This document shows, piece after piece, positions 1 through 64,000 of a DNA stretch of 64,000 nt (position 1 is its first letter; every line of letters starts with the position of its first letter). The position numbers were made by a program, and so were the translations under genes. The notes beneath the pieces are model-generated. The model saw only the letters and a list, made by a program, of their open reading frames with translations. It did not search any database and was not told where the DNA came from. The stretch comes from a bacterium (lineage in GTDB: Bacteria > Planctomycetota > Planctomycetia > Planctomycetales > Planctomycetaceae), in assembly GCA_016124895.1 (NCBI GenBank), contig WGMU01000003.1:1-64000 (forward strand), written 5' to 3'.

Positions 1-2675
1 CCAGCAAAGCTGCGGCCGTACACCCAGTACGAACGATGGAACCATTCGTCGTCGAGGAAGCCCATCGGAGCGAAAACGTGAGCAAACTTGCCGGCGTGGA
101 CGGACGCCTGGCCGGCGAAGTCACCGGAGTTCGGTCCCAGTTCGTAGCGGTTGCCGTCCTGATCCATGCGCTGCGACTTCATGTAAACGTTGTCGCCATC
201 GCTCGAGAGGATGTCCGGCAGACCGACCGACATCTGCAGCACCTGATGCCGGTCCTGGATGTTGCCGCCGGTTTCGGGGTCCTTCTCGTCGATGATCTTT
301 TCCGACAGCTTGCTGCCGGACTGAGCGTCGAGCTTCAGAAAGCGCAACCCGCCGTCGAGGAAGTTCGACCGGCCTGCAACGCCGAAGACGGAACCGTTCT
401 GCACGAGCACCGCACCGTGAACCGGCCAGACCGATTCGACCTGCTCGAATGCAACAAGACGACGCTCGACGGGCGCAGCCCGGTAACGCCAGGCAAGTTC
501 GCCATCAGATGCGCGCACGCAGTAAATCCAGCCGTCATTGCAGCCGAAGTAAGCTCGGCCGTTGTCGATCGTCGGCGGCGAGTCAACTCGCCCGCCGGCC
601 GTGAATCGCCAGGCGACTTTGCCGGACTTCGCATCAAGGGCATAAACCGTGTGCGTATCGATGCTCGACACAAACACTTTGCCGTCAGCGACAGTCACAG
701 TGCTCAGCCGGCCGCCGAGGTCCGTTTCCCAGGCCTGACCGATGTCGCTCGAAATCGCCGTCGAGGCCTGACCGCTGCGAGCTTCGTCGTGCCGGTACGT
801 CGGCCAGTCTTCTGTTGAGACGGACGGTGTCGTCGCGTCTCCGAACGCAGGGCCTTTTTCGAGGCGGCCTTCCTCCGGCACGTCTTCCGGCGGCAGCCGA
901 TCGGGAGAGGCCGGTGCCAGCGCATTGAAGCCATACAGCTTCGCCTCGGGATAACACGCGCAGTTGTGCGGCGGTGCGTAAAGCAGGCCGTTGCAGGGCA
1001 TCACTCCATAGAGACAGCCGCCGCGGACCCAGTGATTGATCTGCCAGTTGGTTTCCGTCGGGCTGACGAACTCGATGCCCGTCCGCGACGGGATGATGAA
1101 TTTGTCAGTCGCCTTCGCGATGTAGCAGCGGTGGTGGAACCAGTACGGATCAACGTTCGGCGGGAATGAGACTTTGACTTCGCCCGTCTGCAGGTCGCGG
1201 CCGGTGAACTCGCCCGAGTCACCTCCACTGGTCGTCGGAGCGGACCAGACCAGATTATTCACGACGAGCAGGTCTTCCGGCGACTGGTACCCCGAGCGGT
1301 CGTGCGGCGCGTCCCACAGAACCTTGCCGGTCGCCGAGTCAAACGCCTTCATCTTGTTATCGCCGCCCGCGTACATCAGCACGTTGCCATGAATGACCAG
1401 CCGCGGCCCGAAGTTGAACGTGATGTTCGCTCGCCGGCTGGCTGGCTCGGACTGCCAGACAACCTTGCCGGTTTCCTTGCTGAGACAGACGACCTTATCA
1501 CCGTCGTGGAAGAAGACGCGTTCGTCGTCGGCACACAGGGTCAGCGGCGAGACGACCGTTTCGTAACTCCAGCGCGTCTTACCGGTCTCGGCGTCGACGG
1601 ACGTCACCTCGCGCGGCTTGCCATCCCAGGACCACTCTTTTCCAACCAGTCCCTGATCACCAACACCTCCGTTCGATGGGACGTAACTGGCGATCTGGAG
1701 CGGGCCTCGATTGACCAGCAGATACAGCATGCCGTCGTCGTGCAGCAGTTCTTCCGTCGACTTCGTCTGCTCGTACGTGTGCTTCACATCGCCAGTGATC
1801 GCGTCGATGGCCGTCACTGGAGCTTCAAGCCCCAGCGTTACAAAGACCGTCGAGTCGGTGGCAACGAGCCGCCGGGCGAGTTCCGTCGGGCCGCTCTTCA
1901 GTGGCCACAGGTGGCTCTGCCACGTGGTGATCTCGTGCTTCCAGAGAATCGTTCCGTTGAACGCATCGCGGGCGACCAGCTTCCAGTGCGGTGGCAGCTC
2001 GATCGAAACGCGCGAGCCTTCGTCCATGACGTAGAAGACGCGACCGGCTGCCGACACGAGGGCACTCATACTCGCCATACGGTCGTGATGCCGCGACCAG
2101 CGCGGCGAACCGAGCCACTGCAGATGCCGCGGCGGGCCGACGACTTCGTCATGCGCGACCGCGTTGCCTGTCGCGTCGTACAGATAGTGAGTCCAGTCGT
2201 CGATCTTCTTCGTCCGCGGCTTAACGACCTTCTGCCACTCGTCACCCTTGCGAATCATTGCCACGCCATTCGGCGTCAGCACTCGAAGCATTTCCTTGCG
2301 GTCAATGCCCGACGCGTTGTCGACGACCAGCAGGTTGACCATGTTTTCGATATACGGCAGCGCGTCGCCGGAGAGCCGATCGACCGCCGACGTCCCGTAC
2401 TTCCCGGCAGCTCGAATCTTCTCACGGGCCGCCTCAACCTTGGCAACGTCGCGATCAAGCCCCTGTACCTGAAAGTGATCACTGACCTTCAGCGACGCCG
2501 TCAACTCCCCATCGCCACACCCCAGATGCACAATGATCCCACCGGTGGCTCCCGAAGTCTTGACCAGCTCCGCAGCGAGCGCGTCGGATGCCGCGTCGAA
2601 CGCGGAAGCCTGATTCTCCGGAGCAAGAACTACGGCCAACAGCAACGCCGCAGCAGCGGAAAGTCGAGTCATCAT
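1..2675 (-). CDS. PQQ-like beta-propeller protein with N-terminal methyltransferase-like fold (partial, runs off left edge)
   Basis: The frame is open on the minus strand from an ATG at 2675 (a second ATG lies at 2672) to the window edge, about 890 residues. GAGGA lies a few bases upstream of the start. Residues 1-24 look like a signal peptide (hydrophobic run, then QASA). A SAM-binding-type glycine motif follows (VHLGCGDGE, near residue 47), then a Rossmann-like stretch to about residue 120. From about residue 200 there are repeated blade motifs of the PQQ/BamB propeller type, such as DAFNGTILWKHE, DAETGKTRWSYE and DAKSGKVAWRFT. Such propeller proteins are frequent in Planctomycetota and are usually exported. 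A methyltransferase-like domain behind a signal peptide is odd, so it may not be catalytic. The C-terminus is missing. Confidence 0.85.
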   Translation of the reverse strand, partial: MMTRLSAAAALLLAVVLAPENQASAFDAASDALAAELVKTSGATGGIIVHLGCGDGELTASLKVSDHFQVQGLDRDVAKVEAAREKIRAAGKYGTSAVDRLSGDALPYIENMVNLLVVDNASGIDRKEMLRVLTPNGVAMIRKGDEWQKVVKPRTKKIDDWTHYLYDATGNAVAHDEVVGPPRHLQWLGSPRWSRHHDRMASMSALVSAAGRVFYVMDEGSRVSIELPPHWKLVARDAFNGTILWKHEITTWQSHLWPLKSGPTELARRLVATDSTVFVTLGLEAPVTAIDAITGDVKHTYEQTKSTEELLHDDGMLYLLVNRGPLQIASYVPSNGGVGDQGLVGKEWSWDGKPREVTSVDAETGKTRWSYETVVSPLTLCADDERVFFHDGDKVVCLSKETGKVVWQSEPASRRANITFNFGPRLVIHGNVLMYAGGDNKMKAFDSATGKVLWDAPHDRSGYQSPEDLLVVNNLVWSAPTTSGGDSGEFTGRDLQTGEVKVSFPPNVDPYWFHHRCYIAKATDKFIIPSRTGIEFVSPTETNWQINHWVRGGCLYGVMPCNGLLYAPPHNCACYPEAKLYGFNALAPASPDRLPPEDVPEEGRLEKGPAFGDATTPSVSTEDWPTYRHDEARSGQASTAISSDIGQAWETDLGGRLSTVTVADGKVFVSSIDTHTVYALDAKSGKVAWRFTAGGRVDSPPTIDNGRAYFGCNDGWIYCVRASDGELAWRYRAAPVERRLVAFEQVESVWPVHGAVLVQNGSVFGVAGRSNFLDGGLRFLKLDAQSGSKLSEKIIDEKDPETGGNIQDRHQVLQMSVGLPDILSSDGDNVYMKSQRMDQDGNRYELGPNSGDFAGQASVHAGKFAHVFAPMGFLDDEWFHRSYWVYGRSFA

Positions 2676-2805
2676 CGGACAGTCCTCAATGCAGAGAGAG
2701 CCACTCGAAGTCGCAGCTCGGGACAGATTGATCAACAGGAGAGAATCTCATCGGACCGGGTGCCGGATTGCAAACGAATGGCCAGCTTTCGCAATTGCCA
2801 ACGAA

Positions 2806-2837
2806 AAACGGCGACTGACATTTGCCAGTCGCCGTTT
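2806..2837 (-). terminator. Rho-independent terminator of the 6-phosphogluconate dehydrogenase gene
   Basis: Two perfect 12-bp arms (2806-2817 and 2826-2837) surround an 8-base loop. Read on the minus strand, the hairpin is followed by TTTTT. It lies about 75 bp past the stop codon of the upstream minus-strand gene and before the next minus-strand gene, as expected for an intrinsic terminator. Confidence 0.85.
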
Positions 2838-2845
2838 GCTTGTAA

Positions 2846-2911
2846 GGCCGGTTCCTACCGGCCGAATGGATTGATACTTGTACGTCGGCCGGTGGGAACC
2901 GGTCGCTACGG
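2846..2911. repeat. Paired palindromic repeat (GGCCGGT...ACCGGCC type)
   Basis: Two short palindromes lie head to head: GGCCGGT-TCCT-ACCGGCC at 2846-2863 and a related GGCCGGTGGGAACCGG at 2887-2902. The second is followed by GCTACGG, which ends at the base next to the stop codon of the dehydrogenase gene. The same layout, with CCGTAG/CTACGG at the outer edge, recurs near 48627 and in other gaps of this window. Confidence 0.6.
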
Positions 2912-4378
<1,467 letters not shown>

Positions 4379-4395
4379 TGTGATCAGTTTTTCCT

Positions 4396-4989
4396 TCAGT
4401 TGTTGTTATTGCCCTGTTGAAACAGGCTGGAGACCGGAACTGAGAATCCAGGAAGCTGAGTTTCTGCGGTTAACGGATCATCCCCAGAGAACATGACAGG
4501 AGTGCCGTGCGGGGTAATCGCTGTCACCGTTTTAAAGTGCGGATCAACAATCCAGACAAGCTGCGTGCCGGCTGCCAGGTACAGGTCGGCCTTCTGCTGA
4601 ACACGTTCCTGGGTGTCTGACGGCGACAGAATCTCGACGGCCAGGACCGGAGGCCCCTTAATGAAACGGGAATTCGGAGCCTGCTCAGCCAGTCGTTCTG
4701 CCGAAAACAGGGCCACGTCGATTCCGACAGAGGATTCCACGCCGTCAACCGTCAATTCACATCCGACTTCGCCGCTGAAAACGTTCCCAACGGAGACTTC
4801 CTGTTCGGCGGCCCAGTTTCCCAGCAGTCGCGCAATTGTCGCCTCAACAATCGCGTGCCAGCGGTTGCGCTTCGTCATTGGTTCCTCCACGAGCACACCG
4901 CGAATGAGCGAACGATCAATGCCGTCGTCTTCTGGCAGAGTGTAAAACTCTTCCAGCGTCATCGGTTTTGTGGAAACGGCTGTGGCCAT
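4396..4989 (-). CDS. Uma2 family protein (PD-(D/E)XK nuclease fold, DUF820)
   Basis: The 197-residue protein has the Uma2/DUF820 signature: N-terminal MTLEEFYTLPEDDG, an E-containing first strand (RGVLVEEP), then SSVGIDVALFSAERL, PPVLAVEILSPSD and the LYLAAGTQLVWIVDP strand. The family has a restriction-endonuclease-like fold but no settled function, and is expanded in cyanobacteria and Planctomycetota. The ATG at 4989 is chosen because GGAG lies just upstream; a GTG six codons earlier (5007) is also possible. It sits between a PfkB kinase and gnd on the same strand, which suggests co-transcription but not a shared pathway role. Confidence 0.88.
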   Translation of the reverse strand: MATAVSTKPMTLEEFYTLPEDDGIDRSLIRGVLVEEPMTKRNRWHAIVEATIARLLGNWAAEQEVSVGNVFSGEVGCELTVDGVESSVGIDVALFSAERLAEQAPNSRFIKGPPVLAVEILSPSDTQERVQQKADLYLAAGTQLVWIVDPHFKTVTAITPHGTPVMFSGDDPLTAETQLPGFSVPVSSLFQQGNNNN

Positions 4990-5073
4990 AATCGACTCCA
5001 GTGACACCAGGGGCAGGAACGTGCGGAGGTCAATTCTCCGCCCATTCCATCGTCCCGGAATCTCAGCACCGAC

Positions 5074-6147
5074 TCAACGCTGGATACGGGCTGAGCCGCC
5101 TTCGGCGAAGGCTTCGACCTGAGACAGCGTGGCCATCGTCGTGTCTCCTGGGAAGGTCGTCAGCAGAGCACCGTGAGCCCAGCCGAGTTTCAAAGCCTCG
5201 GCCGGTGACTTGCCGCTCAGCAGACCGTAGACGAGCCCCGAGGCGAAGCCGTCCCCGCCGCCGACGCGGTCCAGCACGTCGAGTTCGCATTCCGGAGCCT
5301 GGAAGGTTTCGCCTTCGTACCACAGCACGGCGCTCCACGAGTGGCGATTCGTGGTGTGAACTTCCCGCAGCGTCGTGGCAACGGCTTTGACGTTTGGCAG
5401 TTCCTTCGCGACGCCTTCCATCATGCCGAAGAACGCAGACGGGTCGAGCTTGCCGGTCTTTTCGACGTCCTGCCCTTTAATACCAAGACCCTTCTGCAGG
5501 TCTTCCTCGTTGCCGACAAGCACGTCGCAGAGTTCGACGATCGACCGCAGCGTCTTCTGGCAGGTGTCCAGGCCGCCGGAAATCTGCCACAGTTTGGCGC
5601 GGTAGTTCAGGTCGAAGCTGACGATCGCTCCTGCGTCCTTCGCCGCCTTCATCCCTTCGATGATGACGTTCGGGGTCGTCGACGACAGAGCAGCAAAGAT
5701 GCCCCCGCTATGGAACCAGCGGACGCCGCCCGCAAAGATCGACTTCCAGTCGATGTCGCCCGGCTTAAGCTGTGCGGCGGCTTCGTTCGAGCGGTTGTAG
5801 AAGACGACGGGGGCACGCACGCCGCAGCCCTGATCGCTGTACACAGTCGCCATGTTCGGGCCGTTGACGCCGTTGTGCTCGAACATTCGGTAGAACGGCT
5901 GCACGCCCATCGCGCGAACGCGTTCCTGAATCAGCCCGCCGATCGGGTAGTCGACCATCGCCGTCACAATGCCGGTCTTCATGCCGAAGCAGTCGGCCAG
6001 GTTAGCGGCACAGTTGAACTCGCCACCGCTGACGTGAATCGCGCACTGACTGGCTTTGTGAAACGGAATCCGGCCCGGATCGATGCGATGCACCATCGCG
6101 CCCAGAGCGACGAAATCAAGACCACCTGCGGCGGGGATGTTGAGCAT
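5074..6147 (-). CDS. PfkB-family carbohydrate kinase, possibly 2-keto-3-deoxygluconate kinase
   Basis: A 357-residue ribokinase/PfkB-fold sugar kinase. The N-terminal part has HVSGGEFNCAANLADCFG, the sugar-binding GG region. The C-terminal part has LDRVGGGDGFASGLVYGLL, which holds the catalytic Asp and anion hole of the family (usual form GAGD; here GGGD). The ATP-side segment NEEDLQKG is also visible. The closest resemblance I recognise is to KdgK-type kinases, which phosphorylate 2-keto-3-deoxygluconate, and the neighbouring gnd fits gluconate/KDG catabolism. The substrate is inferred, not shown. AAGGAAA lies at good spacing before the ATG. Confidence 0.85.
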   Translation of the reverse strand: MLNIPAAGGLDFVALGAMVHRIDPGRIPFHKASQCAIHVSGGEFNCAANLADCFGMKTGIVTAMVDYPIGGLIQERVRAMGVQPFYRMFEHNGVNGPNMATVYSDQGCGVRAPVVFYNRSNEAAAQLKPGDIDWKSIFAGGVRWFHSGGIFAALSSTTPNVIIEGMKAAKDAGAIVSFDLNYRAKLWQISGGLDTCQKTLRSIVELCDVLVGNEEDLQKGLGIKGQDVEKTGKLDPSAFFGMMEGVAKELPNVKAVATTLREVHTTNRHSWSAVLWYEGETFQAPECELDVLDRVGGGDGFASGLVYGLLSGKSPAEALKLGWAHGALLTTFPGDTTMATLSQVEAFAEGGSARIQR

Positions 6148-6693
6148 GACGTTTCCTTATGGAGTGTTGAGGTTTCAGTTTTCACGGGACGAATCTGGAC
6201 CGTACCCGATGGCTTGTTGTGGCCGCCGCCGCGACAGGAACTCCATCCGAGCGGCGACGAATCACGAATCCACAGGCGTCGCATTCGACGTCCCGCGGCC
6301 AAAAAGAGCGAGCTGAACGGCTTCTGGCCGATCGTTCTTTGCTTCAGATCAGGTTCGTCGATGTCTGCATCGGATGAAACCTGATGGCGGCGGTGGAAAC
6401 TCCGGAAGCCGCAGCGACGCTCAGGTTGCTGTCGACTCCCGATCAGCCTGCCCGGAAAACGCCCGGCCCGCGGGCAAACAGTGGCTTCCAGCCAGCTTCA
6501 CAGAGCGGCGGATGATAACCCTGAACGTCTCAGGAAAAAACGAACCCGGCATGGCAAAGTGTGCCAGGCATTCCGCGGTCGACGCCGGCTGTCAGTGCGG
6601 ACAGACAAACAGTGCGGGGAGTGTCTCAGCTCCGGCACACGACCGGACTGATGTCTCGCGAGTGGCTGGCTGGCTCGCTCGCCTCTCGACGAA
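6148..6693. other. Intergenic region with no recognised gene
   Basis: About 545 bp lie between the start of the PfkB kinase gene and the end of the GAF-protein gene. Short open frames are present on the plus strand, but none has family motifs or a convincing ribosome-binding site. It presumably holds the promoter of the kinase-Uma2-gnd run; I see no defined operator. Confidence 0.5.
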
Positions 6694-7368
6694 TCAAGTA
6701 GCCACGAGGGGACTCAACCGGTGAGCCGCAGTGGCGAGTGCGGCCCAGTCCAGCGTGAAGTCGCGGGGCTCGACGGAGTGAACAACGAGTACGCCACAGA
6801 ACTCGCCGTGCCAGAGCAGGGGAATTCCGAAGAAGCTCTGATAGAGGTCCTCGCCTGCTTCCGGGAAATGTCGAAAGCGCGGGTGGGAGGGCGCATTGGC
6901 AACGTAAACGGGCTGCAGACGTTGCGCGACCAGTCCAACCAGCCCCTGATGAAACCTCAGGCGGATCGTGCCCACGCTGCCCTGATTCAGTCCCATCGTG
7001 GCTGACAGAACCAGTTCGCCGGTTGAGCGATCGAGGCCGAACAGCGAGCACGCATCAAGATCGAGCCGGTTGGCAATCATCCGCAGCATTTCAGTCCACG
7101 CTGCCCGTCGATCCGGGATGCGAGCGGCGACGGCGGCGAATTCCCGCCAGACGGCTGCGGGAGTCGGCTGAGCACGATCGTCCGGTCGAGTCAGGACGGC
7201 ATGGGCCTGCAGGGCGTCGTCCAGGTCCTGCCGAGTGACCGTCGTTCTTGTCGAGCCTTCTGCTCGATCAACCGTACTCGCAGGCTCGGCGACGTCAGCA
7301 GTCGCCGTGACGGGAAAGAAGCCTGCCGAACTGCGCAGGGAGATCCTGCGTGGACTGAGGCAGCTCAT
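6694..7368 (-). CDS. GAF-domain protein
   Basis: The 224-residue product has one recognisable module. From about residue 95 to the end is a GAF domain (MLRMIANRLDLDACSLFGLD, LRFHQGLVGLVAQ, YQSFFGIPLLWHGEFCGVLVVH), closest in look to the N-terminal GAF domain of PtsP-type proteins. GAF domains bind small ligands or sense redox/nitrogen signals; no output domain is present. The start at 7368 is preferred because the frame upstream overlaps csrA. The gene begins 28 bp after the csrA stop on the same strand, so the two are likely one transcript. Ligand and role are unknown. Confidence 0.75.
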   Translation of the reverse strand: MSCLSPRRISLRSSAGFFPVTATADVAEPASTVDRAEGSTRTTVTRQDLDDALQAHAVLTRPDDRAQPTPAAVWREFAAVAARIPDRRAAWTEMLRMIANRLDLDACSLFGLDRSTGELVLSATMGLNQGSVGTIRLRFHQGLVGLVAQRLQPVYVANAPSHPRFRHFPEAGEDLYQSFFGIPLLWHGEFCGVLVVHSVEPRDFTLDWAALATAAHRLSPLVAT

Positions 7369-7396
7369 CGGTGTGGACCTTCGCTGGAGACTGAAA

Positions 7397-7615
7397 TCAA
7401 CTGAGAACAAGAACCTGTCCGGAAGCAGAGACTGACGGGTCTTTGCCAGCCAGTAATGCGTCGTTCGGCAGCAGTTCCGAACGGACAACCGGCATGTCCT
7501 GAGGAGCCTGGATTCCCAGCCGAACACGGCCTCCTGAGACTCCCAGCACGGTCACGCGGACCGTTCCTCCAGCAATCGTGATTTCCTGACCAGACCGACG
7601 CGCGAGTACCAGCAT
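7397..7615 (-). CDS. csrA: Carbon storage regulator CsrA
   Basis: A post-transcriptional regulator that binds GGA motifs in mRNA leaders. The 72-residue product starts MLVLARRSGQEI and has the RVTVLGVSGGRVRLGIQAP core, which holds the conserved strands and the basic residues of the RNA-binding face. The start at 7615 is fixed by homology and by AGGAAAGGAAT just upstream; the frame extends 14 codons further but that part is not CsrA-like. It is slightly longer than the roughly 61 residues of the enterobacterial protein. In many bacteria csrA lies with flagellar genes; here its partner is a GAF protein. Confidence 0.93.
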   Translation of the reverse strand: MLVLARRSGQEITIAGGTVRVTVLGVSGGRVRLGIQAPQDMPVVRSELLPNDALLAGKDPSVSASGQVLVLS

Positions 7616-7944
7616 GGCGATTCCTTTCCTGAAAACACTCCCTCGGGCAGCAGCCACCCACCTCCCGCGATGCTGCGCCCGTCCAACTCGTCACCGAGCA
7701 GCCGCCACCAGAGCACGGTGATCAGTGGCGAGGCTGCCGACGCGGTTGATCCTTGAAGGCAAACGCTGTGCCAGAGGTTCAACTCGTCAAATTCACTGCG
7801 AAACGGTCTTCTGGAGACAGAACGTGAACTGAGTCTGAGCAGACAACGGCGGCGTCTGTGTAGAAACTGCTCAACGTCAGGGAATCCCGTAGCGCGGATT
7901 TGATCAATCGAGAGCTGATCCCGGACGAGGCCGTAGGTCAGCCA

Positions 7945-8541
7945 TCAGCCGCTGTTTGGACGCATCAACAGGGCGAGCTGTTCGAGCCGGCTCCGCAGTG
8001 CTGTCCGGGAAATCCCCAGCAACTCGCTCGCCTGTACCTGATTGCCGTATACGTGGGCGAGCACTTCTGCGCGGACAACTCGATTGGCGCCTTACAGAAC
8101 GCGACGGCAGATCTCGGCGAAGTCGTCGCTGCGGAATGAGGCTCCGTCCGCTGGCGAAAGCGGCAGCAATGGGGACAGCGTCCGAACAATTTCCCGATAC
8201 GGGCACGAAGAGTCAGCGAGTGCTGCGCCGCGGCTGTTGTAAAACACACTCGCTGGCACTTCGTGCTTGTATGGCAACTCGGAGAGTTGCTTCGGACGCG
8301 TTCCTGAATCACGGAAACAGCGAGCACGGCGATCATCAGCACTCCAGCAACAACTGCAGCCACCACAATCTGGTTGACGCGATGCGCCAGCAGAGTCCGG
8401 GACAGCCTGAGGCGAACCTTCCGGCGCGGGCGTCGGCAGCTCCGGCGCAGACGCGGTGGCCTCTGGAGAAACGACGGCAGCCAACCGGTCCGTGGCGCCG
8501 CGTCCGACGAATTGGAACAGCCTGGTGACTTGCCTGGTCAT
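7945..8541 (-). pseudogene. Decayed gene with NtrC-type Fis-like DNA-binding C-terminus
   Basis: On the minus strand the end of this frame encodes EVLAHVYGNQVQASELLG followed by ISRTALRSRLEQL, nearly identical to the last helices of the NtrC-type regulator at 13569-15026 (ISRTTLRSRIEQL there). The match extends upstream into RRV, but a TAA stop at 8092-8094 sits where the intact copy has Gln. Upstream the same frame stays open to an ATG at 8541 without recognisable receiver or AAA+ domains. A separate frame there encodes a hydrophobic helix (start near 8366), suggesting an additional frameshift. A palindromic repeat (8203-8266) lies inside. I read this as a gene relic; the boundary is approximate. 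Confidence 0.5.
8203..8266. repeat. Palindromic repeat with 20-bp arms
   Basis: GCACGAAGAGTCAGCGAGTG (8203-8222) pairs with a near-perfect inverted copy at 8247-8266, with 18 of 20 positions complementary. It sits within a degenerate stretch. Its right arm (CACTCGCTGGCACTTCGTGC) has the look of a dispersed planctomycete repeat, but I cannot count genomic copies from this window. Confidence 0.6.
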
Positions 8542-9033
8542 GGCGTGATCCTGCTCCAGTCTCACAGCCAGCCGCTGTCGTTTGTCAACCGGCCAGCGAA
8601 TTCGCGTGCGGCAGATTGTGTGTTGCTCTGTGCGAATTCGTTTGGTGAACCGGAATCAGGAGGACGCAGGCGATCGCACTGTTCACAACCTGACCAGTCG
8701 GGCGCTGAGTTGTTTGAAATCTGGCCAGCTCGTCTTCAGAGAGCACTTCCTCTGCGGGTCTCTCATCTGGCCGATGACCGCAGTGGGCAGTTTGTCAGAT
8801 TTTCAATGCCCCCGCAGTTCAGCTTGAATCCACGGACTTTCAGCCATCCATTATCGATTCGCGGTTCTGTGCAGGCCGGTGTTGTCAGTCAAAGATTCGC
8901 GGTGCGCCCCCAGACAGTCCACCGGCGGGGGTGAGGGTACAACCTTTGCTTTCGGAGCCGCGACTCCGGTTTCTGGTGGTCTCGCCGCTGGCTGTCGAGA
9001 CTGTCTGCAATTGTCTCACGAGAGGGCTCGTGT
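8542..9033. other. Intergenic region upstream of the glycan operon
   Basis: About 490 bp have no supported gene on either strand. It should contain the promoter of the plus-strand methyltransferase operon. I see no clear promoter, riboswitch or repeat. Confidence 0.45.
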
Positions 9034-10434
9034 GTGACCACTGCCGAACCACTGACCCAGCAGACTCAGCAGCGTCTGGCCGACCGCCTGAAACGCGTCT
9101 GGGCCGACACACACCCTGAATTGTCGCCTGCCTCCATCGCCCAGTGGGAACGCTGCACGTGTCGCGCCTGTGGCCGCAGCCAACTTGTCGACGTGCTCTG
9201 TCTGGGGGACCAGCCACCAGCCAACGCCTTTCTCAGTCCAGGGGACACCGGCAGGCGGGAAACGCGCTTTCCACTTTCGGTGCGCCTGTGTGAAAACTGC
9301 GGCATGCTGCAACTGGCCCACGTTGTGCCGCCTGAAATGCTGTTCCGCGCCTATTCATTTTTCACGTCCAGTTCGAACCGAATGGGAGAGCACTTCAGCA
9401 TGCTGATGGGGCGTTTTGTGGAGGAATCAGTTCCCTCCGGAGGCCTGGTTGTGGAGATCGGTTCCAACGACGGCACGGCGCTGGCTTCTCTGCGTCATCG
9501 CCGAGTTCGCGTTCTGGGAATTGATCCGGCGCGGAACGTTTCGGTTATGGCGGCATCGCGCGGCGTTCCGACCATCACCGAATTCTTCAGCGAGCCGCTG
9601 GCTGCGGAAATTGCTCGTACGGCAGGACCCGCCAGTCTGATCGTCGCCTGCAACGTGCTGGGACATATCGACGATCTGGATGATGTCTGTCGAGGTATCC
9701 AGCGACTGCTCGATCCCACCGGAACGTTCGTCTTCGAAGTGCCCTACCTCGGCGATCTGATCGAACGCGCGGAATTCGACACGATTTACCATGAGCATCT
9801 TTCGTACTTCGCGGTGCGTCCGCTGGTCGCCCTGTTTCAGAGACACGGGCTTGCGCTGACACGCGTTGAACATTTCCCGGTTCACGGCGGGACCATCCGT
9901 GGAACGGTCGTTCGTGGTGAGACTCTGACGGATTCCGTCAGAAGGCGAATCGAGTGTGAAGAGCGCATGCAGCTTGCTGAACCGTCCACGTTTGCTCGAC
10001 TCGACGAACGCATGCGCCAGACGCGCGAGTCACTGCGGAGCTGGCTGCAGATGCAGCGCGACGCCGGGCTGACCGTCTGGGGCTACGGTGCTCCCGCAAA
10101 GGGAACGGTCCTGCTGAACTACTGCGGTATCGATACGGAGCTTTTGCCGGCCGTTGTGGATTCAACACCGATGAAGCAGGGCCTGCGCGTGCCTGGAACC
10201 AGGCAGCCGATCTTCCCGCCGGGAGCACTCACTGTGCAGAAAGCGCAGCGCGCGTTGATTCTTGCATGGAACCACGCCGCCGAAATTACCGCCAGGGAAT
10301 GCGAGTTTCAGACTGCCGGAGGCCGGCTGTTTACTCCAGATCTTCGCGAATGGAAGCATGAGCCGGGAGGGGTAGAGTTTTTTGGAGACACACCGGGCGG
10401 TTTTCGGCAGTCGCTGGACGTCGATGTGTATTGA
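9034..10434 (+). CDS. Sugar C-methyltransferase-like protein (zinc-binding, class I SAM)
   Basis: The 466-residue product follows the NovU/TylCIII-type layout. Residues 40-100 are a zinc-binding domain (CTCRACGRSQ...CENCGMLQLAH, four Cys). A class I SAM domain follows (LVVEIGSNDGTAL near residue 140). The C-terminal substrate domain has HEHLSYFAV and VWGYGAPAKGTVLLNYCG. In the family these enzymes methylate a carbon of a dTDP-sugar intermediate; the substrate here is not known. Start is GTG at 9034, with GAGAGGG upstream. The following RfbD-like reductase and glycosyltransferase on the same strand point to modified deoxysugar or polysaccharide synthesis. Confidence 0.9.
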   Translation: MTTAEPLTQQTQQRLADRLKRVWADTHPELSPASIAQWERCTCRACGRSQLVDVLCLGDQPPANAFLSPGDTGRRETRFPLSVRLCENCGMLQLAHVVPPEMLFRAYSFFTSSSNRMGEHFSMLMGRFVEESVPSGGLVVEIGSNDGTALASLRHRRVRVLGIDPARNVSVMAASRGVPTITEFFSEPLAAEIARTAGPASLIVACNVLGHIDDLDDVCRGIQRLLDPTGTFVFEVPYLGDLIERAEFDTIYHEHLSYFAVRPLVALFQRHGLALTRVEHFPVHGGTIRGTVVRGETLTDSVRRRIECEERMQLAEPSTFARLDERMRQTRESLRSWLQMQRDAGLTVWGYGAPAKGTVLLNYCGIDTELLPAVVDSTPMKQGLRVPGTRQPIFPPGALTVQKAQRALILAWNHAAEITARECEFQTAGGRLFTPDLREWKHEPGGVEFFGDTPGGFRQSLDVDVY

Positions 10435-10592
10435 AAATCCAGGATTATGGTCATGGAGCGGCGGAGACGGCCTGGTGTTTATGGAGAGACAAACACACGC
10501 AGACCGGACGGCTTGCGCGTGCCACGACTTCGTTAAATGGGTGTCCTCGCCGGTCCGTTTCCATTTTCAGCAGTGTTGAATGAGGAAGACTG

Positions 10593-11480
10593 ATGCACTT
10601 CGATGCGAATTCGGCTCGAACCATCATCCTCGGCGCCGCCGGTCAGCTCGGTTACGAGTTTCAGAAGCGACTGCCACTGGCCACAGCCCTGGCTCGAAGC
10701 GATGCGGACTTAACCGACGCGCAGCAACTTGCCGACGTTCTGCATGAACGGCGCCCGGAACTCGTCATCAACTGCGCTGCCTGGAATGACGTTGATCGAG
10801 CGGAACAGGAGGTCGAGCGCTCGTTCGAAGTCAACGCCTTCGGTGTCCGGCACGTCGCAGAACTCTGCCGGGAACTCAACGCGACGCTGATCCACTTCAG
10901 CACTGATGCCGTCTTCGGGCAGGACGCGGATCGAACCAGTCCGCTGTCCGAACTGGCTCTTCCGGGACCAGTCAATGCGTATGGAAACAGCAAGCTTGCG
11001 GGCGAGCATTTTGTTCGGGGGGCGTGTGCAGACCATCTGATTGTGCGGACGTGTGGCCTCTACGGACGGCGGTCTGACGATCGTCCGGCGCGAAACTTTG
11101 TCAACAGCATCCTGGACCAGGCCCGGAACAGGGATGAGATTCGCGTTGTGAGCGATCAGTTCTGCACGCCGTCGTCTGCTGCTGATGTCGCTGATTCCAC
11201 ACTGCATGTTTTCAGGTCGCGCGGTCGTGGGACGTTCCATATCACGAACAGTGGCAGTTGCTCCTGGCATGGGTTTGCTGTCGCTGCCCTCCGGCTGAGC
11301 GGTGTGGTTGCAGACGTCATGCCGATCTGCAGTTCGGACTGGGCTGCGGCAGCCCGGCGGCCACGCTACAGCGTGCTGAGCGCCGACGCCTACCGGGCCG
11401 CCCGCCTGCCAGTGATCCCCTGCTGGAAAAACGCGCTGGAAGCGTTCATCCGCGAAGCTCAGCGCACCTCCGTGGAATAA
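10593..11480 (+). CDS. rfbD: dTDP-4-dehydrorhamnose reductase-like protein
   Basis: A 295-residue extended short-chain dehydrogenase of the RmlD/RfbD family, which reduces a 4-keto dTDP-sugar with NAD(P)H. Visible: the Rossmann motif GAAGQLG near residue 14, VINCAAWNDVDRAEQEVE (the typical RmlD segment), FSTDAVFG, and the catalytic AYGNSKLAGE (YxxxK). GAGGAAG lies 8 bases before the ATG. No rfbA, rfbB or rfbC is nearby, so the dTDP-sugar must be supplied from elsewhere, and the exact product could differ from rhamnose. Confidence 0.88.
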   Translation: MHFDANSARTIILGAAGQLGYEFQKRLPLATALARSDADLTDAQQLADVLHERRPELVINCAAWNDVDRAEQEVERSFEVNAFGVRHVAELCRELNATLIHFSTDAVFGQDADRTSPLSELALPGPVNAYGNSKLAGEHFVRGACADHLIVRTCGLYGRRSDDRPARNFVNSILDQARNRDEIRVVSDQFCTPSSAADVADSTLHVFRSRGRGTFHITNSGSCSWHGFAVAALRLSGVVADVMPICSSDWAAAARRPRYSVLSADAYRAARLPVIPCWKNALEAFIREAQRTSVE

Positions 11481-11537
11481 ACGACGGCGAGACGAACCGC
11501 CGTTCGCGACCAGGCACAGCCCAGTGGACCAGTGACG

Positions 11538-13556
11538 ATGCACGTTCTGTTTCTGCACAAGAACTTTCCGGCCCAGTTCCGCTACCTCGCTCCGCGACTG
11601 GTCAGCGATTTCGGGTGGCGCTGCACGTTTCTGACGGCGCAGGAGCGGTCCGAACTGCCAGGTGTCGAAAAGCTGCTGTACCGCGCTCACGGCGGAGCCA
11701 GTCTTGCCAATCACGTCTGCACGCGGAATTTCGAGAACGCTGTGGCGGAAGCGGCGGCCGTGTACGAGACGCTCAAGCAGAGTCCCGACCTGAAGCCCGA
11801 CCTGATTGTGGCGCACGCGGGATTCGGTTCGTCACTGTTTCTGCCGTTTCTGACCGACGCTCCGGTCATCAATTTCTTCGAGTACTTCTATCGTCCGGTC
11901 GGTGGTGACCTGGGATACCGCCCTGAAGATGCCGTGACCGAAGAGTCGCTGCTGCGGATCAAAACGAAGAACGCCATGCTGATGCTCGATCTGGAAAACT
12001 GCACGCGCGGCTGGACACCCACGAATTATCAGCGCCGCTACTTTCCGCCCGAATGGCATTCCAGAATCGAAGTCATCTTCGACGGGATCGACACCCGCAT
12101 CTACCACCGCCAGCCGGACGCCCGCAGACGGTTAATGCAGGAACTCGAACTGCCGGACGACGCCAGGATCATCACGTATGCGGCGCGCGGCTTTGAAGCC
12201 ATGCGTGGCTTTGACATTTTTATTCAGGCCGCGCAGAAGATTGCCGAAGCGGTTCCCAGCGTCGTTTTCATCGTGACCGGCGGCGACACAGTTCATTATG
12301 GAAACGACCTCGCCCGGACCGGCGGGAAGACCGTCCGGGAACACATCCTCTCGCAGTTCAACGTCGACCTGTCCCGCTTCCGGTTCACGGGGTTTGTGGC
12401 AGAACAGCGGCTGGCCGAAATCCTCTCGGCCAGCGACGTCCACATTTATCTGACGGAACCATTCATTGCGTCATGGTCGATGGTCGATGCGATGAGCTGC
12501 GGTGCAGTCGTAGTGGCGTCCGATCAGGAGTGCGTGCGCGAGTACATCGAACCTGGCCGTAACGGACTGCTTGTGGACTTTTTCGATATCGACGGTCTTG
12601 CCCGACAGGTCATCGAAGTCCTGCGCGATCCGGCCGCTTATCGGTCCCTGGGAGAAGCGGCGACGCGGACGGTCGCGGAGAAGTACTCGCTGGATGTGGC
12701 GGTGCCGAAGCTTGTCCAATTCTTTGAACAGACAGCGCAGATCAAACGTGAGCCCAGTCTGCTGGCCTCACACCTGATTCGTCCGGGTCTGAGCGATGAG
12801 GACAACGCTGCGTCACTGGTCAGTGGCTTCTCGGAGGGCTCCGTCGCCGTGCTGCCGGATGTCCCGTCGGAACCGGCGCCGTCGGACGTCACGCGACAGG
12901 CGCTGCGCGAATTCCAGCAGGCCACGCGGGACGTTCCGGATTCCGAGCTGCCGATCGCCTGTCAGCGGTTCCGGGGACCGGCTCCGTGGTTTGAGCAGCT
13001 TGGCCCGTTCAATCATCCCGACGATCTGACTCGGCTGCTGACGCGGGTCAGCCAGTGGCGACCCCGAACGATTGTTGACGCGGGAAACGACTGCGGTGGC
13101 CGCATGCGCCTCTGGACGCAAGCCGCTACCAGCGATGCACGGATCATCGCGGCCGGTTTGCCAGGACAATCGATTCCCGCGCTCCGCATGTCGTTTTTCA
13201 ACGGTCTGGCCCGCGACCGCCAGTCGGTTCGCTGTGTGACGCAGAGTGACTCGCAGACGCAGATTCAGCAGCGTGCGGAGCAGCTTCTGGATCGGCGATG
13301 GATCGACGTACTGTGGCTCGATGGTTGTCAGCCGTTCGACATGCTCAAGAGTGACTTTGAGGCCTATTCCCGACTGGTGCGCAAGGGCGGCCTGATTGGC
13401 TGGGATGGAATCGGTGGAAAAGAGCAGCCGGCCCCGGCGCAGGACGGGGGATTCCGGTTGTGGGAATTCCTGAAGCCGAAGGTGTCCCGGCACGCCGAAT
13501 TCCTGGCGGGAGTCCAACTGCCGCGACGAGGCATCGCGCTGTTCACCCTCGAATGA
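11538..13556 (+). CDS. Glycosyltransferase family 4 protein fused to a C-terminal methyltransferase-like domain
   Basis: A 672-residue two-part protein. Residues 1-400 form a GT-B glycosyltransferase: HKNFPAQFRYLAP at the start, VIFDGIDTRIYHR, then a GT4 C-terminal half with FTGFVAEQRLAEILSASDVHIYLTEPF and VASDQECVREYIEPGRNGLLVDFFD. From about 460 to the end is a different fold resembling Methyltransf_24 (RTIVDAGNDCGGRMRLW; IDVLWLDGCQPFDMLKSDFE; LVRKGGLIGWDGIGG). The usual glycine motif is weak, so catalysis by this half is uncertain. A GTG two codons earlier (11532) is an alternative start. Last gene of the glycan operon; the nucleotide-sugar donor is unknown. Confidence 0.88.
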   Translation: MHVLFLHKNFPAQFRYLAPRLVSDFGWRCTFLTAQERSELPGVEKLLYRAHGGASLANHVCTRNFENAVAEAAAVYETLKQSPDLKPDLIVAHAGFGSSLFLPFLTDAPVINFFEYFYRPVGGDLGYRPEDAVTEESLLRIKTKNAMLMLDLENCTRGWTPTNYQRRYFPPEWHSRIEVIFDGIDTRIYHRQPDARRRLMQELELPDDARIITYAARGFEAMRGFDIFIQAAQKIAEAVPSVVFIVTGGDTVHYGNDLARTGGKTVREHILSQFNVDLSRFRFTGFVAEQRLAEILSASDVHIYLTEPFIASWSMVDAMSCGAVVVASDQECVREYIEPGRNGLLVDFFDIDGLARQVIEVLRDPAAYRSLGEAATRTVAEKYSLDVAVPKLVQFFEQTAQIKREPSLLASHLIRPGLSDEDNAASLVSGFSEGSVAVLPDVPSEPAPSDVTRQALREFQQATRDVPDSELPIACQRFRGPAPWFEQLGPFNHPDDLTRLLTRVSQWRPRTIVDAGNDCGGRMRLWTQAATSDARIIAAGLPGQSIPALRMSFFNGLARDRQSVRCVTQSDSQTQIQQRAEQLLDRRWIDVLWLDGCQPFDMLKSDFEAYSRLVRKGGLIGWDGIGGKEQPAPAQDGGFRLWEFLKPKVSRHAEFLAGVQLPRRGIALFTLE

Positions 13557-13568
13557 CCGGCGTGGAGA

Positions 13569-15026
13569 TTACCTGCGATTCAGACGCGGGCCGTCGAACT
13601 CGATACCCAGTTGCTCAATCCGGCTGCGGAGTGTCGTGCGGGAAATACCGAGCAGTTCGCTGGCCTGCACCTGATTACCTTCGACATGAGCCAGCACCTC
13701 CGAGAACACCACGCGGTCAATTTCCTGCTGAACACGGCGATAGATTTCCGGATGATGCCCGGCCAGGAGCCGGCGGACCAGGTCGGCGACATCGTCCAGC
13801 CGCTCGGTCGCTTCGGACCCGTTGTCGTGTGACGACGGCAGAGTCACCGTCGCGTCGCGGATTTCCGGAGGCAGACAGTCGGCCGTCAGGACATCGCCAA
13901 CCGCATGAACCAGGGCGTAACGCACGGCGCTCTGCAGCTCCCGGATGTTGCCCGGCCAGGAGTGAGCGGCCATCTGACGCAGCGCGTCCGGAGCCACTGC
14001 CGGCACGGCACGGTTCAGTTCCCGGGCCGCGACGCGCACGGACCAGTCCACCAGCGCCGGCAGGTCGCCAATGCGGTCCCGCAGCGACGGCAGACGGATC
14101 GTGAAGGTGTTGAGCCGGTACAGCAGATCGGACCGAAAACGGCCTTCGGCGATCATGATGTCGAGGTCTCGATTCGTTGCCGCGATGATGCGCACGTCGG
14201 TGCTGACGGTTTCGTTGCCGCCGACCCGCTCGAAGCGACCATCCTGCAGGACGCGCAGCACGCGGGCCTGAGTGGCGGGCGTCATGTCACCGATCTCGTC
14301 CAGAAACAGCGTGCCGCCGTGACACTGTTCGAACTTGCCGATTCGCTGACGGTCCGCCCCCGTGAACGCGCCGCGTTCGTGCCCGAAAAGTTCGCTTTCG
14401 AGCAGAGTTTCCGGCAGAGCTGCGCAGTTGATCGCCAGGAACGGACGCTCGCTGCGATGGCTGTGCTGATAAATCGCCCGCGCGACCAGCTCTTTGCCCG
14501 TGCCGCTTTCTCCCAGAATCAGTACTGGAACATTCTGCGCCGCGACCCGCCCGATCGTTTTAAAAACGTCCTGCATCGCCGGAGACGTACCGACGATGCG
14601 ATCAACCTGCGGGCCACTGTCGACATCCGGACTCTGCTCAAATACGGCGGGTACATTGCGCAGCCGGGCCAGATCGATTGCCCGCAGGACGACATCGCGA
14701 AGCTGCGGCAGATCGACGGGTTTCAGCAGGTACTCGAACGCTCCCTGCCGCATCGCCACGATCGCGGTTTCACTCCTCGCAAAGGCAGTAATCATGATGA
14801 CCGGCAGTCGCGGATCGAATTCCTGAATCTGCTGAAAGACGTCCAGCCCCGACATGTCCGGCAGCCGCACGTCGAGGATCGCCACATCCGGCCGCGCGGT
14901 CCGCGCCAGCTCGATCCCCGCGCGGCCGGACTCTGCCGTGATCACTTCCAGCGACTCGCTGCCGAGCCCTTTTTCGAGCGAATACCGGACGTTGGGTTCG
15001 TCGTCGATGATCAGCAGTCGAGGCAT
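13569..15026 (-). CDS. NtrC-family sigma-54-dependent response regulator
   Basis: A 485-residue three-domain regulator. Residues 1-120 are a receiver (IIDDEPNVRYSLEKG, phospho-acceptor Asp in AILDVRLPD, conserved Lys in YLLKPVD). Residues 145-380 are the AAA+ sigma-54 interaction domain with Walker A GESGTGKE, the GAFTGA loop (HERGAFTGAD) that contacts sigma-54, and FLDEIGDM. The C-terminus is a Fis-type helix-turn-helix (EVLAHVEGNQVQASELLG). It starts 12 bp after the stop of the histidine kinase upstream, giving a kinase-regulator pair. Target promoters are not identifiable. A relic of a close paralogue's C-terminus lies at 7945-8541. Confidence 0.96.
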   Translation of the reverse strand: MPRLLIIDDEPNVRYSLEKGLGSESLEVITAESGRAGIELARTARPDVAILDVRLPDMSGLDVFQQIQEFDPRLPVIMITAFARSETAIVAMRQGAFEYLLKPVDLPQLRDVVLRAIDLARLRNVPAVFEQSPDVDSGPQVDRIVGTSPAMQDVFKTIGRVAAQNVPVLILGESGTGKELVARAIYQHSHRSERPFLAINCAALPETLLESELFGHERGAFTGADRQRIGKFEQCHGGTLFLDEIGDMTPATQARVLRVLQDGRFERVGGNETVSTDVRIIAATNRDLDIMIAEGRFRSDLLYRLNTFTIRLPSLRDRIGDLPALVDWSVRVAARELNRAVPAVAPDALRQMAAHSWPGNIRELQSAVRYALVHAVGDVLTADCLPPEIRDATVTLPSSHDNGSEATERLDDVADLVRRLLAGHHPEIYRRVQQEIDRVVFSEVLAHVEGNQVQASELLGISRTTLRSRIEQLGIEFDGPRLNRR

Positions 15027-15038
15027 CGGGTTCCTGGA

Positions 15039-16562
15039 TCAGTTGGCAGAAGCCGCAAAGGGAATGGTAAAGGTGAAGACGGATCCGCCTTCCGGCCGCG
15101 TTCGAGCCGTGATAAATCCATGGTGCGTTTCGACAATCCGTCGGCAGATCGAGAGCCCCAGTCCGATGCCGGTTTCGCGGTGGCTGACGAACGGTTCGAA
15201 AATGGTTTCGCCCAGGTCTTCGGGCAGGCCGCAGCCGGTATCCGTAACACTGACGACCGCGTCGCCGTTCTGACGATGAGCGGCGACGTCGACGCGTCCG
15301 CCAGACGGCGTTGCGTCGAGCGCGTTCAGCAGCAGGTTAAGTATGACCTGACGCAACTGCCCTGTGTCGGCGGCCACCGGCGGTAGCTCGGGATCGATCT
15401 CGCACCCGACGGCAACGCCCCGCCGCGCCGCCTGAGCGGCCACCAGATTCACCGACGGCGGCAGCACCTCGGTCAGACTGATCGCCCGGCGGACGGTTTC
15501 GGGCGGCCGGGCAAAGTCGAGGAATCCCTGGACAAGCTGTTCAAGCCGACGAATTTCCTCATCGAGCACGCTGAGATCGCGGCCGGACAGCTCGGCCGAG
15601 GCGCCGCGTTCCTGCGCCGCCTGCACCAGAATCTTCATGGACATCAGCGGGTTGCGCAGTTCGTGAGCCAGCCCGGCGGCGAACTGTCCCAGCGACGCAA
15701 GCTGCTCGGCCCGCACCGCCGCCCGCTGACTCGCCTGAAGCTGAGCGATGACCGTCGCGACTCGCTCGGAGACAAGCTGCAGAATCTGTTCGAGATCCTC
15801 CAGAGCCGGGTCGGCTGAAACCGACACCGGACCGACGACTTCATCGAGCTGTCCGGCGACGTCGCGCACGGGCACGCTGAGCTGAAAGATCGAACGGCTG
15901 ATGCCGCGAGCCAGCCCGTAACCAACGACCAGGCCAGCCACGGCTCCGCAGAACCCCAGCAGCAGCAGGCCAGCCACCAGGCGATCAGCCACGGCCTTGT
16001 TCTCTTCACTGCTGCGGGCCAGGTGCTGCTCATTCAGATCAAGGTACAGTCGCGCCGGACGCAGTACTTCAACGGGAAGAATATCCCGCGCCATGTGCCG
16101 CACGAATTCCGCGTCAGCTTCACCGGATGTCAGCCGACTGCTTTCGTCCAGAAACCTCCGGTAACCGGCCCGCACCTGATTGAGCAATTCCTTTTCTTCG
16201 GCGGTCGTCGCGAGTCGCTCAGCTTCAGCAATCCACTCCTCGGTTGTTCCTCGCAACGCGAAGGCATCATTGAGATTACTCCGGTCGTCGGTCAGCAGGA
16301 ACTGATTCAGGCGATATCGCGTCTCGCGGATGACAATCTCCAGCTCCTCAGCCGCGCGAATGCTCGATACGTTCCAGTCGAGCAGATCGGACGAGGCGTT
16401 CTGCAGACGCACGACGTACCACGCGGCCAGAATTCCCACCGCCAGAATCACGATCCCGCCGGCAGCAAACGGCAGTGCGATTCTCCACAGGAGGCGACCG
16501 GATCGGCGTTCCGTCGCCTTGTGGCCTCGGCCGTTTGTCCACTTTCCGGTCAAAGGAGTCAC
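15039..16562 (-). CDS. Membrane sensor histidine kinase (NtrB-like)
   Basis: A 507-residue kinase. Two transmembrane helices (about 27-50 and 178-200) bracket a roughly 125-residue extracytoplasmic helical sensor region without recognised ligand motifs. A linker follows, then HisKA with LAHELRNPLMSMKI (phospho-His) and the HATPase domain with QVILNLLLNALDATPSGG (N box), VSVTDTGCGLP (G1) and GIGLGLSICRRIVE (G2). It is the first gene of the pair with the NtrC-type regulator and presumably phosphorylates it. The signal sensed is unknown. Confidence 0.94.
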   Translation of the reverse strand: MTPLTGKWTNGRGHKATERRSGRLLWRIALPFAAGGIVILAVGILAAWYVVRLQNASSDLLDWNVSSIRAAEELEIVIRETRYRLNQFLLTDDRSNLNDAFALRGTTEEWIAEAERLATTAEEKELLNQVRAGYRRFLDESSRLTSGEADAEFVRHMARDILPVEVLRPARLYLDLNEQHLARSSEENKAVADRLVAGLLLLGFCGAVAGLVVGYGLARGISRSIFQLSVPVRDVAGQLDEVVGPVSVSADPALEDLEQILQLVSERVATVIAQLQASQRAAVRAEQLASLGQFAAGLAHELRNPLMSMKILVQAAQERGASAELSGRDLSVLDEEIRRLEQLVQGFLDFARPPETVRRAISLTEVLPPSVNLVAAQAARRGVAVGCEIDPELPPVAADTGQLRQVILNLLLNALDATPSGGRVDVAAHRQNGDAVVSVTDTGCGLPEDLGETIFEPFVSHRETGIGLGLSICRRIVETHHGFITARTRPEGGSVFTFTIPFAASAN

Positions 16563-16607
16563 CTTGTTGTTCAGAATCTGGTCAGCGCTGAATTCCCGAC
16601 GAGGCGG

Positions 16608-17810
16608 TCAGGGAGAGGGCAGCCGCGAGCCATCGGGGAGCCGCATTGTACCGGAGAGGAAGTGGGCATACCGCTCGCGAAGATCGGCGGCAGCGTCGTC
16701 ATACAGAAACGGCAGAAAGACGAAACGCGTGCCCTGAGTGACCGGCGTGGCTTCGTGCAGAAGTGAGCACGAAAAGACGACCGCTCCACCTGTCGGCGCG
16801 CGGTAGAGATGGTTGCCGAATTCCGGAAACCGCAGATCGCCTCCACTGTACTCGTCCGCGTTCAGACTGAGTGAGACGGCAAACCGGCGGTGCGCTGTGC
16901 CTCGCGTTGTGTTGTCGCGATGCGCCCGGAAGTGCCCTCCGTTCGCCGCTTCGTAGCACGCCACGATGTAGCGTTCCATGCGGGTCGCTCGGAACTGATA
17001 CGCCTTGAAGATCTCCGGAACCAGCCGGTCATGAATACGCACCATGCACTGCCGACGGATCGTTTCGTCTTCGATCGACAGATCGCTGCGCCGCTTGTGG
17101 GCATAGTCGATGACGCCAACGGTCCGACCATTCTCCTCGCGCATAAACCCGGAATCTTCGCCGCCGTGAGCATTGTACAGATCGATCAGACTACGGCAGA
17201 AATCCGGCTCAAACACACGGGGAACGATCAGCACTGGTGCCTGGACGGAGGCTCGGACCGGTGCCGGGACAACGGGCTGCCGGTTGAGGAACGCGACGAT
17301 CCGATCGAAATGGACTTCCGGCTCGTCAACCCGGCAGACAGCCAGCACTCGCAGGCGTTCGTCGAGGATCAGGCTGAAGGGCTGGTACTTAAGTAACGCC
17401 GCAGCAACGTTTGCCTCAGCCGGTGGAACGGCACGCGCAATCGCGATCATTTCACCATCTGATGGCCGAGTGAATTCCGCAGCAGAAGCGGCTGGCAGAG
17501 CCCCGTACAGCCGGCTGATCGTCTGATCGAAATCCCGCAGGAAACGGATGCCCGGCACCTGATCTCTGACGCGTCCCAGAGTGTCGTCCTGCGGGTCAAT
17601 CGTGACACCGAAAAACAAGGCCTGCGCATCGTCGAAGTACTGACGGTGACGCGCGAGTGACTGCAGCAGCAGCCGGCTGTCGTTTCGCCCGGCGCTGCCG
17701 AGCAGCGTCAGGACGACGTAGCGGCCCGCGACTGAATCAAAGCAGAATTTCGGATTCCCTTCCGTCGGTCCGTAAAACCACGGGACCGGCTGGCCAACGT
17801 TGAGCGCCAT
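16608..17810 (-). CDS. Peroxiredoxin-like domain fused to a 2-oxoglutarate/Fe(II) oxygenase
   Basis: 400 residues from an ATG at 17810 with an excellent GGAGGAGGT just upstream; the frame extends 21 codons further but that part lacks support. Residues 1-190 look like a thioredoxin-fold AhpC/TSA domain (GQPVPWFYGPTEGNPKF, RYVVLTLLGSAGRNDSR) without the usual peroxidatic Cys context. Residues 200-400 form a prolyl-hydroxylase-type oxygenase: iron ligands in HFRAHRDN (near 293-296) and the second His in LLHEATPVTQGTRFVFLPF, whose Arg would bind 2-oxoglutarate. Probably a hydroxylase of protein or small-molecule targets; the substrate is unknown. Confidence 0.85.
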   Translation of the reverse strand: MALNVGQPVPWFYGPTEGNPKFCFDSVAGRYVVLTLLGSAGRNDSRLLLQSLARHRQYFDDAQALFFGVTIDPQDDTLGRVRDQVPGIRFLRDFDQTISRLYGALPAASAAEFTRPSDGEMIAIARAVPPAEANVAAALLKYQPFSLILDERLRVLAVCRVDEPEVHFDRIVAFLNRQPVVPAPVRASVQAPVLIVPRVFEPDFCRSLIDLYNAHGGEDSGFMREENGRTVGVIDYAHKRRSDLSIEDETIRRQCMVRIHDRLVPEIFKAYQFRATRMERYIVACYEAANGGHFRAHRDNTTRGTAHRRFAVSLSLNADEYSGGDLRFPEFGNHLYRAPTGGAVVFSCSLLHEATPVTQGTRFVFLPFLYDDAAADLRERYAHFLSGTMRLPDGSRLPSP

Positions 17811-18083
17811 TGCACCTCCTCCGCGACTGGCAATCCCGCCAGCCGCAGGCACATCCCGTGCCAATCGGCTCAAGTGCGATGCCCTGCTCCATGCGGACTC
17901 AAGTTTCCGACTGTATCGGTTCGATCAATTATGACAGCGGCGCGGCGGCGTTCTGCGCGGGCGTGCGCACGCGGACGTCGAGGCAGGTGCGGCGGACGGC
18001 CTGCAGCGGCGTCGCTGTTCGAGCCCAAACTGCGTGACCGTGGCTCGACCAACTGACCGGACAGTCGCTGCGAGAGGCGGGAC

Positions 18084-20984
18084 ATGTACGAACCATTTTT
18101 TGGATTTCATCGCCGTCCGTTTTCGACAGCGCCGGACCCCGGCTGTTTCTTCGCTGGTGAAACCGTCCAGGGAGCACTGACCGAACTGACGACCTGCGTC
18201 GAACGCGGTCAGGGCATCGCTCTGCTGACTGCCCCGGCCGGCATGGGCAAATCGCTGCTCTGCCAGCGGCTGATCGCCAACCTCAAAGGCCGCTTTGCAA
18301 CGATCTATCTCGGCAATGCGAACTTCCCGACGCGGCGGTCACTGCTGCAGGCGATCCTGCTGGAACTGGGTGACGAGTACAGCCGCAGCGACGAAGCTGA
18401 ACTGCGCCACACTCTGCAGAAACGTCTGCGCGGGCTGCGACAGCAGGAAGCGTTACTGCTGGTCGTCGACGAGGCTCACCTGTTCGAGACCGAGCTGCTG
18501 GAAGAAATCCGCACGCTCGCAGACATCGCTGATGACGGGCAGCCGCTGGTCCGCATCGTCCTGTCTGGACAGCTTGAACTGGAAGAACGTCTGACCGACC
18601 GCCGCTTCGACGCACTCAATCAGCGGCTGGGCACGCATGTTTTTCTCGAACCGCTGACGCAGGCCGAATCCGCCGAGTATCTGCATCACCGGATCGAACG
18701 GGCTGGAGGTGACGCCGAGAGTGTTTTCACAGAACAGGGGTTCTCGATCGTCGTTCGGGCCAGCGGCGGCGTGCCCCGCTGTTTGAACCAGCTTGCCGAT
18801 CACAGCCTGCTGCTGGCGTTTGCCGCGGATGAAAAACCGGTCCAGGAGAAGACGGTCCGCGACGCGCTCGACGACCTGAAGCAACTGCCGCTGCACTGGA
18901 ACGATGTGACAGACACCGTGTCGTCGAGCCTGTTCGACGCGGATGGTGAAGGCGACATTGGCAGTGAAGCAATCGATCCCCTCGACGAAGACTTCAGCCC
19001 AGGCGACTTCAGCAGAGGGCCGGATGAGCCCTCCAGTGCCGTCGCCAGCGAGAGTTCCGGATTTTCATTCGAGGACGACACACCGGAATCCGCATTTGAC
19101 GCTGACCGCCTGCAGCCTCAGTACGACATGGTTGTCGAGGAGCCGGCAGCCGTTGAGCACTCAGAATCTGAAACCGTCGCCGTTGTGCCGGTGGGCTTTG
19201 AGTCACATCCGGAAACACCTGCAAACGCGGCAGCGCTGATGGCCGCCGCTGAAGTCTTCGATGCCGTAGCGGACGAACCCCCAATCGTCGTCGCGGAAAG
19301 CGATGTCTCACCCGAAGTGGAATCGTTGTTTGAGGCAGCCTGGGAAGCGACGTACGACACTGGGACACCGGACGAATCTGCCAGTTTCGGGAACGCGTCT
19401 GCAGAGGTCGACCTCGCGAACGAACCAGTGGGCCACGTCGACGAGGAAACGGCCTCGACCGAAACCGAAGCCAGTGTCGCCGAGTTTGTGTTCGACACCG
19501 CGTCTGACTCGGAAGCAGACGACGACTTCGCGGACGCAAACGTCGACCTTCGCCTGACGAACGCCTCGCCGGAGATCACTGACCAGCCTGCAGCCGGCGA
19601 TGACCGGTTACCCGGCCGCGGGGACGAGCCGATCGAAAACCAGACCGTCGATGCGGAGTCGACCGCTGACAATCCGGGCATTGGCGGACCGGCCGTACTG
19701 GAGTTCGGTGCGATGAGTTCCGCGGTTGAAGACACCTCACTCTCAGACGATGGGGACGCTGAAACGATCGAGGCTGAGACGGCGGCAGCGGAACCGGCTA
19801 CCGTCATCGAACACGCACTCATCGCCGATCATGGTGAGACAGCAGACGTTCCACTCGCCGCTGAATCTGAGTTGCCGAGTCACGAAACACCGGGAGAAGC
19901 CCTCGTGGAAACAGCCATCGCATCCGCCACCGGCGTCATCGAGATCTTCGTTGTCGACCACTATTCAACGCTGGAAGAACCACAGTCAGCCGACATCGTC
20001 TGGCCCCGGTCGGCGTTTTTCGCGTTGGATCGTGTGACTGCTGACGACGATAGCGCTGCGGACGGGCTTGGCGCGGCAGACAGCGACAAGTCCGCGGTCG
20101 CGATGACCGACTGTGACGCAGCGTTCGAGGTTGATGCGGAGATCGAATCGCCCATCGAAGACCTGCCGGCCGCGACGTCTGACTCACTCGACGATTCAAC
20201 CGATGAATTCTCCGCAGGCGAAGCATGGTCGACCGATGACGACGCGACGCTCGACGAATCCTTTGTTGAGGAAACCGAAACAGAGACAGCCGACGATACG
20301 GAATCCGTTGCAGAGACTGAACACGCTGGCGAACGCGAGTCGCACGAAACGGTGTTTGAATTTGGCATCGATCACCGTTCGGAGACAGACTTTGAACTCG
20401 TCGCAGCGGCAGAAACGACGTTTGAGGACGCAGAGACGCTGCTCAGTGACTTCGACCACTTTGCGACCGCCGACAATCAGGAAACGGTGTCCGTGCGGGA
20501 AATCGACCCAGCGCGCTGTCTCGATTCCATCGGCGCGATGATCGACGAACTGGATTTTGACGCCGACGATGCAGGTCGGGTCGTCAATGATCAGTCTGAT
20601 GAGCCCGAACGACCGTCACTCGACATCGAGTCGGACCTGATTCAATCCGTCGAGCGTGTGGACCGCGATATCGAGGACGAGATCGGAGCGACGATGCTCG
20701 ACATCTGCCTCGACACGCAGTCGGCCGTTTACGAGCTGACGCGGCAACTGCGCGAATCCTCTGCCAGCCGAGACGTGGTCGAGGAACAGGCAGACGACGG
20801 CCTGCCGCATTTGGCAGATGTCGATCCGGCGGTGCTCGACGTTGTCGAGCCGGAAGTCAATCTCCCGGATCCGCGCACGACGCCGCAGACTCAGGAACGA
20901 ATCCCCGCTGCCAGGACGAATCAACCGCCAAAGAAACGAGCATTCGGCAGCCTGTTCAGTGATCTGCGCCGGCGCCGGAACTGA
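18084..20984 (+). CDS. ExeA/GspA-like AAA ATPase with a very long acidic C-terminal tail
   Basis: A 966-residue protein starting MYEPFFGFHRRPFSTAPDP, the typical opening of ExeA-type ATPases. The AAA domain spans about 1-270: Walker A APAGMGKS (residues 50-57), Walker B LLLVVDEAH, then SGQLELEERL and GGVPRCLNQLADHSLLLA. ExeA proteins help assemble secretion or pilus machines, or act as general AAA_22 ATPases. The remaining roughly 690 residues are highly acidic and low in complexity (rich in D, E, S, A, T), with no transmembrane helix or peptidoglycan-binding domain seen, ending in a basic SLFSDLRRRRN. The tail looks intrinsically disordered. GAGAGG precedes the ATG. Confidence 0.87.
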   Translation: MYEPFFGFHRRPFSTAPDPGCFFAGETVQGALTELTTCVERGQGIALLTAPAGMGKSLLCQRLIANLKGRFATIYLGNANFPTRRSLLQAILLELGDEYSRSDEAELRHTLQKRLRGLRQQEALLLVVDEAHLFETELLEEIRTLADIADDGQPLVRIVLSGQLELEERLTDRRFDALNQRLGTHVFLEPLTQAESAEYLHHRIERAGGDAESVFTEQGFSIVVRASGGVPRCLNQLADHSLLLAFAADEKPVQEKTVRDALDDLKQLPLHWNDVTDTVSSSLFDADGEGDIGSEAIDPLDEDFSPGDFSRGPDEPSSAVASESSGFSFEDDTPESAFDADRLQPQYDMVVEEPAAVEHSESETVAVVPVGFESHPETPANAAALMAAAEVFDAVADEPPIVVAESDVSPEVESLFEAAWEATYDTGTPDESASFGNASAEVDLANEPVGHVDEETASTETEASVAEFVFDTASDSEADDDFADANVDLRLTNASPEITDQPAAGDDRLPGRGDEPIENQTVDAESTADNPGIGGPAVLEFGAMSSAVEDTSLSDDGDAETIEAETAAAEPATVIEHALIADHGETADVPLAAESELPSHETPGEALVETAIASATGVIEIFVVDHYSTLEEPQSADIVWPRSAFFALDRVTADDDSAADGLGAADSDKSAVAMTDCDAAFEVDAEIESPIEDLPAATSDSLDDSTDEFSAGEAWSTDDDATLDESFVEETETETADDTESVAETEHAGERESHETVFEFGIDHRSETDFELVAAAETTFEDAETLLSDFDHFATADNQETVSVREIDPARCLDSIGAMIDELDFDADDAGRVVNDQSDEPERPSLDIESDLIQSVERVDRDIEDEIGATMLDICLDTQSAVYELTRQLRESSASRDVVEEQADDGLPHLADVDPAVLDVVEPEVNLPDPRTTPQTQERIPAARTNQPPKKRAFGSLFSDLRRRRN

Positions 20985-21019
20985 GCAGAGGCAAAGCTCA
21001 AGATGGCAATGCTGCAGTA

Positions 21020-22327
21020 TTACGCAGGTTGCTCGCCCGTCGCCGCAACCTCTGCAATGAGTGCAGCAGCGGGATCTCGATCGAGTGCCGCCTGCGCGAA
21101 CATCACAACGGCGCCGAGGCCGCTCAGCACCGCCGAGACCAGAAACACCCACGCGCCGCAGCCAGCGCCACGGATTGTCAGGTCACCGATTGGTTCGACT
21201 TCGACGAACAGCAGCAGTGCCAACGGCGGGCCAATGAACCCGCGCACGCCTGTCAGAAACACGTGGATGCCATTGTAAAGCGAGACGTGTTCGGGCTTCG
21301 CAAAGTACAGACTGCCGGTCAGCCAGTTGATCGATCCGCCGCCGTTGCTCAGCGCGTGAACCGCTCCTCCGGCGACCAGTGCCCACAATTGCCCGGTCAC
21401 GCCACCGAGTGTGTACAGCGAGAACGCGATAACCTGCAGCACGTTGAAAATGCCGCGTGCGACCATCGGCGTTTTACGGTCGAGAAACCGTCCCCACAGC
21501 GGTGCGGTCATCACGAGCAGAATGACGGGCATCACCGCAGCGACAAAGCGGATCGTTGATGGCGAGGCACCAGCATCCCGCTCCATGACTCGCGGCACCA
21601 GAAACAGCCCGATGTGATTCGCGATGCCCGCCAGTGCGAAGCCGAACTGATAAACGACAAACCGCCGATCGGAGAAGAACACGCGGCAGCCTTCGCCGAT
21701 CGCCGCCCACACGGACGCGCGTTCGGCCCGATCGAACATGGTCTTCCTGGCGACCGGAATCCGCGAATAGAGCCACGCCGCCGCAGCCAGCATCACACCC
21801 ATCAGGCAGAACAGGAGTGCGTACAGATTCGGCAGCAGCGCGAACCACCACCAGCTGGTGATCGTGATCGCGAGGCCGGAGATCGCCGAGACAGCGCGAA
21901 TCAGTCCGACGGCCGCGCTGCGGTGTGTGACCGGATACAGCAGCCGAAACATGTTCATTTCGGCGACCTGCAGAAAGATCCGCAGGATAAAGGTCGAGCC
22001 GATGAGCACCGTAAACGCTGTCGGGTCACCACCCGTGAACAGCGTCCCCAGCAACGCGGCCGCGATCAGCACGTTCGGCACGACGACCAGCCGCCGCATC
22101 GGAATGATGCCGCCGAGCCGCGTGACAAACAGCCCGAACAGACAACTGCCAAAATAGAACGCCGCGAGTACGGCTTCGTGCCAGACTTCGCCGTCCAGCA
22201 CGGTTTCCAGCACAACCAGCGCGATAGGAAACAGCACCAGATGCACGCCGTTGCCGATATTCGACAGCACGTCGAAGAACAGCGCCGGCCGGCAGCGTGC
22301 GGGAAACCTCTGCAGAATTCGTCGCAC
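21020..22327 (-). CDS. Major facilitator superfamily transporter
   Basis: A 435-residue polytopic membrane protein with about 11-12 hydrophobic segments, such as ALFFDVLSNIGNGVHLVLFP and FVAAVMPVILLVMTAPLWG. The loop GRFLDRKTPMVARG resembles the MFS motif between helices 2-3/8-9. The GTG at 22327 is preferred because GAGG sits six bases upstream; a TTG at 22339 also keeps the frame. The substrate cannot be deduced. It converges with the ExeA-like gene (36-bp gap). Confidence 0.82.
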   Translation of the reverse strand: MRRILQRFPARCRPALFFDVLSNIGNGVHLVLFPIALVVLETVLDGEVWHEAVLAAFYFGSCLFGLFVTRLGGIIPMRRLVVVPNVLIAAALLGTLFTGGDPTAFTVLIGSTFILRIFLQVAEMNMFRLLYPVTHRSAAVGLIRAVSAISGLAITITSWWWFALLPNLYALLFCLMGVMLAAAAWLYSRIPVARKTMFDRAERASVWAAIGEGCRVFFSDRRFVVYQFGFALAGIANHIGLFLVPRVMERDAGASPSTIRFVAAVMPVILLVMTAPLWGRFLDRKTPMVARGIFNVLQVIAFSLYTLGGVTGQLWALVAGGAVHALSNGGGSINWLTGSLYFAKPEHVSLYNGIHVFLTGVRGFIGPPLALLLFVEVEPIGDLTIRGAGCGAWVFLVSAVLSGLGAVVMFAQAALDRDPAAALIAEVAATGEQPA

Positions 22328-22446
22328 AGAAGACCTCAACGAAAACGAAGAAAGCCCGCGACTCGCGCTGAGCCGCGGGCTCGATTGGCTGGGAAGTGTA
22401 GTGCGTTGATCGTTCGTCCGGCGAGTGTTGTGCGGTCGGTCCGCCG

Positions 22447-23271
22447 TCAGGCCGATTTGCGGCCACTCGCGGGCGCGGCCAGCGGCAGCTTCAACGTAAA
22501 CGTCGTGCCCTGACCGACGGTGCTCTCAACGCGCAACCGCCCTTTGTGAGCCTCGATCACGTCGCGGCAGAACGACAGGCCCAGTCCGGTGCCGCCCTGT
22601 CCGCGGTCGTCGGCTTCTTTCGTCGTGTAGAACGGTTCGAAAATCTTCGGCAGCTTGTCGGCGGGGATGCCTGAGCCCGTATCGCGGACGGAAATCTCAC
22701 CCATCTGGCCGTCGTCGCTCATCGCCACCCTGACGAACAGCATCCCGCCGCCATTCATGGCCTGTCGCGCGTTGACGACCAGATTGAGAATCACCTGCTG
22801 GACGTGCGAAACATTGACTTCGCACAGCGGATGCCCCATTACGTCGAGCTGTAGCTTGACGCGGTTCATCTGCAGATCTTTTTCGCACAGGACGAGCACG
22901 TCGCCGACAACCTGAGCGAGATCGAGGGCATCCTTGCGATCGCCCTTTGATCGAGCGTACGCCAGCATCCCGGTTGTAATTTTCGCTGCGCGCTGGCCGG
23001 CCGAAAGGATTCGGTTGAAGCACTTCTCACGAGTCGCCGGATCCTTGTGACGCAGCCCCATCTTTGCGTAGTTGATCGTCGTCGTGAGGATATTGTTGAA
23101 CTCGTGCGTAATCGACGACGCCAACTGGCCGACGGAACTCATCTTCTGCGCGATCAGCAACTGCCGCTGCAGTTCCTCAACCTGCTGCTGAAGCTGTTCA
23201 ATCTGGCGTTCGGGCGAGGTGATCTGAGTTTCGGGCGCAACCCGTGTCGGCAAATCCTTCTGCAATGACAT
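22447..23271 (-). CDS. Soluble sensor histidine kinase
   Basis: A 274-residue kinase with no transmembrane helix. Residues 18-45 form a coiled coil (ERQIEQLQQQVEELQRQLLIAQK), followed directly by HisKA (LASSITHEFNNILTTTINYA) and HATPase (QVILNLVVNARQAMNGGG; VRDTGSGIP; GTGLGLSFCRDVIEAHKG). There is no sensor domain, so it probably acts with a partner protein. The HEFNNIL H box is the type found in NtrB-like/PAS kinases. No response regulator is adjacent. AGGA precedes the ATG. Confidence 0.92.
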   Translation of the reverse strand: MSLQKDLPTRVAPETQITSPERQIEQLQQQVEELQRQLLIAQKMSSVGQLASSITHEFNNILTTTINYAKMGLRHKDPATREKCFNRILSAGQRAAKITTGMLAYARSKGDRKDALDLAQVVGDVLVLCEKDLQMNRVKLQLDVMGHPLCEVNVSHVQQVILNLVVNARQAMNGGGMLFVRVAMSDDGQMGEISVRDTGSGIPADKLPKIFEPFYTTKEADDRGQGGTGLGLSFCRDVIEAHKGRLRVESTVGQGTTFTLKLPLAAPASGRKSA

Positions 23272-23885
23272 CTCAACGTCCTGTGGGCTCTCAGTAAGCA
23301 GCGCGGCCGGGAAGTGAAGCGGCCGTGCGGCGACGCGAAACGCGTCTCCGTGAGAATGCTATCGGACGGCGGACCGACAGACTGCAGCGGGCGATCGTTC
23401 AGATCCGGGCAATCCGGAATTCCGGAATCGGCGGCAACTTCTGAATCGCTCGCGAAGTCTGCACTCGCGTGACGAAGTCTTAACTGAGGCAGCGGTCGTA
23501 ACGATCAGGCAGACTTTGCGGAGGATTTCAAGAGTTCCGCGCCGCAGTTCAATGCCGTTTCGGGTTTCCGGATCGACTCGTCGACTATCTGGAACCGGTT
23601 TCCCTCGTCGGCGGTCTTCCTTGATAGCCCGCTGCCGGCTCTTGACTGGCTGTGCCTCTTCCTGCGCAGCGTTCAACCCGCACGGGATCTCCGGCCTGTT
23701 GATTTCACGCAACGCGTATGTTTTCCCCATTCGCCGTTTTTCGAGCGGGAATTGATCGCCATCGCGCATAACGGAAGCAGGGCATTTCGCTGCGGTCGAA
23801 CTCCGACCGACTTGTGACCAGCTCCGGCTTTGACCGGCGGAGCGGTCTGAGGGCAACAGGTTACAGCAGGGCACAGAGACACGTG
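23272..23885. other. Intergenic region with no recognised gene
   Basis: About 610 bp lie between two divergently oriented genes. A perfect 14-bp palindrome, TCCGGAATTCCGGA, occurs near 23412. The open frames here show no family motifs. It should contain the promoters of the histidine kinase (minus) and the membrane protein (plus). Confidence 0.45.
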
Positions 23886-24650
23886 ATGAAAACACCAGGG
23901 CAATTCTCATTCAAACTTCCCGAACTGATGCTGCTGATCTTCGAGTTGAATCTCGGAGCGGCGGGAATTCTGATGCTTGTTGCGGCGGCGCGGGGCAGCA
24001 CTGCAGGCATGGATCTCCCCGCTCAGGCTCTGATGCGTCTCTTTCCGGCGCTGCTGTGCGTTGGCTTTGCCGCGTGGCTTGTCTTCCGCCTGCGATGTCT
24101 CGGACTGGCGAAAAGCCGACTCTGGGGGCAGATCGGAGCGATTTGTCTGACGTTTGTGGCGCTTGGCTTCGGCACGGCCGTCGGACGACTCGGCATGGTG
24201 ACGATGACGGCGACATTCCGGGAGCACTTCGACCGACTGCTCGCCGATCCGGTCACCCGCGAAGCCGGACTGACCTCGCACCTTTCGTTTCTGTGGATTG
24301 GCCTGGTGTTCGGTCTCACGTTCTTTCTGCGTGTCGGCACGCGGCGGTTTCAAACCGAATCGTCCCGCGACGCGCTGCATGAACAGCTCAACGAAATCGG
24401 CCAGCGGGTGATGGGCAACTGGTCCGAGCAGCTTGTCGCACGAATTGATGAACTCGTAGCGGCAGGCAAACGTCGCAACGCTGTCCAGCTTTACGAACAG
24501 GAGACCGGCTGCACATTCAACGAAGCATCGCTGACGATCGCCGACTGGGAAGATCATCGCCTGCGACTGCAGATCGACCTGCTTCGTGACTCGCTGACAG
24601 ACGATGGATCGCGCGACACTCGCCCAGCAACGCCGGCGACATCGGTTTGA
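23886..24650 (+). CDS. Four-helix membrane protein of unknown function
   Basis: 254 residues from the ATG at 23886 (MKTPGQFS); the frame runs 24 codons further upstream without support. About four hydrophobic segments (LMLLIFELNLGAAGILMLV, LFPALLCVGFAAWLVF, IGAICLTFVALGFGTAV, LSFLWIGLVFGLTFFL) are followed by a soluble C-terminal tail of about 100 residues. The tail includes DELVAAGKRRNAVQLYEQET, which resembles a short TPR-like helical hairpin. I do not recognise the family. Small membrane proteins follow at 24717 and 24815 on the same strand. Confidence 0.7.
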   Translation: MKTPGQFSFKLPELMLLIFELNLGAAGILMLVAAARGSTAGMDLPAQALMRLFPALLCVGFAAWLVFRLRCLGLAKSRLWGQIGAICLTFVALGFGTAVGRLGMVTMTATFREHFDRLLADPVTREAGLTSHLSFLWIGLVFGLTFFLRVGTRRFQTESSRDALHEQLNEIGQRVMGNWSEQLVARIDELVAAGKRRNAVQLYEQETGCTFNEASLTIADWEDHRLRLQIDLLRDSLTDDGSRDTRPATPATSV

Positions 24651-24716
24651 ATCATCACTGCCTGAAGTGACGCCAGCGCTGTGACAAGCCCAACCGTTTT
24701 CGGAAACAGAGCACGC

Positions 24717-24818
24717 ATGAAAAAACTCACGCCCGGAATTGTGCTGGTTGCGATCGCGGTCGGCCTGACGCTGCTGGTGGCAGTACGGACGGTCTTTGAC
24801 AGCGTGGCGGCCTCGTGA
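24717..24818 (+). CDS. 33-residue membrane peptide, translationally coupled to the next gene
   Basis: The frame encodes MKKLTPGIVLVAIAVGLTLL and on to VFDSVAAS, with basic residues at the start and one hydrophobic helix. It resembles the N-terminal anchor of CpaB-type pilus proteins but stops after the helix. Its TGA overlaps the GTG start of the next gene (GTGA), typical of coupled genes. The length is too short for certainty; it could be a truncated remnant. Confidence 0.45.
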   Translation: MKKLTPGIVLVAIAVGLTLLVAVRTVFDSVAAS

Positions 24819-25291
24819 ATCTGCTCGCTCAGATCGTCTGCACGGCGGTCGGTTATTGTCTGATGACCGCCCGCGCGATCCTGCTGATCGCCCTCGTGCC
24901 GAGCTGGTTCGATCAGGCTGTTACCGACGAGCGACTGCAGCTCATTGCCGTCGCGCTGAGCTTTGCGGCGCTGCTTTACTCGAACAGCCTGCTGCAGTCG
25001 GCCGAGCTGACACTGATCAACGCCAGAGATGTCTGCACCGCCTGGCGGCTGCTTCGAGAACGTTTCGCCGTGGGAACGCGGTTGTGGCATCGCGATCTGC
25101 TGCTGCTCAACCTGCTGAGCGGCTGCTTCGGAGCCGGCGTCGCGATCAATCTGCAGATTTCCCAGAGCCTGACAAGACGGGAAGGGCGGCTGACCGCGAT
25201 CGTCATCGCGTTGATCGTGTGGTCCGGTATCGTTCTCCTGTATCGGGGCACCGGACGCTTTCAGCTCAAGCCGCCGATCAGCGAGAGCTGA
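24815..25291 (+). CDS. Small polytopic membrane protein
   Basis: 158 residues with about four predicted helices (YCLMTARAILLIALVPSWF, LIAVALSFAALLYSNSLL, LLLLNLLSGCFGAGVAINL, TAIVIALIVWSGIVLLY). It starts with GTG overlapping the stop of the 33-residue peptide. No family is recognised. It may work with the two membrane proteins just upstream, on the same strand and closely spaced. Confidence 0.6.
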   Translation: MNLLAQIVCTAVGYCLMTARAILLIALVPSWFDQAVTDERLQLIAVALSFAALLYSNSLLQSAELTLINARDVCTAWRLLRERFAVGTRLWHRDLLLLNLLSGCFGAGVAINLQISQSLTRREGRLTAIVIALIVWSGIVLLYRGTGRFQLKPPISES

Positions 25292-25330
25292 GTGATCGCC
25301 GCCAGAAGAGTCGACGCCCGGTGAGCTGAT

Positions 25331-26593
25331 CTACTTCAGATGCTCGTTGGCAAACGCGATGTACTGCCGCCAGTCGTACGCCGTAACGTCGTGCTTTCCC
25401 GTGCGGATGTGGTGGCCGATCGTCGTGCGGATCGGCTTTTCGATCTGGTATTCGGTTACGGAATCCGGAATGGCCGGACAGCCCAGCAGCTCATAAACCG
25501 GCGACGCGTACTTTGCGGAGAGAAACTCGCCCCGCGGATCGGCCCACTGGTCTTCGACGGCGCTGGCCACGTAAACCGGACGCGGAGCCATCAACGAAAT
25601 CAGCAGATGCTGGTCGACCGGCAGAGCGGTCTCGTTGTCGTTGTACGTTTTGAACTTCGCGCAGAACCAATGAGGGAACGACGTATTGATCCGTTTGACG
25701 GTTTCGCCGAACCGCCGCTTCGACAGCGCCGCGCCGCCACAGCCGGAATCGTTCGAGATCACCATCGCCCAGCGCTGGTCGGTCGCGCCGGACCAGAGTG
25801 ACGTCTTACCCAGCCGGGAATGTCCCATCACGGCGACGCGTTTGGCGTCAACGTCGTCGTCCTTTTCCAGATAATCGAGCACGCGGCTGAGGCCCCAGGC
25901 CCAGGCACCAATCGACGTGAAGTTGTCGTCCCGATTCTGCAGGTTCGGAAACAGCGGGTGAATGCCGTTCTTCCAGTCGTCGAAGCAGTCCGGATCGATG
26001 TCCGAATAGAAAACTGTGCCGATCGCATAACCAGCGTCGACGATCATTTCGACCTGCCATCGCTCGGTGCGTTCACCGCGCGAGGCCGGGTCAGCAGGAT
26101 GCGGCTCGCCGTCTTTCGGACGGATTGTCGCCAGCCGGATCGCCGGGTCGGAATGCACCGTGTGATTGCCTTTAAAGTTCAGTCCCACGAACGCCGGCAC
26201 CGGTTTCTTCGCTTTGTTCGGCACGTACAGCAGCAGGTCCATCTGAGGACCGGCGGTGTCTCTGGTGAAGTAAATCGTGATCTGCCTGCGAGTCGCCTTG
26301 CCACCCAGCGCGTTTGCGTCCGAGTCAAACGCCTTCCACCACAGATCGGCAGCAACTCCCGGCATCGTCCCGTAAACGTTCTCTTTAAACAGCCGCAGCA
26401 GTTCCGGCCGACGCTTCTGCGTCCAGGTTTTCGCGTCCGTCACTTTCGTTCCGTCGAGCAGCGTCAGCGGATCCGTCAGCTCGAACTTCGGCACCTTTGC
26501 TTCGTCGTAATTGAATTCCGCCGGCTGAGCGAACGCGGACTCGACAACGGCAAGCAGACACAGCACAGCCAGAGCGCGGCACATCAACTTCAT
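25331..26593 (-). CDS. Secreted CE15-like glucuronoyl/acetyl esterase
   Basis: 420 residues from the ATG at 26593 (AGGGATCC upstream), opening with a signal peptide ending ESAFAQ. The catalytic serine is in VMGHSRLGKTSLW, the G-x-S-R-x-G-K motif of carbohydrate esterase family 15 (4-O-methyl-glucuronoyl methylesterases) and close relatives. The WAWGLSRVLDYLEKD segment before it and GHHIRTGKHDVTAYDW near the end (likely catalytic His) also fit. In the family the enzyme cleaves ester bonds between glucuronoxylan and lignin, or acetyl groups; the actual substrate is inferred. It acts outside the cytoplasm. Confidence 0.85.
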   Translation of the reverse strand: MKLMCRALAVLCLLAVVESAFAQPAEFNYDEAKVPKFELTDPLTLLDGTKVTDAKTWTQKRRPELLRLFKENVYGTMPGVAADLWWKAFDSDANALGGKATRRQITIYFTRDTAGPQMDLLLYVPNKAKKPVPAFVGLNFKGNHTVHSDPAIRLATIRPKDGEPHPADPASRGERTERWQVEMIVDAGYAIGTVFYSDIDPDCFDDWKNGIHPLFPNLQNRDDNFTSIGAWAWGLSRVLDYLEKDDDVDAKRVAVMGHSRLGKTSLWSGATDQRWAMVISNDSGCGGAALSKRRFGETVKRINTSFPHWFCAKFKTYNDNETALPVDQHLLISLMAPRPVYVASAVEDQWADPRGEFLSAKYASPVYELLGCPAIPDSVTEYQIEKPIRTTIGHHIRTGKHDVTAYDWRQYIAFANEHLK

Positions 26594-26685
26594 CGTGAGG
26601 ATCCCTGCTGGAAGATGGCAAACAGTCAATGCGAACCATTCGTCGCGTCGAGCAAACCAGTGTGACGACCTCCGCGCAAAGAACA

Positions 26686-26712
26686 ACGCCGCCGACAGGC
26701 AGCCGGCGGCGT
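26686..26712 (-). terminator. Hairpin terminator after the ferritin-like gene
   Basis: Arms ACGCCGCCG (26686-26694) and CGGCGGCGT (26704-26712) form a GC-rich 9-bp stem just past the stop codon of the ferritin-like gene. The following minus-strand bases are only moderately T-rich (TTGTTCTTTG), so termination strength is uncertain. Confidence 0.55.
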
Positions 26713-26733
26713 CTCAAAACCGAAGACCGAGCA

Positions 26734-27195
26734 CTACTTGTTCTCGTACTCCGTCAGATATCCGACGAACGTGCGACGATGTTCTTCCTCGTCGCCCAGA
26801 GTCTGAATGCACAGATCCTGAGTCACGTAATCAACGCCGTCACAGAGTTTGATCAGCTTCGTATACTGAGCGATCGCAGCGTCTTCGGCAGCGATCACAC
26901 CTTTGATGATCGAGATGACGTCGGTTGAATCTTCCGGCGGCTGCATGGCGTCCTGTGACGCTTTGAACTGAGCACTGCCCGGCACGCGTCCGCCGATCGT
27001 CTTGATCCGTCGGGCAAGATTCTGAGCATGAGTCAGCTCTTCCAGCACGTCGGCTGCCAGCGACTTCTTGATCTCTTCAGCGCGAACTCCATCCAGATTG
27101 ACCGAGTTCGCCAGATAGTTCGTGACCGTTTCAATCTCCATCCAGTAAGCGACCTTCAGTTCCTCAATGATCTGCGCGCGAGTTTCTGTAGACAT
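26734..27195 (-). CDS. Ferritin-like/bacterioferritin-type diiron protein
   Basis: 153 residues from the ATG at 27195, with AAAGGAACAAATC before it. The helical protein carries the pattern of a ferritin-like four-helix bundle with metal-ligand Glu/His residues: EIETVTNYLANSVNLDG, DVLEELTHAQNLARRI (ExxH), VIAAEDAAIAQYTKLI and LGDEEEHRRTFVGYL (ExxH). Such proteins store or detoxify iron and often act under peroxide stress. It lies 105 bp downstream of the cytochrome c peroxidase on the same strand and near a divergent OxyR gene, which supports that role. Confidence 0.85.
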   Translation of the reverse strand: MSTETRAQIIEELKVAYWMEIETVTNYLANSVNLDGVRAEEIKKSLAADVLEELTHAQNLARRIKTIGGRVPGSAQFKASQDAMQPPEDSTDVISIIKGVIAAEDAAIAQYTKLIKLCDGVDYVTQDLCIQTLGDEEEHRRTFVGYLTEYENK

Positions 27196-27300
27196 GATTT
27201 GTTCCTTTGGGATCCTGTCGCGAAACTCGCCAGAGTTTCGGCAAATGACCAGACAACGCCGCCGCCGAACGTCTGCGCGACGGCACATAAGACCGCACAA

Positions 27301-28545
27301 CTATTCCGGCAGCCGTTCGCGTTCGACCTTCGGGAAGTGCCCGGTGCAGGCCTTCATAAAGGCGACCAGATCGCGAGCCTGCTGCTGATTCAGATTCAGC
27401 TTCTTCATCTTCGGGCTGAGATTCCGATTCGGTGTGCCGCCCTTGTTGTAATGCTCGACGACTTCTTCAAGCGTCTTCAGACTGCCGTCGTGCATGTACG
27501 GAGCCGACTGGGCGACGTTGCGAATCGTTGGCGTTTTGAAGGCTCCCCAGTCCTTCGGATCCTTTGTGACGACGAATCGCCCCCCATCCGGTTCCTTCGC
27601 GTCCGCGCCGACGCCGAGGTTGTGATACTTCTCGTCCGCGAGGTTGGCTCCTACGTGGCACGCCGCGCAGTTGACCTGCTCGCTGAAGAACAGTTCCTTG
27701 CCGCGTTTCGCACTGTCGGACATCGGATGCGCATCGACGCCTTTCCTGAGTTCCTGATACCGGGCGTAGGTTTCCGGAGAGTCGTCCTTCAGTTCGGCCA
27801 GCTCGTCCGCGTCGAAACGTGTGAACGGCTGGAACGCTTCGTTGTAGTCGAAAGCTGACGGTCCGCTGACGATGACTCGTTCAAAGGTGGCGATCGCCTT
27901 CCCGACATTGTCGATATTGACCGGGTCTTTGCCGCCAAACACGGCTTTGAACTGTGCGACGTAACCGGGAATCTTCTTCAGCGTCGCGACGGCTTTCTCG
28001 TGCGTATTGCCCATTTCGATCGGGTTGGCAATCGGTCCGACCGCCTGCGCTTCGAGCGAATCCGCACGGCCATCCCAGAACTGCAGATCCGAGAGAATCC
28101 GGTTGTAGCTGACCGGCGAGTTCCGTCCGCCTTTCTGGCCATTGATGCCGACACCGAACTGCGTATGCCGCGCGTAACCCTCATCTGGATGATGGCACGA
28201 CGCGCAGCTCACCGTGTTGTCTGCCGAGAGTCGCGTGTCGAAGTAAAGTTGCCGACCGAGTTCGATCTTCGCGCGCGTCAGAGGATTCTCTTTGACACCC
28301 TTGATCTGCGAGGCTCCGGCCGCAAGTCCCATCGGCAGCTCCGGTTTCAGCTCGACGTGATTCTTCGGGCTGGCCAGCCAGGCGTCGATTTGAGCCTTTG
28401 TCAGGGGGCCTTTACCGGGAATACCCGCGGTCAGACTGTCTGTCCCGAGCGCGATCGGCTCGGCATCCGCGGCGAGCACAAGCGGCGTACTCACCGCCAC
28501 TACCGCGACAATGCCGCAGGTGAGTTTCCAAAACGTTGTCTGCAT
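27301..28545 (-). CDS. Di-haem cytochrome c peroxidase (CcpA/MauG family)
   Basis: 414 residues from the ATG at 28545 (GGAGA upstream), with a signal peptide (VVAVSTPLVLA). Two c-type haem sites are visible: CASCHH near residue 110 and CAACH near residue 288. The family segment LGRQLYFDTRLSADNTVSC precedes the first. The protein would reduce hydrogen peroxide to water in the periplasm using cytochrome c electrons. The upstream frame to 28674 is not homologous. Context: ferritin-like gene downstream, oxyR divergent upstream. Confidence 0.93.
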   Translation of the reverse strand: MQTTFWKLTCGIVAVVAVSTPLVLAADAEPIALGTDSLTAGIPGKGPLTKAQIDAWLASPKNHVELKPELPMGLAAGASQIKGVKENPLTRAKIELGRQLYFDTRLSADNTVSCASCHHPDEGYARHTQFGVGINGQKGGRNSPVSYNRILSDLQFWDGRADSLEAQAVGPIANPIEMGNTHEKAVATLKKIPGYVAQFKAVFGGKDPVNIDNVGKAIATFERVIVSGPSAFDYNEAFQPFTRFDADELAELKDDSPETYARYQELRKGVDAHPMSDSAKRGKELFFSEQVNCAACHVGANLADEKYHNLGVGADAKEPDGGRFVVTKDPKDWGAFKTPTIRNVAQSAPYMHDGSLKTLEEVVEHYNKGGTPNRNLSPKMKKLNLNQQQARDLVAFMKACTGHFPKVERERLPE

Positions 28546-28710
28546 TGCTGTGTCTCCTGTGCGATTCTGAAAAGCCCAACGCGCCGCCGCCTGCCAAGCC
28601 GTTGCGGACGGGGCCGTAACTCTTGTTCGAGCGAAATCGGTGCCGGATGATACGCCGCTCGACACAATCGCCAAGTCCGCAACGTCTTATAGTTTCGATA
28701 AGAGCAGCTT
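28546..28710. promoter_or_regulatory. Divergent control region between peroxidase and oxyR genes, with a LysR-type box
   Basis: The 165-bp gap separates the two divergent genes. CTTAT (28686-28690) and ATAAG (28698-28702) form an inverted repeat with a 7-base spacer, fitting the T-N11-A LysR motif, and the inner ATAGTTTCGAT matches part of the OxyR site consensus. It lies only 8 bp before the oxyR ATG, suggesting autorepression. Binding is inferred. Confidence 0.5.
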
Positions 28711-29592
28711 ATGGAACTGTTTCAGCTCCGCTATTTTCTGAAGGTCGTCGAGCTGGGCAACTTCACGCGTGCTGCCGAGGCCTGCCACGTGTCGCAACCG
28801 GCGCTCAGTCAGGCAATTCAGAAGCTCGAAGACGAACTCGGACAGCCGGTTTTCGAGCGTTTGGGCCGCCGCGTCGAACTGACGCCAGCGGGGCGAATGC
28901 TCCTGCCGCGGGCCAGCCAGGCAGTGCAGCTTGTCGACGAAGCACGGGCCAGTGTCACTGATGACGGTGAGTCTGGACACATTCGCGTTTCGGCCATCCC
29001 GACAATTGCTCCGTACCTGCTGCCGTCCCTGCTGGGCGAATTCGCACGCGAGCTGCCGCGCGTGCAGTTCGAGGTTCAGGAAGAAGTCACCGATCAGGTC
29101 ATCAAACGGCTGCGGCACGGCGAGACCGACGTCGCGCTGCTTGCTCTGCCGTTTGACTCGACGCACCTGGACGTCGTTCCGCTGTTTGAAGAGGAACTGC
29201 ACCTCGTTCTGCCGGCTGATCACGCACTGACGGCCCGTAAACGAATTACGCTGCACACGCTGCATGAGTACCCGTTCATTCTGCTCGACGAAGCTCACTG
29301 CCTGTCGGACAACGTGATCAGCTTCTGCCAACGCAAGTCGTTTCAACCGGTCACGACGGGTCGCATTGCGCAACTGGCCACCGTGCTCGAACTGGTCGCG
29401 CTGGGACATGGTGTCTCGCTCGTTCCGGACATGGCCCGGTCGATCGACCACAGTCATCGTCGCGTTTACCGCTCGCTGTCCGGAGATCGCCCGACGCGTC
29501 GTATCGCTCTCTGCTGGAACCCGTACCGGTTTCAAAGCCGCGTTCAGAAACGATTCGTTGACTTCGTCCGTGCAACACTGACGCGTCGCTGA
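28711..29592 (+). CDS. oxyR: OxyR-like hydrogen peroxide-sensing LysR regulator
   Basis: A 293-residue LysR-family regulator: N-terminal winged helix (FLKVVELGNFTRAAEACHVS; QPALSQAIQKLEDELG) and a C-terminal substrate-binding domain. The two redox cysteines of OxyR are present at 197 and 206 in DEAHCLSDNVISFC, with the same spacing as C199/C208 of the E. coli protein. OxyR is activated when these form a disulfide. The gene is transcribed away from a cytochrome c peroxidase and a ferritin-like gene, which are likely targets. Confidence 0.9.
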   Translation: MELFQLRYFLKVVELGNFTRAAEACHVSQPALSQAIQKLEDELGQPVFERLGRRVELTPAGRMLLPRASQAVQLVDEARASVTDDGESGHIRVSAIPTIAPYLLPSLLGEFARELPRVQFEVQEEVTDQVIKRLRHGETDVALLALPFDSTHLDVVPLFEEELHLVLPADHALTARKRITLHTLHEYPFILLDEAHCLSDNVISFCQRKSFQPVTTGRIAQLATVLELVALGHGVSLVPDMARSIDHSHRRVYRSLSGDRPTRRIALCWNPYRFQSRVQKRFVDFVRATLTRR

Positions 29593-29731
29593 ACATCCAT
29601 TGAGAATGCCGGACGGCAGCAGCGAAGCGGCACGATCAGGCTGGGAAAAACGGGAACAGCATCGGCATGATGCCTGCCTTGCGGTCAGTCAGCCTGTTGC
29701 AACGTGCGGTGAAGCGTCGAGGTTTCAAGCG

Positions 29732-30667
29732 TCAGGCTTCGGTGAGAACGGCGTCGCTGGCGGCTGCCGAGCCCGCGAACACCGGGCTGGCCTGCAGCTC
29801 TTCCAGCAGAGCACTTTTCTGCGGCAGCGTCAGGTTCGTCAATGGAGCGCGGACTGGGCCGCAGTCGACGCCGACAAGATTCATCGCAGCTTTCGCAGCT
29901 GGCGGAAACGAGTACCGCTGCAGCGTCCGGATCAGTTGCACGCTTTCGAGCTGCTTGCGGCGAGCCGTGGCAATGTCTCCGGCCTCGAACGCATCGATCA
30001 TCGACAGGACGTGCTGAGCACAGAAGTTGTAAGTCGTGCCGACCGCTCCGTCGCAGCCGAACAGCACACCCGCGAGCAGGATCTCGTCGCAGCCGAACAT
30101 GATGTCGAAGCGGCCGTCCTGCAGAGCCAGGCACTCCTGCAGCTCGACCAGATCCGGGTTCGTAAACTTCAGGCCTTTCAGGTTCGGAATCCGGTCAGCG
30201 GCCTTCTCAAGAAACTCGGACATCGACAGCCGGACGTTGGTCAGCATCGGGATGTCGTACAGATAAAACGGCAGGTCCGGAGCCGCCGTCGCGACGGGCA
30301 AGCAGCACTCGATGAGATCGTTGACACTGGCCGGCTTCAGAAAGCTGGGCGCGAGCGTTGCGATGGCATCGGCACCTTCCCGCTGAGCGTGCGCCGCCAT
30401 CGTGACGGCATCGGCGACGCAGTTCTGGCCCACCTGAACGATGACCTGCAGCTCAGTCGACCGCGTCACATCGAGCCACCGCTGCGCCAGATCCAGCCGT
30501 TCCTGCAGCGTGAGCGACATGCTCTCGCCGGTCGTCCCGGAAACGAAGACGCCGGAAACACCGTCGCGAATGAGCCGCTCGGCCTGACGCTCGACGACGT
30601 CAGGATTCAGTTCGCCCTGGGCGGTAAACGGAGCGTGCGGCGGTGCGTAAAGCTGGAAGCTGGTCAT
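29732..30667 (-). CDS. Dihydrodipicolinate synthase/N-acetylneuraminate lyase family aldolase
   Basis: 311 residues from the ATG at 30667; the longer frame would run through a palindromic repeat and is rejected. The family hallmarks are present: SGTTGESMSLT (phosphate/carboxylate loop), the catalytic Tyr in FYLYDIPMLTNV and the Schiff-base Lys in LKGLKFTNPDLVEL. The stretch IPNLKGLKFTNPDL resembles N-acetylneuraminate lyases more than DapA. Together with dapL in this window, which bypasses other DAP branches but still needs DapA, either role is possible. I favour a sugar-acid lyase. Confidence 0.8.
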   Translation of the reverse strand: MTSFQLYAPPHAPFTAQGELNPDVVERQAERLIRDGVSGVFVSGTTGESMSLTLQERLDLAQRWLDVTRSTELQVIVQVGQNCVADAVTMAAHAQREGADAIATLAPSFLKPASVNDLIECCLPVATAAPDLPFYLYDIPMLTNVRLSMSEFLEKAADRIPNLKGLKFTNPDLVELQECLALQDGRFDIMFGCDEILLAGVLFGCDGAVGTTYNFCAQHVLSMIDAFEAGDIATARRKQLESVQLIRTLQRYSFPPAAKAAMNLVGVDCGPVRAPLTNLTLPQKSALLEELQASPVFAGSAAASDAVLTEA

Positions 30668-30704
30668 GAGGAGGCTCGTCAGGTTGCGGACGGTGGAATC
30701 CAAC

Positions 30705-30786
30705 GTAGGCCGGACCAGGCGGAGCGCCGTTCCGGCAGCGATCATTGAAAGGCTGCCGGAACGGCGCTCCGCTTGATCCGGCCTAC
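30705..30786. repeat. Long hairpin repeat, GTAGGCCGG type
   Basis: Left arm 30705-30739 and right arm 30752-30786 are complementary at 33 of 35 positions around a 12-base loop. It begins GTAGGCCGGACC and ends GGCCTAC. A sister copy at 44732-44809 keeps both ends and the GTTCCGGCA core but differs in the middle. It lies just upstream of the aldolase start. Confidence 0.8.
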
Positions 30787-30866
30787 TGAAACTACCCGGC
30801 ACCGGCGGGAATTGCGCGGTCGGCGAGGCTGTGGCCGTGGGAATCTGTCGAGACGGAGCGGCAGAA

Positions 30867-31064
30867 TCAGCGCCGCTGGCTCGACCGGCAAACCGCAAAC
30901 AGTGCCAGGCCAAACATGACGACGACGATCACGATCTCAAAGGTGTATGACCGCGTCGAAACGACCGGCACGGTGGGGGCCTCTGCCTGGGCAAGCGCCG
31001 ACGGAGTGATCGCGAGAATCAGACCGATTGCAAGGAGGGCAGGACGAGACAACCGGCTCGACAT
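30867..31064 (-). CDS. Small exported membrane protein (65 residues)
   Basis: The ATG at 31064 has GGAG 8 bases upstream. The product has a signal peptide (ALLAIGLILAITPSALAQ), a short linker (PTVPVVSTRSYTFE) and a second hydrophobic helix (IVIVVVMFGLALFAVC) ending CRSSQRR. The TRSYTFEIVI...FAVCRSS pattern looks like a small family I associate with Planctomycetota, but the function is unknown. It precedes the aldolase on the same strand, separated by the long hairpin repeat. Confidence 0.7.
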   Translation of the reverse strand: MSSRLSRPALLAIGLILAITPSALAQAEAPTVPVVSTRSYTFEIVIVVVMFGLALFAVCRSSQRR

Positions 31065-31356
31065 AAAAAGCTCCAACCTGAAGCTGCACTCTGAGCAAGG
31101 ATAGGCAGGTGAAATTCGCGGAGTGATCAACGACTTTTCGGACAACCGCCCGAACTGACGTGTAGCGATCGTAAGCGATCACTCCCGTTCAGAAAAACTC
31201 AGCCGCTGGAATCCGGCCTGACGCACCGATCGTCGGGGAAATCCGGGTCGTGCGGATTCTCAGTAATCGACACGACAGCGCTGTGGTCGCCAGACTGCGG
31301 AAATCCTTACCGGGCAGCCATTCGCCGCCCGGCCGTTTCAGCCGGATCAGAACCTT

Positions 31357-32676
31357 ATGAGCCACTCGCTCGAACAGAAGATCAAAGACAAGTCGGCCGT
31401 TGTGGGCATCATCGGTCTGGGCTACGTCGGCCTGCCGCTGATGACCGCGTTTGTGCGAGCCGGCTTCCGCACGATGGGCTTCGATGTCGATCAGAAGAAG
31501 GTCGACATGCTGCGAGCCGGGCAGAGCTACATCAAACATATTGACGCTGCTGCGGTCGCGAAGCTCATCAGCGAAGGTCAGTTCGACCCGACGTCCGACC
31601 AGAGCCGTATGGGCGAAGCTGACTGCCTTCTGATCTGCGTGCCGACGCCGCTGAACGACAGCCGCGACCCGGACCTCAGCTACGTGGAGGGCACGACGCG
31701 CGCGATCGCGAAGACGCTGCGTCCGGGGCAGCTTGTCGTCCTGGAAAGTACGACGTACCCGACAACAACGCGCGACGTGATGCTGCCGATCCTGAACGAG
31801 TCCGGCCTGATCGAAGGTGCGGACTTCTTCGTTGCCTACAGCCCGGAACGCGAGGACCCCGGTAACCCGGACTTCTCAGCCGCGGGCATCCCGAAAGTCG
31901 TGGGCGGCATTGACGAACGCAGTGGCACGCTCGCCGAATCGCTCTACAGCCAGGCGATCGTCAAGATCGTCCGCGTTGGCAGCCCGGAAGTCGCCGAAGC
32001 CTGCAAGATTCTCGAAAATACCTACCGCGCGGTGAACATTGCTCTGGTCAACGAACTGAAGGTCCTCTTCGACCGGATGGGCATCGACGTCTGGGAAGTC
32101 ATCGACGCGGCAAAGACGAAGCCGTTCGGCTTCCAGGCGTTCTATCCGGGACCGGGGCTCGGCGGGCACTGCATCCCGATCGATCCGTTCTATCTGACGT
32201 GGCTCGCGCGGCGTTACGGCCTGGCCACGCGGTTCATCGAACTGGCCGGCGAGGTCAACTCGCGGATGCCCGAGTACGTCATCTCGCAGTTGATGGAGTT
32301 CCTCAACGAAAAGGGCAAGGCACTGCGCGGCAGCAAGGTCTGCCTGCTGGGCGTCGCGTACAAGAAGGACGTCGACGACCCGCGCGAGAGTCCGTCGTTC
32401 GTCCTGATGGAACACCTGCTGGCGCGTGGCGTCGAACTAACCTATAACGATCCGCACGTCCCCGCCCTGCCGAAGATGCGGCATCACAATCTGCCGGAGA
32501 TGCAGAGCCACGAACTCACTGCCGAATTCCTCGCTGCTCAGGACTGCGTTCTGATCGCGACTGACCACTCAGCGTACGACTGGGACTTCATCGTCAAGCA
32601 CTCCCGCATGGTGCTCGATACGCGCAACGCGACAAAGAACGTCGCTTCCGGCCGCGAGAAGATCCGCAAGGCATAG
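31357..32676 (+). CDS. Nucleotide-sugar dehydrogenase (UDP-N-acetylglucosamine 6-dehydrogenase type)
   Basis: 439 residues of the UDP-glucose/GDP-mannose dehydrogenase family. N-terminal NAD site IIGLGYVGLPL; CVPTPLNDSRDPDLSYVEG (WbpA-like); SPEREDPGNPDFSAAGIPK; catalytic Cys in GPGLGGHCIPIDP (near residue 271); C-terminal UDP-binding part with LLGVAYKKDVDDPRESPS. The enzyme oxidises C6 of a UDP-sugar twice with NAD to the uronic acid. The SPEREDPG and GLGGHCIPIDP forms favour the UDP-GlcNAc branch. It supplies building blocks for polysaccharide or lipopolysaccharide. Confidence 0.92.
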   Translation: MSHSLEQKIKDKSAVVGIIGLGYVGLPLMTAFVRAGFRTMGFDVDQKKVDMLRAGQSYIKHIDAAAVAKLISEGQFDPTSDQSRMGEADCLLICVPTPLNDSRDPDLSYVEGTTRAIAKTLRPGQLVVLESTTYPTTTRDVMLPILNESGLIEGADFFVAYSPEREDPGNPDFSAAGIPKVVGGIDERSGTLAESLYSQAIVKIVRVGSPEVAEACKILENTYRAVNIALVNELKVLFDRMGIDVWEVIDAAKTKPFGFQAFYPGPGLGGHCIPIDPFYLTWLARRYGLATRFIELAGEVNSRMPEYVISQLMEFLNEKGKALRGSKVCLLGVAYKKDVDDPRESPSFVLMEHLLARGVELTYNDPHVPALPKMRHHNLPEMQSHELTAEFLAAQDCVLIATDHSAYDWDFIVKHSRMVLDTRNATKNVASGREKIRKA

Positions 32677-32772
32677 CTGCAGAGTGTTTGCCACTGACCG
32701 AATGGCCGGTGCTGCGGGCATCTGACGTTCCGCCACCGATTCACACGGACGGGCCGGTGGCGCCAGTCCAGC

Positions 32773-32805
32773 AAAAAACACCGCTCCGGTTGACCGGAGC
32801 GGTGT
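32773..32805 (-). terminator. Rho-independent terminator of glutamine synthetase gene
   Basis: A 12-bp GC-rich stem (32778-32789 with 32794-32805) closes a 4-base loop and, read on the minus strand, is followed by six T residues. It lies 44 bp past the glutamine synthetase stop. The plus-strand gene ending at 32676 converges on it. Confidence 0.8.
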
Positions 32806-32848
32806 CTCTTGAAGTGATTCAGGCCGACGAAACGAAAGCCTGCGCAGC

Positions 32849-33856
32849 TTACTCGACGGTTGCGATCGTCTTGAGGATTCGCGAGACAATCTTGTACGGA
32901 TCAGCCTGCGAGTTCGGACGGCGGTCTTCGAGGTAGCCTTTGTAGCCGCTGTTCACGAACGAGTGCGGCACGCGGACCGAAGCACCGCGGTTGGCAACAC
33001 CGTAGTTGAACTTGTCGATCGACTGCGTTTCGTGCAGACCGGTCAGACGCAGATGGTTGTCCGGTCCGTAAGCAGCGATGTGCTCTTCGCGGTACTTCGC
33101 GAAGGCTTCCATCAGCGCTTCGAAGTACTCCTTGCCGCCTTCTTCACGCATCCGGGTCGTCGAGAAGTTCGTGTGCATCCCCGAGCCGTTCCAGTCGCCA
33201 CTGATCGGCTTGCAGTGCCACTCAACATCGACGCCGTACTTTTCGCAGGTTCGCAGCAGCAGGTAGCGAGCGACCCACATGTCGTCGCCGATCTTGCGTC
33301 CGCCTTTGGCGAAGATCTGGAATTCCCACTGGCCTTTCGCCACTTCCGCGTTGATGCCTTCGATGTTGATGCCGGCGTCGAGAACGACGTCAATGTGCTC
33401 ATCAACGATCGTGCGGGCGATGTCGCCGACATTCCCGTAGCCCACGCCGGTGTAGTACGGCCCCTGCGGTCCAGGATAACCGTCTTCCGGGAAGCCCAGC
33501 GGTCGACCGTCAGCCATCAGAAAGTATTCCTGTTCCAGACCGACCCACAGGCCGCCATCCTCTTCCGGAACGGTTGAGCGGAAATTCGACGGATGCGGTT
33601 CTTCCGTGTTCGGCATCAGCACTTCGCACATGACGAGGAACGCGTCGCGGCGGGTGCTGTCCGGGTAGAGGCCCACCGGCTTGAGCATACAGTCCGAGTT
33701 GTGGCCTTCTGCCTGCTGCGTTGAGCTGCCGTCGAATCCCCAGTCCGGGCAGTCAGCGACAGAAGACGGAGCGTCCTTCACAATCTTCGTCTTGCTGCGC
33801 AGATTTGGTTCGGGGAGATAGCCGTCCAGCCAGATGTATTCGAGTTTGGTCGCCAT
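32849..33856 (-). CDS. glnII: Glutamine synthetase, GSII (eukaryotic-like) type
   Basis: 335 residues, the size of decameric GSII enzymes and well short of the roughly 470 of GSI. Motifs: LEYIWLDGYLPEPNLRSKTK and WGFDGSSTQQAEGHNSDC at the N-terminus, GLEQEYFL, then INAEVAKGQWEFQI, WHCKPISGDWNGSGMHTNFS and NRGASVRVPHSFV. It condenses ammonia and glutamate with ATP to glutamine. The start at 33856 is preferred over a longer frame because AGGAG is well placed and homology begins there. A 610-bp gap upstream may hold nitrogen-responsive control, but no clear sigma-54 promoter was found. Confidence 0.95.
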   Translation of the reverse strand: MATKLEYIWLDGYLPEPNLRSKTKIVKDAPSSVADCPDWGFDGSSTQQAEGHNSDCMLKPVGLYPDSTRRDAFLVMCEVLMPNTEEPHPSNFRSTVPEEDGGLWVGLEQEYFLMADGRPLGFPEDGYPGPQGPYYTGVGYGNVGDIARTIVDEHIDVVLDAGINIEGINAEVAKGQWEFQIFAKGGRKIGDDMWVARYLLLRTCEKYGVDVEWHCKPISGDWNGSGMHTNFSTTRMREEGGKEYFEALMEAFAKYREEHIAAYGPDNHLRLTGLHETQSIDKFNYGVANRGASVRVPHSFVNSGYKGYLEDRRPNSQADPYKIVSRILKTIATVE

Positions 33857-34467
33857 TGAGCTTTTACTCCTGAGAAGAAACACACACTTGATTGTTGAAA
33901 AACGCCTCTGTATCTCGATCCGCTGGTCGACCGGTCCGGCGGTGCCGAGAACCGACTGAGCGGGCTGCGACGGGGAGCCGCGAAATCCACACCGACGTGT
34001 TCGGAGTCGATTTCGGAAGGTGAGCGCTCCCGTTTGTTCGGCTCGTCCCTGAGCAAATTCCGGCTGCCGAGCTTTTCGGCAATCGTGCCTGACACGCAGG
34101 CATCGCGCCTCTCGCCTGAGGCGCTCTGTAATCCGGGTGACTCGCAGGACTTCATTCCAGTGGAGCCGCCGGAGTCGCATCAATCTGCCAGAAACCTCTG
34201 CATTTGCAGAGTCCGGCACCAGTCCTGGCCTCGCAACGTGCTCAGAATCCCTGCCTGAGCCGAGCTGGAATCCACAACTGGCTCGCGTCAAAGCAACGAC
34301 TGTGCCAGATGCTTTTGACGGCAATCTGGCTGCTGCCGAATGTGGCACGCATCCGCCTGCCAGCAAACCCGCAGGAGCATAGCCGTCGCCGATTGCTGGA
34401 TCTACAAAGCGGGGACTGATCGCCGAGTCCCGTTCCGTTGCGATTCGGGCTGCGCCGACACGCCGGT
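33857..34467. other. Intergenic region upstream of glnII
   Basis: About 610 bp have no supported gene. A small hairpin, CTCTGCATTTGCAGAG, lies near 34195. The open frames on both strands carry no family motifs. The promoter of glnII must lie here. Confidence 0.45.
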
Positions 34468-35466
34468 TTACGGATTGAGAACGATCTTGCCACTGAGCGT
34501 GCCGCTGCCGCCGAGTGTGTTGTCTTCCTGAAGCTGATGCGCCGTTGCCGCCTGGCTGAGCGGGAAGGTTCGGCCGATCTGCGGATGCCAGCCACTCGCC
34601 TCGAACAACGCGTTGACTCCATCGGCCGCGACCCGTTGTTCGTCTGCCGACGCATTGAACATTGCGAATCCAAACAGCCGCAGATCCTTCACGTAAAACG
34701 GCCCGACCGGAAATTCGGGACGCGCGGCGCGACCGGCCATGAAAATGATGCGGCCGCGTTTCGACAACAGCTCGACCGTCCGATCCGGCGTCGGCTCACG
34801 CTGCGTCTCGAACCAGACATGCAGCCCGCCATTCGCTTCGCTGAACGTACGGATCTGATCATCGAGATCCGCAGCGCGATAATTGAGCACGCAGTCGGCG
34901 CCCCAGCTCTTCGCCAGAGCCTTCTTCTCAGCACTGCCGACGGTTGCGATGACCTTCGCGCCAACTGACTTCGCAAGCTGAATCACCGAGGCTCCGACGC
35001 CGCCAGTGCCTCCGTTCACAAATACGGTCTCGCCGCTCTGCAACCCCGCATGGAGAAACAGTCCGAGATGCGCGGTGATCCCGACGAGCGCTCCGGCCGC
35101 CGCCACATCGTCCGACATGCCGACGGGCGTCGGGTACAGCCACTCCTCGTTGACGGCAGCCAGTTCAGCGAACGTTCCCTTCCGCCCAAACAGACTCTGA
35201 TTGCTGCCCCAGACGCGGTCGCCGACTTTGAACCGAGTCACGTCAGAACCGACGGCCTCGACCGTTCCGGCCAGGTCGCAGCCAATGATGTACGGGAACT
35301 CGGTCGCGATCGCGACGGCACCGCTGCGGATATAGGTATCGATCGGATTGACCGCGACCGCGCCGACGCGGACGAGTACCTCGCCAGCCTGCGGAGTCGG
35401 GTCCGGCAGGTCTCCGTACTGAATCACATCGGGCGTTCCGGTTTCGCTGATAAATGCTGCCTTCAT
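34468..35466 (-). CDS. NADPH:quinone reductase, zinc-independent medium-chain dehydrogenase
   Basis: A 332-residue QOR-family oxidoreductase. N-terminal GroES-like domain (PTPQAGEVLVRVGAVAVNPI, YIIGCDLAGTVEAVG) and Rossmann domain with FVNGGTGGVGASVIQLAKS (NADPH site). The C-terminal segment ...FPLSQAATAHQLQEDN is typical. Structural and catalytic zinc ligands of alcohol dehydrogenases are absent, as in quinone reductases. GGAGCAG precedes the ATG. The substrate (quinone or other enone) is not determined. Confidence 0.9.
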   Translation of the reverse strand: MKAAFISETGTPDVIQYGDLPDPTPQAGEVLVRVGAVAVNPIDTYIRSGAVAIATEFPYIIGCDLAGTVEAVGSDVTRFKVGDRVWGSNQSLFGRKGTFAELAAVNEEWLYPTPVGMSDDVAAAGALVGITAHLGLFLHAGLQSGETVFVNGGTGGVGASVIQLAKSVGAKVIATVGSAEKKALAKSWGADCVLNYRAADLDDQIRTFSEANGGLHVWFETQREPTPDRTVELLSKRGRIIFMAGRAARPEFPVGPFYVKDLRLFGFAMFNASADEQRVAADGVNALFEASGWHPQIGRTFPLSQAATAHQLQEDNTLGGSGTLSGKIVLNP

Positions 35467-35630
35467 CGTGAGCTGCTCCGTTCTGAGTCACTGAGTCCTG
35501 GTGCGGTGGCCACTGAATGCGAAAAAGTATCGTCTTTCTCACCGTGATTCCGCTAAGAAGGCACCTGAGCGGGGTGATCGAGCTGTTTCCGACAATTGCG
35601 CCCTGTTCTGTACCAGCCTGGAGCAGGATC

Positions 35631-38600
35631 ATGCCGACTTCCGACAACCAGCGGCCACAGCGATCGGACATACCAGAAGACGACGGTCAGACGATCGCGG
35701 ACGATTCTTCGCTGCCTGTCGACGATGGCCAGACGGTCCATGACACTGCGGCCGATCTGGACACCGCTGACCGGCACTCGGCCGTGACCGCCAGTCAGGA
35801 CTCCGACAACGACCGGACACTGATGGATCCGTCGCTCGTCAGTGACGAACGGGCCGCCGATTCGACGGCAGAACAGCACGGCGATCAGACGATCGTCGAG
35901 GACGCAGACAGTCACGCCCAGGCCTCAGCAGTCGACAGTGATCAGTTTGACGCAACGCTGATGGACGCCAGCCTCGCGCAGCGAAGGATGCCGGTCCCCG
36001 CTGCCGATCGGATTTCGAATTCTCATCAACCGTTCATTCCGCAGTCTGATGACGATGCACAGACATTTGCGGATGCCGATCTCAAGTTACGAGAACCGGC
36101 GGAATCTGATTCGTCGATTTTCGATCGGACTCTGCCCGACCAGACATTCGCGGATCCGTCAGACAGCGAATCTCAGCCAGCCGGGACTGACTTCGATCAG
36201 ACAATTGCCGACCACTCTCAAGCGGACGCAGCAGAGCCGGATGCGACTATTGCTGATGCCTCGGCTCTGCACGAAACGAACGCGACCGTCGATGACGCGT
36301 CGTCGCTCGATCAGGACAACGCAACGCAGTTCGATGCCGGCCTTGCCGCCGGTTCGGACCGGACAATGATCGAAGGTGACTCGACCGCCGATACTGACGC
36401 GACTCGGCACGACAGCCCCACGGGCCAGAGCGAATTCGATCGGACGATGGTCGAAGACGAATTCACCAGCGGCGGGACGTCGGTCGAAGGGCCGTCGTCC
36501 GGCGGCGATGTTGACGTGACTATCGTTTCACGCGACGACCAGTTCGCCTCGGCGGCTTCCTCGGCGGCGAGGCCGCGTCGTTCGGCACCGCCTCCGAAGC
36601 AGCGCCGGCCCGCTGCTCACGAGACCGCCGACCGGTGGGAAGCGCAGCAGCGTTATCAGCTCGTCAGTAATTTCGCCCGCGGCGGTCTCGGTCAGATCTG
36701 GCTGGCTCAGGACAGTCGCCTGCGTCGCGAAGTGGCCTACAAGGAGTTGCTGCCCAGCGCGCTGAAAAACAAGAACGCCCTCGAGCGGTTTCTCGAAGAA
36801 GCGCAGATCACCGGACAGCTTGAGCACCCTGGCATCGTGCCGATTTACGACATCGGCTATCAGCAGAACGGGACACCGTTCTACGCGATGAAACTGGTCC
36901 GCGGCGAAACGATGGAGAAGCACATCGACGCGCTGCATCAGCTTCCGAAGGACAGCCCCGAATTCTCACTGACGTTCCGCAAGCTGCTCCGCAACTTTAT
37001 CGATATCTGCAACGCGCTGGCCTTCGCGCATGACCGCGGCGTCCTGCATCGCGACCTCAAGCCGCTCAACGTGATGCTCGGCGCGTTCGGCGAAACGCTG
37101 GTTCTCGACTGGGGCCTCGCGAAAGTGCTCGACGTTGAAGTCGGCGATAACGACGCGGCTCCGATCACGACTGAAACCGACGGTGGTTTCAGCGTCGACG
37201 AACAAACCGTCATTCAGTCATCAGATGGTTCGAGCGAGTCGGGAGACACGCAGGGCACGACCGCAGCAAGTGGAATCAGTCGGGCTGGAGCGACGCAGGG
37301 CGCGACAACGTCCGGCGCGTCGATGGGCGGCCGGACGCAGCAGATGAGCGGCACTTTTGGCACAACGCGGCGCATGATCGTCACCGATGTCCGCTCAGTC
37401 GGCAGCCAGACCATGATGGGTTCGGTAATGGGCACGCCGGCGTACATGCCGCCCGAACAGGGACGCGGCGATCTCGAACAGCTCGACGCGCGCAGCGACA
37501 TCTATTCGCTGGGAGGAATCCTCTACAAGCTGCTGACGAATCAGCAGCCGATTGCGAAAGGCAAGATTCGCGAGGTGCTGAAAAACGTTACCGAAGGCAA
37601 CATCATCCCACCGCGGGAACACGACCCCGGTGTGCCGAAACCGCTCGAAGCCGTCTGCCTGAAAGCGTTGTCGAAGAACAAGGAGGACCGTTACGCGAGC
37701 GCGCTCGACCTGGCCCGCGATGTCGAAGCCTGGCTCGCCGACGAACCGGTGTCGTGCTTCGAGGATCCGTGGCTGGTCAAGGCGTGGCGCTGGGCTAAGC
37801 GGCATCCGACGGCAGTTGGGAGTGGAGTCGCTGCAGTGACCGTTGCCCTGCTCGCTTACGGAACGGTCCGCTGGAACCACTCAGCCCGGATGAACGACAT
37901 TCGCGACTTCGCGCGAGCGAACCTCAGTCAGGCCGAGACGGCCGCGACGCAGTCGGACTTCGCGCAGTCGAAGCAGCTTCTGACGGCAGCGATTGGACGT
38001 GTGAGTGGCGAAGGAGATCTCGTCGACCTGCTCGGTTCGCTCGAAAGCCGGCTATCGCTGCTGGAATCGGACCGTGTGCGGAAACTCGAACGCGACGTCG
38101 AAACTGACCTCGCCCGCGCACGCACGCAGATTCGCAATGGCGAGTACGAAGCAGCGCGGACACTGCTGGCTGAACTGCAGACGCGGCTGAAAGACGAAAC
38201 GTTGCTGCCGGAACTCACGGCGGCTGTCGAGCGGGAAGTGGCGGCGGCCGACCAGGCGATCGCTCGTGAAGCCGCCGTCGCGCAGACGGAAGCCCGCTTC
38301 GAGCAGTTTCTGGAACTCTGCGACGCGGCCCGCGCGCGAGGTTCGCTGCAGACAATGGACAACGTGGACGATGACGCCAGGCTCGCGCAGAAACACGCGA
38401 CCGCGGCGCTCGAACTGTTTGACCTGAATACCGGCCAGCCGTTCGCAGACACGCCGGACTACTTCGACGAGTCGCTGCCCTGGACGCGGCGGTACAACGA
38501 ACGCACCGGCCGCTGGCCGCTCGCTGAGTTGAAGTCCAGTACGCTGGAACTGCTGCTGATTCTTGGCGACATGGAGATCCAGCTCGCGCGGAATCTTGAT

Positions 38601-40310
38601 GCTGAGCAGCAGAAAGCCGCGGCAGAACGAGCACTCACGTTTATACAACCGGCGAAGTCGATCGGTATCGAATCCGTCGCGCTGTACGGCGATGAAAGCC
38701 TGTGGCTGAAGCTGGCCGGTCGCGAGGACGAGTCGCGTCAGGTGCTTGCTCAGGCCAAGAAGCTCAAGGCAACGACATCGCTCGATTTCTATCTGCTTGC
38801 CGAAGCCGAACGGAAATCGAACAACTTCCGCAAGGCACTCGAACTCTACCAGCAGGCGCAGCAGCTCAGCCCGACCAGCTACTGGCCGCAGCACTTCACC
38901 GGGCTGTGCCACATGCAGCTTGGCGAGGCCGAAGCGGCGCTGGCCTGCTTCACGAACTGCACCAGTCTGCGGGAAACGTACGCCTGGCCGTGGATGCTGC
39001 GCGGCGTCTGCAACGCGCAGCTCAAACGCGTCGATGCCGCGCTGGCCGACTTCGACACCGCCGAGAAACTCGCCCCTGACCTTTACAACATTCCGGTCAA
39101 CCGCGGTGTCGTGCTGACTGTCGCCGGCCGGTTCGATGAAGCGATCGCTCAGTTTGAACGAGCTGCGAAGCTCGCGCCGACCGCGGCTGCGCCGCACATC
39201 AACATTGCGACCACGCACTTCCAGATCGCTCAGCGGATCGCGGATTCCCTGCCGCCTTTCGACAATCTGTCAGATCTCGAACGGCTGCAGCAGGAGCAGG
39301 ACCACTACAGTCAGTCACTCGATGCCCTGGCCGTCGCCGCAGCCACCGAACGAGCGCCGGATCATCCCGGAATTTATCAGCTTCGTGGCCGCATCGAAGA
39401 ACGCAGTGGTAACACGCAGGCCGCACTGGCCAGCTATCAGCGGCATCTGCAGGTGGAGCCGAACACCGACGCCCGCGCTTTAACGCTGCACCGGATCGGC
39501 AGCATCCACTTCCAGCTCGCTGAATACGACGCAGCACTGACGGACTTCGAGAAAGCGCATCAGCTCAAGCCGAGCGACGCCCACATCGTCCGTGATCTGG
39601 CGGAAACGCATCTGCAGTTGCGTCAGGCGGAACAGGCGCAGCAGCGGTTCGACGAGTACCTCAAGCTGGTCAACGCCGACATCGAAGAACATCTCGGCCA
39701 TCCGGACATCGTCTTCAACGGGATGGCGACTGCCGAAAACCTGCAGCGGAAGAAGGCCAAAGCCGCCGACTACTACACGCTCTCGCTGATGTTCAATCCC
39801 GAGCAGGCTGGCGTGCTGTCTCAGCGCGGCTGGCTGTTTCTGACCGACGGCCTGCAACTGGCGAAGGCCGACTTCGAAGCCGCCGTCGCCCGCAATGGCA
39901 ACGATCCACACACGCTGACCGGCCTGGCGCTCACGCAGACACGACTCGGCGACTGGCAGTCCGCGTTGAAAACGATGGAGCCTGCTCTGCCGGCCGCGAC
40001 TGAACAGGCTCAAGAAGTTGGCCCGCCAGCCTTCGCTCTGTTCCACAACGCCGCGACGGTTTACGCGCAGTGCATCGCACTGATTCAGCGCGATCCACGT
40101 CTGAACGATGAACAGCGAAAGACTTCAGTCACGGCTCTGTACCACCAGGTCGAACTGCTGCTGAGAAAAGCGAAACAAATCGCCGCTCCCTCGCCGCCCG
40201 TCCTCCGAGCCATGCAGCAGGCCGTGAAAGTCGAACCCGAATTCGCCCCTCTGCGGTCCATGCCCGAGTTCCAGGCTCTGCAGAGTGAACTGCTCGGCGA
40301 GAGTCAGTAG
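35631..40310 (+). CDS. Giant membrane Ser/Thr protein kinase with N-terminal T-x-x-D/E array and C-terminal TPR repeats
   Basis: 1559 residues from the ATG at 35631 (GGAGCAGGATC upstream); the frame runs 38 codons further. Residues 1-330 are disordered and carry at least a dozen D-x-T-hydrophobic-x-D/E motifs (QTIADD, RTLMDPS, ATIADAS). The kinase domain is about 341-700: ARGGLGQIWLAQD (glycine loop), AYKELLP (Lys), HRDLKPLNVML (catalytic loop) and DWGLAK in place of DFG. An unusual Gly/Thr/Ser-rich insert of about 100 residues precedes the GTPAYMPPEQ motif. A transmembrane helix lies near 722-746 (VGSGVAAVTVALLAYGTV). The rest holds a coiled-coil segment and many TPR repeats (about 1050-1420). 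The kinase faces the cytoplasm; which side the TPR part occupies depends on topology. Confidence 0.92.
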   Translation: MPTSDNQRPQRSDIPEDDGQTIADDSSLPVDDGQTVHDTAADLDTADRHSAVTASQDSDNDRTLMDPSLVSDERAADSTAEQHGDQTIVEDADSHAQASAVDSDQFDATLMDASLAQRRMPVPAADRISNSHQPFIPQSDDDAQTFADADLKLREPAESDSSIFDRTLPDQTFADPSDSESQPAGTDFDQTIADHSQADAAEPDATIADASALHETNATVDDASSLDQDNATQFDAGLAAGSDRTMIEGDSTADTDATRHDSPTGQSEFDRTMVEDEFTSGGTSVEGPSSGGDVDVTIVSRDDQFASAASSAARPRRSAPPPKQRRPAAHETADRWEAQQRYQLVSNFARGGLGQIWLAQDSRLRREVAYKELLPSALKNKNALERFLEEAQITGQLEHPGIVPIYDIGYQQNGTPFYAMKLVRGETMEKHIDALHQLPKDSPEFSLTFRKLLRNFIDICNALAFAHDRGVLHRDLKPLNVMLGAFGETLVLDWGLAKVLDVEVGDNDAAPITTETDGGFSVDEQTVIQSSDGSSESGDTQGTTAASGISRAGATQGATTSGASMGGRTQQMSGTFGTTRRMIVTDVRSVGSQTMMGSVMGTPAYMPPEQGRGDLEQLDARSDIYSLGGILYKLLTNQQPIAKGKIREVLKNVTEGNIIPPREHDPGVPKPLEAVCLKALSKNKEDRYASALDLARDVEAWLADEPVSCFEDPWLVKAWRWAKRHPTAVGSGVAAVTVALLAYGTVRWNHSARMNDIRDFARANLSQAETAATQSDFAQSKQLLTAAIGRVSGEGDLVDLLGSLESRLSLLESDRVRKLERDVETDLARARTQIRNGEYEAARTLLAELQTRLKDETLLPELTAAVEREVAAADQAIAREAAVAQTEARFEQFLELCDAARARGSLQTMDNVDDDARLAQKHATAALELFDLNTGQPFADTPDYFDESLPWTRRYNERTGRWPLAELKSSTLELLLILGDMEIQLARNLDAEQQKAAAERALTFIQPAKSIGIESVALYGDESLWLKLAGREDESRQVLAQAKKLKATTSLDFYLLAEAERKSNNFRKALELYQQAQQLSPTSYWPQHFTGLCHMQLGEAEAALACFTNCTSLRETYAWPWMLRGVCNAQLKRVDAALADFDTAEKLAPDLYNIPVNRGVVLTVAGRFDEAIAQFERAAKLAPTAAAPHINIATTHFQIAQRIADSLPPFDNLSDLERLQQEQDHYSQSLDALAVAAATERAPDHPGIYQLRGRIEERSGNTQAALASYQRHLQVEPNTDARALTLHRIGSIHFQLAEYDAALTDFEKAHQLKPSDAHIVRDLAETHLQLRQAEQAQQRFDEYLKLVNADIEEHLGHPDIVFNGMATAENLQRKKAKAADYYTLSLMFNPEQAGVLSQRGWLFLTDGLQLAKADFEAAVARNGNDPHTLTGLALTQTRLGDWQSALKTMEPALPAATEQAQEVGPPAFALFHNAATVYAQCIALIQRDPRLNDEQRKTSVTALYHQVELLLRKAKQIAAPSPPVLRAMQQAVKVEPEFAPLRSMPEFQALQSELLGESQ

Positions 40311-40351
40311 TTGCAGACAATTGCCCGTACCGTCGTCCACTGACGCCAGCC

Positions 40352-40516
40352 GTAGGCAGGTTTTTCCAAAACCTGCAGATGCGCAGAGCTGACCTTCAAG
40401 CAAGTCACCTGCCTTCCGACGGAGTATCAGCGAGCCGACTCCCGCAATGCCGACTGAGACAGTCAATTCAGCCCGTGATCTGCCGACATGCCAGTTTCGG
40501 AGAAACTGGCCTACGG
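40352..40516. repeat. Bipartite inverted palindromic repeat (BIME-like)
   Basis: The left unit has GTAGGC and the hairpin GCAGGTTTT-TCC-AAAACCTGC (40356-40376). The right unit is an inverted relative: GCCAGTTTC-GGA-GAAACTGGC (40490-40510), then CTACGG. The same pair recurs at 46985-47166. It follows the giant kinase gene. Confidence 0.7.
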
Positions 40517-40590
40517 CTGAGGCACACGACTGGCCAACCGATCGAGTATCCTATGCCAGACCCGTCACGCCGTACCGGGGCCGTCCGACA

Positions 40591-42075
40591 ATGACCTCAA
40601 CCCCCCAATCTGACCAACGGCCGTCAGCCGATCCGAAACGGCTCCGGTGGTATCGGCGCCCGTGGGTCCTTCTCTCACTGACCGGTCTGGCGCTTCTTGC
40701 CAGCACGCCGTTCGCGATCCGCGGCTACCAGCTTTCGCTGATCCCAGACATCGCGGATCCGTTTGCTGATCTGCCGCCGGTCCGGATGCCTCCTGAAAAG
40801 ACGGACGAGGTTGTCGAGCGGTTTGTCAACGACATGAAAGAAGTCGGCCGCGCGGTTGACGACGTCGTCAGTGCCGAAGAAGGATTCGCATTAGAGACGC
40901 GCGACCTCTATTACCGGAACTTCGATGAAGAGATCCGTGCAGCAACCGAGCAGGGACTCGCGGTTGCGACTCCTCGGGTCCGGAAGTATCTGGACGACCA
41001 CGAATTCGTCATTCAGGAAGGGCTCGCTGCGCTGAGACGTGTCGGCGATGGAGCGAATCCCGGAGAGGTCTACTATGGGATCGGTCGGTACTACCCAGAC
41101 ATCCTGGGACTCAGCATCCAACGCCTCCTGCAAACCGGTGATGCCGATGAGGCTGTTGATCTGCTTATCCAGGTGATCGACGCGGTCGAGAATACCAAGT
41201 GGTATTGTGACGTCGGACGGTATGCGGGAGAAGACTGGTCTCATCGACTGGGCACGCGAGTCCAACTCTGGAAGCTGGCGGCTCGTCTGTCGGAACTTCC
41301 GGGTTTTGGTGAAGAACACATACGGAGATTACTTGCCAGCACGCGATCGCTTCAGCCGATCTCGCTGGACGCTCAACTGGAGTTGGTCCACGCCAGTTAC
41401 CTGGAAGATCGCGAAGAATACGAAGACGATTTCTGTTACTGGGCGTGTGCCGAATATCTGTCTCTGCCGCAGTCCGTCGGTCGACCAGCCGCATTCGTCC
41501 TGGGTGAGCCTGAACTGGCACGCAGAATCCTCAAACATTTCTATGCGCGGTACCGAACACAGATTGAAGTCCCCCGTCCGAAACGCGGCGTACTTCGTGA
41601 GTGGTCCTTTGCGGATGACGCCGACTGGATTTCCGACTCCGTCACCAAAAACGAATACGACCTAATGGTCGAGACGGCGGCGAGACATTCGCCGATGTTT
41701 TGTATGGATGGTGCTTCAATTCAAGGCTGGCTGCTCGGATTCGATGCGGAAAGCAAGTGGATCAGGCAGCTTCAGACCGTCGTGGCCTGCCAGCTCCACC
41801 TGCGGCGAACAGGTTCGCTCCCTCCCGACCTGGAATCGCTCGTTCCTGATTACCTTCCCGAGATTCCGATCGACTCTTTCTCACCAACCGGCGAGGCGAT
41901 GATCTACCGATGCGATGGAGCAGAAGCCGAACTCTATTCGGTTTGGCGGAACGGTGTTGACGACGGTGGAATTCGTCAGCCCGGTGAAAAGCGACGAGGG
42001 AACGATGACAGAGGTTTCATCATTCGTGACCGGATCAGCTCACGGGGCGACGGTGAATTGGAGATATCCAAGTGA
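40591..42075 (+). CDS. Membrane-anchored protein of unknown function
   Basis: 494 residues from the ATG at 40591 (MTSTPQSDQ). The longer frame would cover a palindromic repeat and is rejected. A single N-terminal transmembrane helix (WVLLSLTGLALLASTPFAI) follows a basic stretch, leaving a roughly 440-residue helical domain. The C-terminal segment VVACQLHLRRTGSLPPDLES and LVPDYLPEIPIDSFSPTGE looks like a motif I associate with planctomycete pseudopilin-like or DUF proteins. The function is unknown. Its TGA overlaps the GTG start of tsaE (GTGA), so translation is probably coupled. Confidence 0.72.
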   Translation: MTSTPQSDQRPSADPKRLRWYRRPWVLLSLTGLALLASTPFAIRGYQLSLIPDIADPFADLPPVRMPPEKTDEVVERFVNDMKEVGRAVDDVVSAEEGFALETRDLYYRNFDEEIRAATEQGLAVATPRVRKYLDDHEFVIQEGLAALRRVGDGANPGEVYYGIGRYYPDILGLSIQRLLQTGDADEAVDLLIQVIDAVENTKWYCDVGRYAGEDWSHRLGTRVQLWKLAARLSELPGFGEEHIRRLLASTRSLQPISLDAQLELVHASYLEDREEYEDDFCYWACAEYLSLPQSVGRPAAFVLGEPELARRILKHFYARYRTQIEVPRPKRGVLREWSFADDADWISDSVTKNEYDLMVETAARHSPMFCMDGASIQGWLLGFDAESKWIRQLQTVVACQLHLRRTGSLPPDLESLVPDYLPEIPIDSFSPTGEAMIYRCDGAEAELYSVWRNGVDDGGIRQPGEKRRGNDDRGFIIRDRISSRGDGELEISK

Positions 42076-42575
42076 CGGAGCAGAGACCAGGACGCGAAAG
42101 CGAATCGCTCATCTTCGTCGTCTCGGATGAAGAGGAAACCCGGCAGCTTGGGCGTTCGGTCGGTGAAGTTGCGGAAGCCGGCCTTGTTGTTGCGCTCGTC
42201 GGGAATCTCGGCGCCGGGAAGACTCGGTTTGTGCAGGCGGCGGCGGAAGGACTCGGGGTTGAGGGCGTGCCGGTCAACTCTCCGACGTTTGTGCTCATTC
42301 ACGAGTACCAGGGGCGGCTGCCGGTTTATCACTTTGACACCTACCGGCTGCGGGATATTGACGAGTTTCTGGAACTCGGGGCCGACGAGTACATGGCTGG
42401 CGAGGGCGTCTGCTTCATCGAGTGGGCCGATCGGATGGACGAAGTTCTGCCACGCGATCGTCTGACCGTGACGTTTGAAATCACCGGCGAGCAGTCACGC
42501 CGCATCGAACTGACAGCCGGCGGCCCGCGATCGCAGCGTGTGCTGGAGCGACTGCGCAACGAGCGCCGCCGCTGA
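42072..42575 (+). CDS. tsaE: tRNA threonylcarbamoyladenosine biosynthesis ATPase TsaE
   Basis: The 167-residue product is a P-loop ATPase of the TsaE/YjeE family, needed with TsaB, TsaC and TsaD for the t6A37 modification of ANN-decoding tRNAs. Visible: Walker A GNLGAGKT; NSPTFVLIHEYQ; YHFDTYRLRDIDEFLELGAD and FIEWADRMDEVLP, all diagnostic of the family. It starts with GTG overlapping the previous stop. It is somewhat longer than the usual 150-155 residues. Confidence 0.94.
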   Translation: MTEQRPGRESESLIFVVSDEEETRQLGRSVGEVAEAGLVVALVGNLGAGKTRFVQAAAEGLGVEGVPVNSPTFVLIHEYQGRLPVYHFDTYRLRDIDEFLELGADEYMAGEGVCFIEWADRMDEVLPRDRLTVTFEITGEQSRRIELTAGGPRSQRVLERLRNERRR

Positions 42576-42612
42576 ACACTCCAAATTCGATCGACTGTTC
42601 GATCGCAGTTTT

Positions 42613-42739
42613 GGGTGGCCGGGGTTGGAGCGAGGCACGAGCGAAACCCCGGTCGTTTCTTCTCAGACCTGGACTCCGGGGCTTCCTTCGCAGGCTCAGT
42701 CCAGCCCCGGCCACCCAACCGGTCCAGCCCCGGCCACCC
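42613..42739. repeat. Imperfect long palindrome, GGGTGGCCGGGG type, with an extra arm
   Basis: The left arm starts GGGTGGCCGGGGTTGGAGCG at 42613 and the right arm ends CCAGCCCCGGCCACCC at 42716. The right arm is duplicated at 42724-42739. It fills the gap between two convergent genes (tsaE and hslU). No ORF or terminator-like T-run is attached. Confidence 0.65.
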
Positions 42740-42788
42740 TCATCGGAACACAGGGGCGTTCCAGACCAGGCCCTGCAGCCGCGATCCT

Positions 42789-44162
42789 CTACAGGATGAA
42801 CTGGCTGAGGTCTTCGCTCGAACTGATTTCTTCGAGCCGTTCGCGGACGAAGGCTGCGTCAATTGAAATGCTCTTCTTTTTCAGCTCAGGAGCATCGAAG
42901 CTGATTTCTTCGAGCAGGCGTTCAAGGATCGTGTGCAGACGCCGGGCGCCAATGTTCTGCGTCGACTGGTTCACCTCGAAGGCAATATCGGCCAGCGCGT
43001 CGATCGCGTCCGGCTGAAACGTCAGCGTAATCCCCTCGACACTCAGCAACGCCTGATGCTGCTTCGTAATTGCGCCGTTTGGTTCTGTGAGAATCCGGAC
43101 AAAGTCATCACGGGTCAGTTCCGACAGCTCGACGCGGATCGGAAACCGGCCCTGCAGTTCGGGCATCATGTCCGCCGGTCGAGCGCGGTGAAACGCGCCG
43201 GCGGCGATGAATAAGATGTTGTCCGTTTTCAGGTAACCGTACTTCGTCTGCACGGTCGTGCCTTCGACGATCGGCAGCAGGTCGCGCTGGACACCCTGGC
43301 GGCTGACGTCGGCGCTGCGGCCTTCTTCGCTGCCGCAGACTTTGTCAATCTCGTCGATGAAGACGACGCCGGAATCCTCAGCCAGCCGGATCGCGTCTTC
43401 CTGCAGCGCGTCCTGGTCGATCAGCGCTTCGACTTCCTGGTCGAAGATGACGTCGCGGGCCTGCGCGACTTTCAGCTCGCGCGTGTGTCGCTTCTTCGGG
43501 ACGATCCGTTCGAGCATGTTCTGCATGTCGAGGTCCATCTGCTCGATGCCCATGTTCGAGAAGACCTGGACGGGCGATTGCCGCTGCTCGACATTCAATT
43601 CGATGCTGCGGTCGTCGAGCTTCCCGGCTCGCAGCATCTCACGGAATTTCTCCCGCGTCCGCGCATGACGCTCGGCGCGTTCGTGAGTCTCGATGTCCGT
43701 TTCGGCTTCGAGGCCAACGTCCGGTTCGTCCTCCGCGTCGGAATCCTGAGTGTGCAGCAACAGATCGAGTAATCGCTCTTCGGTCCGCTGTTGCGCTTCA
43801 GGTTCGACGTCTTTGCGTTTCCGGTCGCGAACCATATTCAGCGACGACTCGACCAGGTCGCGGATAATCGACTCGACATCGCGGCCGTAGTAACCGACCT
43901 CGGTGTATTTGGTCGCTTCGACTTTGACGAATGGTGCGCCCGTCAGGTCGGCCAGCCGCCGAGTGATCTCGGTCTTACCGACGCCGGTCGGGCCGATCAT
44001 GAGAATGTTTTTCGGCGTGACCTCGCGCCGCATCTCGTCGGGAAGCTGCTGCCAGCGCCAGCGGTTCCGCAGCGCGACGGCAACGGCCCGCTTGGCATCG
44101 TTCTGCCCGATGATGTGCCGATCGAGTTCGGCGACGATTTCGCGCGGCGTCAGTTCACGCAC
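42789..44162 (-). CDS. hslU: HslU, ATPase subunit of the HslVU protease
   Basis: 457 residues. The AAA+ unfoldase of the HslVU (ClpYQ) protease. Motifs: N-terminal [20 protein letters not shown]; Walker [11 protein letters not shown]; the [13 protein letters not shown] segment with the pore loop GYVG-like site; the I domain (about 120-240); Walker [13 protein letters not shown]; sensor segment [21 protein letters not shown]-terminal tail EDLSQFIL that docks in HslV. It overlaps the end of hslV by 13 bp on the same strand. Confidence 0.97.
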
Positions 44163-44713
44163 GACAGTTCCTCCACCATCAGGTTTTCATTCGTGTAAAC
44201 GTCGGTTTCCGCGGCGATCTTCAGCGACTCTTCGACAATTTCTTTCGCCGAAAGTTCCGTATGCCGCACCAGTGCCCGCGCCGCCGACACCGCGTACGGA
44301 CCGCCCGAGCCGATGCCCAGAATTCCGTCTGACGGCTGAACGACGTCTCCGTTGCCCGAGATCAGCAGGCTGTGTGAGGCATCGACGCAGATCATCATCG
44401 CTTCGAGTCGTCGGAGAATCCGGTCGGTCCGCCAGTCGCGAGCGAGTTCCGTTGCGGCCCGCGGAACGTTGCCGGGGAAGTCCTTGAGCTTCGCTTCGAA
44501 GCGCTCCATCAGCGCGAAGGCATCGGCCGTCGACCCGGCAAACCCGACGAGCACCTTGCCGTCGAGCATCCGCCGAATCTTCCGCGTATCGGCCTTCATG
44601 ATCGTGCTGCCATAAGTGACCTGCCCGTCACCGCCGAGAGCGACCGTGTCACCACGCCGCACGCAGACAATCGTGGTCGATCGCCAGACGGGACGATCGT
44701 GTTGAGTTGGCAT
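44150..44713 (-). CDS. hslV: HslV, peptidase subunit of the HslVU protease
   Basis: 187 residues, a threonine peptidase related to proteasome beta subunits. After processing the catalytic Thr would be in [20 protein letters not shown] (TTIV is the family start). Further motifs are [40 protein letters not shown] and [16 protein letters not shown]. It is the first gene of the hslVU pair. A perfect 32-bp hairpin repeat lies 18 bp upstream of its ATG. Confidence 0.97.
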
Positions 44714-44731
44714 GAGTCGTCCATAAATCGT

Positions 44732-44809
44732 AGGCCGGACCGAGCGCAGCGAGTTCCGGCAACACGTGCAGTTAATGCCGGAACTCGCTGCGCTCGGTCC
44801 GGCCTACTG
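44732..44809. repeat. Long perfect hairpin repeat, GTAGGCCGG type
   Basis: The arms 44732-44763 and 44778-44809 are perfectly complementary over 32 bp around a 14-base loop. It begins GTAGGCCGGACC and ends GGTCCGGCCTAC, matching the element at 30705-30786 at both ends and in the GTTCCGGCA core. It sits just upstream of hslV on the minus strand. Confidence 0.82.
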
Positions 44810-44916
44810 AGAATTCAACGCCCTCACGCTGAGGATGCGTGCCAGTGGCACACTCGCCGATTGAGTGTTTCTGACTCCCCGCTCCCATGCTCTGCCAGGG
44901 AACGAGATCGTTTAAA

Positions 44917-45135
44917 TCATCGTGTGCAGAGCCAGACCACCCAGAAAACAACGGACCAGAAAACAATTCCAACGACGGGCACCAGACACCCGTCTGGCCC
45001 ATCAAACGCCGAATCACTGTCAGAAACAAGGCCGGGGCGAAACAGTTTCAGGATCAGATACCCCGGTCCCTTTAACAGGATCTCAAAGACAACCTCTCCA
45101 ATAATTCGGAGAAGAACTTCAAAGAGTTCCTGCAT
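44917..45135 (-). CDS. Small membrane protein (72 residues)
   Basis: The frame starts MQELFEVLLRIIGEVVFEIL with GGATGAAC just before the ATG, and ends with a strong hydrophobic helix, CLVPVVGIVFWSVVFWVVWL. The N-terminal half is amphipathic (LLKGPGYLILKLF). The composition and the membrane helix support a real gene, but I do not recognise the family. It lies between hslV and an aminotransferase gene, all on the minus strand. Confidence 0.55.
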   Translation of the reverse strand: MQELFEVLLRIIGEVVFEILLKGPGYLILKLFRPGLVSDSDSAFDGPDGCLVPVVGIVFWSVVFWVVWLCTR

Positions 45136-45161
45136 CGTTCATCCTGCAGTTGACGGATTTC

Positions 45162-46427
45162 TCACGCTACTTCGTATGGCTTTGCCAGCCGGAACTTCGG
45201 GTTCTTCTCCAGGAACGCGGCGATGCGGTCTTCGCGGGACAAAGCCACCGGGATGAAGTCGAGGGCCTGCTGCAGGCGTTCGTTCGGTTCGGCACAACTG
45301 AACCGCAGGAAGCCATGGCCAGCGTCGCCGAAGCATTCGCCGCCCAGGCACGCGACACCAAAGTCGTCGTCCGCTCCTTCGAGCAGGTACAGCGCCAGAC
45401 CGTGGCTCGTAATGCCCAGCCGGTTGCAGATCGGGGCGACGTTCGGAAACACGTAGAACGTCGAGGTCGGATCGAGCGAGTGGATGCCGTCGATCTGGTT
45501 GAGCCCCTCGGTCAGCAGCACCACCTTCTCGCGAAACTTCTGCATGACTTCGTCGCGTTCGGCGGCGTCACGTTCGAGGGCTGCCTTTCCGGCGAGCTGC
45601 ACCAGAGCTGGCGTGCAGGATAACGTTGTGTTGATCATCTTGCCGACGGCGTCAGCAATCCGGTCGCCGGTTACGCAGAAGCCCAGCCGCCAGCCGCTCA
45701 TGCTGTAAGACTTGCTGAACGTGTAGCAGGCCATCGCCTGATCCATCATGTCGGGCTGTTCAAGAATCGAGTGATGCCGGCCCTTCCAGACCATGTGGCA
45801 GTACGGTTCGTCACTGAGGATCGCGACGTCTTTACCACGGACCAGATCGGCGATGTCCCGCAGATCCTGCTCGGTCGTGATGCCGCCCGTTGGGTTGTGC
45901 GGCGAGTTGAGGAAGATCGCTTTCGGCGACGCATCCGTATTGAGAAAGTTCTCGATGTCGGAAACTGCAGGGCGGAACTCGTTGCTCTGCAGCAGCGGAG
46001 CGAACACCGGCCGCGCACCGCGTCGCAGGATGTTCGGGACGTACGTCGGGAAGTACGGACTGAAGACCAGGCAGCCGTCGCCGGGATTGAGGAACGCTTC
46101 GCAGAAGAACTGCTCGAAGACCTTCGCCCCCGGACCAACGATCACATTCGACGCTTCAGCCGGAATGTTGAACTCGTCCTTGACGAACTTCGCCGCCGCG
46201 GCCCGGAACTCCGGAATGCCCGGCGAGGGGCAGTAGTGCGACACGTTGTTCTGAATCGCCTCGACGCCGAACTGCTTGGCACTGGCCGTTGAGTCGAACG
46301 GGCTGTCGCCGATTTCGAGTTCGACGACATCTTTGCCCTGGGCCTTAAGCTGCTTCGCGACGGCGAGCACAGTGAAGGCGGTTTCAACGGTCAGGCTTTT
46401 GGAGAATTCGCTGAGGGTGGCAGTCAC
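45162..46427 (-). CDS. PLP-dependent class I/II aminotransferase
   Basis: A 421-residue fold-type I aminotransferase, aspartate aminotransferase-like. Visible: VVELEIGDSPFDS, HNPTGGITTEQDL (the NPTG motif), LSDEPYCHMVW (Asp/Tyr pair around PLP), the Schiff-base Lys in YTFSKSYSMSGWRLGFCV, and the C-terminal substrate Arg region. Start is GTG at 46427 with AAGGA at good spacing. The amino donor is probably aspartate or an aromatic/branched-chain amino acid; I cannot decide which. It is divergent from the phosphatase gene. Confidence 0.88.
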   Translation of the reverse strand: MTATLSEFSKSLTVETAFTVLAVAKQLKAQGKDVVELEIGDSPFDSTASAKQFGVEAIQNNVSHYCPSPGIPEFRAAAAKFVKDEFNIPAEASNVIVGPGAKVFEQFFCEAFLNPGDGCLVFSPYFPTYVPNILRRGARPVFAPLLQSNEFRPAVSDIENFLNTDASPKAIFLNSPHNPTGGITTEQDLRDIADLVRGKDVAILSDEPYCHMVWKGRHHSILEQPDMMDQAMACYTFSKSYSMSGWRLGFCVTGDRIADAVGKMINTTLSCTPALVQLAGKAALERDAAERDEVMQKFREKVVLLTEGLNQIDGIHSLDPTSTFYVFPNVAPICNRLGITSHGLALYLLEGADDDFGVACLGGECFGDAGHGFLRFSCAEPNERLQQALDFIPVALSREDRIAAFLEKNPKFRLAKPYEVA

Positions 46428-46571
46428 GAGGCGGTCCTTTCTCGACAGGCGAGTGTGTTACAGTCGACGTTGAGTTCGGGCGGGAAGCGACGGGGTCCGC
46501 CCGGCGAACGGGAGCGGATGATAATTGCCACCGCGTCGCTTGTCGCACCGATCGGACCTGCGGAAATCGCC

Positions 46572-46988
46572 ATGCACGAAGTCATTCCCCGACAGCTCTG
46601 GATCGGAAACGCCAGCGACGCGCGACGGCCTGCGGACCTGTTGCAGGTGGGAATTCGAGCCGTCGTCGATCTCGCGTACGAAGAGCCGCCGCCAGCCCTG
46701 CCGCGCGAACCGATCCTGATTCGAGTTCCCCTGACCGACGGCGAGGGCAACTCAGCGGAGTCTCTCGAGCTGGCCATTGGCAGCGTTGAGCGGCTCCTGC
46801 GGTCCGCGGTCCCGACACTCGTTGCCTGCAGTGCCGGCCTCAGCCGCTCGCCGCTCATTGCCGCGGCGGCGGTTTCGCGAGTTGAACAGACCCCACTGCA
46901 TGGAACTCTGCAGCGAATTCATGACCAGCGACCGCTCGATGTCTCTCCGGGACTGCTGTGCGAATTTGAGGCGCTCCGGCAGTCGTAG
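46572..46988 (+). CDS. Dual-specificity/tyrosine phosphatase-like protein
   Basis: 138 residues from the ATG at 46572. The CX5R active-site loop is CSAGLSRSP (residues 87-95), followed by helix PLIAAAAVSRVE, and the general-acid Asp may be in VPLTDGEGN. The opening VIPRQLWIGNASDARRPADL matches the DSP fold start. A start at 46518 with GGGAG upstream is also possible. The target is unknown; in a genome rich in Ser/Thr kinases it may remove protein phosphate. Confidence 0.78.
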   Translation: MHEVIPRQLWIGNASDARRPADLLQVGIRAVVDLAYEEPPPALPREPILIRVPLTDGEGNSAESLELAIGSVERLLRSAVPTLVACSAGLSRSPLIAAAAVSRVEQTPLHGTLQRIHDQRPLDVSPGLLCEFEALRQS

Positions 46989-47166
46989 GCAGGTTTTTCC
47001 AAAACCTGCAGATGTGCAGAAGAACTGCGGAACCGCGAGAACATGCTCCACGCAGAATTGAATCTCGCGATGCACCGAATGCGATCGCCGAACCTGGTCG
47101 GGCTTCTGGTTCTGTTTGAGTTGCCACTCGCTGTAATCGATCCGGTTTCGGAGAAACCGGGCTACG
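46985..47166. repeat. Bipartite inverted palindromic repeat, second copy
   Basis: GTAGGC with GCAGGTTTT-TCC-AAAACCTGC (46989-47009), and about 130 bp further CCGGTTTC-GGA-GAAACCGG (47142-47160) then GCTACGG. It matches the pair at 40352-40516 in order, spacing and sequence. It starts at the stop codon of the phosphatase gene. Confidence 0.7.
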
Positions 47167-47386
47167 GTTGCCGCTTGCGACCCTCGGCCAATGCGACCGT
47201 TTCGCGGCGGTTTGAGTTTCCGACGCACGTCCGCTTAACTACCCGCCGCCGGCTGAAATCCGTTCGGTCGGCGATCCTCAGAAAAAACGTGAGCCCGCTG
47301 CGCCCGGTGGTGTGTCGTCTGACCGGCCGCGTATGAGGCTCTGAAATCTCTGCATCTCAAATCTGAAATTCGCGTGAGGAACTCCG

Positions 47387-48619
47387 ATGGTCCACATCAA
47401 CGACAACTACCTGAAGCTGAAGGCCGGCTACCTGTTTCCCGAAATCGGCCGCCGCGTCAAAGCGTTCTGCGATGCGAATCCCGACGCGAAGGTCATCCGG
47501 CTGGGGATCGGCGACGTGACCGAACCTCTGCCGCCAGCCATCGTCGAGGCGATGCACGCAGCCGTCGACGAAATGGCGAACCGCGATACGTTCCGCGGCT
47601 ATGGTCCCGAGCAGGGTTACGACTTCCTGCGGAACGCGATCGCCGAGAACGATTTTCAGGCGCGCGGCTGCAACGTCTCGGCGGACGAAATCTTTGTGTC
47701 GGATGGATCGAAGTGCGACACCGGTAATATCCTCGACATCTTTGGCGCGGATAACACGGTGGCCGTGACGGACCCCGTTTACCCGGTCTATGTCGACACG
47801 AATGTCATGAGCGGCCGAACTGGAGCGGCTGACGCTTCCGGCCGTTACGCCGGGCTGGTCTACATTCCGGTCACAGCGGAGAACAACTTCACGCCGGCAC
47901 TGCCCGATCAGCGAGTCGATCTGATCTATCTGTGCTTCCCGAATAACCCGACGGGAACGGTCGCGAGCAAAGAGACGCTCAGGCAGTGGGTCGATTATGC
48001 GCAGGCGAACGACTCGATCATTCTGTTCGACGCTGCCTACGAAGCTTTCATCACCGATCCCGAGATTCCGCATTCGATTTATGAGATCGAGGGGGCGCGC
48101 GACGTTGCCATCGAGTTCCGCAGTTTCAGCAAGAACGCCGGCTTCACGGGAACGCGCTGTGCCTTCACCGTCGTGCCGAAGTCGCTGCGAGGCAAAACGT
48201 CGAACGGTGATTCGGTCGAGATTCACCCGCTGTGGAACCGCCGTCACTGCACCAGGTTCAACGGTGTTTCGTACCCGATCCAGCGCGGAGCCGCCGCGGC
48301 CTACAGCGCAGCCGGCCGGCAGCAGATCGGCGAACTGGTCAGTTTCTATCTGGAAAACGCGCGATTGCTGCGCGAAGGTCTGACGCAGGTTGGCATCGAC
48401 GTTTATGGCGGTGTGAATGCTCCGTATGTCTGGCTGAAAACGCCGAACGATCTGAGCAGTTGGGACTTCTTCGACCAGTTGCTGCAGAAGGGCCATCTCG
48501 TAGGAACACCCGGCAGCGGCTTCGGCGCCGCTGGCGAGGGCTACTTCCGTCTGAGTGCCTTCAACAGCCGGGCAAACGTCGAGGAAGCCGTTCAACGGTT
48601 CGTGAAGTCACTGAGTTGA
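47387..48619 (+). CDS. dapL: LL-diaminopimelate aminotransferase
   Basis: 410 residues. Converts tetrahydrodipicolinate and glutamate to LL-diaminopimelate in one step of lysine and peptidoglycan-precursor synthesis. Diagnostic DapL motifs: [20 protein letters not shown] at the start, [56 protein letters not shown] and the PLP Lys in [25 protein letters not shown] precedes the ATG. The DapL route is known from plants, chlamydiae, spirochaetes and others and fits the PVC-group assignment. Confidence 0.96.
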
Positions 48620-48626
48620 TGGTCCT

Positions 48627-48702
48627 CCGTAGAGCCGGTCCCCGCCGGCCAAATCGGTTGCACGATTGAGGGGTCTGGCTGGCCGATATGATCCGGCCCT
48701 AC
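48627..48702. repeat. Paired palindromic repeat between dapL and the DUF58 gene
   Basis: CCGTAG followed by GCCGG-TCCCCG-CCGGC (48634-48649) and, after about 30 bp, GGCCGATATGATCCGGCC then CTAC. The outer CCGTAG/CTAC ends match the other palindrome pairs in this window. It includes an ATG (48688) that would otherwise look like a start for the next gene. Confidence 0.55.
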
Positions 48703-48717
48703 CTGCAAAGGCATCGC

Positions 48718-50238
48718 ATGGCAGAACAGCGTTCGACGTTGCCGAGTCGGCCGATGCCTCTGGTGGGAATCCTGGCGTTCACGGCCGGGGCCGGAATGCT
48801 CTACACGGCCCGGTTTACGGGCGAGCAACTGAGTCAGCAGACCCACCTGGACGGCGGACTGGCGCGCGTCATTTCCGGCGGGATCGGCGTGCTGCTGATG
48901 CTGTGGGGCGTGCGGCTTGTCGCGACGCGGTTCGGACCGAAAGTCGGCCGGCGCGTCAGTCGACTGAACCGTCAGCGCGTCATGCTGCCGCGCGAAGGCA
49001 TGATGTATCTGCTGATCATGATCGTCGCGTTCGTCGCGTCGCTGATCGGACGGTCGAACATGCTGATGCTCGTATTTTCGATTATGGCCGGACCGTTCAT
49101 TCTCAACGGCTGGGTGACGTTTTCGCTGCTTAAACACAACCGGCTGCAGCGGAGACTGCCTCGCCGGGCGATGGTCGGCGAACTGCTGTCGGTCGAGGTC
49201 ACGCTGCAGAACCGCAAGCTGTGGTTTTCCTCCTGGCTGATGCTTGTCCGCGACCGCGTTGCCCGCGAAAGCAGGCGGTCGCTGCTGGTGACGGACGAGT
49301 CGGTGCTCGAACCGGCCGTCCTCTTTGCAAGCGTGAGGCCGGGCCAGGAGCGGACAGCTCGCTACCGGCTGAAGCTGAATCGACGCGGGCGGTATCTGTT
49401 CGGTCCACTGGAAGTCTCGACGCGATTCCCGCTGGGGATTGTCGAGCGCGGCTTCATCACAGATGTACGCGGCGAGCTGATCGTGCATCCGCAGATCGGA
49501 CATCTGACGCCCGCATGGCGTCGCGAGGCACGGCTTGCTGCAGAGATGGTTACTCGTCAGCAGACGCGGCGCGGCATGTTCGAGGACGAGTTTCACCATC
49601 TGCGGGACTATCGCCCGGGTGACAACCCGCGCGACATCCACTGGCGAACGTCTGCGCGAATGAATGATCTGATGGTGCGCGAGTTTCATCAGAGCCGAGA
49701 TCGCGGGCTGATTCTGCTGCTGGATCTCTGGCAGCCGGATCGGCCGCAGTCCGAGGATCGAGACCGTGTCGAGTTCGCCGTCAGCTTTGCGGCAACCATC
49801 TGCGTCGACCATCTGCGGCAGACGCGCGGCGTTGAACAGCACCTGCTGATTGCCGGGGACGGAATTGCCGACGTGCGGGCAGACGCGGGCAGCGGAGCGA
49901 TCGAAGCACTGCTCGACGCGCTGGCTCTGGCGAAAGCCGGTCGCTGCGACGGCCTGCCGACGATTGTCGACCTGGCGGCGCGTGAGGAGTCAGCGATGCA
50001 CCGGACCGTGCTGATTTCGTCACGACCAGAGGAAGATCTGATTTCACTGCGCGTGCCGTTTGCGAATCAGCCGCGCGACGCCGTCGCAGATAACGTGCCG
50101 TATCTCGCTGACCGGCTGCCGGGGATCGAGTTCTATCCAGCGAATCCGTTCACCGTGTCACGGCTCTTTCGGCTGGATACGTCATCCGAACCTGCGTCGA
50201 TTGCCGCCGGCCTTTCGACCGCGAGGGCCACACGATGA
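48718..50238 (+). CDS. DUF58 domain protein
   Basis: 506 residues from the ATG at 48718; an ATG at 48688 lies inside a repeat and is rejected. Four hydrophobic helices occupy about residues 15-120. Then comes the DUF58 (vWA-like) domain with the signature DYRPGDNPRDIHWRTSAR, preceded by RGRYLFGPLEVSTRFPLGI and followed by GLILLLDLWQP. DUF58 proteins normally work with a MoxR AAA+ ATPase and a transglutaminase; here only the transglutaminase is adjacent, sharing ATGA at the junction. The function is not established. Confidence 0.88.
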   Translation: MAEQRSTLPSRPMPLVGILAFTAGAGMLYTARFTGEQLSQQTHLDGGLARVISGGIGVLLMLWGVRLVATRFGPKVGRRVSRLNRQRVMLPREGMMYLLIMIVAFVASLIGRSNMLMLVFSIMAGPFILNGWVTFSLLKHNRLQRRLPRRAMVGELLSVEVTLQNRKLWFSSWLMLVRDRVARESRRSLLVTDESVLEPAVLFASVRPGQERTARYRLKLNRRGRYLFGPLEVSTRFPLGIVERGFITDVRGELIVHPQIGHLTPAWRREARLAAEMVTRQQTRRGMFEDEFHHLRDYRPGDNPRDIHWRTSARMNDLMVREFHQSRDRGLILLLDLWQPDRPQSEDRDRVEFAVSFAATICVDHLRQTRGVEQHLLIAGDGIADVRADAGSGAIEALLDALALAKAGRCDGLPTIVDLAAREESAMHRTVLISSRPEEDLISLRVPFANQPRDAVADNVPYLADRLPGIEFYPANPFTVSRLFRLDTSSEPASIAAGLSTARATR

Positions 50239-52652
50239 CGAGGATTTTTCATCTGAGTCTTTACTCGCTGATCGCCATTGCTGCGATGATGCTCAGCATG
50301 GCCGAAGGGACAGCAATTCCAACCGGGCTGACAGTCCCGGCGGCCCTGCTCGCCTGGTTTCTCAACGAGAAACGGCGCACGGTGCGGCTGCGAACACTGA
50401 CCGCCAACGTGCTCGGCGTTCTTGCGTTCGGACTGGCGGGCGCCGAACTGCTGTATTCGCAACTCGAGGAAAGCGGCTTTGCACAGGAACGCCGAGTGCT
50501 TGCCGGTGCACACCTGCTGAGCTACCTGACCTGGATTGCTCTGTTCCAGGCGAAACAGGGCAGGCAGTACTGGTGGCTGCTGGCACTCAGCGTGATGCAC
50601 GTTGCCGTCGGTTCGATTCTCACGCAGGACAGCGCGTTCGGACTGCTGATGCTGGCCTACGTGTTTCTGGCTCTGTGGACGCTGTCTGTCTTTTCGCTGT
50701 ATCAGGCGAGGTTTGGTTTCGAGCGGGCTGAGTCGGATGCGGGCGATGTCACACTGCTGGGGACGACGGTCATTCCGCAGCGTGACCGGCATGGCAAGCC
50801 AGAGACGTTGCTCGCCCATCATCAGCCGGACGAGTTTCAGGGAGCCATTCAGCTCGACGCGGACGAGCACTGGATCAACCCCCGTTTCGTGCTGGGGATC
50901 GGCACGACGTCACTGATGTCGCTGGTCGTTGGAATGATCTTTTTCGTACTGATTCCGCGGGTCTGGGTCGTGCGGCAGCATGAGTTCAATGACGACTTCG
51001 ATGCGCCGATCCGCAACTACACGGGATTCACTGACGAAGTCCAGCTCGGCGAGCTGGGACAGATTCTTGAAAGCAACCGGCCAGTCATGCAGGTCCGGTG
51101 TTCGCTTCCGCTGACGGACGAGGAAATTCCCGTTGAACAGGCCGCCCGAATGATGGGTTACGCCGAGCCACTGTTTCGCGGTTCGGTGATGGGGCATTAC
51201 GAAAACGGACGCTGGCAGGTTCTGCCGGAAAGTCAGACGGCCGCTCCGCTGGTACCACCGCGAGAACTGCGGAGACGCATTCTTCAACGGATCATCCTGC
51301 ACGAGACGAGGTCACGTACGCTGTTCGGGATGCACCCCATCTTTGGAGCGTCGTTTGAGTCGGATTTGATACGTCCCCGGATCGACGTTGCGACGTCCAT
51401 TCTCTTTCGTGATGAGGCCGAGAAGAAAACTTCGGCTGGCCGCGAAGTTGAGTACGCGCTTTATTCCGAGGAGCGATCGCGGCCATTCATCCGCTCGTAT
51501 CCCGCTGTGTCCGCTCAGTTGCTTCGGCAGAAGATCCTGCCGAAGTTTCTGGAGCTGCCCGCAGCGCTGACGCGGCTGCGGAAACTCGCGGAAGAGCTCG
51601 ATGCCCAGGTCGATCGGTTTGAGCAGTCGAAGCAGCCGGTCGATGAGCGGATTGCTCACCAGATTGAAGACTACCTGGGGCACAATTCTGAATTTACCTA
51701 CTCGCTGAAGGACGAAGTGATCGACGGCTCCATCGATCCCGTGGAGGACTTTCTGTTCAATCGAAAGTCAGGTCACTGCGAGTATTACGCGTCGGCAATG
51801 GCGCTGTTGCTGCGGGCGGCGAATATCCCCTCACGACTGGTCAGCGGCTTCAAAGGCGGCGAACAGGATCCGTATTCGGGAGCCTTTGTCGTTGAAGAGC
51901 GGCACGCTCATGCGTGGGTCGAAGCTCGGATCAATGGTCGCTGGCAGACGTTCGATCCGACGCCGGCCACTCGGGATGACAGCGTGCGCGAGGTCGGTGC
52001 AGAACGCAGCGTCTTCAGTGCGACAAAGAGTTTTCTGACGACGCTGTGGCAGCAGCGCGTCGTCCGGCTCTCGAAGGAAGAACAGCAGCACAAGATCTAT
52101 TCGCCGTTGAGCGAAGTCCTGAAACACATGGCGATGAATGCCTCCGGCCTGCTTGGCGGCGACAGGCGGAAGATTGTCGAAATCCTCTCGGACCCGCGCC
52201 GCTGGTTCAGCCTGCCGATGTTTATTGGTACGGCTCTCCTGCTGTCAGTGCTGCTGACGGCGAGGTATCTCTGGCGGCGCCTGTTTCCGGAAAGCCGCAG
52301 CCTGCGCGACTGGCTCGTGCTGCTGCGTCGTCAGGTGCAGCGGTGGTTTGCTCGCGATGAGCCGACAATGCGAATCGCGTTTTACGAACGCTTCAGGAAC
52401 ATTCTCGCGCGGCACGGACTGGCGCGAGCGGCGTCGCAGACACCTGGCGAGTTCGCTGACGTGGCTTCACGCGAGCTGGCGACGCGACTGACGGCGGCGG
52501 AGCTGGAGGGCTTCCCGGACGACCTCGCCGCACTCTTCTACCGCGTGCGTTTCGGTCGGCAACCGCTGACTGCTGACGAGCTGGGAAGCTTGAACGACCT
52601 GCTCACTCGCCTCGAATCCGCACTCAATTCGCATCCCGCCAGACCGCGGTAG
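50235..52652 (+). CDS. Membrane transglutaminase-like protein (TgpA type)
   Basis: 805 residues: six or so N-terminal helices, a DUF3488-type region, then a transglutaminase core with the catalytic Cys in KSGHCEYYASAMALLLRAAN (near residue 515), His in EERHAHAWVEA and Asp in WQTFDPTPA. A C-terminal helix (FIGTALLLSVLLTARYLW) leads to a DUF4129-like segment. In other bacteria such proteins have a periplasmic transglutaminase domain of unclear substrate. Its ATG overlaps the stop of the DUF58 gene (ATGA), so the two are translationally coupled. Confidence 0.9.
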   Translation: MTRIFHLSLYSLIAIAAMMLSMAEGTAIPTGLTVPAALLAWFLNEKRRTVRLRTLTANVLGVLAFGLAGAELLYSQLEESGFAQERRVLAGAHLLSYLTWIALFQAKQGRQYWWLLALSVMHVAVGSILTQDSAFGLLMLAYVFLALWTLSVFSLYQARFGFERAESDAGDVTLLGTTVIPQRDRHGKPETLLAHHQPDEFQGAIQLDADEHWINPRFVLGIGTTSLMSLVVGMIFFVLIPRVWVVRQHEFNDDFDAPIRNYTGFTDEVQLGELGQILESNRPVMQVRCSLPLTDEEIPVEQAARMMGYAEPLFRGSVMGHYENGRWQVLPESQTAAPLVPPRELRRRILQRIILHETRSRTLFGMHPIFGASFESDLIRPRIDVATSILFRDEAEKKTSAGREVEYALYSEERSRPFIRSYPAVSAQLLRQKILPKFLELPAALTRLRKLAEELDAQVDRFEQSKQPVDERIAHQIEDYLGHNSEFTYSLKDEVIDGSIDPVEDFLFNRKSGHCEYYASAMALLLRAANIPSRLVSGFKGGEQDPYSGAFVVEERHAHAWVEARINGRWQTFDPTPATRDDSVREVGAERSVFSATKSFLTTLWQQRVVRLSKEEQQHKIYSPLSEVLKHMAMNASGLLGGDRRKIVEILSDPRRWFSLPMFIGTALLLSVLLTARYLWRRLFPESRSLRDWLVLLRRQVQRWFARDEPTMRIAFYERFRNILARHGLARAASQTPGEFADVASRELATRLTAAELEGFPDDLAALFYRVRFGRQPLTADELGSLNDLLTRLESALNSHPARPR

Positions 52653-52953
52653 CTCTTTGAGCCTCGTTCAGCCTCCCGAAGGATCCCGGCAGCCTGAATC
52701 TGTCGAACGACCGCGTTTCTATCGCTATCAGTCGCGATTCGCTGGTGACGCCACTCGCTGAGCCCAGAGTTGTCAAATCAGCGCCGAATCTCCGCCGAAA
52801 CGTCCACGAAACCGCACCCGAACTGCAAATCTCAGTCGACCAGCGATCGCTGGTAAAGTTTGACGGTCAGGCAGCCGATAACGCCTGTAGCGGTTATATC
52901 GACGCGCGGAGCGCCCGTGCGCCGGATTTCCGACGCCGCATCAGGGGTAAGCA

Positions 52954-55518
52954 ATGTTCCGGCTGATTCGACTGACTGTACTGCTGCCACTGGCGGCCGT
53001 CGCCGTTTCCGGCTGTAACGGCATCGCCGAAGTGGACGAGCTGCAGTACCTCAATGAGACTGACCAAGTCGACTACTATCTCGACCAGGCAACGAATATC
53101 GAGTGGCCGCACGCCGAACAGGAGCAGACTCCCGAGGTGTCACTGTCCGGCTCCCCGCGTACGCTGCTCGAACTGAAGAACGACGACATCCACAACATGA
53201 CGCTGGCCGAAGTGCTCCGCATCGGGCTCGAAAACAGCCGTGTCATCCGCAGTCGCAACGCGTTTCTCTCGCCCGGCAATGCCGTCCTGACCAATCCGCT
53301 GAACGTCGGCAGCTTTTATGACCCGTCGATTCAGGAAACCGGAGTCCTGTTCGGTGGCCGCGGTATCGAAGCAGCACTGTCAGCATTCGACACCCAACTG
53401 CAGACGACGATGCAGTGGAATCGAAACGAGGTCGTGCAGAACAACTCGTTCAGCAGTGGCGGAGTCCCTGCAGGGATGGCACGAGTCAGTGACGGAGCGA
53501 CGTTGAATTCAAGTCTCACCAAGAACTTTGGAAACGGTGGTCAGTTTGCACTCTCCCACAACATCAACTACCTCAGTGCAAACCAGCCGAACCAGCTATT
53601 CCCGTCGGCTTACACCGGCGTCCTGCAGGCAACCTACCAGCACCCGCTGCTGGCAGGTTCGGGAACTGAGTTCACCCAGGTGGCCGGCCCCATTGCGAAC
53701 GCGTTCGGCGGACTGACCGGCGTGACACAGGGCGTTATCATCGCCCGGATCAACAACGACATCTCCATTGCCGGTCTGGAAGAGGATTTGACGGGTCTTG
53801 TCAAAGACGTTGAGGATCAGTACTGGGATCTTTACCTGCAGTATCGCCTGTACGACACACTGGTCACGACGCGGAACAGCACTCTGCGGACCTGGCGTGA
53901 TGCGAAACGGAAGCTCGAAATCGGCGGCGTGCGAGGTTTCTCCGTCGAAGACGAAGCGCAGGCCCGCGACGGGTATTTCCAGGCACAGGCTCGCGTGCAG
54001 CAAACGTTGTCGCAGCTTTACCAGTCTGAGGCTGCGCTGCGGCGTCTGATCGGACTACCGGTCAGCGACGGCGAGATCATCCGACCGTCAGACGAACCCG
54101 TGACGGCGAAGCTCGAACCAGACTGGGCGCGCGCCGTGGCGGAAGGGCTGACGCATCGTGTCGAACTGCGGCGCCACAAGTGGAACATCAAAAGTCTGGA
54201 ACTGCAGCTCGACGCGGCAAAGAATCTCGTCCGCCCGCGACTGGACTTCATCGGCGGGTACGCCGTCAACGGCTTCGGCGATAATCTGATTGACTCCAAC
54301 GATAACGAGTTCTCCAGCGTCTATGGCAATCTGACAGGCGGCCAGAACACGGGCTGGAATGCCGGCTTCATTCTGCAGATGCCGATCGGTCTGCGGTCAG
54401 CCCAGGCGCAGGTGACGAATATTGAACTGCGGCTCGCCAAAGCGCGGGACGTGCTTTCTGCTCAGGAACTTGAGATCGCGCACGAACTCGGCAACGCGTT
54501 TCAGCAACTCGCTGAGAAGTACGTGACCGCTCAGACGAATTTCAATCGCCGCCGCGCAGCTCAGGATCGGGCTGATCTCGTCGAGAAGAAATACAAAGTC
54601 GGAACGCAGACGCTCGACCTGTATCTGCGGTCGCTAGCGAGCCTTGCTGACGCAGAAGTCGCCTATTTCCAGGCGATCGTCGAATACAACCAGTCGATCA
54701 TTAACCTGCAGTATCGGATGGGAACGCTGCTGCCTTACAACCAGGTCTTCATGTCAGAGGGTGAGTGGGATCCGGATGCGTACTGCGACGCACTGCGGCG
54801 GGCTCGCGCCAGGACGCACGGTCTGGACGCCTCGAAATTTCTGCACGCGGAACCCACCGAGTTTGTCGAGTTCGACGCACACTGGGCCGACGGTGCTTAC
54901 CACGAAGGCGTTCTGGACCCGGTTCCGGCAGATGTACCGTCCGATGAGTCTGCGGTTGAAGCAATCGATCCGGCCGTCTCCCTACCCTCGGTGGAAGACG
55001 CGCCGCAGGCGTCGACACCAAAGGTCAACGAACTGCCCGAACCGCTTCCAATTCCGGATCCGCCAGCCCGCCGGCTTGCACCTCCCGCTGAAGACAACCA
55101 ACCACTGCCGATTGTTCCACCCGGCCGCGCGTCTGCCCGCAAGGCCGTCCCTGAAAGCGAATCGGGAGCGCCGTCCACAGCAGTGCCTGAACTGACCGCC
55201 CCACAATCGGAGACGTCACTCAAGCCCGCGGTACTCACACCCGCCTCAATGCAGCAGGCGTCTGGAAAGTCAGCACCGCGATCTGCACTGCAACCGGAAC
55301 CGCAGTGGAAGCCGGAGCGGCTGCCGTCGCTGGAAGACCTGACGGAACGCAGGTCGTCGTCGAAGCAGCGTCCGCAAGGCTGGGCTCCAACGCGCCGTCA
55401 GCCAAAAGCTGACAGCACCGCTGCCACGCGCAACTCGACAAAGCCAGTTGCGGCGTCGCCGACCTTTCAGTCGCCGATCAAAGCGCAGCCGGACACGCTG
55501 ACGAGCGTCCGGCGCTGA
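52954..55518 (+). CDS. TolC-family outer-membrane efflux lipoprotein
   Basis: 854 residues with a lipoprotein signal (LLPLAAVAVSGC; lipid-accepting Cys21). Residues about 85-600 carry the two OEP helical repeats: IGLENSRVIRSRNAFLSPGN, VEDQYWDLYLQYRLYDTLVT, YQSEAALRRLIGLPVSDGE, and LRSAQAQVTNIELRLAKARD with VEKKYKVGTQTLDLYL. These form the periplasmic channel that pairs with an inner-membrane pump, none of which is adjacent. From about 640 a proline- and serine-rich tail of over 200 residues appears disordered, longer than usual. The stop lies 18 bp before the target duplication of an inserted transposon. Confidence 0.9.
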   Translation: MFRLIRLTVLLPLAAVAVSGCNGIAEVDELQYLNETDQVDYYLDQATNIEWPHAEQEQTPEVSLSGSPRTLLELKNDDIHNMTLAEVLRIGLENSRVIRSRNAFLSPGNAVLTNPLNVGSFYDPSIQETGVLFGGRGIEAALSAFDTQLQTTMQWNRNEVVQNNSFSSGGVPAGMARVSDGATLNSSLTKNFGNGGQFALSHNINYLSANQPNQLFPSAYTGVLQATYQHPLLAGSGTEFTQVAGPIANAFGGLTGVTQGVIIARINNDISIAGLEEDLTGLVKDVEDQYWDLYLQYRLYDTLVTTRNSTLRTWRDAKRKLEIGGVRGFSVEDEAQARDGYFQAQARVQQTLSQLYQSEAALRRLIGLPVSDGEIIRPSDEPVTAKLEPDWARAVAEGLTHRVELRRHKWNIKSLELQLDAAKNLVRPRLDFIGGYAVNGFGDNLIDSNDNEFSSVYGNLTGGQNTGWNAGFILQMPIGLRSAQAQVTNIELRLAKARDVLSAQELEIAHELGNAFQQLAEKYVTAQTNFNRRRAAQDRADLVEKKYKVGTQTLDLYLRSLASLADAEVAYFQAIVEYNQSIINLQYRMGTLLPYNQVFMSEGEWDPDAYCDALRRARARTHGLDASKFLHAEPTEFVEFDAHWADGAYHEGVLDPVPADVPSDESAVEAIDPAVSLPSVEDAPQASTPKVNELPEPLPIPDPPARRLAPPAEDNQPLPIVPPGRASARKAVPESESGAPSTAVPELTAPQSETSLKPAVLTPASMQQASGKSAPRSALQPEPQWKPERLPSLEDLTERRSSSKQRPQGWAPTRRQPKADSTAATRNSTKPVAASPTFQSPIKAQPDTLTSVRR

Positions 55519-55536
55519 CAGTCTCGGAACTCAACT

Positions 55537-55544
55537 CAAAGATA
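55537..55544. repeat. Left target-site duplication (CAAAGATA)
   Basis: CAAAGATA directly precedes the left inverted terminal repeat and is repeated exactly at 58025-58032. An 8-bp duplication is the size known for the IS1595 family. Confidence 0.9.
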
Positions 55545-55569
55545 GGCAATAATATACTAGGCTCACCAT
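55545..55569. repeat. Left terminal inverted repeat of the IS1595-family element
   Basis: It begins GGCAATAATATACT and ends CTCACCAT. Its reverse complement matches the right end at 23 of 25 positions. Confidence 0.9.
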
Positions 55570-55724
55570 CCATCTAGCAAGCGGCTAAGGAGTACCGTGA
55601 GCAACGCCAGTATGATCCCGCCCAGGAATCGGTAATTACCGAACCAAACCTCGATCTGCTTCCATCGCTTACATAACCGCATCCGTGCAGCGCGAATCTC
55701 GCGCTTCACTTCAGCCAAACGCAT
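55563..55724 (-). CDS. Small membrane protein (53 residues) inside the IS element
   Basis: The frame reads MRLAEVKREIRAARMRLCKR and then WKQIEVWFGNYRFLGGIILALLT, ending SRLLDGW. It has a basic amphipathic start and one membrane helix. GAGG lies about 9 bases before the ATG at 55724. The stop codon lies inside the left terminal repeat, so the gene ends where the element begins. Unknown family; possibly a passenger or an ancillary transposition protein. Confidence 0.55.
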   Translation of the reverse strand: MRLAEVKREIRAARMRLCKRWKQIEVWFGNYRFLGGIILALLTVLLSRLLDGW

Positions 55725-55844
55725 TTTCGGGCCTCAATTATGGTGGCAAATGGCGGTAAATAGTCCGCCTGCCACATACTATCGGCCCCGACGTTTGTAC
55801 CTCTGAAGCAATCTTGCGGGATTCGCCTGAAGAAATCAGGAGTA

Positions 55845-56001
55845 TCACTTTTCCGGCCTTTGACGCTCCCGCTTCTTCGCGGCCTTCTCGTCCGCGATCC
55901 GCTTGTCGACGACTTCCTTCGGCACGCTCGCTATGTGCCGGATCGCCTTGTCGAAGTCAGACAGGGACTCGAACTCGTGTTTCTTTTGCTTCGTCGTCAT
56001 T
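55845..56001 (-). pseudogene. Frameshifted small basic/acidic ORF in the IS element
   Basis: From the ATG at 56001 the minus strand reads MTTKQKKT and hits a stop after 14 codons. One base out of frame, the following sequence encodes HEFESLSDFDKAIRHIASVP and KEVVDKRIADEKAAKKRERQ, open to a TGA at 55845. The offset lies in an A-rich run (AAAAGAAAA on the minus strand), so a single-base slip would restore a roughly 51-residue protein. It may be a true frameshift or a sequencing error. Confidence 0.5.
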
Positions 56002-56135
56002 TGCGATCAGTTTCCAGATTGGCGTTGCATTGTCCTATTGAATGGGATAGCGTCCTTGCCTGTTGCCGACGGTGATGGGAGTAAGCCGATGGCATGGGGG
56101 ACGGAGTCTGTTCTGTGAATGAGGGAATATTGGCG

Positions 56136-56543
56136 ATGGCCGAACCGTTGGTCGAGGTGATCACTCTTACGTATCCCAAACATCGACTGTCTCCTGAAGA
56201 TCTTTTGACGTTCGTGGAAATGCCTGGCTTTTGGGAGGACTGGCAGTGCTGCGGACGAGATGACGAAGACCTTCATACGTTACAGATCACGATTATGGCT
56301 CAGCCGGATGTGGGAACTCCAATATCTGGCGCCGAGCGATTGTGTGAAGTGCATTGCCAGGCGTCACCAGAGAGCGAGACGCTTATGACAGTCAGGTACG
56401 TCTATTTCGAGGAATACAGCATGGTGCTGTTAGTGATTGCGTTTAACGGACACAACGTGTTGACCGAGGGCGAAAAGGCACAGATCAACGCGCTAATAGA
56501 TCGTCAGGATGATGAGCTATCACGTAGGAGCCGAAGAATCTAA
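56136..56543 (+). CDS. RelE/HigB-superfamily toxin-like protein
   Basis: 135 residues from the ATG at 56136 (GAGGG upstream). The layout FVEMPGFWEDWQCCGRDDED, LHTLQITIMAQPDVGTPISG, then VRYVYFEEYSMVLLVIAFNG and LTEGEKAQINALID resembles a HigB/RelE-type mRNA interferase: an N-terminal helix pair, a beta core and a C-terminal helix with xLxxxE...I. The gene stops at 56543 and an XRE antitoxin gene follows at once, the higBA order. A toxic role is inferred, not shown. It is carried inside an IS element. Confidence 0.7.
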   Translation: MAEPLVEVITLTYPKHRLSPEDLLTFVEMPGFWEDWQCCGRDDEDLHTLQITIMAQPDVGTPISGAERLCEVHCQASPESETLMTVRYVYFEEYSMVLLVIAFNGHNVLTEGEKAQINALIDRQDDELSRRSRRI

Positions 56544-56593
56544 TGGCTTCTAATGGAGATCGCGCAAAAGAAACTGGAGCGAAGGAGGATGGC

Positions 56594-56944
56594 ATGAACC
56601 GACCCGTTGGTCCCGAGACTGTGGATCGGTTGAGGGCGTTTACAGAGGCTCTTGAAAATGGGAGTGACCTCTCGGAAGTATTCACCTGTCGCAAGATTGT
56701 TCTGGATTTGCGACCCGAAGCATACAGTCCAGAACTTGTAAAACAGACACGCGAATTACTTAACCTGAGCCAGACGCTGTTTGCAGAGTTTCTCGGAGTG
56801 AGCAGGAAGACCGTGCAAGCCTGGGAGCAGGGCACTAATCCTCCCCAAGACATTGCTTGCCGTTTCATGGATGAAATCCGTCTGAACAGCGAGTTCTGGA
56901 AGAAGCGAGTCAAGGAGTCGATTCGAGTTACGCAAGAGGTGTAG
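56594..56944 (+). CDS. XRE-family antitoxin (HigA-like)
   Basis: 116 residues from the ATG at 56594, chosen for AAGGAGG with 6 bases of spacing; the frame could extend to 56543, where it would overlap the toxin stop. The helix-turn-helix is LVKQTRELLNLSQTLFAEFL followed by GVSRKTVQAWEQGTNPP, a Cro/CI-type DNA-binding domain. Such proteins neutralise the partner toxin and repress their own promoter. The C-terminal segment (RFMDEIRLNSEFWKKRVKE) may contact the toxin. A terminator follows at 56969-57003. Confidence 0.82.
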   Translation: MNRPVGPETVDRLRAFTEALENGSDLSEVFTCRKIVLDLRPEAYSPELVKQTRELLNLSQTLFAEFLGVSRKTVQAWEQGTNPPQDIACRFMDEIRLNSEFWKKRVKESIRVTQEV

Positions 56945-56968
56945 CGCAGGGGGCACATGAAACACTGG

Positions 56969-57003
56969 AGGGCCGCGTTGCTAGATGCATCGCGGCCCTT
57001 TTT
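56969..57003 (+). terminator. Rho-independent terminator of the toxin-antitoxin genes
   Basis: AGGGCCGCG (56969-56977) pairs with CGCGGCCCT (56991-56999) around a 13-base loop, followed by TTTTT on the plus strand. It separates the antitoxin from the convergently transcribed transposase gene. Confidence 0.85.
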
Positions 57004-57019
57004 CATTCTGGGCATCTAT

Positions 57020-57943
57020 TCATACACCGCGTAGCTCTGCGTACGTCAGTCGGCGGCCTACAGTGCGAGTCATCACTTCGTCAAACCTCTCGCCATCATC
57101 GCCCTTCCGCTCGTTGAACCGGAAAACCTGTTCGTCGACGTAGGACTTCAGGTGCCACGGCATCACGCTGATGTAGGTGCCGTTGATGCAGCGTTTCAGT
57201 AGGCTCCAGAAGTTCTCGATGCCGTTCGTGTGAATGTCGCCGCGAACGTATTCCTTCGCGTGGTCGATCATCTCGTGCGTGAACTCGTCATCCAGCCCTT
57301 CGTACGACTTCAGAGCGTCGGTGTAGACGGTCGAACCGCTCTCGACGTTGTCCCGCACTCCCGGCTGCAGCGAAACCCGCTTCTGGTCTTTGACGACGCC
57401 AGCGATGATCCGTCCGCCGCGTTCCAGCACGCCGTGAACGATGGCCTTGCCGATTGGCCCGCGGCCTTTGATCCGCTCAGCCCGCTTGCTGGCGTGCATG
57501 TTCTTCGCCTTGCCGCCGACGAACGTCTCGTCTGATTCGACAGTGCCGGTCAGCTTGGTGAAGGATCCTTCCTGCATGGCAAGCCGAACGCGGTGCAGCA
57601 TGAACCAGGCGGATTTCTGAGTGACGCCCAGCGCCCGATGCAGCTCGTAGCTGGAGATTCCGTTCTTCGCGTTCGTGATGCACCAGACGGCCACGAACCA
57701 CTTATCCAGACCGAGCGGCGAATCCTCGAAGATGGTCCCGACCTTGTAGCTGAACTGCTTGCGGCAGTCTTTGCAGCGGAGCATCTTACGGGTCTTGATT
57801 TTTCCGATCCGGTCGCCACATGCTCCGCACTTCGGGCAGACGATCTTCCCGTCCGGCCACTTCACCCTTTCCATGTACTCGTTGCAGCGGTCGATATCCG
57901 AGAAGAACCGAACGGCTTCGATGAGTGTCTTTGGAGTGTCCAT
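57020..57943 (-). CDS. IS1595-family transposase (ISXO2-like DDE domain)
   Basis: 307 residues from the ATG at 57943, preferred because AGGA is well placed; the frame runs 12 codons further. An N-terminal zinc ribbon has CPKCGACGDRIG and CKDCRKQF. The ISXO2-like transposase domain has GTVESDETFVGGKAKNMHAS (first acidic residue), VYTDALKSYEGLDDEF (second) and IHTNGIENFWSLLKRCINGT (third, Asn/Glu site), the layout of the IS1595 family. This is the enzyme that moves the element between the inverted repeats. It appears intact. Confidence 0.93.
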   Translation of the reverse strand: MDTPKTLIEAVRFFSDIDRCNEYMERVKWPDGKIVCPKCGACGDRIGKIKTRKMLRCKDCRKQFSYKVGTIFEDSPLGLDKWFVAVWCITNAKNGISSYELHRALGVTQKSAWFMLHRVRLAMQEGSFTKLTGTVESDETFVGGKAKNMHASKRAERIKGRGPIGKAIVHGVLERGGRIIAGVVKDQKRVSLQPGVRDNVESGSTVYTDALKSYEGLDDEFTHEMIDHAKEYVRGDIHTNGIENFWSLLKRCINGTYISVMPWHLKSYVDEQVFRFNERKGDDGERFDEVMTRTVGRRLTYAELRGV

Positions 57944-57999
57944 CTGGGAGTTCCTATCAGGGGTCGCGTCGATCGACACCCGGATTGTACTCCCGGTTC

Positions 58000-58024
58000 A
58001 TGGTGAGTCAAGTATATTATTGCC
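58000..58024. repeat. Right terminal inverted repeat of the IS1595-family element
   Basis: It reads ATGGTGAG...TATTATTGCC and is complementary to the left end at 23 of 25 positions. The target duplication starts at the next base. Confidence 0.9.
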
Positions 58025-58032
58025 CAAAGATA
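58025..58032. repeat. Right target-site duplication (CAAAGATA)
   Basis: An exact 8-bp copy of the sequence at 55537-55544, on the outer side of the right inverted repeat. Confidence 0.9.
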
Positions 58033-58149
58033 TGGGTCGAGAGCCGTCGACTGACGATTGTCGCGTGAGGCGATAGACTTCCGTCCTTCCCGCAATGTCG
58101 AGCACGTTCGCTCGACGCGAAGACTGACTTTTCGACGCACGTTCCATTC

Positions 58150-59259
58150 ATGCCGCACGGTTCCAACACGCTGACTTCGCAGGCTCACACGAGTCAGGAC
58201 GATCCGGCTCGTGGCACTGAAACGTCGATTCGGATCGGCGCAAGAGTTATCCCGACGCGGTACTTTCTCGCTCCGCTGGCGGGTTATACGCATCTCGCAT
58301 TTCGACGAGCCCTGCGCGAACTTGGCGGGCTGGGGCTCGCAACGACCGACCTGGTCCACGCACTGGCTCTGATCTCTGAGAACCGCAAGTCGCTTGATCT
58401 GATTACGACGCACACGGTCGACCGGCCGCTGTCGATTCAGATCTTCGGGTCACAGCCGGACGTGCTGGCGCAGGCAGCCGTCTGGCTCGAAGACCGCGGG
58501 TACGAGGGCATCGATATCAACATGGGCTGCCCGATGGCAAAGGTGAACGGGCAGGGAGGAGGAGCCCGGATCGCGTGTCAGTTTGACGCGGCCAGCGAAC
58601 TGGTCGAGAGCGTGGTCGAAGCCGTTCAGGTGCCGGTGACCGTGAAGATGCGGCTCGGCTGGGACTCGAATTCACTGACCGCTCCGGAACTGGCCGCTCA
58701 GTTTGAACGGCTCGGCGTCGCAGCGATCACGATTCACGGTCGCACTCGCGCCCAGGGATTTCACGGCCGCGTCGATCTCGACGGAATCCGTGCTGTCGTC
58801 AAGTCCGTCAAATCAATTCCGATCATCGGTAACGGAGATGTGAAGACCGTCGACGATGCCTTGTGGATGCGCTCCGTCACCGGTTGTGCGGCAATCGCCA
58901 TCGGTCGCGGTGCGATGCTCGATCCCTGGCTCTTCCGCCGGCTGGAACTTTGCGAGAGCGGGGGCCCGGAACCGTTTGAGCCAACGCCGGACGAGCAGGT
59001 CGATTTTCTGCGGCGGCACTTTTCTCTGATGACCGAGCAGCACGGCGAATACAGTTGCGTACTGTTTCGTAAATTCGCCGCGTGGTACGGCGCGAAGCTC
59101 GGGATCCCGGAAGAACTCGAAGTGCGACTGCGGCAGTTCTCGTCGCTCAGCGAGTTTGATCAGATTACTGATGAAATCAGGAGACGGCACGGTGAACGGG
59201 AATCGGACCTCGCCACCGCTCTGATCAAAGTTCCCAATGGACCCGTCGAACGATGGTAA
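58150..59259 (+). CDS. dus: tRNA-dihydrouridine synthase
   Basis: 369 residues. An FMN enzyme reducing uridine to dihydrouridine in tRNA with NADPH. Motifs: FLAPLAGYTHLAFRRALRE (FMN side), SIQIFGSQPD, the catalytic Cys in INMGCPMAKVNGQGGG, VTVKMRLGWDS, ITIHGRTRAQGFHG and IPIIGNGDVKTVDDA (phosphate site). The closest class is DusB-like. The N-terminal 30 residues are an extension. Its last bases overlap the coaX start (ATGGTAA). Confidence 0.94.
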   Translation: MPHGSNTLTSQAHTSQDDPARGTETSIRIGARVIPTRYFLAPLAGYTHLAFRRALRELGGLGLATTDLVHALALISENRKSLDLITTHTVDRPLSIQIFGSQPDVLAQAAVWLEDRGYEGIDINMGCPMAKVNGQGGGARIACQFDAASELVESVVEAVQVPVTVKMRLGWDSNSLTAPELAAQFERLGVAAITIHGRTRAQGFHGRVDLDGIRAVVKSVKSIPIIGNGDVKTVDDALWMRSVTGCAAIAIGRGAMLDPWLFRRLELCESGGPEPFEPTPDEQVDFLRRHFSLMTEQHGEYSCVLFRKFAAWYGAKLGIPEELEVRLRQFSSLSEFDQITDEIRRRHGERESDLATALIKVPNGPVERW

Positions 59260-60077
59260 CTGCTTCGCAATCGTTTGCTGCGACCACCTGGCTGGCCGTC
59301 GACGTCGGTAACAGCCGCGTCAAGTCAGGCGTGTTTTCATCGTCTGATCAAGGCGGCGGGCTCCCGGCTGGCTCATTGTTTCTGACCAGCGGGCCGGGCG
59401 GCGGAATTAACTGGGCGGCGCTGCAGGAGCCGCTCGGCAGCGGGAATGTCCGCAGTGTGATTGTGGGGTCAAATCAGCAGGGTGTTGACGCGGTTCTCGC
59501 AGCCTGGCCGGACCAGTTTCCAGCCCCGCCGCCCATTGTGTTTCGAGACTCCGTTCGATTTCCCATTGAGGTCGACGTCGAATCTCCGCGGCGCGTCGGG
59601 CTCGACCGTCTGCTCACGGCTATCGCCGCAAACCGGCTGCGCAGCGCCGACCGGGCTGCCATCGTCGTAGACTGCGGCACGGCAACGACCGTCGATCTGA
59701 TCAGCATGAATGGCGTTTTTCTTGGCGGAGCGATTCTGCCCGGATTTGAACTCTGCGCAAAAGCCCTGCACCGTTACACCGAAGTGCTGCCACTGGTGAC
59801 GATGGACGAACTGCTGCAGACAGACGAACGTGGGCAGCATCCGGTACTCGGTCGTAATACTCATGCGGCAATTTCCAGTGGTATTTTCTGGGGTCAGGTT
59901 GGCGCCGTACGGGAACTGATCGCTCGCCAGTCAACGCTGGTAGCGCCGGCCGCGCCACAGGTGTTCGTCACTGGCGGCGGTGGAGAACTGCTGTTCGCTC
60001 ACCTGGAGAACGCTGGGAACTATCCGTATCTTGCCCTGCAGGGCCTCGTGATCGCGGCCGAGAGTCATGGCGCGTGA
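59253..60077 (+). CDS. coaX: Type III pantothenate kinase
   Basis: 274 residues. Phosphorylates pantothenate in the first step of coenzyme A synthesis; type III enzymes are ASKHA-fold and not feedback-inhibited by CoA. Motifs: LAVDVGNSRVKSGVF (phosphate 1), VDCGTATTVDLISMNG (phosphate 2), FLGGAILPGFELCAKAL and FVTGGGGELL. It overlaps the dus stop by 7 bp and shares GTGA with the next gene, so the three genes are translationally coupled. Confidence 0.94.
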   Translation: MVTASQSFAATTWLAVDVGNSRVKSGVFSSSDQGGGLPAGSLFLTSGPGGGINWAALQEPLGSGNVRSVIVGSNQQGVDAVLAAWPDQFPAPPPIVFRDSVRFPIEVDVESPRRVGLDRLLTAIAANRLRSADRAAIVVDCGTATTVDLISMNGVFLGGAILPGFELCAKALHRYTEVLPLVTMDELLQTDERGQHPVLGRNTHAAISSGIFWGQVGAVRELIARQSTLVAPAAPQVFVTGGGGELLFAHLENAGNYPYLALQGLVIAAESHGA

Positions 60078-61864
60078 TACCCTTGACTGATCTTCAGAGC
60101 CAGCAGTGCGCCGTTTCGTCTTCAGTGAACCGTCTCGAATCTCAGATGATCGTTATGTCCGAGAGAACCTTGACCGCCGGAGCGCAGCGTGCGATTGCCC
60201 GAGCCCGGAAACTGGTCAGTGAATGGGCTCACGCCGAACTGCTTCCCGCTCACCTGCTGTGGTCGCTGCTACTGGAAGAGTCAGAAGCCTACGAACTGCT
60301 GACCGGTGCCGGCCTGACACTCGACGAACTCAAACTCAGCGATATCTGGGATGGCCAGTACCCTGTTCATCTTGATGACGGCGGGCGTTCAACCCCGGCA
60401 AACGCCGATCACGAAACTCCGCACACCGGAATGGGAAACCCGGCAGACGACGCTGAGACGGCGCTGGCAGAAGCCGTTACGTCGGCGCTGGCAGGAACGC
60501 TCGGAAACCCCAACTCCGCCAGTCGGACCTCGGATGAGTCGCGGGACTGGCAACGTGTCCTGCAGGGAGCCCGCCAGGCTGCGGCGAGACAGAAACCCTC
60601 CGGTGAAGTTTCGACCGCTCATCTGCTGACTGCTCTGCACGAAGAGCCGACAGTTGTTTCGTCACTGCTCCGGCAGTACGGCGTCGAGTCGGCAGCCGGT
60701 CGCGAAAGCAGCGTTGCTCGCGATGCTGATTCCAGGCCTGTCGCCGTGTCGTTCGAAATCGACTGGGAGGCCGATGCCGTCGATCGTACGGCGACTTATC
60801 GGATTCTGGACGCGTCGGCGAATCGTCTGCGTGAAGGGCTGCGGGTGGTTGAGGACTTCGTTCGCTTTGTGCTGGACGATGCGCATCTCAGCCGGCTGGT
60901 CAAATCCTGTCGCCACCAGTTGCGTACGGCGTCCGAGTTTCTCAATACGGCAAACCTGATTGCGTCACGAGACACTCAGGCGGACGTCGGGACAACAATT
61001 CACACTGACACGGAAATGCAGCGGGCCACTCCGTTTGATGTTGCGATCGCGAGCCTCAAACGTGCTCAGGAGGCAACGCGAACACTCGAAGAATATTCCA
61101 AACTGCTGGCCAATGATCGCGGCACGGCGGCAGAAAACGAGGTGGCACAGCAGCTCGGAGCATTGCGTTACGAGCTGTACATGCTCGAAAAGGCGGTCGT
61201 GACGACGGTGTCTGCTCGACAGACGCTCGCAGGCCGACGGTTGTACCTGTTGCTGACGGCCGAGTTGTGTCGCGGCAATGTCGAGACGACGCTTCGGGAA
61301 GTCATCGCGGGCGGCGTCGATATCGTACAGCTTCGGGAGAAGTCAGTGGCAGATCGGGAGCTGCTTGCGCTGGCGCGACGCGTTCGCGAGATCACACGTG
61401 AAACCGACACGCTGCTGATCATGAATGATCGGCCGGACCTCGCCGTTCTATGCGACGCGGACGGCGTTCACGTCGGACAGGACGAATTATCGGTGCGGGA
61501 AGTCCGTCGCATCGCTGGGCCGAATCGTCTGGTCGGCGTTTCGACGCATTCGATTGAGCAGGCTCGTCAGGCAGTCCTGGACGGTGCCAGCTATCTCGGT
61601 GTCGGCCCCGTGTTTCCGTCGCGGACAAAGGCCTTTGATGAGTTTGCCGGTCTGGATTTCGTCCGGACAGTCCATGAGGAGATTTCGTTGCCGTGGTTTC
61701 CAATCGGTGGAATCGACGCAGCGAATCTGCCGCAGGTTCTTCAGGCGGGAGCAGCACGGGTGGCGATCTGTGGGGCCATCCTGCAGGCTCGATCGCCGCA
61801 CGAGACGTCGCGTTTCCTGGCCGACGAACTGCGAGCCGCGAATGCTTCGCGACTCGAAAGCTGA
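60074..61864 (+). CDS. thiE: Thiamine-phosphate synthase with N-terminal Clp-N-like and ThiE-associated domains
   Basis: 596 residues, more than twice the length of ordinary ThiE. Residues 28-215 resemble two Clp amino-terminal repeats (RTLTAGAQRAIARARKLVSE, LLPAHLLWSLLLEES; then QGARQAAARQKPSGEVSTAH). Residues 245-375 form a helical domain (YRILDASANRLREGLRVVED) found before ThiE in some bacteria. Residues 385-590 are ThiE: RRLYLLLTAELC, IVQLREKSVADREL, MNDRPDLAVLCDADGVHVGQ, GVSTHSIEQA, YLGVGPVFPSRTK and FPIGGIDAANLPQV. It couples the thiazole and pyrimidine phosphates. Start is GTG at 60074; an ATG at 60155 is also possible. Confidence 0.9.
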   Translation: MIPLTDLQSQQCAVSSSVNRLESQMIVMSERTLTAGAQRAIARARKLVSEWAHAELLPAHLLWSLLLEESEAYELLTGAGLTLDELKLSDIWDGQYPVHLDDGGRSTPANADHETPHTGMGNPADDAETALAEAVTSALAGTLGNPNSASRTSDESRDWQRVLQGARQAAARQKPSGEVSTAHLLTALHEEPTVVSSLLRQYGVESAAGRESSVARDADSRPVAVSFEIDWEADAVDRTATYRILDASANRLREGLRVVEDFVRFVLDDAHLSRLVKSCRHQLRTASEFLNTANLIASRDTQADVGTTIHTDTEMQRATPFDVAIASLKRAQEATRTLEEYSKLLANDRGTAAENEVAQQLGALRYELYMLEKAVVTTVSARQTLAGRRLYLLLTAELCRGNVETTLREVIAGGVDIVQLREKSVADRELLALARRVREITRETDTLLIMNDRPDLAVLCDADGVHVGQDELSVREVRRIAGPNRLVGVSTHSIEQARQAVLDGASYLGVGPVFPSRTKAFDEFAGLDFVRTVHEEISLPWFPIGGIDAANLPQVLQAGAARVAICGAILQARSPHETSRFLADELRAANASRLES

Positions 61865-61965
61865 CTGCTCGACGTACCAATCGTCGAGTCTCTTTCAGAT
61901 GCCATGCCGCTCAACACAGCGAGTGAATACGGCCTGTTAACTCATCGCATCACGATTACTGCCTG

Positions 61966-62757
61966 TTAAGGCCGCGAGTCCGGCTGTGGCTGCTGAGCCC
62001 CTGTCAGACGAATGGCCGACTCGTTTTCTGCCTCTGCCGCACCACTGAGTTTCGTGGCTGCTGCGATTGATTTCTGCTGCTCGATCTGCCGTTTGAGGTC
62101 AGCGAGTTGCGCGAGAGCTTCGGCCGCCTCTTTCAGATTCGGATTGAGCGAAAGAGCCCGGCTGTAGCACTCGGTTGCGAATTTCGCATTACCAGCCTGA
62201 GTGGCCACGTAACCCAGATTCGACAGTGCCTCGGCTTCATTCAGTTTGCGGCGAAACGTCGCAAAGGCTTTATCGAACTGGCCTGTCAGGCCATACGCCA
62301 TCGCCAGATTGTTGATGGTCCGTTCGTTGTGTGGATCGAGGTCAAGTGCTGTGAGCAGAACCTGCTGTGCCATCTCCGGCCGTCCTGTTGTCAGGCAGGC
62401 AAACCCCAGGTCATTCAGGATGGCGACATTGTCTGGGGACGCGGCGTCTGCAAGCCGAAGATGGTCGAGTCCGGAATCTGTTTCGCCAAGTCGGATCTCA
62501 ACGATCCCCAGCCGGTGATGCGTACTCGCGTGGCTGGGGTCGCTCAGCAGCAGTTCCTTGTAAAGTTTCCGCGCAGCAGCGTAGTCGCCTTCCTGTTCCC
62601 GAAGCTTGGCGAGATTGAATTTCGTCGCGAAATCACTCGCTGCCGCGGACGACTCTGACTGCCGTTGTGCCGTCTGTCTCGCTGCCGTCTGACATCCGAT
62701 CAGTGATGGGCAGAGTGCGGCAATCGCAATGAGATGAACGAAATGGCGAGTATGCAT
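61966..62757 (-). CDS. TPR-repeat lipoprotein, TadD-like
   Basis: 263 residues with a lipoprotein signal (LIAIAALCPSLIGC; Cys22). Residues 45-215 hold about five TPR repeats (AKLREQEGDYAAARKLYKEL; HHRLGIVEIRLGETDSGLDH; NLGYVATQAGNAKFATECYS). TadD-type TPR lipoproteins assist assembly of Tad pili. The neighbouring secretin and small lipoprotein on the same strand support that reading. AAGGACTCTCCA precedes the ATG. Confidence 0.82.
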   Translation of the reverse strand: MHTRHFVHLIAIAALCPSLIGCQTAARQTAQRQSESSAAASDFATKFNLAKLREQEGDYAAARKLYKELLLSDPSHASTHHRLGIVEIRLGETDSGLDHLRLADAASPDNVAILNDLGFACLTTGRPEMAQQVLLTALDLDPHNERTINNLAMAYGLTGQFDKAFATFRRKLNEAEALSNLGYVATQAGNAKFATECYSRALSLNPNLKEAAEALAQLADLKRQIEQQKSIAAATKLSGAAEAENESAIRLTGAQQPQPDSRP

Positions 62758-62860
62758 TGGAGAGTCCTTTCTCCAGTCGATTTCAGCATTCTTCCCGTTT
62801 TACGCAGAACTCCGGCATCTCGCTCGGGCCGTAGCGGTTGCGACATATCGACAATCGACA

Positions 62861-62897
62861 AACGGGCGGACGAACTGAAATCGTTCGCCCGCCCGTT
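62861..62897 (-). terminator. Hairpin after the small Tad-associated lipoprotein gene
   Basis: 15-bp arms (62861-62875 and 62883-62897) with one mismatch surround a 7-base loop, 35 bp downstream of the lipoprotein stop. The T-run on the minus strand is weak (GTTTGTCG), so this may be an attenuator or transcript-end structure rather than a strong terminator. Confidence 0.5.
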
Positions 62898-62931
62898 GCA
62901 AATTCAGACTCGATTAGCGGTTAAGCTGCGA

Positions 62932-63495
62932 TCAGAAACCACCGCCAACGCCACCGCCGTTATTCCGGTTCTGGTTGCCCTGATTGCTGAAGTTGTACCG
63001 CAGGGCTCGCTGACCTTCGAGGTCCCAGAAGCCGTGCGTAAAGTCGTGTCCAACCACGACGCGTTCTTCGGCGTCCGCAACCCCCAGAATCGCCAGTGCT
63101 TCCACGAGCATGGCCCGGCGGTGAGCATCCAGTTCATCGTTATTGTGGACCGCGTACTGATACTGAGTGTCCGGCCGGATCGTGCGGCTGGATTCCTCAA
63201 CAATGATGGGGAATCTCTGTTCGTTCGCCCGGGCAGCGATCTGCTGGACATGATCCTTGCCGCGCTCGTTCAACGTGGCCGAATTCCCGATCCATTCGTG
63301 ATCGTGGACGATGAAGTCGGCGGCTTCGGCATTGGATTCCTGAGCCTGCCAGACGGGGTCAACAGTCGTGCCGATCGGGTTCGGCGTGATATTTCCCATG
63401 TAGTCGCATTTGGTTGCGTGCGAGCATCCGGCCACGAGAGCCAGCAGGCCGCAGGTCGTCGCAGGAAGCGAAAAGCTGATTCGCCAGCGTTTCAT
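62932..63495 (-). CDS. Tad-locus-associated lipoprotein, possibly CpaD-like
   Basis: 187 residues from an ATG at 63495 with AAGGAACTGAGTG upstream. Lipoprotein signal LLALVAGC (Cys24). The body contains FIVHDHEWIGNSATLNERGK, a predicted periplasmic domain (QQIAARANEQRFPIIVEESS, RRAMLVEALAILGVADAEER), and a Gly/Asn-rich tail. It is similar in layout to CpaD-type small proteins that sit between secretin and TadD genes, but the sequence evidence is weak. It lies between the secretin end and the TPR lipoprotein. Confidence 0.65.
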   Translation of the reverse strand: MKRWRISFSLPATTCGLLALVAGCSHATKCDYMGNITPNPIGTTVDPVWQAQESNAEAADFIVHDHEWIGNSATLNERGKDHVQQIAARANEQRFPIIVEESSRTIRPDTQYQYAVHNNDELDAHRRAMLVEALAILGVADAEERVVVGHDFTHGFWDLEGQRALRYNFSNQGNQNRNNGGGVGGGF

Positions 63496-63580
63496 CACTC
63501 AGTTCCTTGTGTGATCCGGACAGGGCCGGGCAGTGTCGGATTTGACGGCAGCAGGCAGCGGAGGACCGCAGGGGCCCAGA

Positions 63581-63597
63581 CTCGAACCTAGTTCGAG
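63581..63597 (-). terminator. Short hairpin spanning the secretin stop codon
   Basis: CTCGAAC (63581-63587) and GTTCGAG (63591-63597) pair around a 3-base loop, CTA, which is the TAG stop of the secretin gene. No T-run follows, so its role is uncertain. Confidence 0.35.
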
Positions 63598-64000
63598 AAT
63601 CCGTGCAGGCCCTTCAGGAAGTAGGCCGATGACTTGTGACTTTTCTCGCACTCGTAGCAGCGTTTCAGCCGGTTTTTGTAGAGTGGCCAGACCGTGCTGC
63701 GGTGATGAGCATTCGGACGGCCTTCGATGTCACCGAAGACAAAGAAGTCCAGATCGTTCGGCTCGGTCACTTCCATTCCCGGCAGCAGAGTTGGAGCCTG
63801 ATCCGGCTCCAGCGGCTGAACCAGTTCCGGGGTGACGAGGATCAGCAGTTCGGATTCGACACGGTCAATCGATTTCTGCGCTGTCAGGACGTTGAGACCG
63901 GGGACGTCGCCGAAGATCGGGAATTTTGACGTTGCCGAACCCTGCTGATCCTGCAGCAGTCCTGCGATGGCGAAGACCTGGCCTTCACGCATCTCGACTG
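63588..64000 (-). CDS. Type II/III secretion secretin, C-terminal part (cut by right edge)
   Basis: About 137 residues are visible; the frame continues past the window edge upstream. VEMREGQVFAIAGLLQDQQG, then KFPIFGDVPGLNVLTAQKSI and VESELLILVTPELVQPLEP are the C-terminal barrel part of secretins (GspD/CpaC/PilQ), the conserved VPGLG-type gate and the VTPELV end. The secretin forms an outer-membrane pore. The downstream genes suggest the CpaC/RcpA type of a Tad pilus locus. The tail after ELVQPLEP is longer than in many secretins. Confidence 0.9.
   Translation of the reverse strand, partial: VEMREGQVFAIAGLLQDQQGSATSKFPIFGDVPGLNVLTAQKSIDRVESELLILVTPELVQPLEPDQAPTLLPGMEVTEPNDLDFFVFGDIEGRPNAHHRSTVWPLYKNRLKRCYECEKSHKSSAYFLKGLHGFSN

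Follow-up and report, generated by a model that had tools for sequence, protein, structure and literature searches.

A threonine motif array in the N-terminal tail of a giant planctomycete Ser/Thr kinase, a candidate docking platform for FHA proteins

A planctomycete genome carries kinases and FHA domains by the dozen, and at this locus one such kinase has a long tail of repeated threonine motifs at its N-terminus. The gene (35631..40310, + strand, as are all features of this locus given below) lies in the 64,000-nucleotide stretch of DNA analyzed here, referred to as the window, and encodes a giant Ser/Thr kinase of 1,559 amino acids in which a disordered array, a kinase domain, a transmembrane helix, and a coiled-coil/TPR region follow one another (Pfam Pkinase, 4e-27, and TPR families). 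The longer mechanical open reading frame begins at 35517; the likely start codon is that at 35631 (MPTSDNQRP), where the alignment with the same-genus ortholog L165 begins (MSTPNDQQP). The kinase domain (approximately residues 342–705; 36654..37745) scores 95.6 bits against Pfam PF00069 Pkinase (cut-off 31.7), has M. tuberculosis PknB as its closest solved fold and best PDB match, and belongs to the PknB-like bacterial Ser/Thr kinases; it is probably active because the catalytic residues are present (K371, HRD 473, DWG 493, activation-loop T594, and GTPAYMPPE 601). A helix at residues 727–746 (37809..37868), predicted from hydropathy, is predicted to make the array and the kinase cytoplasmic and to leave the TPRs outside, and the C-terminal coiled-coil/TPR region (38211..40307; TPR_1, 5e-33, and related families) is presumed to be a periplasmic sensor part. 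A transmembrane helix after the kinase and a C-terminal TPR array are the hallmarks of the planctomycete kinase–TM–TPR receptor kinases, and the same kinase–TM–TPR/WD40 architecture is known from Planctomycetota STKs with periplasmic TPR/WD40 arrays, of the same lineage (PMC11032199); the passages of that paper covered here describe the C-terminal repeats but contain no N-terminal Thr-motif array. The gene adjoining the kinase downstream (40447–42075, 542 aa) has no Pfam match.

Residues 1–338 (35631..36644) form an acidic, D/A/S/T-rich region (59 Asp, 50 Ala, and 40 Ser). AlphaFold2 predicts no secondary structure for residues 1–340, where pLDDT stays mostly under 40, in agreement with the preliminary description, which had called the N-terminal ~330 residues disordered; it should be noted that the input was a shallow 19-row alignment and that confidence is low for the N-lobe too, for which reason the model serves for disorder alone. 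Within residues 1–338, the motif T-Φ-x-[DE], where Φ is I, L, V, M, or F, occurs 13 times (35685..36455; T21, 35, 63, 87, 109, 145, 167, 172, 191, 206, 219, 245, and 272), against 0.99 expected from 5,000 composition shuffles, none of which reached 13 and the highest of which gave 6. The strict form D-x-T-hydrophobic-x-[DE] is found nine times against 0.17 expected (maximum in composition shuffles, 4). The earlier count of at least a dozen motifs consequently holds for the wider form and not for the strict one; all six examples named with it (TIAD, TLMD, TFAD, TLPD, TVDD, and TMVE) were recovered. The corresponding serine motif, S-hydrophobic-x-[DE], stays at chance level in the same residues, with one occurrence against 1.3 expected (Thr vs. 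Ser motif use in this kinase, Fisher p = 2e-5). Spacing from motif to motif is irregular, from 5 to 36 residues. The motif array in the kinase N-terminus is therefore real, and it combines what would be looked for in an MDC1-like phospho-scaffold: motifs that recur along a disordered segment and are built on Thr and not Ser. No tandem DNA repeat was found in the array region, the short DNA matches there being the motif itself, which rules out an origin by tandem-repeat expansion for the window. Two orthologs (L057 and L059) appear to hold recently duplicated units.

The kinase was matched in 34 of 150 sampled genomes of the family, representing 18 of 58 genera (E <= 1e-60); named genomes gave 80 loci, which in part are the same genes, the relatives being labeled Planctomycetaceae, Planctomyces, or Rhodopirellula. 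The N-termini of close relatives keep the motif, with varying copy number and spacing, and 29 sequences yield the consensus [DE]-x-[AQRHG]-T-[ILV]-[VIMA]-[DE]-[PDG]-S, in which selection for hydrophobic residues at +1 and +2 is strong. Of 85 kinases, 24 stand out as array-bearing against composition shuffles (p < 0.01), and in these 24 the motif is used by 152 of 544 Thr vs. 23 of 661 Ser; since the rows are related, the p-values are indicative only. Between members of the same genus, 11 of 12 motif Thr are retained, vs. 8 of 14 Thr outside the motifs and, for Ser, 14 of 33, and the linkers between motifs are 44% identical. Whether spacing or only the number of motifs is conserved had been the question put to orthologs in the preliminary description: motif and number are conserved and spacing is not, and the array thus withstands the refuting condition named there, a lack of motif conservation in orthologs. 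A number that is kept while spacing is free is the pattern expected of a multivalent platform or a multisite switch.

The motif recurs at a second place in the protein. Between DWG and GTPAYM, the activation segment carries an insert of 93 residues (37125..37403), rich in Thr, Ser, and Gly and predicted to be disordered (pLDDT below 50), with counterparts of 41–182 residues, Thr/Ser-rich and of low complexity, in the orthologs; such an insert is unusual for a kinase activation segment. It contains one array-type copy, DEQTVIQS (residues 523–530; 37197..37220), and a single copy is likewise found in 22 of 27 orthologs, mostly 19–27 residues into the insert (DDQTVMES, DERTILES, and DDHTLAES, among others), and absent from the other five. 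The canonical activation-loop T594 is invariant in the alignment. Bacterial kinases autophosphorylate their activation segment (PMC6428115), and FHA proteins bind at their activation loop (PMC4238996); because the array motif recurs in this segment, the motif common to tail and loop suggests the kinase itself as the writer of the array. In a paralogous kinase (L117, kinase at 8001), the activation-loop insert holds a VAATNIVGSDD-type repeat in tandem, and the N-terminus carries repeats of two further types, T-V-M-G-D and QTRVTRTRFGKTR.

A second giant kinase of the same genome, non-orthologous to the first, also carries an N-terminal Thr array (L201:4309–11427, equivalent to G000 contig C100:17308–24426; 2,372 aa). 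Its layout is kinase, TM, coiled coil, and WD40, and its array consists of approximately 12 copies of D-[DE]-S-[FY]-x-x-T-[MVI]-[QE]-[ST]-[DG]. Relatives were found in 27 of 58 genera, many of them with arrays in further dialects such as KTFVSDE or ATVQSDE. The residue at +3 distinguishes the two families: D/E occupy 132 and S/T 17 of 258 sites in the first (TPR) family, vs. 53 and 108 of 263 sites in the second (WD40) family. Among the 65 kinase/FHA open reading frames of the genome that were scanned, only these two kinases stand out for arrays, which rules out that arrays are a trait of all its kinases. When the whole genome was scanned for the pattern, C134 alone showed clustering among the first 100 of 140 places listed, and the array is unique in the genome for the Asp/Glu dialect only. 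It is at position +3 that FHA domains classically discriminate between ligands, and Rad53-FHA1 selects Asp there through Arg83 (PMC4037201), as the preliminary description had it in naming Asp at +3 a preference of some FHA domains. The two dialects, Asp/Glu at +3 in the TPR kinase and Ser then Asp in the WD40 kinase, may tentatively be read as kinase-specific phospho-Thr barcodes, each with its own set of FHA effectors, an idea that we put forward as possible and short of probable; if true, the barcodes would keep FHA sets apart although this one genome gives some 70 matches to the kinase family along with 24 FHA domains.

The genome (8.1 Mb) gave 74 kinase-family matches, of which some are fragments of a single gene, and an inventory of FHA proteins, already recommended in the preliminary description, returned approximately 24 FHA domain matches. 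These include FHA-GAF-PP2C proteins (L001 and L003), FHA-GAF-cyclases (L016 and L022), an FHA-kinase (L014), an FHA-histidine kinase (L010), and small FHA proteins, the domain names other than FHA being assigned by eye from sequence. At the position equivalent to Arg83 of Rad53-FHA1, the FHA domains of L002, L004, L006, and L007 have Lys or Arg. All 59 of 59 family genomes have one FHA-GAF-PP2C protein (L001:37–1812, contig C13). The surroundings of the planctomycete array kinases, covered to as much as 8 kb in the loci from named genomes and to 1.5 kb in those from sampled genomes, yielded no FHA gene, and FHA number per Mb does not track presence of the kinase (p = 0.14); the correlation of raw counts (p = 0.02) was dropped for this reason. 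Searches of the literature found no phosphoproteome of a relative, and, within the open-access literature, nothing relevant came up on bacterial arrays of this kind.

The closest tie between arrays and FHA domains comes from outside the planctomycetes. In a tree of 87 kinase domains, the main planctomycete clade bears arrays, and so, apart from it, do two kinases of the Verrucomicrobiota (L143:7191–11339 and L144), whose N-termini carry arrays of the DDDYAPTIMEE type (PTIMEE); arrays originated at least twice. Sister to these two are L155:4255–7356 and L164:7518–10709, in which Pfam places an FHA domain N-terminal to the kinase, at the position of the array; the branch joining the four is weak (83/29), whereas the surrounding clade of five rows has firm support (100/99). 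This alternation of array and FHA domain is the strongest tie between the two at the level of sequence. By eye, the FHA domains fused in L155 and L164 have no basic residue at the position equivalent to Arg83. The L143 locus is also the only one of the Verrucomicrobiota where an FHA gene lies near an array kinase, an FHA-cyclase gene being located upstream at 4149–5066, two unrelated genes away; otherwise, synteny of array kinases with FHA genes is essentially absent from the loci covered.

We consider the best reading of these observations to be an autophosphorylated phospho-Thr array in the kinase tail on which FHA proteins dock, and give this model in full about an even chance; taken by itself, the reading of the N-terminus as a phospho-Thr array appears likely to us. 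Input at the periplasmic TPR part would activate the kinase, which would phosphorylate its own activation loop, with the invariant T594 and, in most orthologs, the motif copy of the insert as candidate sites, and then many of the ~13 T-hydrophobic-x-[DE] sites of the tail, in cis or between neighbors. In the cytoplasm, the phosphorylated sites would then offer a multivalent docking surface to effectors with FHA domains, for which the FHA-PP2C phosphatases, FHA-cyclases, FHA-kinase, and FHA-histidine kinase of the genome are candidates. Autophosphorylation, reading by FHA domains, and the output of the array are steps that we infer from sequence. The docking array proposed in the preliminary description accordingly gains from the Thr-only core, the copy in the activation loop, and the FHA domains in the genome and in related kinases, and it loses from the lack of an FHA gene within 8 kb and from an FHA content per Mb that does not follow the kinase.

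The array might also be phosphorylated and have no readers, acting as a multisite autophosphorylation sink that alters charge and, by competition for the active site with substrates or the activation loop, sets a threshold or delay. The motif shared by tail and activation-loop insert, the predicted disorder of the tail, a motif count kept with free position, and the absence of an FHA neighbor gene dedicated to the kinase would all suit such a sink; bulk charge by itself, however, gives no reason to use Thr over Ser, or to fix the +3 residue and yet fix it differently in the two kinases that share this genome, and FHA domains sit at the array position in the sister kinases. On balance we regard a sink as rather unlikely.

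Phosphorylation itself is brought into question by another alternative, in which the repeats are linear motifs that are never phosphorylated, acidic-hydrophobic peptides docking on a folded partner by beta-augmentation or in a groove, with Thr chosen for its strand propensity. The strong selection for hydrophobic residues at +1 and +2 agrees with this, as does the linker between FHA and GAF in the FHA-GAF-PP2C proteins, where a conserved acidic x-T-I-M-G island directly follows the FHA domain. Apart from its Gly at +3, this island looks like the array motif, and to that extent it counts for the FHA-docking model; its I-M-G, though, is conserved better than its Thr (Thr in 23 of 30), which could reflect a non-phospho contact. 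With the flanks of the array motif fixed and position 0 left free, however, Thr fills 71 of 81 frames (9.7 times its share), Ser three, Ala two, and Val one; the second (WD40) family has Thr in 42 of 46, and the two Verrucomicrobiota kinases in 11 of 11. A simple hydrophobic or beta-strand motif would tolerate, and strand propensity would favor, Val or Ile, and because these are nearly absent from position 0 such a motif is disfavored and improbable; the Thr-only position argues for phospho-Thr. FHA domains discriminate pThr from pSer, and BRCT and WW domains do not (PMC3146460), but the Thr preference could stem from a Thr-preferring writer alone. That the motifs are there by chance, or merely follow from the composition of an acidic linker of low complexity or from expanding DNA repeats, has only the biased composition of residues 1–338 in its favor and is refuted, to the point of being hardly credible, by the shuffles, none of which reaches the observed count, by the lack of a tandem DNA repeat, and by the same consensus in orthologs of many genera of the family.

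Phospho-Thr docking has precedents that resemble the proposed array in part. Human MDC1 likewise has a disordered acidic segment with repeated phospho-acceptor motifs, its SDT repeats being phosphorylated by CK2 and read by the FHA-BRCT module of NBS1, with several acting together (PMC8079451); it differs in being a scaffold with a separate writer and the motif S-D-T-D, without homology to the planctomycete kinase, whereas the planctomycete array is part of a bacterial kinase that is presumed to be its own writer. The mycobacterial and corynebacterial pairs of STPK and FHA protein (PknB–GarA and PknQ–MupFHA) share a transmembrane PknB-like kinase, and their FHA proteins engage the autophosphorylated activation loop (PMC4238996, PMC6428115), but a few activation-loop or juxtamembrane sites of the kinase, or one site in the tail of the FHA protein, take the place of a 13-motif array. 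Bdellovibrio DgcB has a Thr in a disordered N-terminal tail and FHA recognition with +3 selectivity, but its single site lies on the FHA protein itself and its +3 residue is Val (PMC6733907). The array would thus be a bacterial counterpart of eukaryotic phospho-scaffolds such as MDC1. A countable, kinase-specific tail of phospho-Thr motifs would give planctomycetes a testable wiring rule for the separation of signals, written in the +3 residue, and the difference in dialect between two kinases of one cell makes this specificity directly testable.
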